DNA from: a virus
DNA: 39,028 bases
IMG/VR virus record: IMGVR_UViG_3300012000_000019
Location: 19,341-58,368 of that record
Strand: one strand, 5' to 3'
Shown here: positions 1-39,028 of the stretch, in pieces
How positions within the stretch are numbered: position 1 is the first letter of the stretch
Layout of the letters: every line of letters begins with the position of its first letter
Translations under genes and position numbers: made by a program
Notes under the pieces: generated by a model
Databases searched by the model: none
What the model was told of the DNA's origin: nothing
Seen by the model: the letters and a program-made list of their open reading frames with translations, nothing else

Positions 1-518
1 ATGATGACCGAGTAGGCCACAAGGTTGCGAACAAAGTCCTGCTTGCCCTCTATAGTCTCGATGTCGAGAGTTTCTTCGGTCATGCGCTTGATGAACTTGA
101 CCTCGAAGTCTTCCTTAGCCTTGATACTAGGGACCGAAACGTGTTGATTGTAGATTTCTGTACGATCTACCGGGAACGTTTCGAGAACGTACTCGAACGA
201 CATGCAGTGGTTGGCTTCTTCCCACATCTGCTTGGCGAGGTACAGGTGCGCCTCAGGAGCATTCAGATATGGGTAGACACCAAATGCCAGAGCCTTATTC
301 ACAATCAGCTCAGAGGGGTTGAAGAACGACATTAAAAATGTAATGGCGTGTTGCTCTTCCTCTGTCATCTTCTTGAAGTCTGCGATGTCCTCACCGAGCT
401 GAATTTCGTTGGGGAACCAGGTGTTTGCCACAGCCTGGTCGTACAGGTCCATAGCCCACTGATATTTAACTGGCTTGAGGAGGAGGCCCTCCTGGATTCC
501 TTTTCCGAGGATTCCCAT
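1..518 (-). CDS. nrdB: Ribonucleotide reductase class I small (beta/R2) subunit, N-terminal part, class Ic-like
   Basis: The gene runs off the left edge of the window; about 172 residues are visible. It supplies the metal-cofactor subunit that makes deoxyribonucleotides together with the large subunit, which is not in this window. The start ATG at 518 is preceded by AGAAAGG, lying inside the end of the upstream ORF. The N-terminus (LLLKPVKYQWAMDLYDQA, then NTWFPNEI) is typical of R2. Spacing against E. coli R2 is exact: E70 sits at the D84 position, E101 at E115, H104 at H118 and F108 at the radical tyrosine Y122. Glu at the first ligand plus Phe at the tyrosine site is the signature described for the Chlamydia class Ic Mn/Fe enzyme. 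The remaining ligands lie outside the window, so the subclass is an inference. Confidence 0.93.
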   Translation of the reverse strand, partial: MGILGKGIQEGLLLKPVKYQWAMDLYDQAVANTWFPNEIQLGEDIADFKKMTEEEQHAITFLMSFFNPSELIVNKALAFGVYPYLNAPEAHLYLAKQMWEEANHCMSFEYVLETFPVDRTEIYNQHVSVPSIKAKEDFEVKFIKRMTEETLDIETIEGKQDFVRNLVAYSVI

Positions 519-522
519 TGTG

Positions 523-1473
523 TTACCTTTCTGAGTTGTTTGGGACAAGGATGCCATTGAGGACAACCGTATCTTTGTTTTCTTGCGTGATGTTATACAG
601 GTCTGAGTATCTATAGTCATCAATTACTTGAGATATTTTTGGGTAATCGATACTTCTTCTTGTGTAGTTGATCTCGGGAAATGTGTGATTAACGACGGGG
701 ATATTCATTTTTCTTAGGTTTTGTATCCAAGTGTTGGCTAGACGAAAAGTGTAGTGAGCTCTTCCAAGATCACTATTTTTTATTACTCGAGCGTCTCCAC
801 CTAATGTGTGACTAAACAGTTTTAGTCTTTTTAAGAAATCAAGATTTTCTGAGTAAATATCCCAAATAGGCCTGATTCCCACTTTTCTTTTAATAAGACC
901 AGAATCAAAAAGTCCAGCTAGCCACTCTAGTTTTGTTTCTAGTGAGTAGTCAGAATCAAATGGGATCTCATAATCTTCAGGCATATCTTCTAAAAACTTG
1001 AGACTTGTTTTTTGATCTAGCTCTGTATTTAGTTGTAAAAGTTTTAAAGATTGTCGTCTTACTCCATAGACCGCAGATCTGGCGAGAACTTTATTTCCTA
1101 ATCGAAACTTTTCAGCCCCCGAGTAGTAGCCATGTGTATATGAGTAAGGAAACTCTTTATCTCCACAAGTGACTATCGGAAACCAACCCTTGATGAGTCG
1201 ATCTCCGGCGGTGAGGTGTTTTGCTTCTTGGTTGTGTACTGCAGTGACGTAGTAGTCACGTTGGATCCGAAATTCAAAGTGAGCTGCACACTCAATTTCA
1301 GTCCCAGAAACAAGCTCTATCCGAATAACTTTTTGTTGTTCGGCTATTTTTTGCGCAACTGCTGGAGTGTAATCAAACCCATTCCACACTAAAAATGGAG
1401 ATCCAGTTAGTGATGAAATTTTTTGATAACCCTCAGAAGTAAGAACTAAGGTCTCCGGAGTTACGCCTGTCAT
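523..1473 (-). CDS. Free-standing intein-like (Hint) protein with degenerate LAGLIDADG endonuclease core
   Basis: 316 aa, directly upstream of nrdB with only 4 bases between. The start reads GVTPETLVLTSEGYQKI, which matches intein block A (usually C-x-T-G-D-T) except that the catalytic Cys1 is Gly. GTEIECAAHFEF matches block B. LEWLAGLFDSGL around residue 185 matches a LAGLIDADG helix, but the position of the catalytic acidic residue is Gly. The end, YNITQ...VVLNGILVPN, matches blocks F/G with His to Pro before the terminal Asn. The reading frame upstream closes at a TAA three codons before the ATG, so no extein is attached. No Shine-Dalgarno sequence is visible. It is probably a former intein or homing endonuclease that lost splicing, and possibly cleavage, activity. 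RNR loci are known hot spots for inteins and homing endonucleases. A reassigned DNA-binding role is possible. Confidence 0.75.
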   Translation of the reverse strand: MTGVTPETLVLTSEGYQKISSLTGSPFLVWNGFDYTPAVAQKIAEQQKVIRIELVSGTEIECAAHFEFRIQRDYYVTAVHNQEAKHLTAGDRLIKGWFPIVTCGDKEFPYSYTHGYYSGAEKFRLGNKVLARSAVYGVRRQSLKLLQLNTELDQKTSLKFLEDMPEDYEIPFDSDYSLETKLEWLAGLFDSGLIKRKVGIRPIWDIYSENLDFLKRLKLFSHTLGGDARVIKNSDLGRAHYTFRLANTWIQNLRKMNIPVVNHTFPEINYTRRSIDYPKISQVIDDYRYSDLYNITQENKDTVVLNGILVPNNSER

Positions 1474-1496
1474 ATAGTCATTTTATAAGATTGGTT

Positions 1497-1558
1497 GGCC
1501 CGGCGCTCAACTCTAGCAACGATCGAGGAGCACCGGGCCGGACCCGATAATCGGGGTC
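1497..1558 (-). other. Two adjacent GC-rich hairpins between the CxxC mini-ORF and the Hint gene
   Basis: Arms 1497-1508 and 1528-1539 form a 12-bp stem. On the minus-strand RNA it is continuous, with one G-U pair; on the plus strand the same position is a C/A mismatch. This argues for a structure selected in minus-strand RNA. A second hairpin follows at 1541-1558 (CCCGA-TTA-TCGGG core). No U-run follows, so this is not a standard terminator. It may be a processing or stability element that uncouples the upstream mini-ORF from the genes below it. Confidence 0.55.
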
Positions 1559-1562
1559 GTGC

Positions 1563-1646
1563 CTATTGGCACCCCTCGCATTGGAATTCATCCATCGGGT
1601 CGATTGGTACCTGGTATTCGCCAAGGGTTGTTACTTTATCTTTCAT
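1563..1646 (-). CDS. 27-aa peptide ending in CEGCQ, resembling the redox tail of an RNR large subunit
   Basis: A 28-codon ORF with a consensus Shine-Dalgarno GGAGGT five bases before its ATG, the best ribosome-binding site in the left part of the window. It lies downstream of a promoter-like site at 1721-1751. The peptide starts MKDKVTTLGEYQ and ends DEFQCEGCQ. Class I RNR large subunits end in a flexible tail with a C-x2-C or similar pair that passes electrons to the active site. This peptide looks like such a tail encoded alone, two ORFs upstream of nrdB. No large-subunit gene is present to its right. It could be a detached NrdA tail acting in trans, a relic of a gene split, or an unrelated small redox peptide. 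Expression is well supported by the SD; function is inferred. Confidence 0.6.
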   Translation of the reverse strand: MKDKVTTLGEYQVPIDPMDEFQCEGCQ

Positions 1647-1720
1647 ATTTGACCTCCAGGTGAGATGAAAATTGACCAAGAAAACTTGGCCATTTTGTGG
1701 GTTTTTGTTTGGGTTTATCT

Positions 1721-1751
1721 AGTGTAGCACCCCTTAAAATCTTGCGAGCTA
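1721..1751 (-). promoter_or_regulatory. Promoter-like site ahead of the CxxC mini-ORF and nrd genes
   Basis: Minus-strand -10 TACACT (1721-1726) is preceded by GTGC, and a -35-like TAGCTC lies 19 bases further upstream (1746-1751). The same arrangement, GTGC-TACnnT with 19-base spacing, occurs at 4608-4638 and 10692-10722. It sits just after the terminator at 1809-1835, as expected for the start of a new transcription unit. Confidence 0.45.
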
Positions 1752-1804
1752 GTATATAAATTGTTATTATATACCCCCAACTTCTCATATATATTTATTA
1801 AAAC

Positions 1805-1900
1805 TAAACCCCCTCTAATATATTTTAAGAGGGGGATTAGCTTTTGTGAGGTAGCGAAATTCACAATGCCGGGCAGCAGGGGAGCTGCGCCTTGGCTACT
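1805..1900 (-). ncRNA. Candidate small pseudoknotted RNA or leader ending in an intrinsic terminator
   Basis: On the minus strand, 1895-1899 (GTAGC) can pair with 1851-1855 (GCTAC). That segment lies in the loop of a second helix, 1861-1866 with 1844-1849 (TTGTGA/TCACAA), giving an H-type pseudoknot. It is followed by the terminator at 1809-1835. No convincing ORF covers the segment: the only long frame needs a TTG start, has no SD and reads through all of these structures. It could be a small RNA or a termination-control element (riboswitch-like) at the end of the tRNA operon. A TACAAT box at 1904-1909 is a possible -10, but it sits very close to the first helix. I recognise no known RNA family. 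Confidence 0.35.
1809..1835 (-). terminator. Intrinsic terminator
   Basis: 8-bp stem CCCCCTCT/AGAGGGGG with an 11-base AT loop. On the minus strand it is followed by a T-rich run (TTTAGTTTTAATAAAT). It ends the transcription unit that comes through the tRNA cluster, just before the nrd promoter-like site. Confidence 0.75.
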
Positions 1901-2091
1901 TCTATTGTAAGACAGGTCTGATATATCGATCACAAGCAAAGATCTAGAACAGTTCAATAACTTCTAAAATAGAAGTATCTTGTATGAGATGGCCGCATGG
2001 CCAGTTAGGAGCTGAATGATTCAAATGTTCAAACTCACCCAACGAAAGGTTAACTGGCAACTACATAGGCGGTGATCCAGAATCTAACACC

Positions 2092-2124
2092 AAACCCCTC
2101 GGCATATATCGGCCAAGGGGTTTT
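2092..2124. terminator. Terminator-like hairpin beside tRNA-Met
   Basis: AAACCCCT pairs with AGGGGTTT (8 bp), continued by GGC/GCC after one mismatch, with a 7-8 base AT loop. Both strands have T-rich flanks; the plus-strand tail (TTTTGTGTTG) is slightly better. On the minus strand it lies just after the tRNA-Met gene and could end the tRNA transcript. Orientation is uncertain. Confidence 0.55.
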
Positions 2125-2130
2125 GTGTTG

Positions 2131-2204
2131 TCAGGAGTGCGGGACTTGAACCCGCGACGACCGAATTATGAGTTCGGGGCTCTAACCAGCTGAGCTAACT
2201 CCCG
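2131..2204 (-). tRNA. tRNA with CAT anticodon (Met, or Ile2 if lysidine-modified)
   Basis: 74 nt cloverleaf. Acceptor CGGGAGT/ACTCCTG has one G-T pair. The D-arm is GCTC...GAGC, the anticodon stem CCGAA/TTCGG with loop CTCATAA, and the T-arm GCGGG-TTCAAGT-CCCGC. The discriminator is A and no CCA is encoded. C1 pairs with G72, so the initiator-type C1/A72 mismatch is absent. Elongator Met and Ile2 cannot be told apart by reading alone. Confidence 0.93.
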
Positions 2205-2207
2205 GTG

Positions 2208-2279
2208 TCCCCTCGGAGAGATTCGAACTCCCGGCCTGATGGGTAGAAACCATATGCTCTTCCGCTGAGCTACGAGGGG
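2208..2279 (-). tRNA. tRNA-Arg (anticodon TCT)
   Basis: 72 nt. Acceptor CCCCTCG/CGAGGGG is perfect. The D-arm is GCTC/GAGC, the anticodon loop TTTCTAC, the T-arm GGGAG-TTCGAAT-CTCTC and the discriminator A. The outermost anticodon-stem pair is a T/C mismatch. Its 5' end overlaps the last codons of the HNH gene. It reads AGA, a rare codon in GC-rich actinobacteria. Confidence 0.93.
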
Positions 2280-2749
2280 TCTTCATTTTTAGAAAGCCTA
2301 TCACGCTCTTTTGTTTCTTTTTTAAGCTGCTTCTCTCGGATATATGCACTCTTTAGTGGACCACACAGATCGCACCTGCAATTTCGTTTCCCAGTCACCC
2401 CACCACCATGCTCAACAGCGCCGTCATCACCAACTTCTTTTCCCTTTGTGACGTGACAGTAGTGACAAAGAACCTGACATTTCATAAGTTCTTCTTGGAC
2501 TTTAGCTTTACTTCCCCCACCAAGTATTTTTGAGATGTCATAAGCCTTAGTACTGGAGTCAATATGATCAAGTTCCAAGCTTTCTGTGGAACCACATCGG
2601 GAACAACAACCACCAAGATATAAGATAGCCTCAGCGCGTCGACGATGATATCTGTTCAATGTGTAGATACGCATGTACTCGTTGTAGCACGGGCGGCATT
2701 TACTAGAGTTAACTACTGAAGATACTCCACAAGACGTACAGATTCTCAT
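2270..2749 (-). CDS. HNH homing-type endonuclease with zinc-binding cysteine pairs
   Basis: About 159 aa from the ATG at 2749. The frame also opens at a TTG at 2767, but the ATG starts MRICTSCG, a natural start of the first zinc knuckle. Cysteine pairs CTSC and CRPC form an N-terminal ribbon. CSRC...LELDHID and CQVLCHYCHVTKG form the beta-beta-alpha HNH fold with the catalytic His in DHID. A last CRCDLC pair precedes a basic, lysine-rich tail. HNH proteins in tRNA clusters are usually free-standing homing endonucleases. The stop codon TAG is formed by bases 8-10 (U8-A9-G10) of the following tRNA-Arg, so the last codons read through the acceptor strand of the tRNA. Confidence 0.85.
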   Translation of the reverse strand: MRICTSCGVSSVVNSSKCRPCYNEYMRIYTLNRYHRRRAEAILYLGGCCSRCGSTESLELDHIDSSTKAYDISKILGGGSKAKVQEELMKCQVLCHYCHVTKGKEVGDDGAVEHGGGVTGKRNCRCDLCGPLKSAYIREKQLKKETKERDRLSKNEDPS

Positions 2750-2776
2750 GGTGTTAGAGTAACACAAATAAAATAT

Positions 2777-2852
2777 TGGGGCCCCCTACCGGAATCGAAC
2801 CGATGACATCGATATTACAAGTATCGCGCTCTACCAACTGAGCTAAGGAGGC
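2777..2852 (-). tRNA. tRNA-Thr (anticodon TGT), CCA encoded
   Basis: Acceptor GCCTCCT/AGGGGGC has one T-G pair. The D-arm is GCTC/GAGC, the anticodon stem CGATA/TATCG with loop CTTGTAA, and the T-arm ATCGG-TTCGATT-CCGGT. Position 73 is C and is followed by CCA in the DNA; the other four tRNAs here lack an encoded CCA. It follows thyX by six bases and precedes the HNH gene, so all are probably cut from one transcript. Confidence 0.94.
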
Positions 2853-2858
2853 AAGTTG

Positions 2859-3557
2859 TTACGGAGCTACTCTACCATTTTTGTTAAAAAAGTAGTGTGT
2901 GTCCGGAAACAATTTAGAGAAGTGCTCTTCCATCTTCAGAGCAACTTGCTCGATCTCCCACTGGGGCTTTGTCTCAAACTGAGCGTTCTCAGCATCGACT
3001 CGCAGGGATAAGAATGCCATCAAGCTGCGAGCATTACATGTCGCATACATCTGGCTATAGAGACCGACAGGAAGCACAGATCGAGCAACTTCATTAGCAG
3101 CCCCCTGACGCAAAAGAGCTTTATAGGTAGCCCAAGCGTGAGAATATGCAGTCATCATTTCGTGGTTGACCATCGTAGTCATAGCCGGATGACCATCAAC
3201 AAGCTTTGGGTGAGCAGACGACCCCTCCTGGACTAGAGGCCTAGTTGGTGGGTACGCATAGAAAACCGGATCCATCTCTTTGTATCGAGCCGACACTTCG
3301 TTGTAAGACCAGCCGATTCGATGACGCTGAAACTCTCGGAACACAAAGATAGGAGCAGAGATCTTAAAAGTCATCGAGTTGTGCTCGAATGGGCTACCGT
3401 GTCGATTCTTAATGAGGTACCCAAGTAGCTTGGCGTTCTCTTCTTCGGTATACGCATCGGCTACGGCCCCCGTAGAGACTCGAGCAGCATTTGCAATTGT
3501 TTCATCAGTTCCAACACATTGAACAAGCTCTACGTCTAGCTCACTGGTAAAAATCAT
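2859..3557 (-). CDS. thyX: Flavin-dependent thymidylate synthase ThyX
   Basis: 232 aa, normal length. It converts dUMP to dTMP using FAD, NADPH and methylenetetrahydrofolate, supplying dTTP for phage replication alongside the RNR genes. The signature is RHR at residues 78-80 followed by SYNEVSARY. Other family blocks are HGSPFEHNSMTF near residue 53, VFREFQRHR, and the C-terminal ARSLMAFLSLR motif around residue 180 that lines the active site. Start and upstream stop overlap as ATGA with the DUF3310 gene, so the two are translationally coupled. tRNA-Thr follows six bases after the stop. Confidence 0.96.
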   Translation of the reverse strand: MIFTSELDVELVQCVGTDETIANAARVSTGAVADAYTEEENAKLLGYLIKNRHGSPFEHNSMTFKISAPIFVFREFQRHRIGWSYNEVSARYKEMDPVFYAYPPTRPLVQEGSSAHPKLVDGHPAMTTMVNHEMMTAYSHAWATYKALLRQGAANEVARSVLPVGLYSQMYATCNARSLMAFLSLRVDAENAQFETKPQWEIEQVALKMEEHFSKLFPDTHYFFNKNGRVAP

Positions 3558-3772
3558 TTATCTTCTAGTTCTTTCTCAACTCTGGCAATTTCCCACTCAA
3601 GATACATCTGAGCTTTGCGTAGATCCTCTAGTTCTTGTCCCTTAAATGGAGCACGGAGAATGTATTTAATGATGTTTCCTCTAAGAAAGGACTCATATTT
3701 TGTGATCTCAATAACTTCAATACCACTTGGGTGAAAGTAGTGGGATGGTTGTCGGACCGGATCATTCGTCAT
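3554..3772 (-). CDS. DUF3310 protein
   Basis: 72 aa from the ATG at 3772; a TTG two codons upstream is the alternative start. The pattern DPVxQPSHYxxxGIEVIEI...NIIKYILRAPFKG...DLRKAQMYLEWEI is the phage DUF3310 family (nucleotide-kinase-like, exact role unknown), often found with nucleotide metabolism genes as here. The start lies inside the end of the 54-aa ORF and the stop overlaps thyX as ATGA, giving a tight three-gene chain. Confidence 0.85.
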   Translation of the reverse strand: MTNDPVRQPSHYFHPSGIEVIEITKYESFLRGNIIKYILRAPFKGQELEDLRKAQMYLEWEIARVEKELEDK

Positions 3773-3926
3773 TTTCAAGATCCCAATCAGTAATATCTAC
3801 AACGCTCAGCATGACAAGATATTCTCTATCTTCGTGAAAATAACTGAGCATAGTGCCCTCAATAGAGACGATTCCGGCTTCTATCATTTCGTCTCGAATA
3901 AGCATTTTAACAATATTCTCTTGCAT
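3762..3926 (-). CDS. Small acidic hypothetical protein, 54 aa
   Basis: ATG at 3926, stop TGA at 3762-3764. The peptide begins MQENIVKMLIRDEM and ends DWDLENDE. It has 11 bases of overlap with the DUF3310 start, which fits the tight packing of this operon. The central stretch (EYLVMLSVVDITDWD) is a plausible beta strand. The SD is weak. I recognise no family. The frame fills the gap between tRNA-Leu and DUF3310 exactly, which is the main support. Confidence 0.6.
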   Translation of the reverse strand: MQENIVKMLIRDEMIEAGIVSIEGTMLSYFHEDREYLVMLSVVDITDWDLENDE

Positions 3927-3954
3927 GAAGAGAGTCTAACATACAAGATCTTTG

Positions 3955-4027
3955 TAGCGGTGATGAGATTTGAACTCACACTGGCACGGACCTAAACCGT
4001 GTGCCTCTGCCATTGGGCTACACCGCC
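3955..4027 (-). tRNA. tRNA-Leu (anticodon TAG) with short variable arm
   Basis: 73 nt. Acceptor GGCGGTG/CACCGCT ends in G1-U72. The D-arm is GCC...GGC, the anticodon stem CACGG/CCGTG perfect with loop TTTAGGT (34-36 TAG, G37), and the T-arm GTGAG-TTCAAAT-CTCAT. The discriminator is A. The variable loop is only five bases (CCAGT), whereas cellular tRNA-Leu carries a long class II arm. It reads CUA. One base separates it from tRNA-Pro. Confidence 0.88.
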
Positions 4028-4028
4028 G

Positions 4029-4102
4029 TCGGGACGACAGGATTCGAACCTGCGACTTCTGCGTCCCAAACGCAGCGCTCTACCAAGCTGAGCTACATCC
4101 CG
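4029..4102 (-). tRNA. tRNA-Pro (anticodon TGG)
   Basis: 74 nt. Acceptor CGGGATG/CGTCCCG, D-arm GCTC/GAGC, anticodon stem CTGCG/CGCAG with loop TTTGGGA, T-arm GCAGG-TTCGAAT-CCTGT, discriminator A. It reads CCA. Its first ten bases overlap the end of the DUF1232 gene. Confidence 0.94.
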
Positions 4103-4308
4103 TTGATGTTGAACTCCGGAATATGTTTACGCACATACCGAGTAACTAGCACCACTAGAACAATATCATCTAACTGACCTAGCCCAGGGATGAAATCAGG
4201 AATTAAATCAATTGGAGAAAGTAAATAAATTATAGATAAAACAAGAATAAGTTTTACATGCCAAGGAGCAGACTCTACGGCCCTCCATGCTTTTTTAATT
4301 TTATTCAT
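4093..4308 (-). CDS. DUF1232 (YkvA-like) small membrane protein
   Basis: 71 aa. [20 protein letters not shown] followed by [18 protein letters not shown] is the DUF1232 signature: two hydrophobic helices joined by a conserved LSPIDLIPD / G..DD loop. The role in phages is unknown; a membrane location is inferred from the helices. It is the first gene after the terminator at 4355-4377 and heads the tRNA/thyX operon. Its stop codon TAG is U8-A9-G10 of the following tRNA-Pro, the same arrangement as HNH/tRNA-Arg. Confidence 0.85.
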
Positions 4309-4354
4309 GAGATCAATCTACTAGCTAAAAAGTTAGAGACAAAATAAAACACAA

Positions 4355-4377
4355 AACCCCCTCACTGTGAGGGGGTT
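4355..4377 (-). terminator. Intrinsic terminator of the orphan RNA
   Basis: Ten paired bases (CCCCCTCA/TGAGGGGG extended by AA/TT), a 3-base loop, and on the minus strand TTTTGTGTTTTATTTT straight after the stem. This is a textbook Rho-independent terminator at the 3' end of the 4355-4601 transcript. Confidence 0.88.
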
Positions 4378-4601
4378 GTGCACCTGCGGACTTGTACACC
4401 GCTAAGCCCGCGTACTACGGGGGTTATATTGAGTGGGTGGATTGCATTTTACCACCACGGGTTTCCAGCAATACATAGTAGTACCGCACCCGACTTCCCC
4501 TTTTACCCGCTAAGGCAGGGCGCTAACCCGGGGAATGCTTTAGGCCCTCACTGGAAAGGCACATTCAGCCATCACTCCGCTTGGACCGTCGCCCTTGCGT
4601 T
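4355..4601 (-). ncRNA. Orphan structured non-coding RNA (about 245 nt), family not recognised
   Basis: No protein-like ORF lies here, yet the segment has its own consensus promoter (4608-4638) and a terminator at its end. It is GC-rich against its surroundings and rich in matching arms: 4551-4557 with 4462-4468 (7 bp), 4478-4484 with 4412-4418 (7 bp), 4530-4535 with 4495-4500 (6 bp), and a local hairpin 4452-4456/4436-4440. AGGGCG near the 5' end can pair with CGCCCT in the middle. The motif TTAGCG appears three times. It lacks the hallmarks of tmRNA, RNase P, SRP or 6S RNA that I can check by eye. Its position beside a phage tRNA cluster recalls the large ornate RNAs GOLLD and ROOL, but it is much shorter. 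One plus-strand frame crosses it, but it has no SD and no protein character. Confidence 0.72.
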
Positions 4602-4607
4602 ATAGAT

Positions 4608-4638
4608 ACTGTAGCACAACTTTATGATTATTTGTCAA
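4608..4638 (-). promoter_or_regulatory. Promoter of the orphan RNA
   Basis: Minus-strand -35 TTGACA (4633-4638, exact consensus) and -10 TACAGT (4608-4613), with 19 bases between and GTGC directly before the -10. Expected start is near 4600. It lies just downstream of the lysin terminator, so the RNA is an independent transcription unit. Confidence 0.7.
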
Positions 4639-4651
4639 ATTAAATAAAAAA

Positions 4652-4688
4652 AGCAGACCCGGTGATCACGAATGTGGCCAGGTCTGCT
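4652..4688 (-). terminator. Terminator after the lysin gene
   Basis: AGCAGACC/GGTCTGCT stem extended by GG/CC after one mismatch, followed on the minus strand by TTTTTTTATTT. It lies 14 bases after the lysin stop. The plus-strand side is also T-rich, so it may work in both directions. Confidence 0.85.
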
Positions 4689-4701
4689 TTCTTATTTTAG
4701 C

Positions 4702-5866
4702 TTACTTTTTGGTGGTACCAGCATTCGCGATTGCAAGTGTTGCAAAGGGGGCTGCGAGGTTACCGACAACAGCGAGTAGGACGATCATCCAGGATGGAGC
4801 CGGCAATCCAGAAGCAACAATACCGATCGAGACATTGCTGACAACTAGAGAAACTAGACCATAAAGGGCGTAAGCGAGCTTACGACTCTTTGCTTTTGGA
4901 ATGAGAATTCCGAGGGCATCTTGAGCTGCATTATTTGCATCATCGGGTAGTGAAGGTACAGTTGGCACGGTTGGCACAGTTGGTTCCTTAATTGGTTTGG
5001 TGGGTTTGGTGGGTTTGGTTGGTCGTGTCGGCTTTACGGGCTTGACGGGTTCAGGTTTAGCCGGCTCGGGTTTTACGGGCTCAGGCTTTACGGGCTCAGG
5101 AGTGGGAGTGGGAGTGGGAGTGGGAGTGGGAGTGGGAGTGGGAGCAGGCGCTGTATCTTCTTTCAACGACTGAACAAATCCAGCCCAAGAGAGTGGGCCA
5201 AGAACTCCATCAATTACTCCGGGAGGAGCATAGTTAGCGTTCTTTTGACCATACATTTGAACTCCTCTATACGTTTTAGGTCCAGGAATTCCGTCAATTG
5301 CTCCATCATAGAGTCCATATTTTGTTAGCCATGTTTGTGTAGCTTTCCAAGACTTAGGTCCAAAAACGCCATCAATAGGTCCACTATAAAGACCTACATT
5401 TGCAAGTATTTGCTGAGCAGCAGCCATGCTGGCATTGATCCCAGAAGAAGAGGAGGAGGGGCTAGATTCATTGAACCACGGCTGCACATCTTCACGTCCA
5501 CCGCCGGGGTTGATGATGTGGACGTGTACGTGAGGCCCCGTTGAGGATCCCGCTCCAGGCGCACCTGCAGCCCCTCCGGTGTAGCCAAGAAGATCGCCCG
5601 TATTTACATTGCGGTTAGTGCCTTCAAAAGATGAGCAGTGCAAAAACTGCATTTTGTATCCGGGGCTGTCAGCAAGGGCAAGGGTGATGATGTACCCACC
5701 AGACCCAGATCCGTATTCGTAACTTGCTTACATAGCCGGGATTGGGCGAATAGATTGGGGTACCTACGGGAGTGGCATAGTCAGTCCCGCCAAGAGACCC
5801 GCGGGCGCGGTGAGCTGCCCAGTCATCGCTAACTGGATATTTTGAAAAAGGATTGGGCATTCCCAT
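4702..5866 (-). CDS. M23 peptidase endolysin with peptidoglycan-binding repeats and holin-like C-terminus, interrupted by a frameshift
   Basis: Two frames, 5669-5866 and an open frame running to 4702, form one protein of 387 aa if one base is skipped between 5728 and 5672. The first part (DDWAAHRARGSLGGTDYATPVGTP) carries the zinc His and Asp of an M23 metallopeptidase. The second continues the fold (YEYGSGSGGYIITLALAD, then FLHCSS) and ends it with GPHVHVHI, the HxH zinc motif. Three peptidoglycan-binding repeats of the type LYSGPIDGVFGPKSW follow, at about residues 145-231. Next is a PT/KPEP/KPTKP linker of about 70 aa, then two hydrophobic helices (LAYALYGLVSLVV..., SWMIVLLAVVG...) and a basic end, resembling actinophage holins. 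The internal ATG at 5652 has no SD, so a separate second gene is unlikely. The indel may be real or an assembly error. Confidence 0.82.
4980..5142. repeat. Tandem codon repeats encoding the lysin linker
   Basis: Seven perfect copies of AGTGGG at 5101-5142 encode Pro-Thr pairs on the minus strand. Imperfect 12-base and 9-base repeats at about 4980-5100 encode KPEP and KPT units. Such tracts expand and contract by slippage, so linker length is likely to vary between relatives. Confidence 0.85.
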
Positions 5867-5957
5867 GTATATAATTCTCCAATGTAATTAGTTCTGTAAT
5901 ACAAGTGTATCGTATAACGACGGTCTATCTTTTTAATTAAGTAGTGAAAGATCTAAA

Positions 5958-6674
5958 TTATGCGTAACCCTTATCCAAGGTGGCATAGTATGTGGTCCCA
6001 ATATAAGAAATGGTAAGAATGTCAATAGCATTTGCTGCAGTAGAGAGAGTTTTAACCCCACCAGCAAATTTCATAGTGGAACTCAAAAGACGCCCCCCAA
6101 CTGCATCTTGAGTCAGAATCAATCTGATTGTTTGCCCGCTTAGTGGCGAAGAAAAACCGTTTATAGTTGTATTTCCCGTAAGTGTCACTGTTTGAATTGG
6201 GCCATTAATAGGATTGGGAGTGAGAGTCGCGGAATAAGTCAGTGAGTATACATTTTGACGTATGGTTGCATTTTGAGCTATATCAGCAGCATCCTGGATC
6301 GAAGTTAGATACGCAGTAGCAAGTTCAGTACCAGGATTTGGCAAAGCAGTTGATGGATCTATGTCTACTAATTCGTCAAAATCAAATGGTCCAGTCCCGG
6401 CTGGAAGTATCACATCTCGACGGAGAGGTGTTTTACTATCTGACCAAACAATTATTTTCCAGTAGCAGTCAATTGGAATAGTTGCAAGATTTAGATCGTG
6501 CTGAGGAACTCCATTAATAATGTCCACAGTAACTGGTGCGGGAAAAATAACATCTTCTCCGACATAACGAACAGCCCTTTGACCACCACGATAAACATAT
6601 GCGGATATGGTAGCGCTCACCGGAGATGTACCACCAAGAATGTCCTTGAGGGTGCTCAGGTTGATGATGGGCAT
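5958..6674 (-). CDS. Tail-fibre/receptor-type structural protein
   Basis: 238 aa with SD AGGAG six bases before the ATG. The N-terminal half is all-beta (SATISAYVYRGGQRAV...GVPQHDLNLATIPIDCYWKI). The C-terminal 90 residues (NTTINGFSSPLSGQTIRLIL, TQDAVGGRLL, FAGGVKTLSTAANAIDIL, YIGTTYYATLDKGYA) match the common tip module at the end of many phage fibres and tail proteins. The central IQDAADIAQNATIRQNV segment is a likely trimerisation helix. It sits between the glycosyltransferase and the lysin, away from the main tail module. The fibre role is inferred from the tip fold. Confidence 0.65.
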   Translation of the reverse strand: MPIINLSTLKDILGGTSPVSATISAYVYRGGQRAVRYVGEDVIFPAPVTVDIINGVPQHDLNLATIPIDCYWKIIVWSDSKTPLRRDVILPAGTGPFDFDELVDIDPSTALPNPGTELATAYLTSIQDAADIAQNATIRQNVYSLTYSATLTPNPINGPIQTVTLTGNTTINGFSSPLSGQTIRLILTQDAVGGRLLSSTMKFAGGVKTLSTAANAIDILTISYIGTTYYATLDKGYA

Positions 6675-6709
6675 GGAAGCTCCTGAATTAAAAAACTATC
6701 CCCTCTATT

Positions 6710-7762
6710 CTACCCGAGATAATATTTAACGTTATTTTGCAATCTTTCGTTGTCTGGGTTGAGATTTAGTGCTTCAATCCCATATTTACGGGCTTTTTCT
6801 ACGTCACCCAAAACCCATGCGCAGATGGCAGCCACATCTAAGATCTCCCAACCCCAAGCCCAATCTTCACACATGTACTGCAGTGGACGCTCAGTAATAG
6901 CAAGTGCCTGCTCTGCATATATCAACCCCTCCTCATAGTCTTCGGCGTGATAGCAAAGAGTAGCCATTCGAGCATATCCTTCTCGACGATCGGGGGCCTC
7001 TTGAATAGCAAGCCATGCCCATTGTCTGGCCTCTATTAGGTCATCTACACACCTAGAGATAAAAATGTAAGCGTCAGATCTATCACCGATCCATGTTGCC
7101 CCAGGAAGAGCAAGAAAATCATTAAGCTGTTTAGCCGCTTCTTTATACCTACCTCGATAGTAAAGTTCTCTACCATAGTAGAAAGACATACGCGCATCGG
7201 TGGGCTCGTCTTTCACAGCCCTCTCTAGAAGAGATAAGTATTGGTCACGAGACTTCTCTCGATCCGGGTGGTGTTGCATCTCCACATCTACCCACCCCTG
7301 AATATCCTCAATCCCGGTTGGTGTAAGAAGTTCATGGATCGGATGTTTCCAGACAAAACCATGGCGAGCGTGAATACGGTTCCCACCAAATTGAAAAGCC
7401 GGAGTGCCATCAGGATTAAATGAGAAGGTAAATGTGTGTCGAGGTGTAGTTATATTCGATCCTTCGATCTTCTCGAGCTCTTGTCTCCACCCCGGCATCA
7501 AGATCTCATCAGCGTCCATAGAAATACAAAAATCAATATCTGCCGGGAGTAAAGCTAGAGCAGTGTTACGGGCCACATCAAACCTCCACGGGTTGATTGA
7601 CGCTCTATAGACCGTGACTCCGAGACGCTCGGCAATCTCCACCGTCTTATCTGCAGATCCAGTATCTAAAATTAGGTGGTAGTCAGCCTCTTTAGAAGAT
7701 TCGTACCAGCGTTCTACGTGCTTCTCTTCATCTAGAGCAATTGTATAGACCGCAATCTTCAC
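6710..7762 (-). CDS. Family 2 glycosyltransferase with C-terminal TPR-like repeats
   Basis: 350 aa. The GT-A fold starts at the first residue (MKIAVYTIALDEEKHVERW), then LDTGSADKTVEIAERLGV for nucleotide-sugar binding, and the metal-binding DxD in CISMDADEIL near residue 85. From about residue 185, helical pairs (YGRELYYRGRYKEAAKQL, YARMATLCYHAEDYEEGLIYAEQAL, ARKYGIEALNLNPDNERL) are tetratricopeptide-like. Phage enzymes of this type modify DNA, virion proteins or host envelope sugars; the target cannot be read here. Its place between replication genes and fibre/lysin genes leaves both virion decoration and surface change open. The stop of the upstream 67-aa gene is five bases away. Confidence 0.85.
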   Translation of the reverse strand: MKIAVYTIALDEEKHVERWYESSKEADYHLILDTGSADKTVEIAERLGVTVYRASINPWRFDVARNTALALLPADIDFCISMDADEILMPGWRQELEKIEGSNITTPRHTFTFSFNPDGTPAFQFGGNRIHARHGFVWKHPIHELLTPTGIEDIQGWVDVEMQHHPDREKSRDQYLSLLERAVKDEPTDARMSFYYGRELYYRGRYKEAAKQLNDFLALPGATWIGDRSDAYIFISRCVDDLIEARQWAWLAIQEAPDRREGYARMATLCYHAEDYEEGLIYAEQALAITERPLQYMCEDWAWGWEILDVAAICAWVLGDVEKARKYGIEALNLNPDNERLQNNVKYYLG

Positions 7763-7767
7763 TAGTC

Positions 7768-7971
7768 TTAGTCCTTTTCTGATCTAATTTTTTTATGATA
7801 GAGGGCATAAGCAGCGAATGCTCGTGCATCGTCCATTAGTTGTTCTGGCGTTCTATCCAGATCATCTTCTATGCAAAAAGACCAGACTCCTACTTTGACA
7901 TATGTAAAATTTCCTGATTTTTCTTCAACAATAATCTCTGGTAAATCTTCGATGTTAAAAATTTTATTCAC
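7768..7971 (-). CDS. Hypothetical 67-aa protein
   Basis: Starts with GTG directly at the base after the primase stop, so it is probably translated by coupling. It is acidic in the N-terminal half (IEDLPEIIVEEKSGNFTYVKVGVW), with a helical end (TPEQLMDDARAFAAYALYHKK). I recognise no family. Its position between primase and glycosyltransferase gives no firm role. Confidence 0.7.
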   Translation of the reverse strand: MNKIFNIEDLPEIIVEEKSGNFTYVKVGVWSFCIEDDLDRTPEQLMDDARAFAAYALYHKKIRSEKD

Positions 7972-10644
7972 CTATCTTGCCATTTTACTGAGGGACGACC
8001 AATCATCTCCCCCGAGAGGAGATGGAGTTTTAGTTTTAATTTCGTAGCCATAAATTTGAGCATCAGATCCAACACCTTCAATATGAATTCCTCGATCGCG
8101 AAGCTTACGAGTAAAGGAAATCTGAGTCATGGGCTTCTCACCACGCTCTTCAGACCACCAAGAATAAACTGTACGCGCTTTTTTAACACTTGTAATTTTT
8201 CCTGGAGCTTCAACAAGTTCTTCACGAATAAACATCGCCATACGGTCTTCATCACTTCGGTATGAATTAGTTGCATTGAGGACAACGGTACATGTCTCGG
8301 GAGCTAGTGGATCTAGTTCGGGGGATGCAAAATAGTCCACTGCACCTTGAACAGCCCACGACAGCAAAACCGGGAGACCTACCTCAGGATCCGACAAGAA
8401 TGCTTTAAGTGTCGGGTCAGATTTCTCGGGGATACGGTCCCACGGAAGTGCACGCATACGTCGCCACATAGCATCGTCAGTGATGATAGGACGGTGATTC
8501 GTAGTAATCCATAATTTAGCCTGTGACTCAAAGTTGATCGGTTTCTCGCCAGGAGAACGTGCAGAGATAGTTGCTGAACCGGTGAGACGCTTGATTGCGT
8601 TCTCCTTAAGTCGCTCAGTCTCAGGCAACTCATCTACCCACACAACGCGCTTACCACGAAGTTCAGCGTAGTGGTATGAGTCTGTGTTTGTGCTGCGTCC
8701 GTCGTCTTGAGCAAGTACCGTAGACTCCATTGGATATGCGTACTCAGACATACCAAGAGCTTTACAAAATGACTCAATAAATGTGTTCTTACCCGAGCCG
8801 GGACGGCCGTGGATCAAGAACATAATGTCGAGGTCGTTGAGCCCAGTCATGCTGTACCCAATAGCACGCTGTAGATACGCCTGATACTCCTTGTCTCCAT
8901 ATGTAGCAAAGTCAAGGAACTCTTGCCACCGAGGATGTGTCAGTCCAGGAGTAAATGCCACAGGGGAATGTCGAGTGATGTGGAGTTCTGGCACACCTCG
9001 CATCAACTCACCAGTACGAAGATTGACAACTCCATTCGCAACACCAAAAAGCTCTACATTACTGTCCCACTGAGAGACTGGGACCTGAATGCGAATATCA
9101 GAAGTGGCATTATCAATTGCAGATTTCATTCTTGAGGCAGATTTTGCCTGCTTTGAGAATGCAATGATTTCATTTTTCTTGTCGATATCTTCATATTCAA
9201 TAGTTTCACTAGCAATCATTGATGATAGCTTTTTTGATAATTCTCGAATTTGAAGATTTTCGGGATCTCGGCGCCAGTGAGTGCCGTCCCACACATGCCA
9301 CCCAAGAACAGGTGTGTATCGGATGCCAGCTAGAAAACTATCTACTAGACGACGACCGTTCCCCACATCTGTGAGTGATCGCTGCTTTTTATTTCCACCA
9401 TCGTCTGCAGATATAGCATCTGGATCAAGTGGTATGTCCATATTTCGAAAAGAAGTTGCATCCATAATGGATGCTCCGGCTTTTACTCCATACTCAACAG
9501 CATTTCCAATAGTTCCCGGCTCAGAAGTGATTTCTATGCCATCAATATCTTGACGATTATCAGGATCAGAAGTGTTTATATGAGATATTGATGATCCGAG
9601 TGATCTGTCTGTTCCAAGATTTTTTGCCGTCCGCTTCTGCCACTCGGCAAGTTCTGGGTTCCCCCACAAGTGCTTAGGGTTTTCTGCGACAAACTGAATA
9701 GCACGACGTACGTGCATTAAAAGACTGTTTTGCCCCTCGAGCTCCATAGGCGGATTAATCTTTTCGTGATTAAACCGCATCATTGTTGTTTCGATAAAAA
9801 TTTGTGTTACCGAGTCAGTGCCATATTTGTTTGCAAGAGCGCAAGCAAGAGCATAGACAGTTACTGCACGACTACCCTCTTCAATACCTTCTTCAAGGAT
9901 TTGCTCAATATTGAACTTCTCCCCTTTATACGACAAACCATCAAACGCGGACCAATCTGTCTCTCCAAGTTCGGTACTATATGAGCCGACAACCCCACCA
10001 GAAGATGTTCGACCACTTCTCCTACGATCACGAAGAAATTCCAACATCTCTTCTGTAATCTCGGCCATCTCCATCTCCCACGGAGCGTGGCCAGGCTTCC
10101 ACTCGTACTCAACACCGGACTGGTGCTTAGATGGGGCAACGAGGACGTATCCGGTGTGTTTGATATCGATACCGGGTAGGTTATCTTCTTTTGTGAATCG
10201 ACCTTTGAGTGCAATAGATGGGTCACACTTAAAAAAGAGGTGACGACCTCGGACAATTTTTTTTCTTTTGTCCGAGTACGCGCCAGTAATTGCTTCAACG
10301 GTCTCGGGTATTTCTCCATTGACGCGCTGCATCATAATTTCAAATGACTCGAACCCGCCGTTTCGAGGGTCGATGTCAATGACTACAAAACCCGAAAGTT
10401 TGCAGTTGACGGCTACGTTATTTTCTGGTTCCGCTCTCCACCAGTCTTCAATGACTACTTGATCATCCGATGCATTAATTTGCCACTCTTTGAGTGCTGC
10501 ATGCTTCCCGATGTCTTTGGGATCGGTGTGGCTGCCATGACATGTACAAGATCCATCTGAACTAATTCCATAGCATTTTATGATTTTCCAACCCTGAGAG
10601 GCATACCATGATGCCCCCCTTAAGAGTTTGTTTTCGTCATTCAC
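7972..10644 (-). CDS. Bifunctional primase-polymerase / D5-like helicase
   Basis: 890 aa replication protein. Residues 1-210 form a prim-pol domain: KIIKCYG...CTCHG...GKHAALKEW at the start, the catalytic DxD in FVVIDIDPRNGG, and GRHLFFKC. A helical region follows. From about residue 440 there is a D5/DUF5906-type domain (FLAGIRYTPVLGWHVWDGTHW), then an SF3-type ATPase with Walker A GRPGSGKN near residue 611, Walker B-like KRVVWVDELPE, and sensor WITTNHRP. It unwinds and primes the phage origin. A promoter-like site lies 48 bases upstream of the ATG. The end is followed without gap by the 67-aa gene. Confidence 0.93.
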   Translation of the reverse strand: MNDENKLLRGASWYASQGWKIIKCYGISSDGSCTCHGSHTDPKDIGKHAALKEWQINASDDQVVIEDWWRAEPENNVAVNCKLSGFVVIDIDPRNGGFESFEIMMQRVNGEIPETVEAITGAYSDKRKKIVRGRHLFFKCDPSIALKGRFTKEDNLPGIDIKHTGYVLVAPSKHQSGVEYEWKPGHAPWEMEMAEITEEMLEFLRDRRRSGRTSSGGVVGSYSTELGETDWSAFDGLSYKGEKFNIEQILEEGIEEGSRAVTVYALACALANKYGTDSVTQIFIETTMMRFNHEKINPPMELEGQNSLLMHVRRAIQFVAENPKHLWGNPELAEWQKRTAKNLGTDRSLGSSISHINTSDPDNRQDIDGIEITSEPGTIGNAVEYGVKAGASIMDATSFRNMDIPLDPDAISADDGGNKKQRSLTDVGNGRRLVDSFLAGIRYTPVLGWHVWDGTHWRRDPENLQIRELSKKLSSMIASETIEYEDIDKKNEIIAFSKQAKSASRMKSAIDNATSDIRIQVPVSQWDSNVELFGVANGVVNLRTGELMRGVPELHITRHSPVAFTPGLTHPRWQEFLDFATYGDKEYQAYLQRAIGYSMTGLNDLDIMFLIHGRPGSGKNTFIESFCKALGMSEYAYPMESTVLAQDDGRSTNTDSYHYAELRGKRVVWVDELPETERLKENAIKRLTGSATISARSPGEKPINFESQAKLWITTNHRPIITDDAMWRRMRALPWDRIPEKSDPTLKAFLSDPEVGLPVLLSWAVQGAVDYFASPELDPLAPETCTVVLNATNSYRSDEDRMAMFIREELVEAPGKITSVKKARTVYSWWSEERGEKPMTQISFTRKLRDRGIHIEGVGSDAQIYGYEIKTKTPSPLGGDDWSSLSKMAR

Positions 10645-10691
10645 GTAGCGTCCTGTTAGTTAATAGGAGTGGATAAAAATCTGGTTCGACC

Positions 10692-10722
10692 ATCGTAGCA
10701 CGTCACAACCCAGAGTGAGCAA
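10692..10722 (-). promoter_or_regulatory. Promoter-like site for the primase gene
   Basis: Minus-strand -10 TACGAT (10692-10697) preceded by GTGC, and -35 TTGCTC (10717-10722) with 19-base spacing, matching the layout at 1721-1751 and 4608-4638. It lies in the 135-base divergent gap between the primase and the plus-strand genes. I see no clear plus-strand promoter in the same gap. Confidence 0.5.
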
Positions 10723-10779
10723 GTCTAAAATAAGTTATTATTGTAGTAATTGATTTTCTCATCTATAGGACCGACCCCC

Positions 10780-11211
10780 ATGACTTTTCCAATTGATCGC
10801 GATCCAACTCCAGGCGAACTTCGAATTATGTTCGAAACAATTATGTCTAGTTTACGTGAAGTAAAAGAGACTATGGCCACAAAAGAGTTTGTAAACGCAA
10901 AATTTGATACATACAACGAGCGTATGGGTCGTCTCGAAAGCGACTTGAAAAAGTGGGAAGTCGAATCTTCAAAAAATCAAAGCGCTCTTCGTCAAGAAAT
11001 GCTCAACAGCATTAGAGACTATAAAGAAGAGAACATTGCCGAGCACGTAGAACTTCACGCTCGAATTGACAATATTGAATCGGCTAAATTAGAAATTGAA
11101 AAGCAAAAGAGATCAAGAACTGTTGCTATTACTCTTTCTATGATAGGTGCCGGTCTCTCTTTATTAGTAAGTATTATCTCTGCTGTTGTCATAAATAGTC
11201 TCATCCCATAA
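10780..11211 (+). CDS. Coiled-coil protein with C-terminal membrane anchor
   Basis: 143 aa from the ATG at 10780; the frame also opens at a TTG at 10750. Long charged heptad-like helices run from about residue 10 to 115 (FETIMSSLREVKETMATKEF ... ENIAEHVELHARIDNIESAK). A basic patch KQKRSR precedes a single membrane helix (TVAITLSMIGAGLSLLVSII) near the C-terminus. This tail-anchored layout resembles phage holin/antiholin-associated or superinfection-related membrane proteins, but no specific family is recognised. It is the first gene of the only plus-strand block in the window. Confidence 0.7.
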   Translation: MTFPIDRDPTPGELRIMFETIMSSLREVKETMATKEFVNAKFDTYNERMGRLESDLKKWEVESSKNQSALRQEMLNSIRDYKEENIAEHVELHARIDNIESAKLEIEKQKRSRTVAITLSMIGAGLSLLVSIISAVVINSLIP

Positions 11212-11219
11212 TAGAGACT

Positions 11220-11272
11220 TTCTCCAAACATACGTTAGTATGTTCAGAGGTACATTTGTACCGATTGGAGAA
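11220..11272 (+). promoter_or_regulatory. Cloverleaf-like leader RNA that covers the ribosome-binding site
   Basis: Three nested inverted repeats in 53 bases. The outer arms TTCTCCA (11220-11226) and TGGAGAA (11266-11272) pair over 7 bp. Inside are a perfect hairpin AACATAC-GTTA-GTATGTT (11227-11244) and GGTAC-ATTT-GTACC (11249-11262). Together they make a three-way junction. The outer arm contains the Shine-Dalgarno GGAGAA of the gene starting at 11275, so folding would block its translation. Alternatively the two inner palindromes are DNA operators for a repressor. Confidence 0.65.
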
Positions 11273-11274
11273 GA

Positions 11275-11550
11275 ATGACATCACCACTACTACAGAAGCT
11301 GCAGAGTGTATCTGTACGTCAAAAGTCAGATCGATGCAAATATCAACTTATCCTAGATAAGTTAGATGAAGAGACACGTTCATATATCTCAGAGTGTGTT
11401 GCTCTTCCTCAACGCCACCCCAGAAAATTAAGTTACGCCACTTTATCCCGGGTTCTCTGCTCTGAAGACCACAATATTGGTTCTACAGCTATAGGTCTCC
11501 ACTACAATAAACACTGCTCTTGCGTCTGGGATGAGGACTTGAATGTCTGA
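11275..11550 (+). CDS. Small HTH-like protein, 91 aa
   Basis: SD GGAGAAGA directly before the ATG. The central helices KYQLILDKLDEETRSYISE and KLSYATLSRVL suggest a small helix-turn-helix, followed by a His/Cys-rich end (IGLHYNKHCSCVW) that may bind metal. Its stop lies inside the start of the metallophosphoesterase gene (8-base overlap), so the two are coupled. It may regulate its own operon through the palindromes upstream (inference). No family is firmly recognised. Confidence 0.65.
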   Translation: MTSPLLQKLQSVSVRQKSDRCKYQLILDKLDEETRSYISECVALPQRHPRKLSYATLSRVLCSEDHNIGSTAIGLHYNKHCSCVWDEDLNV

Positions 11551-12745
11551 GGAGATCAGAAAAAAGTTGGAAGATCTATCCAGTCCCGGTAAATCTGGAT
11601 CAGATACTCGAATCTCTAATACTCCAGAAAACTGGCGTCCTCGTTCCGAGATAGGGTCTGATGGTGGATTTGCTGTCTCTTCACCACGACCACTCGGGAA
11701 TACACCCGGTGCTGAAGAAATTTTGATCGAGCATGGTCTCGACCCAGAAGAGTGGGTTGTTACATCAGCTCGCCACGGTAAGTGGCAAACCTTTAATGGT
11801 GACTGGCTTGAGTCGTCACGAATTAATCTTGCTCCTCGACACCCTCTCTCGTCTATCCGTGACTTCGACCTCGAGCAGTTGGTCAATGAAATCAAAACTT
11901 GGAAACCAGGAAAGGCATCAAAAATTGTCGGAGGAGATGGAGCCTACGTCCATGTCGGAGCTGATAAGCAGCTTGGAAAAAGAGCCTCTTCAGGTGGTAC
12001 AGCCCAGACGGTTGAAAGAATTCTTAATGGAACAGAGGCGTCTGTTCAGCGACTCGAAGGACTACGACGGTTTGGACTGTCTTTAGGGACAGTTGTACTC
12101 CCAGAAGTGGGAGATCACGTTGAAGGAAACGTCTCACAGAACGGCCGCCTTCAAGGTCAGGCAGCATCTGATCTTGGCCAGACTGAACAGGTCCGAGTCG
12201 CTCGTCGTCTTCTACTCCAGCAAATTAAAATATTTGCTCCACTTGCCGAGAGAATTATTGTTCCTGTAGTAAATGGAAATCACGACGAAGCAACTAGACA
12301 AGTTACCGCGGATCCAGCAGATGGTTGGAATGTCGAAATAGCTAGCGCGGTGCAAGATGCGTGTGCTGAAAATCCAGCTCTTGCTCATGTGGAGTTCAGG
12401 TTCCCCGCTTCAGGACACCAGACTCTTGCGGTTGACGTTAATGGAACAATGCTAGGACTTTTTCACGGTCACCAATTCTCTACTGATGTAAAGAAATATT
12501 TATCTGGACAGATGCTCGGTCAGACCGCTTTGGGTGGTTGCGATGTGTGGGTGTCCGGTCACTACCACCATTTCAAAAGTTTAGATGTTGGTCATCGATT
12601 TTGGATTCAAGCTCCAACAGTTGATCCGGGAAGTGACTGGTTTCGTGATCGATCGGGGGATCAGTCAAAACCTGGAATTCTTACATTTGTTATGGGTGGT
12701 AGCTATGATGCCCGTGAGTTTATTGGAATTATTCCTCTTGTGTGA
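11543..12745 (+). CDS. Metallophosphoesterase (Mre11/SbcD-like calcineurin fold)
   Basis: 400 aa. The N-terminal 115 residues are poorly conserved, with a WVVTSARHGKWQTFNGDWLE segment. The phosphoesterase core has motif I as VHVGADKQLGK (D-x-Q where D-x-H is more common), motif II GDHVEG, motif III VNGNHDEATR, then LFHGHQF and GHYHH. Such phage proteins are usually called Mre11-like nucleases and probably process DNA ends during replication or recombination; the substrate is not shown by the sequence. It overlaps the upstream small gene by 8 bases and its end overlaps the convergent WhiB gene by 17 bases. Confidence 0.88.
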   Translation: MSEEIRKKLEDLSSPGKSGSDTRISNTPENWRPRSEIGSDGGFAVSSPRPLGNTPGAEEILIEHGLDPEEWVVTSARHGKWQTFNGDWLESSRINLAPRHPLSSIRDFDLEQLVNEIKTWKPGKASKIVGGDGAYVHVGADKQLGKRASSGGTAQTVERILNGTEASVQRLEGLRRFGLSLGTVVLPEVGDHVEGNVSQNGRLQGQAASDLGQTEQVRVARRLLLQQIKIFAPLAERIIVPVVNGNHDEATRQVTADPADGWNVEIASAVQDACAENPALAHVEFRFPASGHQTLAVDVNGTMLGLFHGHQFSTDVKKYLSGQMLGQTALGGCDVWVSGHYHHFKSLDVGHRFWIQAPTVDPGSDWFRDRSGDQSKPGILTFVMGGSYDAREFIGIIPLV

Positions 12746-13211
12746 TCTTTTTTTGTGTAGCTAGATAAGCTTCAATAGCATTTGCACTAGTTCTACTCGT
12801 CCAATAAAAACCACATGTGCTGCATGTAACAATTTTTTTAGTTGTCCACCTTCCACCACCTGGTATATCAATCTCTTTAGTTTTTAATTTTTCGGTGTGA
12901 GATCCGCAATTAAGACAGGTTGGGGCAATACCCTCTTTAGTTCTTCTAACCTCTTGTCCTTCTTCAGAAATAGATAGGGCATCTCTAATTTCATTTTGAT
13001 CTCTACCTCCCCATACGCCCCAAATCTCTTTGTTATTGAGAGCCCAAGATAGGCATTCTCTACGAACAGGGCAGTGAGAGCAAACTTCTTTGGCATCTTC
13101 TATTTCTTCAGGTAATTCAGAAAAGAAAAAATCTCTATAGTCAATAAAATCTGGATCAGCGCAAGTTGCATCTTTTTGCCAATCTAGCGAATTGGTATCG
13201 TCGCTAAGCAA
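12729..13211 (-). CDS. WhiB-family iron-sulfur regulator with C-terminal zinc ribbon
   Basis: 160 aa. The WhiB domain has the four cluster cysteines C17, C44, C47 and C53 (spacing x26, x2, x5) and the turn motif GVWGGR at 65-70 that contacts the host sigma factor. The family is confined to actinobacteria and their phages. Phage members are usually near 100 aa or less. This one adds a second module with C99-x2-C102 and C130-x2-C133 around a basic strand (RWTTKKIV), typical of a zinc ribbon. It probably redirects host transcription early in infection. The start overlaps the 115-aa gene by 8 bases. Confidence 0.93.
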   Translation of the reverse strand: MLSDDTNSLDWQKDATCADPDFIDYRDFFFSELPEEIEDAKEVCSHCPVRRECLSWALNNKEIWGVWGGRDQNEIRDALSISEEGQEVRRTKEGIAPTCLNCGSHTEKLKTKEIDIPGGGRWTTKKIVTCSTCGFYWTSRTSANAIEAYLATQKKITQEE

Positions 13212-13551
13212 TTGTAGACACCTCTACCCATGTAATAGGTAGTGCTTCATCTACCAGGTCTCCATACTCTGTTTCACCAGATTCATCACATATAAATAAT
13301 TCATAAGATTCATCTATCTCTCCGGCCCAAGCCTGAAAAATTGACCAATCATTTATAGCTTTATATGCATGTCCTAGTCCATCAGCAACTCCATCTCTCT
13401 GGATGGCAGAAGCTAGTGCCCTACGTACTGTTTCATTTTCTAGATCTACATGACCAATTGTGTAGTACAGCACAGATCCATATGTTTTTATAGGTAGCTC
13501 TGCTCCAGTCCACTCGGACCAGAGACTTTCACCTTTTCTATTAATATCCAT
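13204..13551 (-). CDS. Hypothetical 115-aa protein
   Basis: Acidic protein with a YGSVLYYTIGHVDLENETV start and a helical middle (RRALASAIQRDGVADGLGHAYKA), ending LVDEALPITWVEVSTIA. I recognise no family. It starts just after the terminator at 13580-13617, so it begins a new unit with whiB: the two overlap by 8 bases. No strong SD is seen. Confidence 0.65.
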   Translation of the reverse strand: MDINRKGESLWSEWTGAELPIKTYGSVLYYTIGHVDLENETVRRALASAIQRDGVADGLGHAYKAINDWSIFQAWAGEIDESYELFICDESGETEYGDLVDEALPITWVEVSTIA

Positions 13552-13579
13552 ACATTTAGTATATAGAAAAATAATAAAA

Positions 13580-13617
13580 AATTAGGTCATCTTTAATTTT
13601 TTAAAGATGACCTAATT
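13580..13617 (-). terminator. Perfect 17-bp inverted repeat, AT-rich terminator
   Basis: Arms 13580-13596 and 13601-13617 are exact complements with a 4-base T loop. On the minus strand the stem is followed by TTTTTATTATTTTT. The stem has only five GC pairs, unusual for a terminator, but its length and T-run are convincing. The perfect symmetry would also work on the plus strand or as a protein-binding palindrome. Confidence 0.7.
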
Positions 13618-13632
13618 ATGTGGGAAGTTGTG

Positions 13633-14082
13633 TTATTTAATTCTTTTTTCCAAATTATATGGAGAATAGTGGGTCCCATCGAGCTCTGGTTTTTTGTTGT
13701 CTGTAGATTTGAAAATAATATCTCCATATCTAATTCCAACAATTTTTCCTACTCGACCATTATGAATTTGACCCGTTGTACCAGAAAATGCTTGAGCTTT
13801 GATTCGGACAATGTCAGCAACTTTTATCTGGCCAGGAATTACATCAACCCATACTTCCTCTTCATCTGCTTTAGGCTCCACTAGCGTATATCCCATAGCA
13901 AGACGTGCTGCAATATTCAGTGCTTTTTCTGCCACTTCTGGATCTACCGTTGTGGGGATGCTTTCCCAGGCATCTAAGATCCGTCCAACTTCAGTACGAA
14001 CTAACGGATCTTTGATCTTGGCCGCATCAAGCTGTGAAAGTACCCAGTCTTTATCGATGCTTCTATTAATGTGTTCTGCCAT
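13633..14082 (-). CDS. Conserved-looking hypothetical protein, 149 aa
   Basis: The N-terminal 75 residues are helical (WVLSQLDAAKIKDPLVRTEV, VAEKALNIAARLAM). The C-terminal half reads like a small beta barrel (IKVADIVRIKAQAF, GRVGKIVGIRYGDIIF, PYNLEKRIK), similar to SH3/KOW-type folds. I do not recognise a named family. It stands alone between two terminators, just after the ssDNA-binding protein gene, suggesting an accessory replication role (inference). Confidence 0.7.
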   Translation of the reverse strand: MAEHINRSIDKDWVLSQLDAAKIKDPLVRTEVGRILDAWESIPTTVDPEVAEKALNIAARLAMGYTLVEPKADEEEVWVDVIPGQIKVADIVRIKAQAFSGTTGQIHNGRVGKIVGIRYGDIIFKSTDNKKPELDGTHYSPYNLEKRIK

Positions 14083-14103
14083 TTTTCCTACCTAAATAAA
14101 ATT

Positions 14104-14129
14104 GGGGGCTAGGTATTATCCTAGCCCCC
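14104..14129 (-). terminator. Intrinsic terminator after the ssDNA-binding protein gene
   Basis: Perfect 10-bp stem GGGGGCTAGG/CCTAGCCCCC with a 6-base loop, followed on the minus strand by AATTTTATTT. It ends the replication operon 12 bases after the DUF669 stop. Confidence 0.85.
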
Positions 14130-14141
14130 TTGAGATTAATG

Positions 14142-14711
14142 TTAGAAGGGAGGAGCCGGTGGTACGGCTGCAGGGGATGGTGCAAATGCCATTGGCTGCT
14201 CCATAGCAGGTGCAGGAGCGGGTGCAGGAGCGGGTGCAGGAGCGGGTGCAGGAGCAGGAGCCGAAGCAACTGCGGGAGCGGGAGAACCTAGTGCAAGACC
14301 AGCCGGCATGTAGTTTCGGATCTCGTTGCTCTTTTTACCTTGATAGTCCTTAGTACCCAAAGTACCGCGGAACGTGCGACCAACCATTGCAGAAGCAATT
14401 TGCTCTTCACTTGGTTCCTGATCAAAAAATGCCTGACCTAGACCAAGTGAGCCCATCTTGCGGAAGAAGATGCCCATTGCATCCGGATTTTCATTTGAGA
14501 CAACCAAGTTATCCCAAACTAGGCGACGTGCATGTGCACCACCCTGGACCTCGTTCTTCGTGGAGAACATTAGCTTGCCATTTTTAGTTGTTTTAATGAC
14601 AGACTCAAGCACCTTCAGCTCGTAGTCACCATCTGGAAGTGGCTCATAGCTACTTACACCGCCAGAAGCCTTGGCTTCCCGCATAAGTTCGCCCCAATTA
14701 AGCGTACTCAT
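14142..14711 (-). CDS. DUF669-type phage ssDNA-binding protein with Ala-Pro tail
   Basis: 189 aa. NWGELMREAKASGG, YEPLPDGDYELKVLESVIKT and GKLMFSTKNEVQGG, then RNYMPAG, are the DUF669/OB-fold pattern found beside Sak4-type recombinases. Residues from about 143 form a flexible (AP)n tail rich in Ala, Pro and Met ending PPAPPF, a short phage counterpart of the disordered SSB tail that recruits partners. The start overlaps the Sak4 stop as ATGA. The tail is encoded by 12-base tandem repeats. Confidence 0.82.
   Translation of the reverse strand: MSTLNWGELMREAKASGGVSSYEPLPDGDYELKVLESVIKTTKNGKLMFSTKNEVQGGAHARRLVWDNLVVSNENPDAMGIFFRKMGSLGLGQAFFDQEPSEEQIASAMVGRTFRGTLGTKDYQGKKSNEIRNYMPAGLALGSPAPAVASAPAPAPAPAPAPAPAPAPAMEQPMAFAPSPAAVPPAPPF
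14209..14256. repeat. 12-base tandem repeat encoding the Ala-Pro tail
   Basis: Four copies of GGTGCAGGAGCG, the last with one change (final base A). They encode APAP units on the minus strand. Slippage can change the tail length of the ssDNA-binding protein. Confidence 0.85.
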
Positions 14712-15478
14712 TGATTCATTCCTTCGTTTTGTAGTGGATTGGGTTTCGATCCGAAGACCAAGTCTAGCATACGCTCAATCCCAAGGTTCTCTTGTTCAAC
14801 AATTTGACCAAGACGGCCCTGGACACGTTCACCAGCTTCGTACTTATCCGTGCGCTCAACATACATACGGCGAACCTTGTATGGCGGTTGCATTGGATCT
14901 GGATTAGGAACAGTCTCTACTGAGATGGCACCGAGGATGTCATAAAAGTAAGGAGCCTGAACTTTAAGCTGCCCCTGAAGATAGGGGTGGTATCGACCAT
15001 CCCGATCTGGAGTAGCCATGGCCGTCAACACAACTGCTTCCAGCGGTGCTGTCGGATGCATCGTGAGGTCGCGAAGATCACGAAGGAGTGCACCCATGTG
15101 GCGAAGCAATTCGCCCCACTGCTGCATCTTCATAGCTTCTACTCCTGCAATGTTGTCCATGCACTTCACCTGCAACTCCGAGATGGAGTCAATGATGAGG
15201 GACTTGAACTGGTGCTTACCGGCTTGGAGCCACTGGTAAGCCTTGAGAACGGTGTCGTAGTCGTGAACGACTACTACACATGTATCCCAAGTTCCGTCTG
15301 CAATAGGAGGCTCCTCACGGAGCGGATCCCAATACTTGACATTGATAGGGAGGAAGCGATGACCACCCTCAACATCAAGCATCAGACGCGGATACGGTGC
15401 TGTCACGGCGAATGTGGATTTACCCACCTTTGATTCACCGTATACGAGCATCGTCAGCGAACGCTGAACTTCTGACAC
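14708..15478 (-). CDS. Sak4-like RecA-fold ATPase / single-strand annealing protein
   Basis: 256 aa. Walker A is YGESKVGKSTF at residues 13-23. LMLDVEGGHRFLP follows, Walker B is SLIIDSISEL near 95, and a sensor-like AVVLTAMAT lies near 150. The size and the neighbouring DUF669 SSB and Cas4-like nuclease match phage Sak4 modules, which anneal or exchange strands in recombination. It starts with GTG that shares its first base with the upstream TAG stop (TAGTG), giving coupled translation. Confidence 0.88.
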   Translation of the reverse strand: MSEVQRSLTMLVYGESKVGKSTFAVTAPYPRLMLDVEGGHRFLPINVKYWDPLREEPPIADGTWDTCVVVVHDYDTVLKAYQWLQAGKHQFKSLIIDSISELQVKCMDNIAGVEAMKMQQWGELLRHMGALLRDLRDLTMHPTAPLEAVVLTAMATPDRDGRYHPYLQGQLKVQAPYFYDILGAISVETVPNPDPMQPPYKVRRMYVERTDKYEAGERVQGRLGQIVEQENLGIERMLDLVFGSKPNPLQNEGMNQ

Positions 15479-16428
15479 TATTCAGTACCTTTCTTCTCTT
15501 CTACCCCATAATACTCATATGGGTTGGATTCCACAAACATTTCCTGGATTGCTTGCTCTGCAGCACTACCATCATCGATCAATGGACATACAGAAAAGAA
15601 CGGGCACTTCCAGGTGCAGTCACGACTAGGACGAGGGTATGCTACGGCCAGGTGAGATATTCCATCATCAAGTGACTTCTTAACTCTCATCAAATCTGAG
15701 ACAGTTCCGTGAAGACGCTGCCAAAAAGATCGTAGTGAGAACAAGTTATGACGGACCTCAAACTGCTCGAAGAACGGGGGCTTGGCATTAGCTGTACGCT
15801 TCACCTTCTTGAGCAAAGTAAAGATACCGCCCTCAGAACGCTCATCAGTTCCCTCGTTCTTAGCATTCTCAAGAAGCATGTATGTGAGGATCTGTTCGTT
15901 CATGTGGGCCGTAGATGAGAAGTCTGAGAACGACCCACCCACAGTCTTGAAGTCACGGAACATACGCACACCATCGATCTTTCGACGAACGCGCATATCA
16001 ATCTTGCCTTGCAGCTCAATAGAGCCGTCAAACATTGGCATTGAGAGAATTTCTTCTGTGGAGATCATCTCGAGCTCAGCATCGATGCCTTCTTCTTCTA
16101 CCCACTGAAGGTAGCCTTCGAGCATGATACGACCAAGATCGGCCTCACCATCAATCTCGCTGGGATCACGCATATCCTCAGCCAGTTTGATTCGATCAAG
16201 TTCTACCAAGTTAGCGTGAGCATCCAAGAGAGGGATACCAGTCGTGTAGTACTGATCAAGAGCCTCGTGAACACGAGAACCGAGAGCTAGAGGTCCAGTA
16301 AACTTCTGTTGCTTTGGCTTGAGACGACGGTAGTACGTCAGCCACCATTTACGACGACAGTCTTTGAACGTCTGAATTTCAGAATTGGAGAGGGTATAAA
16401 CCTCGCCAGTATTATCGTGAAGTGTCAT
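15478..16428 (-). CDS. Cas4/RecB-like PD-(D/E)xK exonuclease with iron-sulfur cysteines
   Basis: 316 aa. C24 plus C271-x3-C275-x5-C281 form the split [4Fe-4S] pattern of the Cas4/AddB family. The nuclease core shows HEALDQYY near residue 54, then GKIDMRVRRK and MFRDFKT supplying the D...DxK residues, and MNEQILTYM as the motif IV helix. It makes 3' ends for the Sak4 recombinase next to it. There is no CRISPR array in the window, so a recombination role is preferred. Confidence 0.9.
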   Translation of the reverse strand: MTLHDNTGEVYTLSNSEIQTFKDCRRKWWLTYYRRLKPKQQKFTGPLALGSRVHEALDQYYTTGIPLLDAHANLVELDRIKLAEDMRDPSEIDGEADLGRIMLEGYLQWVEEEGIDAELEMISTEEILSMPMFDGSIELQGKIDMRVRRKIDGVRMFRDFKTVGGSFSDFSSTAHMNEQILTYMLLENAKNEGTDERSEGGIFTLLKKVKRTANAKPPFFEQFEVRHNLFSLRSFWQRLHGTVSDLMRVKKSLDDGISHLAVAYPRPSRDCTWKCPFFSVCPLIDDGSAAEQAIQEMFVESNPYEYYGVEEKKGTE

Positions 16429-16438
16429 TTGTCATTCC

Positions 16439-16558
16439 TTATTTGGGGACATCGGGTACAAGTCGGCGCTTGGTCTTGTCAAAAATTTTGGGGTGCTTTT
16501 TCCAAGCCTTACCGCCTTTGCGATCCGCATTTCTGGTACTTGCATTTTTTGCAGCCAC
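16439..16558 (-). CDS. Very basic 39-aa peptide
   Basis: GTG start shares its G with the helicase stop (TAGTG), the same junction type as Cas4/Sak4. The stop TAA lies 10 bases before the Cas4-like start. The peptide (AAKNASTRNADRKGGKAW, then KKHPKIFDKTKRRLV) has many Lys/Arg residues and may bind nucleic acid. An alternative frame starting at an internal ATG encodes 37 aa; base composition and the coupling favour the GTG frame. Function unknown. Confidence 0.5.
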   Translation of the reverse strand: MAAKNASTRNADRKGGKAWKKHPKIFDKTKRRLVPDVPK

Positions 16559-18384
16559 TATTTTTTCTCCTTTTCTTGCTTAAGAAGGGCGAGGAGTTGA
16601 TCCTTGTCCTTGACGATCTGTTCAAAGTTATCTGCCTTGCTTTCAAGCACCTGACGTACACGCTCTTCAATAGTTCCCTCAGTCACATAATCTGTGATGA
16701 TGATTGAGTCATGAATTTCAGAGCCAATACGGTGGACACGGTCATTTACCTGTTTGTCGTCTACAAGTGACCACGGACGCTGAAGACGGATGAGGCGACG
16801 AGCTGCGGTAAGAGTAATACCAACACCACCAGCCTGGGCCGTAAACAATACCCACTTGGTACGACCAGACTGAAAGTCGTCTACAGCATCTTGACGTTCC
16901 TCAGCACTCTGTTTTCCAGTAATCAATCCGTGAGGAATACCAGCTTTAGTGAGTCGAGCACTTAGTAGTTCAATCAACTGACGTGACACAGCGGAGACGG
17001 CCACCGAGTCGTCGCCAAAATCTCCGCTTTGAATGTCATTCATTAGAGCATCAATCTTACATGATGGCTCCGACAAAAGAGTCTTAGGCTCTCCAGTATT
17101 TTCATCAATTTCAATAGTTGCATAAGAACTTGCAAATTGCAGTAGTCGAAGAGTCTGAGTCAAGACACTTGGTGCCGTAACTACCTCTCCATTTTCCAAC
17201 TCAGCAATCATTAGGTCACGCATGTCGTTATATGCCTTCTTCTGCTTGGCAGACATCTCAACGTCACGACGATCTACGACTACTTCGGGCAGCCACGGGA
17301 GTACGACCTGCTTAAGCATACGACGCATACGGGGGTTGATAGAGGCATAGAACTCGTCATTCATGTGGGACTTGACTCCCATAACCATGAGACCACCAAA
17401 CGCATTGAGCATTGTGTCTACCATGCGGTCAATCCAACGAGTCTTTGAGGGCCATTCTTCGGGGGAGAGCCAGTGGAGGATAGTCCAAATGTCGAGGACA
17501 TTATTTGCAATAGGGGTACCAGTGAGTGCAAAGCGAATATCTGCATCTCCAGTAGCTGACCATAGCGCACGAGTCTGCTTGGCCTTGGGGTCTTTAGAGC
17601 GGTGGATCTCATCAGCAATAACAGACTTGAAATCTATCTTATTGAGCTCTCGCTCATGTACCTCACATCGAGCAGTGCTGACACTATCATTATGCCCACC
17701 ACATTCGGGGCATCGTGCCAAAGCAACAGAACCATACGGAGCAAGACGCGAGTGGCTGCGGAGAGATTCCCAGTTAATAACTAAGACATGCGGTCTTGGA
17801 TCACCATCTTCGGGATCAATGAGGGTATCAAACTGCTTACGACGGACCGTAGCAGTGCCACCAATGACTTGTACACGAATACCTGGCCACCACTGAGCAA
17901 ATTCGCGTTCCCAGTTTTTCTTTAATGTATTGGGGCAAACAATAAGAGCAGGAAATACATCCTCTCCTCGCTCACTTAAGCGTGCAAGAGCTCGGATAGC
18001 CTGAGCAGTCTTACCCAAGCCCGGCTCGTCAGCAAGAAGAGCACGTCGAGCGGTAGCAAGAAACTCAACACCAGCACGTTGGTGGGGGAAAAGATCTCCA
18101 TATCCATCCTCTATTTCTACAAGTTCACGCAATGCGTTTGATGGGTCTACTCTCGTAGATTTTTCTGTCATAGCCCAGGCAGAGAGTGCTGGACCAATTT
18201 CTAGTTGAGTCTTGAAAGTGGATCGAAGAGCCAAGCAGCCAGACCAAGAGACTGGCATACGCCACTGATTATCTTTGGCAGACCACGTTGCTCCGGGGAT
18301 ACTTTTACACAACTCTTTGTAACGCCACTCGGCGTCAATAATTATCTGATCACCGGACTCGTTGAGTTCCGCAATGATTGTCAT
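16558..18384 (-). CDS. SNF2-family helicase / DNA translocase
   Basis: 608 aa. The N-terminal 90 residues (YKELCKSIPGATWSAKDNQW) resemble the DNA-binding HARP-like domain of SMARCAL1-type proteins. The motor has Walker A LLADEPGLGKTAQA near residue 118, motif II VIADEIHRSKD, motif III FALTGTPIAN, and motif VI VNDRVHRIG, with VLFTAQAGGVGITLTAA before it. Inserted cysteines CPECGGHNDS...CEVHE may bind zinc. Likely role: fork remodelling or removal of proteins from DNA in replication. Confidence 0.93.
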   Translation of the reverse strand: MTIIAELNESGDQIIIDAEWRYKELCKSIPGATWSAKDNQWRMPVSWSGCLALRSTFKTQLEIGPALSAWAMTEKSTRVDPSNALRELVEIEDGYGDLFPHQRAGVEFLATARRALLADEPGLGKTAQAIRALARLSERGEDVFPALIVCPNTLKKNWEREFAQWWPGIRVQVIGGTATVRRKQFDTLIDPEDGDPRPHVLVINWESLRSHSRLAPYGSVALARCPECGGHNDSVSTARCEVHERELNKIDFKSVIADEIHRSKDPKAKQTRALWSATGDADIRFALTGTPIANNVLDIWTILHWLSPEEWPSKTRWIDRMVDTMLNAFGGLMVMGVKSHMNDEFYASINPRMRRMLKQVVLPWLPEVVVDRRDVEMSAKQKKAYNDMRDLMIAELENGEVVTAPSVLTQTLRLLQFASSYATIEIDENTGEPKTLLSEPSCKIDALMNDIQSGDFGDDSVAVSAVSRQLIELLSARLTKAGIPHGLITGKQSAEERQDAVDDFQSGRTKWVLFTAQAGGVGITLTAARRLIRLQRPWSLVDDKQVNDRVHRIGSEIHDSIIITDYVTEGTIEERVRQVLESKADNFEQIVKDKDQLLALLKQEKEKK

Positions 18385-18410
18385 TTTTGTCCTTAGTTTG
18401 TTTTTAGAAT

Positions 18411-18881
18411 CTACCTAAGTTTTGGTAACGGATTCCAGCCCAACTTTACCATATATAACAGTCCATGCCTAATAGCATCAAGTGCATGGCCTTCTCCACC
18501 CCTATTCCAGTATTCCAGTTTTTTAAGTTTAGTGTTGTCAAACATTGCTTTTGCATCAGCTGGAGATTGAAATTTTAGATCTTCTATATTTAATCCACAA
18601 TCAAGCATGGTCTGTTTGAGTACACCAATCTCCTCGAGAGAGAACGGAGCCTGTGAGTTTTTTACTGTCTGAGCATTGATCGTAAATCGCTCACATACGA
18701 CATGTAGAGATACATCTTCCATTACGTAGTGGTTGACCCATTTACGTACCCATGGAGCAAAAGTCTCAAACTGAACTTCTGTTGTCTCAATCATCACTGG
18801 CTCTTCACCTTTGATAAATTCAAATATAGCCACTCCAGTGGCCTTACCAGGATCCACTGCAATAATTACATGCTTAGTCAT
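18411..18881 (-). CDS. RuvC/RNase H-fold Holliday junction resolvase
   Basis: 156 aa from the ATG at 18881, preceded by GGGGATC; an upstream in-frame ATG at 18911 is less likely. Acidic residues of the RNase H fold appear in IIAVDPGKATGVAIF, VVCERF and HALDAIRHGL. It resolves branched DNA before packaging. The start overlaps the stop of the polymerase gene, so the two are coupled. Confidence 0.85.
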   Translation of the reverse strand: MTKHVIIAVDPGKATGVAIFEFIKGEEPVMIETTEVQFETFAPWVRKWVNHYVMEDVSLHVVCERFTINAQTVKNSQAPFSLEEIGVLKQTMLDCGLNIEDLKFQSPADAKAMFDNTKLKKLEYWNRGGEGHALDAIRHGLLYMVKLGWNPLPKLR

Positions 18882-20694
18882 ACTTTGATCCCCAGTTATC
18901 AAAGGGACCATCTACACCAGCAGTCAACGGAACAGACCAACCTTCAGTTGTAGTCATACATTGTTGTACAACCTGCATAACCTCCTGCACCTCGCTTCGT
19001 GGTGCCTCAAGAACAATCTCATCATGAACGGGAACAATCAAGTAGTCAGTCAAATCGGCTTGATCAAGCTTAATCAGATTTTGTTTAAAGACCTCGGCGG
19101 CAGTCGCCTGAATGAGATAATTAGTGAGCGAATAGACACGGTCCTCATCACAGGGAAGACGACGACCAGTTCGAGTCTGGACATAGCCTTGTCCCTCTTC
19201 ACGGAGGCGACGCATGCCAGCATCTTCAATTCCTCGTTGTAGCCCCCTCACTCCCGGATAGTTGCTATCAAACGCATCAACAACATCTTTCATGATGTGG
19301 GTTTGTACGCCAGCTGTTAGAGCCATCTTATCTACACCAGCACCGTAGAGCTTTCCGTAGACAACACCCTTGATGAGTTTTCGTCTCGGGTCTGACTTTT
19401 GGAGTGTATCGTCCTGGTAAACCTGACGCATGATCGATGTAAACACGTCACCACCAGTCGTATCTGCATCATGAAATAGCTGAATGAGTTTTTCATCTTG
19501 AGAAAGAGCAGCGGTGAGACGAAATTCAACCTGATCAAGGTCAGATGAGATAATTACGTTGTCCTCTTCACGTGGGATAAATGCTCGACGGACTGTAGAG
19601 TCCCCCGAAGGTAGAGTCTGTAGGGCCGGTTCGGTGATAGACATACGACCTGTCCGTGCTGCAAGAGTCCCAATGGATGGATGCACCAGTCCGTCAATAT
19701 TGTCCTTGAGGAAGTTACTGAAGTATGAACTAGCAAGCTTGTCAGCCTTACGTTGCTTCAAAGCAGCATCAGCAAGCATCTTTACTTCATTATTTCCATT
19801 GATATACAAAAGCTCGATCTGATCTTTGGTCATAGATGGCGCACCAGTTCTTGTACGCTCATTAATAACAGCACCAAGACTTTCAAATGTTCTAGCAAGC
19901 TGAAGATTGCTAGTGATCGAGGTGTTATAGGTATCTTTTGCCCACTTTTTCACTGTTTCGGTGTACTGAGTGAGTTCATCAAGCTTTTTCTGAGAGTAGT
20001 CGAGGTCTACACGAGCTCCATTGATCTCCATTCGAGTAACAATCTTGCGGGTCTGCATCTCAATCTCATATGGCATGCTATAGGCAGCCCCTGGGCCACA
20101 CATTCGATAAAACTGCTCAAAAAGACGCATTGTCAGGACAGTATCTAGCGCACCATATGACCAATAAGGCTGGAAATTGACTGGAACAGTACCCCAAGTC
20201 CAGCCATTGTCCCGAAACTTTAGATCCAAGGTGTCTTGAAGTGCAATAGCATCGGTATCTACATGTCGACGAGCCAATTCTTTGAGCGCACCGGTCCCAA
20301 GCGGATCAATGATCTTGGCCATGAGCATCGTGTCATGTGCTCGGTGCCACGGTACATCCCAGCGAGACTTTACAGCAAACCAGCGAGCCTCAAAAGCAAT
20401 GTTGTGGCAGACAATTGGGCCATCAAAGCGGTCCATAGCTTCGTAGAAGACACCCTTCCACTCATCCCAAGGAATTGACCACCCGTCCATACCATCACCG
20501 ATCTGAACAAGGCGAATATCACCGTGCCAAGGAGAGAGGGCACCTTTTTTGTCGGTGCCCGGGTATTCTCCTGTTTCGATGTCCACACCCACAGCACTCA
20601 TGGGGCGACGTTCACTAAGCCAAGTCATAAATTTTGCGGCTTTTTCAGAACTATCTACAAAGTGAACATTGACTCCGTCTAGTCCGCTAGTCAT
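18874..20694 (-). CDS. Family A DNA polymerase with 3'-5' exonuclease
   Basis: 606 aa, lacking the 5' nuclease domain of bacterial Pol I. Exo I has D38/E40 (VGVDIETGEY), Exo II is VCHNIAFEARW, Exo III is YGALDTVLTM. In the polymerase domain, motif A is SDLDQVEFRLTAA, motif B RRKLIKGVVYGKLYGAG, and motif C VHDEIVLEAP. The residue at the position of E. coli F762 is Tyr, as in T7 polymerase, which favours ddNTP acceptance. It is the replicative polymerase of the phage, placed at the head of the recombination genes. Confidence 0.96.
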   Translation of the reverse strand: MTSGLDGVNVHFVDSSEKAAKFMTWLSERRPMSAVGVDIETGEYPGTDKKGALSPWHGDIRLVQIGDGMDGWSIPWDEWKGVFYEAMDRFDGPIVCHNIAFEARWFAVKSRWDVPWHRAHDTMLMAKIIDPLGTGALKELARRHVDTDAIALQDTLDLKFRDNGWTWGTVPVNFQPYWSYGALDTVLTMRLFEQFYRMCGPGAAYSMPYEIEMQTRKIVTRMEINGARVDLDYSQKKLDELTQYTETVKKWAKDTYNTSITSNLQLARTFESLGAVINERTRTGAPSMTKDQIELLYINGNNEVKMLADAALKQRKADKLASSYFSNFLKDNIDGLVHPSIGTLAARTGRMSITEPALQTLPSGDSTVRRAFIPREEDNVIISSDLDQVEFRLTAALSQDEKLIQLFHDADTTGGDVFTSIMRQVYQDDTLQKSDPRRKLIKGVVYGKLYGAGVDKMALTAGVQTHIMKDVVDAFDSNYPGVRGLQRGIEDAGMRRLREEGQGYVQTRTGRRLPCDEDRVYSLTNYLIQATAAEVFKQNLIKLDQADLTDYLIVPVHDEIVLEAPRSEVQEVMQVVQQCMTTTEGWSVPLTAGVDGPFDNWGSKYD

Positions 20695-20696
20695 TA

Positions 20697-20954
20697 TTAA
20701 ACTCCAATGTCATTACTGTCTTGTTCGTCACTATCATCATCGTCGTCATACCCACCGTACTCATCTTCATTTAGTGGACGACTGAGCATAGCATCAAAAA
20801 GAATATTAGCAACAATGCTATCTGCGGTTCGTCTAGGGAATCCAACGCTACGGAGCTCCTGGTACACCTCGTGTAGCTCTGTAATTAGGGATCTTAGTGG
20901 ACTTGGATACTCAGCTTGAGCTGGAGTATCACTGTCTTTCTCTTCGTCACTCAC
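20697..20954 (-). CDS. Acidic hypothetical protein, 85 aa
   Basis: A central helix-rich part (PLRSLITELHEVYQELRSVG, RRTADSIVANILFDAML) is flanked by very acidic ends, with DDDDDSDEQDSND near the C-terminus. Strong negative charge suggests DNA mimicry or protein binding, but no family is recognised. It overlaps the upstream gene by 4 bases (ATGA) and is followed closely by the polymerase. Confidence 0.75.
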   Translation of the reverse strand: MSDEEKDSDTPAQAEYPSPLRSLITELHEVYQELRSVGFPRRTADSIVANILFDAMLSRPLNEDEYGGYDDDDDSDEQDSNDIGV

Positions 20955-21421
20955 GGAATATATTCAACCCTATAAATGGAATCTATTTCTGCATCATTAT
21001 CAGCAGCTTCTTCCAACACTCTACTAGCAACCCAAGTTAAATATCTAGCACCCTTTTCATCATACTTATAAAGAGCATCTAGAACAGCCTGCGGATCGTC
21101 TGATACCTGGGCCCAGTACCGTAACTTTTCAGGAAATACAAAGGGTGCCTCGAAAGTGGGTTGACACAGCTCACAAGGTACTGATCCTCTAGTTAGATCA
21201 CCAGAGTTAACTTCACGGAGTTTATATTTATCAACTAGAACACAGGCTCCAGAATGGTAAACAAGAGAAACACCGACTCTAGAAAGAATGTATGAACCAC
21301 TATCTGTTTTATAGATCTCAAATTCTATCCATCTAATGGATCCACGTTTTTTAGATGTAGAAGACCCCAGGAGGGACCCATCAAACTGAAGAGTCCTGGC
21401 CCCATCTTTCACTTCATACAT
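20951..21421 (-). CDS. Hypothetical 156-aa protein with a CxxC pair
   Basis: The first half is beta-rich (IRWIEFEIYKTDSGSYILSR, VSLVYHSGACVLVDKY). It carries C-x2-C in SVPCELCQP, possibly paired with the earlier GAC for metal. It ends in a helix (VASRVLEEAADNDAEIDSIY). It is the first gene of the leftward replication operon, separated by 49 bases from the last tail gene. No family recognised. Confidence 0.75.
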   Translation of the reverse strand: MYEVKDGARTLQFDGSLLGSSTSKKRGSIRWIEFEIYKTDSGSYILSRVGVSLVYHSGACVLVDKYKLREVNSGDLTRGSVPCELCQPTFEAPFVFPEKLRYWAQVSDDPQAVLDALYKYDEKGARYLTWVASRVLEEAADNDAEIDSIYRVEYIP

Positions 21422-21470
21422 GTGTGTCTTTCTATCAAAACGTATTTACACATTTTATCTTATATTCTTC

Positions 21471-21695
21471 CTACACACCGAGAACAGCACGGGCTTCTTC
21501 TTCTGTAAGACCTAGCTTTGTTAATTTAGCCAAAGCAGCACTTCGCGCTTCCTGTCTCATGTTCTCTTGAGCAAGAAGTTCTGCTTCAAGAAGTCTTTGC
21601 TCCTCGGCAAAGATGGCAAGCTCATCTAACTCCTCCTGAGTTGGCGGAACAAGGTATACCGGCGCAGCAGAGTCTTCAGGTGTAATGTCTTCCAT
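21471..21695 (-). CDS. Small tail-associated protein, 74 aa
   Basis: A YLVPPTQEELDELAIFAEEQ helix, a long Glu/Ala-rich helix and a UBA-like end LTKLGLTEEEARAVLGV. It starts inside the stop of the collagen fibre gene (TAATG), so it is coupled to it. It may be a fibre chaperone or a small virion part; this is inferred from position only. Confidence 0.75.
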   Translation of the reverse strand: MEDITPEDSAAPVYLVPPTQEELDELAIFAEEQRLLEAELLAQENMRQEARSAALAKLTKLGLTEEEARAVLGV

Positions 21696-22594
21696 TAGTT
21701 AGCCAATCCGTAAACTTGAACAGTACCTGTAAATGTGTTGTTGAAAAATTGAATACCGTCAAAAGATGTTGCGGCGTTGAATCCAAATTGTCCAAAAATA
21801 TTTGTTTGAGCGTATGCATTGGTAAATGTCGCGGATGTTCCACGAGATTCAAAAGGCGCGTATAGGGTTATGCAGGTGTCTTGCAGAAAGTCTAGAACCG
21901 AAGAAGTTGCTCCTGTTGATGTGCCTCGGCTTGTAGAAGCTAGTGCAACGGCTTGTGTGTAGGCGCCTGTATGTGTATAGGAACTAGTTGTGTTTACAGT
22001 TCCACTTGTAGAAAAACGAACAAGGGTTGTGTTAGCTAGTGTGTTGTTTGCATTTCCAATTGGGGCTGAAAAATATATAACGTAGTTCTTGTAGGTCGCG
22101 CTAAAAACACCATTGAGTCGCACGCTTGACGCACTTGTAAACGTGACCAGCCCATTTGATCCAACGCTCGCAGATCCCGACCCTACGGTGACACTAGTTG
22201 GGACAATTTGAATTAGCCCAGCTGCGCCCGTTGGGCCGGTTGGACCCTGGGTACCTGTGGCTCCCGTAGGGCCAGTAGCACCCGTAGGGCCAGTTGAACC
22301 CGTGGCACCTGTTGGACCTTGCGGAATACTAAAGTTAAAAATTGCTGCGCTAGAGGTTCCAACATTACTGACTGCTGCAGATGTTCCGGGATTCGTAGTA
22401 GTGGTGGTGCCAGCTGCGACCGTCGCTGCTGATCCAGTTGATCCAGTTGATCCCGTGGGGCCTGTAGGACCGGTTGGTCCAGCTACTGTGGAGTTTGCTC
22501 CAGTTGCTCCCGTAGGTCCAGTCGGACCTTGAGCACCAATAGTTGTAGGTACCCACGTACCAGTGGTCGTATCATAGTATTTTAGCTGAGTCAT
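21695..22594 (-). CDS. Collagen-like tail fibre protein
   Basis: 299 aa. The N-terminus [20 protein letters not shown] is a typical attachment stretch. It is followed by Gly-x-y triplets ([10 protein letters not shown] type, two blocks up to residue about 130) interrupted by [11 protein letters not shown]-type spacers. The C-terminal globular domain ([20 protein letters not shown]...[21 protein letters not shown]) is a likely receptor-binding tip. Collagen blocks form trimeric rods. It is the last large tail gene. Confidence 0.88.
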
Positions 22595-22611
22595 ATGTAT
22601 TCCTTCTTATT

Positions 22612-23090
22612 CTACTGGAGTACAGTAGCTCCTTCATTGACGCATACATCATCTAGAAAAAATTCATATCCAGCAGAGCCTGGTGTATTAGGACTATAAA
22701 TATTAAAAGATAGCGTTGTACTAAAAGTATTAGTTAAATTTTCAAACTTTACATACGACCATATGCTACTTGTAACAGAAGCTGTATATTGATTACCAAA
22801 AATGTCGAGTGCAGCTGTTGATCCACCATTTTTTATCCAAAAACTGACAGAATATTTTTTTGCAGTTGACATTGGAATTGACGACCCGTAAAGAAACGTT
22901 GCATTAGGGTCAGCTTCACCATAATAAGTGGCATAGGCAGACCATGAACCAGTATGAGCGTCAGTGTTTACCCTAAACAATTGTTCAGTAAACCAGTTAC
23001 TCAGATCCGTGGTCTCAAAAGAGGGGTTGGGGACTAAGTTTTGTATACTTGAGGTTGCCGTTCCAATCACAGCACCTAAAATTCCAGTCA

Positions 23091-23091
<1 letters not shown>
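22612..23091 (-). CDS. Carbohydrate-binding-module-like tail protein
   Basis: 159 aa from the ATG at 23091, which shares a base with the stop of the upstream fibre gene (TAATG); an in-frame ATG 30 bases upstream lies inside that gene. LVPNPSFETTDLSNWF, then YSVSFWIKNGG and FFLDDVCVNEG, is the CBM4/9-like jelly-roll pattern. It probably binds cell-surface glycans. A similar module starts the Dit-like protein (LLPNPNFSLTNGW). Confidence 0.82.
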
Positions 23092-31854
<8,763 letters not shown>

Positions 31855-31888
31855 AAGTCTTTCCTAAAGAATTATATCTAGTTTACCA

Positions 31889-34861
31889 CTAACCTAGCCA
31901 TCCAGACCGGTACAAAATCTCTAGGTTGGCAGTACTATTGGCGCGTCTCACATTCCCGTATGGCTGAGCTATGTCTACTGTTTTGCTGGGAACATATGTG
32001 ATCCATAGTGGAAAGTTGGCTGTCATAATTCCTGCATTTCCAGAAACCCAGGAAACCGGAACATTAAAGTATGTGCCACCCGAAACATAAGCAGCATCTC
32101 CAGTAAGAGCAAACTCGGCCATACTGTTGTAGCTTCTAATGAAGATCCGCCCGGTGGGTGAAGAAGTGGCGTCATACCAGTTATCAATCCAGCTAAATCT
32201 ATCTACAGGACTGGTTTCGCTCGAGTATCTATCAATAATTAGTCTAGTTACATCTCCTATCTGAGAAGATGCGTTATATCTGATATATCCACTTCCCGGA
32301 TCACCAATAGTTGTACTAGTACTAAATTTATATGGAGCGTCTGTAAAGCCATATGGAACAAATGCCACAGATACAGCACCGGCGGCAGGAATAGAGGTTC
32401 CTACTGGTGAAGATACGGGGATTTTGTAATATCCAGTAGCTGAAACAATTGATCCGGATACGGTGAAACTCCAAAGTCCAGAAGAGTTTGCAACTATTAA
32501 TTTACCTTTATTGGTTAGGGATAGGCCATCGTCCCACATTTGATACCAAGCTATTTGACTAGCCAGACTGGAGTCTTTGTTATTGATATAGATAGAAGTC
32601 ACAGATCCAAGAGTGCCATTGTTAAATTTTATTTTCCCGTCTCCAGGATTTGAATCTGTAGTAGTGGTATCAAATACATATGATCTATTGACAAATGAAG
32701 GCTTTGCTTCATATATGACCTTGTTATAGGCGGGAACAGATGTAACAAGAGTCTCATCGATGTTGTAAATAGTTCTATTCGTCAGGTTATCTACTGCTCC
32801 AGCTGATGCCGTAGTCTCCTGATCTGGCCCACTTGCCGCAGCAGGATATGTAAAAGTCGTTTCTGTTGCTCCGGTGATAGTGAATACACCGTTATATGTA
32901 CTGTTACTCTGATTCACCACAGTTCCAGCAGCAACTCTTGATGACACATTTGCACCCGTCACCGAGTATGTGATTATTCCCACATCAGACTGCGCTGTAT
33001 ATACGCCATTGAATCTTGCATTTGTATTATTTACAACAGACACACTAACTGGAGTCGTAGAAATTTCCTGGGTCCCGTAGGTAGGAGTTCTTGTATATGT
33101 AAATTGATTACTCGTCGGGGACGATGTAGAGATTGTAAATGTCCCACTAAGATCGTCACTTGTTCGGTTATTAAGTACACCAAAAGATCCGGGAATTGTC
33201 GTAGAAGACACGTCTGAAGCTGTTTTTGTATATGTAAACTTTTGAGGATCTAAAATATTTGAAATTAAATATGTACCATTAAAAACCGTTGAGTTTGTTA
33301 TATCAGTAACGGCAGAAGTAGTGGTAAGTGGCTGTGTTGATGTGGATAGAGGAGTGATTGATAGCGATTGTGTAGTTTTTAAACCCTCACTAGTAGAACT
33401 TACAGCCGACATCTTGTAGTAATAAGTAGTATTGGGGTTTAATCCATAAAATATATAACTTGTTCCACTAACTGACGCAACTAACGCATCTGCAAAACTT
33501 CCGTCAGGATATGTACGATATATATTAAAGTAGACAGCCGCTGGGCTCGGGATCCAAGTAAGTTTTGCTGATCCGGACACAGTAGGTAGTGCTGTTAGAG
33601 AGACCATTGTAGGAGCATCAGGTTGCCCTAGCGGGACAGCGTAGACAGTCGCTGAAGCTTCACCATATGTACCTAAAGTATCTGAAAGTGTCGTTTTTGC
33701 GCGAACATACCAACCATAGCTTTGGCCGGGAACTAGTCCAGTTATAGTGGCAGTTCTGATCGAACTAGAGTTAATTGTTCTAATTAATGCTCCAGTTGAT
33801 TGGTAAACATAGTAGCCCGTTATAGACGATCCTGCTGTATCACTTGGAGCAAACCAATTCAATACAAGTTGATTCTCAAGACCACCGGTAGTGACAACTA
33901 GATTGAGTGGGGGAGACGCGACACCTGAAGCTTGGGTGGAAGAGGTAGTCGATGGTGCACTCTCAGTTGAATTAGCGTCTGAAAAAGCACTTCGAGCAGT
34001 TATATCGAAAAGATAGACACCACGTTGCACTAACCCTGTTGCGGTATAGGAAGTTCCTGTGCCTGTCAGAGTTGCAATTTTTGTTCTAGTGCCACCAGAT
34101 AGCTGGGCATACACGTTATACCCAGTAATTCCACTCGACACGACTGCAGGTGCAGTCCACCCAAGGATTGATGACCCAACAGCAGTAGTGCTGATTGTAG
34201 CACTGAGATTTGTTGGAGCCCCTGGATTACCCGGAGCTTGTATTGATCCAGATACTGTTGAGTATGTTGCAGTTCCACGAGCATTTACGGCACATACATA
34301 AAATCTGTGATAGGTCCCGACTGTAAGGCCAGTAGCTGTATAACTAGTTGTTGTACTATTTGATTTTGTTATTTCTGTTTTAGCAGACCAAGTACTGTTG
34401 TTAGTACTTGTCTCATAAAAAATTCTATAGTTAGTGATTGTTGCCCCGCCACTATCTGGCGCAGTCCAGGATAGACTAATAGTTCCAGACAAAGTAGCAC
34501 TTGCTGAAACAGCAGGTGTGCCGATCTTGGCGGGGACTGTAGAGTATGTGACAGTTCCCTGTAGGCTACCATTTGACCAGACATAACCAGTGGAGTCTTC
34601 AACTGTCCCACCGTTACCGTTGTAACGGCTGAAATACATTGTTCCACCGTTACTCCAAAGGTAGGCATATCCACCCGAATATAGGGGGTAACAGTTACTA
34701 TAGGACCCATTAATTGAGATGCTGTCATAGCTAACAACTGCTGCACCGGCAAGATTAAGATTGCCAGATCCCGTACCGGCATAAGTACGAACCCATGTAG
34801 CGCCAGTATATGAAGCACCATTATTACTGGTTCCACCGCCACCAAAACTAAAACTTGGCAT
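31889..34861 (-). CDS. Fibronectin type III-rich tail protein
   Basis: 990 aa. A glycine- and aromatic-rich N-terminal part (FSFGGGGTSNNG, YLWSNGGTMYFSRYNG) comes first. Four FN3 domains follow between about 115 and 505, seen as ISLSWTAPDSGGATITNYRI ... YTATGLTVGTYHRFYVCAVN and three further copies. From about 510 there are FNGTYLIS/FTYT units related to the hub repeats, then two copies of an all-beta domain (KFNNGTLGSVTSIYI / RYNASSQIGDVTRLII) at the end. FN3 domains on virions are thought to give weak sugar binding. It has a 4-base gap to the Dit-like gene. Confidence 0.85.
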   Translation of the reverse strand: MPSFSFGGGGTSNNGASYTGATWVRTYAGTGSGNLNLAGAAVVSYDSISINGSYSNCYPLYSGGYAYLWSNGGTMYFSRYNGNGGTVEDSTGYVWSNGSLQGTVTYSTVPAKIGTPAVSASATLSGTISLSWTAPDSGGATITNYRIFYETSTNNSTWSAKTEITKSNSTTTSYTATGLTVGTYHRFYVCAVNARGTATYSTVSGSIQAPGNPGAPTNLSATISTTAVGSSILGWTAPAVVSSGITGYNVYAQLSGGTRTKIATLTGTGTSYTATGLVQRGVYLFDITARSAFSDANSTESAPSTTSSTQASGVASPPLNLVVTTGGLENQLVLNWFAPSDTAGSSITGYYVYQSTGALIRTINSSSIRTATITGLVPGQSYGWYVRAKTTLSDTLGTYGEASATVYAVPLGQPDAPTMVSLTALPTVSGSAKLTWIPSPAAVYFNIYRTYPDGSFADALVASVSGTSYIFYGLNPNTTYYYKMSAVSSTSEGLKTTQSLSITPLSTSTQPLTTTSAVTDITNSTVFNGTYLISNILDPQKFTYTKTASDVSSTTIPGSFGVLNNRTSDDLSGTFTISTSSPTSNQFTYTRTPTYGTQEISTTPVSVSVVNNTNARFNGVYTAQSDVGIITYSVTGANVSSRVAAGTVVNQSNSTYNGVFTITGATETTFTYPAAASGPDQETTASAGAVDNLTNRTIYNIDETLVTSVPAYNKVIYEAKPSFVNRSYVFDTTTTDSNPGDGKIKFNNGTLGSVTSIYINNKDSSLASQIAWYQMWDDGLSLTNKGKLIVANSSGLWSFTVSGSIVSATGYYKIPVSSPVGTSIPAAGAVSVAFVPYGFTDAPYKFSTSTTIGDPGSGYIRYNASSQIGDVTRLIIDRYSSETSPVDRFSWIDNWYDATSSPTGRIFIRSYNSMAEFALTGDAAYVSGGTYFNVPVSWVSGNAGIMTANFPLWITYVPSKTVDIAQPYGNVRRANSTANLEILYRSGWLG

Positions 34862-34864
34862 TTA

Positions 34865-37800
34865 CTACACCGTCCTTGTGTATTGAAGAGTAGTTCCAGA
34901 AGCTGTCGTGAGAACTAGATTTGATCCGTTAACTGCAGTATTTGTTAGATTAGTGAGAGATGCACTAGATCCTGCACTTGTACTAGTTGTGTATGAGTCT
35001 TGACCATAGACTAAATATGTAAGAGAAGTGCTGCTCGGGACCGTATCAATAATTTTTATTCCGTTATAAATATTTTGAATTGTTAAATTAGTTACTGATC
35101 CAGTAGCCGAAGTAGATGTTTCGCTAGTTCCATCATATTTATATGTGAAAGTATCAGTGGCCACAGCAGAAATAGCGAATGTTCCGTTATATCTTGCAGT
35201 ATTAGTTCCGGTTAGGGCGACTGTGATCACTTCACCAACTTTGTATTTATGTGCAGCTGATGTGAGTGTGCACTCAGTGGAGCTGGCTACTCTGTTAGTT
35301 ACTGTTGCTGTAGTTGGGAGGCCTACATCTACCAATATCGAGTCACCTACCGCAAAACTATGGGCTGGAGAGGTATTGAGTGTCACTCGATAGCTTAAAG
35401 TGGTGTTCGTTACGGTTCCGATTCCATTAGTGGATACAGGTGATGCGTCAGTAATAGAGGTGCCGCCAGTCACTACATATGTAAGAGTTGTTGTGGTGGG
35501 GACACTAAGAATTTCATATGCTCCGTTGTAGTCAGTAATACTTGCAACATAGATTTGATCTCCCGCCGTAAAATTATGGGGGACAGCCGTAGTCAAGGTC
35601 CTAGTTGTGCCAGATGACTGTATGAACGTGACACCTAAATATGCTGAACCACCATATTTTCTAGAATTACTCAAGGTAGCTGATGTCGGGAGTGCAACAG
35701 TAATTTTATCACCGAGCGAGAATCCATGATCAGCGGTAGTCCTCAGTGTGACTTGGGTGTTAGAAATAATTTTTTGATCGACATTGGCTGTAGTGGGTAG
35801 AGCAACATTTATCTGATCATTTTGTGCAAAATTATGGTTTTGAGCCGTAGTAATAGTCGCCACGTTGTTGCTCAGCTCTTTATTTGTTGCTAACGCACTA
35901 ATTTGGAATGCAACTGTTACTTCATCTCCGTCTGAGAATCCATGGCCAGTAGTTGCATTTGATGTGGTGAGAGTTACTAGATTTCCTGATCTACTTTTTG
36001 CCACGACTTGTGCTGTAGTAGCAAGAGACACGGCCACCACATCATTATCAGAAATTGCGGAGCTATTTGTTACCCCGAGAGTGGCTGTACCAGAAGCTAT
36101 TTCTTTATTTGTTATGGTGGTACTCAGGGTTGTATTAACATTTACTTGGTCACCGACTGCAAATCCATGTGAATTAGCCGTGGTAATAGTGACTATATTG
36201 CTGGTAACTTCTTTAAATGCAATATCTGCATATGTGGGAAATTCAACAGATATAACATTATTCTGGGCTAGAAAATGAGAGTCTGTTGTTGTTAGCGTAA
36301 TTTTGTTTGTGGTCCCGTTATAGTTTTTAATCTTCACGGAGTCCGGATCAATGCTGTCAGTAAAGGTCAAAATATTTGTACCAGGCTGAAGTGTTATCCA
36401 GTCAGTCAAAGTATCTAACTTTGATCTATATCCCGTTTCGTCACCGTTTAATTTGACGTTTCTATGGTACGTATCAACTACCATCAAATCTTCTGATACT
36501 AAATTTACAGATCCACCGGAAGAAGCTTTGGCATAGTCATCAACAGGGTGATCAATTTTAAAACTGAGGGTATATGGAAGTGTGTCTGTGACTGAAGTTA
36601 TCGTGGCCGAAGTAGTATTCACATCATCATTTGCTGTAGAAACAATAGATACAATCTCGCCAATAGATAAACCATGAGCTTCTTGTGTAGTAACAAGAGC
36701 AATATTGTCTGTGATTTCAATATCAGTGACCGTGGCAACGGGACCTTTACCACGTAGAGGTTCGATAAGCGTCATTGTTTCAGTTGTGCCAGTATCTTCG
36801 TGGTACACCTCAACCGTAGACCCCAACCCGAGGGGGCCAGTGAATATCAACTTTGCTGTGACGGTAGCATCACCTTCATTTACAATTGTTAGGCTGCCAT
36901 AGTCATCGGGAGCTTTTGAGGCAAGATTTATTTTTTGAGATGCAATTCCATCGATCTTGGTATCATCCCATTTGTATTTAATCGGATCGCCAGCTCGAAG
37001 AGGAATAGAAAATTCTGTCCTACCTCGAGCATTCATTGTTTGAATTTGTGGTCTACCAGTGAGACGAACAAAAGATGCTCTTGTCGGCTCCTCACTTGTT
37101 CGCAGCCATGCACCCTGACGAACTAAGTCAATCGCTTGTAGAAGTTTTTGTCTAGCAAGTCCCACATCAGTAGGGCCTTGCGGAATAAATACTCCGGTTA
37201 AAGTGAGTTCTCTTGCAGCATATCTACCTGATACGTCATAGGATCCATCTTGAAAACCTCTGGGGATGTTTGGTGTCTCTGGAGTAGCAGTACTCCACCA
37301 CCCCTCGATGTCGGTACAGATCCATATAATCTGATCTTCATCAATTGTATTGAAGACAAAATCTCCAATTTGAACATCCGCATTGAGTTGCAGCTTAGTT
37401 ATGTGAGAGTCGTCGTCATATACCGAGAGTGCTCGGTCAACAATCTGTGTCTCTTGCCCCTGGGTGAGGTTATCAATAAATGCGCCAACATAGCTAGATT
37501 GTTCAAATAGTGCGTAATCTACAAGAAATTTTGCTCCCGCTGATCCTGTATTTGTTTGATATACACGAAACTTTGCGTGGGTTGCATTATTAGGTGCTGC
37601 TGTCACCTGGGTTAATCTAGTCCATGTACCAAGACCTGCGCTAAGAACTACTGAATCAGATTGAGTTTCTGTGATTTGAGTGTAAGTACCGGAGCTATAA
37701 GAATACCAAGCAATTGAAACAACGTATGTACCCGAAGGCTGTCCGGTGGGGATGTATATATAGGCAGAATATGAATAGGAGAGATTTGCTGGATTTTGAA

Positions 37801-37972
37801 TTACGGGGATGTAATCAATAGTTTCAATGCCCGAAAACGGGGTAGCTCCCTTAGTTACTTCTACACATGTTCTACCGAGATAGTGAGTATAGGAAATGGT
37901 AGCGGTTTCACGACCTTTCCACCCGTTGGTGAGGGAAAAGTTTGGATTAGGGAGCAGATTTTGTCTAGCCAT
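34865..37972 (-). CDS. Distal tail (Dit)-like protein with N-terminal sugar-binding module and C-terminal repeat array
   Basis: 1035 aa. Residues 1-160 form a jelly-roll CBM-like domain (LLPNPNFSLTNGW...AKFLVDYALFEQSSY). Residues 185-400 carry the Dit-type core (DVQIGDFVFNTIDEDQIIWI, GRYAARELTLTGVFIPQG, LARQKLLQAIDLVRQGAW). From about 410 to the end there are about ten beta modules with cores such as TTANSHGFAVGDQVNV and TTADHGFSLGDKITVALP, matching those of the hub protein. Ordinary Dit proteins have about 250-500 aa, so about half of this one is repeat. The start shares a base with the tape measure stop (TAATG). Confidence 0.85.
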   Translation of the reverse strand: MARQNLLPNPNFSLTNGWKGRETATISYTHYLGRTCVEVTKGATPFSGIETIDYIPVIQNPANLSYSYSAYIYIPTGQPSGTYVVSIAWYSYSSGTYTQITETQSDSVVLSAGLGTWTRLTQVTAAPNNATHAKFRVYQTNTGSAGAKFLVDYALFEQSSYVGAFIDNLTQGQETQIVDRALSVYDDDSHITKLQLNADVQIGDFVFNTIDEDQIIWICTDIEGWWSTATPETPNIPRGFQDGSYDVSGRYAARELTLTGVFIPQGPTDVGLARQKLLQAIDLVRQGAWLRTSEEPTRASFVRLTGRPQIQTMNARGRTEFSIPLRAGDPIKYKWDDTKIDGIASQKINLASKAPDDYGSLTIVNEGDATVTAKLIFTGPLGLGSTVEVYHEDTGTTETMTLIEPLRGKGPVATVTDIEITDNIALVTTQEAHGLSIGEIVSIVSTANDDVNTTSATITSVTDTLPYTLSFKIDHPVDDYAKASSGGSVNLVSEDLMVVDTYHRNVKLNGDETGYRSKLDTLTDWITLQPGTNILTFTDSIDPDSVKIKNYNGTTNKITLTTTDSHFLAQNNVISVEFPTYADIAFKEVTSNIVTITTANSHGFAVGDQVNVNTTLSTTITNKEIASGTATLGVTNSSAISDNDVVAVSLATTAQVVAKSRSGNLVTLTTSNATTGHGFSDGDEVTVAFQISALATNKELSNNVATITTAQNHNFAQNDQINVALPTTANVDQKIISNTQVTLRTTADHGFSLGDKITVALPTSATLSNSRKYGGSAYLGVTFIQSSGTTRTLTTAVPHNFTAGDQIYVASITDYNGAYEILSVPTTTTLTYVVTGGTSITDASPVSTNGIGTVTNTTLSYRVTLNTSPAHSFAVGDSILVDVGLPTTATVTNRVASSTECTLTSAAHKYKVGEVITVALTGTNTARYNGTFAISAVATDTFTYKYDGTSETSTSATGSVTNLTIQNIYNGIKIIDTVPSSTSLTYLVYGQDSYTTSTSAGSSASLTNLTNTAVNGSNLVLTTASGTTLQYTRTV

Positions 37973-39028
37973 TAGTAAACTGCACCTCTACGCATTTCAA
38001 AAGCCAATTGACGAGACACGGCTTGTGCCAGTGCTTGTTCGTCCATACCCGGAGACGGGTTTACTGTAATATTAATACTTTTTTGATCACCCTGTTGGGA
38101 TTTAATCAGATCAACAATGAATCGGTCACGCTTAGACATGCCGTTCGCATCAAGAGGCTCGATCCGCTCGGGCCGGCCCGCCTCGGCCACCTGAGTGAGG
38201 GTACCACCTGGACGGGCGGGGACCACACCTCCTTGGGCAAGACGTGGGATAGAAACTTTAGAAAGGCTTGGAATATTTAGGCTTAGGGTTTGGCCACCAA
38301 TACCGGGGACCCAATCCGGGACATCAATTTCTAGGCTATTAATAAAACTAATCATTCGATTAAATCCATCAATAACAAAGTTGATCATGCCTTCAAAGAT
38401 ACCGATCAGATCATTAACAATCTTTTTACCAAAGTCGCGCATTCCTTCAAATACACCTTGGAAAGTTTTACCTGCACCTTCAAAGTCTCCAGTTAATATT
38501 TGAAATAGTCCTGATATTATTCCGATGGCAAAAGAAAGTGGCCCCAGCAAAAGATCAGCAACAAATTTAATAATTGGCATGAGAAGCTCAAATAGAGCAA
38601 CTAGAGGGGGGAGAATTAACTCAATCAGGGGAACAATTGCTTCAACAATTGCCATAAACGCTGGAACAAGAGCCTCAATAATCATAGTTATCAGTGGGAG
38701 GAGGGAATCCATAAGCTGGAGAATTACCGGAAGCATTAGATCCATAATAGTGAAGACTATGGGCATAATAGCTTCCACTATCCTCAAGAAAGCTGGGATG
38801 AGTGTGTCAATGAGTAGTCCAATAAATGGCATCATTTGTTGAACAAGGATCATAAATACTGGACCCAGCTGTCCAATTAAAATAGCAATCAGTGGGCCTA
38901 GGTACTCAACTAGTTTTTGAATTACTGGAATAAGAAGTTCAGCAAGCGTAATGACTACTGGAACAATGGCTGTTACCAGATCATTAAATACGGGAAGTAG
39001 AGCATCCAAAAGGAGTGGAATAAGCGGT
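37972..39028 (-). CDS. Tape measure protein, C-terminal part
   Basis: The frame stays open to the right edge of the window, so the gene is partial. It sets tail length and passes into the host membrane. The visible part begins with a long run of hydrophobic helices with a proline about every 11 residues (PLITMIIEALVPAFMAIVEA, PLIELILPPLVALFELLMPI). Then come amphipathic helices (MRDFGKKIVNDLIGIFEGMI), DVPDWVPGIGGQTLSLNIP, and the common end PRLAQGGVVPARPGGTLTQV ... EAGRPERIEPLDANG ... ITVNPSPGMDEQALAQAV. Position just before Dit is standard. Confidence 0.93.
   Translation of the reverse strand, partial: PLIPLLLDALLPVFNDLVTAIVPVVITLAELLIPVIQKLVEYLGPLIAILIGQLGPVFMILVQQMMPFIGLLIDTLIPAFLRIVEAIMPIVFTIMDLMLPVILQLMDSLLPLITMIIEALVPAFMAIVEAIVPLIELILPPLVALFELLMPIIKFVADLLLGPLSFAIGIISGLFQILTGDFEGAGKTFQGVFEGMRDFGKKIVNDLIGIFEGMINFVIDGFNRMISFINSLEIDVPDWVPGIGGQTLSLNIPSLSKVSIPRLAQGGVVPARPGGTLTQVAEAGRPERIEPLDANGMSKRDRFIVDLIKSQQGDQKSINITVNPSPGMDEQALAQAVSRQLAFEMRRGAVY

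Follow-up and report, generated by a model that had tools for sequence, protein, structure and literature searches.

A minus-strand RNA in a 39,028-base window out of a 58,368-base IMG/VR virus record is a divergent relative of manA RNA, a family that Rfam (RF01745) types as Cis-reg. Its homology, its fold and the layout of its loci, either as a promoter-RNA-terminator unit or within a tRNA array, have been established by computation. We consider it probable that this is a stand-alone phage RNA of the manA lineage which would be transcribed, processed and act in trans. A first-pass annotation of the same DNA had described here a gene for a structured RNA, with a promoter and a terminator of its own, and suspected an orphan of an undescribed family; the gene is present at that place, whereas the family proved to be a known one. 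Features of the locus are summarized in Table 1.

Table 1. Features of the manA-like RNA and its neighbours in the window.
Feature	Position	Strand	Basis or remark
Lysin-like gene, upstream	5652-4702	-	peptidoglycan-binding domain; endolysin-like PHROG matches
Promoter	4608..4638	-	TTGACA 4638-4633, 19-nt spacer, extended -10 TGC-TACAGT 4616-4608 (TACAGT 4613-4608, TGC directly 5′)
Conserved manA-like RNA core	4431..4599	-	RF01745 and model R1, full length; covariation
5′ hairpin (helix 1)	4578..4599	-	8 of 8 pairs with both sides changed in some sequence
P3 hairpin	4544..4560	-	stem GCCUUU/GAGGGC, loop CCAGU (4554-4550)
Twin-hairpin arm	4495..4535	-	hairpins 4529-4518 and 4516-4505, UUAGCG loops; helices 5-7
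GCUGG, pseudoknot partner of P3 loop 4554-4550	4465..4469	-	permutation test; helix 4
Last hairpin	4436..4456	-	GGUGG/CCACC, conserved loop UAAAAUGCAAU; helix 9, 100% of cells paired
3′ extension	4378..4430	-	third TTAGCG; compared only with near-identical L027
Intrinsic terminator	4355..4377	-	terminator scan; T tract
DUF1232 protein gene, next downstream	4093..4308	-	PF06803, E 5.5e-15; context, outside the RNA
tRNA-Leu and tRNA-Pro	3954..4102	-	ARAGORN; nearest tRNA 328 nt after core; context

Identification as manA RNA

The minus strand of 4426-4598 aligns with the Rfam model RF01745 (manA RNA) over its full length (model positions 1-192), scoring 48.7 bits with an E-value of 1.2e-11 in a scan of 4310-4700 and 4.4e-13 over the whole record. 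This is below the gathering score of the family (55.2 bits), so a scan at curated thresholds misses it; such a scan of the whole window reported five tRNAs only. ARAGORN also found five tRNAs and no tmRNA in the window, and at curated thresholds the window has no match to tmRNA, RNase P, 6S or SRP RNA, in agreement with the first-pass annotation. GOLLD and ROOL are likewise unmatched in the window at curated thresholds and absent from the E-value matches of 4310-4700; the second-best family in the E-value scan reached E 0.014, far below its own cut-off. Among named phages, RF01745 scores 72.9 bits in Rhodococcus phage Francesca, and 38.5 and 37.1 bits in the Corynebacterium phages Zion and Darwin, respectively.

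We also built a model, R1, from 23 tRNA-adjacent relatives, leaving out the clade of the window RNA. R1 matched the window at exactly 4431-4599 (114.5 bits, E 2.5e-36) and recovered all 12 held-out relatives over the full model. It further recovered at full length all 21 loci given to it from the marine-type scan described below (13 of its 50) and from named cyanophages (eight), with E-values from 7.8e-16 to 4.1e-8; RF01745 itself scores the eight cyanophage loci at 168.8-193 bits. Because R1, made from tRNA-adjacent sequences, and RF01745 match reciprocally and at full length, the window RNA and the marine-type manA RNAs are, by these sequence models, one family, in which the window RNA falls in a divergent branch with twin UUAGCG hairpins. 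It is R1 and the relatives scoring above the cut-off that tie the window RNA to manA, in place of the undescribed family supposed earlier.

Collection of relatives

Relatives were collected by scans with the conserved motif of the last hairpin, and the counts given here thus describe the sequences caught by these motifs and not all manA RNAs. The pattern TGGTGGTAAAANNCAATCCACC retrieved 49 stretches of viral contigs, all of which match RF01745 (32 above the cut-off), while none of 14 control genomes does. Of the 65 stretches retrieved by a looser pattern, 23 were new; taking these together with three named phages, 15 of the 26 match RF01745 at E <=0.001 and four exceed the cut-off. A marine-type pattern gave 50 stretches, with 48 matching and 47 above the cut-off; those without a match are L087, which is cut at the contig end, and L102. 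In the collection of species genomes the core motif occurred twice, both matching R1 over 22 positions only, and these two are taken as non-homologues.

Dereplication at over 92% identity placed 77 entries in 41 clusters, from which 67 entries in 35 clusters were kept. Six clusters were dropped as chance hits (L106, L128, L107, L118, L126, L127, L120, L124, L129, L130); the eight viral entries among them have no RF01745 match, and R1 gives no match for L120 and, for the other nine of the ten, one confined to 15-22 positions (E 5e-6 for L129 and L130). L038 is truncated and was omitted. L108, L109 and L115 were kept, though RF01745 gave no candidate there, because L117 and L125, from the cluster of L108 and L115, do match. 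L059, L081, L087 and L102 were excluded from the marine analysis of upstream regions and T runs, and L022 from the folding of terminators against manA.

Similarity searches by blastn added no members. The window RNA had no match among plasmids; L022 matched three plasmid records, rejected as the matches fall on tRNA-Ser. Among phages, the Francesca RNA matched itself only, L122 and L022 had no match, and L041 had no near match. A very divergent and longer manA-like RNA was seen in L081 (8235-8468, minus strand; R1 35.6 bits, RF01745 29.2 bits); a tRNA-Ser follows it after 14 nt, and its locus has 28 tRNAs by ARAGORN.

Conserved fold and pseudoknot

The strong evidence for the fold comes from covariation in an alignment of the 35 dereplicated sequences. 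RNAalifold predicted 40 pairs, and in 33 of them both sides have changed in at least one sequence, so that the helices of the manA fold covary among homologues, which the first-pass annotation had proposed to examine. When the pseudoknot is included (46 pairs), 92.1% of cells pair versus 70.0% in shuffles, and the covariation score is 0.583 versus 0.190; none of 500 shuffles reached any of five measures, with the caveat that relatedness can inflate such a shuffle control. Versions of the structure slid along the alignment pair in 34.5-45.6% of cells, a comparison in which a consensus-derived structure favours the unslid version. Folded singly, the sequence did only mildly better than its shuffles, of which 4 in 200 equalled it (z -1.79), and this was dropped as too weak an argument.

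The pseudoknot was addressed by a permutation test that needs little alignment, comparing the pairing of each P3 loop with its own partner and with the partners of other sequences. Own partners scored 17.14 versus 12.07 for swapped ones (sd 0.42; 0 of 10000 permutations as high); helix 4 represents this pairing in the alignment, where the rows of the window's clade are gapped. The same test gave 13.91 versus 10.80 for the P3 stem (0 of 10000) and weak support for the upper hairpin of P5 (11.97 versus 10.94; 8 of 10000), and no signal for three control segment pairs. Three copies of TTAGCG had been noticed in the sequence at first sight; all are present, and two of them form the twin-hairpin loops kept in the family, the third lying in the 3′ extension. 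By eye, this extension may also form an H-type pseudoknot (GCGGGC/GUCCGC with GUGUAC/GUGCAC).

No sense ORF of at least 60 aa crosses the RNA, as had been reported, although the statement that the region holds no ORF did not stand entirely, as a 75-aa ORF runs antisense at 4378-4605 (plus strand). Among 14 relatives, an open sense frame over the core occurs in none and an open antisense frame in six; as the other eight have no open antisense frame, a coding role of the antisense ORF was rejected. Inspection by eye led us to discard a mini reading frame that follows GGAG (AUG GCU GAA stop), since it is kept neither in Zion nor in L035 and a ribosome site would have no space, as well as a likeness of the 3′ arm to the anti-Shine-Dalgarno sequence, which only the marine type shows. 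In the records of P-HM2 (L131 1570-1744; PHM2_011, PHM2_012) and S-SSM5 (L137 1528-1734; SSSM5_127), small hypothetical proteins overlie manA on its own strand; these are probably not genes.

Promoter and terminator of the window RNA

The lysin-like gene, the RNA, the DUF1232 gene, tRNA-Pro and tRNA-Leu all lie on the same strand, and the RNA sits between lysin and tRNA cluster as first described. The -35 and -10 elements pointed out earlier can be read in the sequence, with 10 of 12 consensus bases in a scan allowing spacers of 15-19 nt. A scan limited to 16-18 nt does not list this promoter, its spacer being 19 nt, and in that scan promoter-like sites were no commoner than in shuffles (1 versus a mean of 1.4). 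From the promoter we infer a start at about 4601, 2 nt ahead of the first paired base (4599).

The strong terminator claimed for the 3′ end is listed by our scan, which found four terminator-like sites in 1301 bases versus 1.2 in shuffles; in folding its probability of forming is 0.87, and that of pairing with the manA part <=0.01. The expected transcript is about 245 nt, as had been proposed, of which only 4599-4431 (169 nt) is conserved RNA. Just 3′ of the lysin-like gene and directly before the RNA promoter, a hairpin with a T run is visible by eye at 4640-4690 (minus strand), probably the terminator of the lysin-like gene. Within that gene, a repetitive stretch at 5000-5145 (minus strand) appears by eye to code for a Pro-Thr/Pro-Glu-Lys-rich linker.

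tRNA arrays and stand-alone copies among relatives

We counted a relative as tRNA-adjacent when a same-strand tRNA lies at most 30 nt upstream or at most 60 nt downstream of it. This holds for 24 of 35 relatives, compared with 296 of 9280 random tRNA-free intervals from the same loci, and the count is probably a lower bound as some tRNAs directly upstream of manA are detected by Rfam and missed by ARAGORN (L014, L028). The spacing is tight: ten of the 35 follow a tRNA at exactly 3 nt, six end 4-6 nt before one, and eight are flanked by tRNAs on both sides, at most 15 nt upstream and 60 nt downstream. In the Corynebacterium phages Zion and Darwin the order is tRNA-Trp, RNA, tRNA-Ser; in Rhodococcus phage Francesca tRNA-Met, RNA, tRNA-Lys; and in P1201, a phage of Corynebacterium glutamicum, tRNA-Arg, RNA, tRNA-Gly. 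Some deposited tRNA strands are opposite to the ARAGORN and Rfam calls, namely the listed tRNAs of Zion and Darwin (L003 2845-3341, L005 2829-3512) and the tRNA-Gly of P1201 (L139 1973-2047). In L043, a tmRNA (RF00023, 84.1 bits; 5898-6158, minus strand) was seen in the same tRNA array as manA.

A terminator follows 8 of the 11 relatives that have no close tRNA, versus 19 of 660 random 113-nt stretches from the same loci, and 6 of the 24 tRNA-adjacent ones, versus 26 of 1440 random stretches of that length. In all 13 folded transcripts the terminator pairs with manA at <=0.05 and forms with p >=0.87. Promoter scores of at least 9 were obtained in 5 of 20 sequences with no tRNA seen within 60 nt upstream (null 3.2%) and in none of the 15 that follow a tRNA (null 1.1%), the null here being single-letter shuffles, whereas that of the marine-type promoters below keeps dinucleotides. 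Several observations count against a stand-alone gene: the scan found no terminator in three of the 11 stand-alone copies (L035, L050, L122), the closing helix was weak in two folds (0.42 in L023, 0.47 in L110), and eight of the 20 copies not seen following a tRNA have no promoter-like site.

Marine-type and cyanophage manA

Marine-type loci are mostly tRNA-free. A promoter with at least 11 of 12 consensus bases stands just before the RNA in 24 of 31 distinct upstream regions (0.2% of shuffles), and a run of at least four T begins or lies within 14 nt after the searched 3′ motif in 30 of 31, although these loci are closely related and the counts are not independent. Of the 47 loci with a downstream ORF, 37 precede a gene whose product starts MSF..LKK; three such products were scanned, and all three, like the annotated gp32 of P-HM2, match ssDNA-binding proteins of phages. 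This association fits cis control of gp32 in the marine lineage and speaks against the stand-alone reading. In L063, the downstream gene is a transaldolase.

Six different neighbourhoods occur among the eight named cyanophages. In P-HM2 the RNA precedes gp32; it follows ferredoxin in P-SSM7, pstS in P-SSM3 and the major capsid gene in MED4-213, P-RSM4 and S-SSM5; in P-SSM2 it lies between regA and purL; and in P-TIM68 it precedes a gene whose annotation is on the other strand. The main text of the RNA-seq paper on P-HM2 infection (PMC5082946) does not contain the locus tag that covers manA.

Stand-alone RNA or cis-regulatory leader?

It is well supported that the RNA of this branch is a gene of its own, by the adjacency to tRNAs in 24 of 35 relatives and the terminators in 8 of 11; this agrees with what was first claimed for the window, conflicts with the class given to the known family, and puts the cis-regulatory reading of that family in doubt. 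In the mechanism that we propose, the window RNA would be transcribed from its own promoter, begin at the 5′ hairpin and end at its own terminator. RNase P and tRNA 3′ maturation enzymes process tRNA precursors. Relatives in tRNA arrays would be co-transcribed with the tRNAs and may be released as RNase P and the tRNA 3′-end enzymes mature their neighbours. The RNA is then predicted to fold into a closed multistem with a loop pseudoknot and the twin UUAGCG hairpins, and would act in trans. A role on translation or on the tRNA pool during infection, suggested by the company of tRNAs alone, is possible but doubtful. We extend the reading only tentatively, at somewhat less than even chances, to the whole manA class, an orphan cis-regulatory riboswitch candidate since 2010, which could be an autonomous, trans-acting phage RNA. 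It would then join GOLLD and ROOL as a structured phage RNA linked to tRNA arrays, be freed by tRNA processing, and serve translation or the struggle for tRNAs in the infected cell.

A narrower form of this reading holds that the stand-alone RNA counters a host defence directed at tRNAs or RNA, as its decoy or its inhibitor. The RNA travels with phage tRNAs that would answer the same attack, embedded on the same strand in their arrays, and its homologues come from viral records, the two pattern matches in species genomes being non-homologous; but tRNA company by itself is no proof of function, and we regard this form as unlikely.

A cis-acting riboswitch or leader that would respond to a ligand and govern termination upstream of the DUF1232 gene (4308-4093) is also quite unlikely, although it has the Rfam type and the original assignment of 2010 (PMC2864571) on its side, as well as a terminator between the RNA and a same-strand gene, and the gp32-like gene after 37 of 47 marine-type loci. 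A promoter and a T run fit a riboswitch too, whereas the tRNA arrays and the changing neighbours agree badly with one. In none of the 13 folds does the terminator compete with the manA fold, the next feature in tRNA arrays is a tRNA as near as 4 nt, and the first ORFs downstream of stand-alone copies look unrelated by eye; the eight named cyanophages have six different neighbourhoods, one of them with an opposite-strand gene next. Nor does the window RNA show the layout of a cis-regulatory 5′ UTR of a metabolic gene, having a non-competing terminator of its own, a DUF1232 gene downstream and relatives in tRNA arrays. Cis control may nevertheless operate in the cyanophage lineage.

That the RNA is a processing or spacing element of tRNA-array transcripts, functionless once cut out, would account for the constant distance to the upstream tRNA (exactly 3 nt in 10 of 35), yet it is highly improbable given the 11 of 35 without a close tRNA by ARAGORN, eight of them with their own terminator, and the mostly tRNA-free marine-type loci. 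A new RNA family resembling manA by convergence, to which the score under the Rfam cut-off and a P4 arm departing from the manA consensus might point, is barely credible, as independently built models match reciprocally at full length, RF01745 matches none of the 14 control genomes, and the R1 result effectively contradicts it.

If manA is a free-standing RNA travelling with the tRNA arrays of phages, looking for a ligand and a regulated gene is misdirected, and the question becomes its role in trans. P1201 of Corynebacterium glutamicum, with the RNA between two tRNAs, offers a cultured system for manA, and a subfamily model would recover members that the Rfam threshold drops.

Comparison with known systems

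Weinberg et al. (2010; PMC2864571) classified manA as a certain RNA, a certain cis-regulatory element and a probable riboswitch; they placed it in potential 5′ UTRs and recorded it from marine metagenomes, cyanophages and two gammaproteobacteria. The family has no established function and is carried in annotation as a cis-regulatory element, a label kept in the reports of S-CREM1 (PMC9964418) and S-CREM2 (PMC10665884). Rfam 14 (PMC7779021) gives 48 significant pairs for a structure derived from the source alignment. In the open-licence literature accessible to us, no report was found that treats the actinophage branch or describes manA as a gene of its own.

The window RNA shares with manA RF01745 the full-length covariance match, the closing helix and multistem core, and the last hairpin with its UA-A---AAU loop. 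The pseudoknot, marked uncertain in PMC2864571, is strongly supported in the branch of the window RNA. This branch differs in that the window RNA falls under the gathering score, in the twin UUAGCG hairpins of the P4 arm, and in lying mostly beside or inside tRNA arrays or in a promoter-RNA-terminator unit, with no evident 5′ UTR. By its published description, the Bifidobacterium megaplasmid pMP7017 (PMC10832533) carries a manA motif of 178 bp together with a tRNA array and a tmRNA; that copy differs in being plasmid-borne and is called cis-regulatory there. GOLLD and ROOL, as described in PMC12286853, are alike in being structured phage or prophage RNAs of unknown function that often occur near tRNA islands; GOLLD is often over 800 nt, and both differ from the window RNA in sequence and fold.
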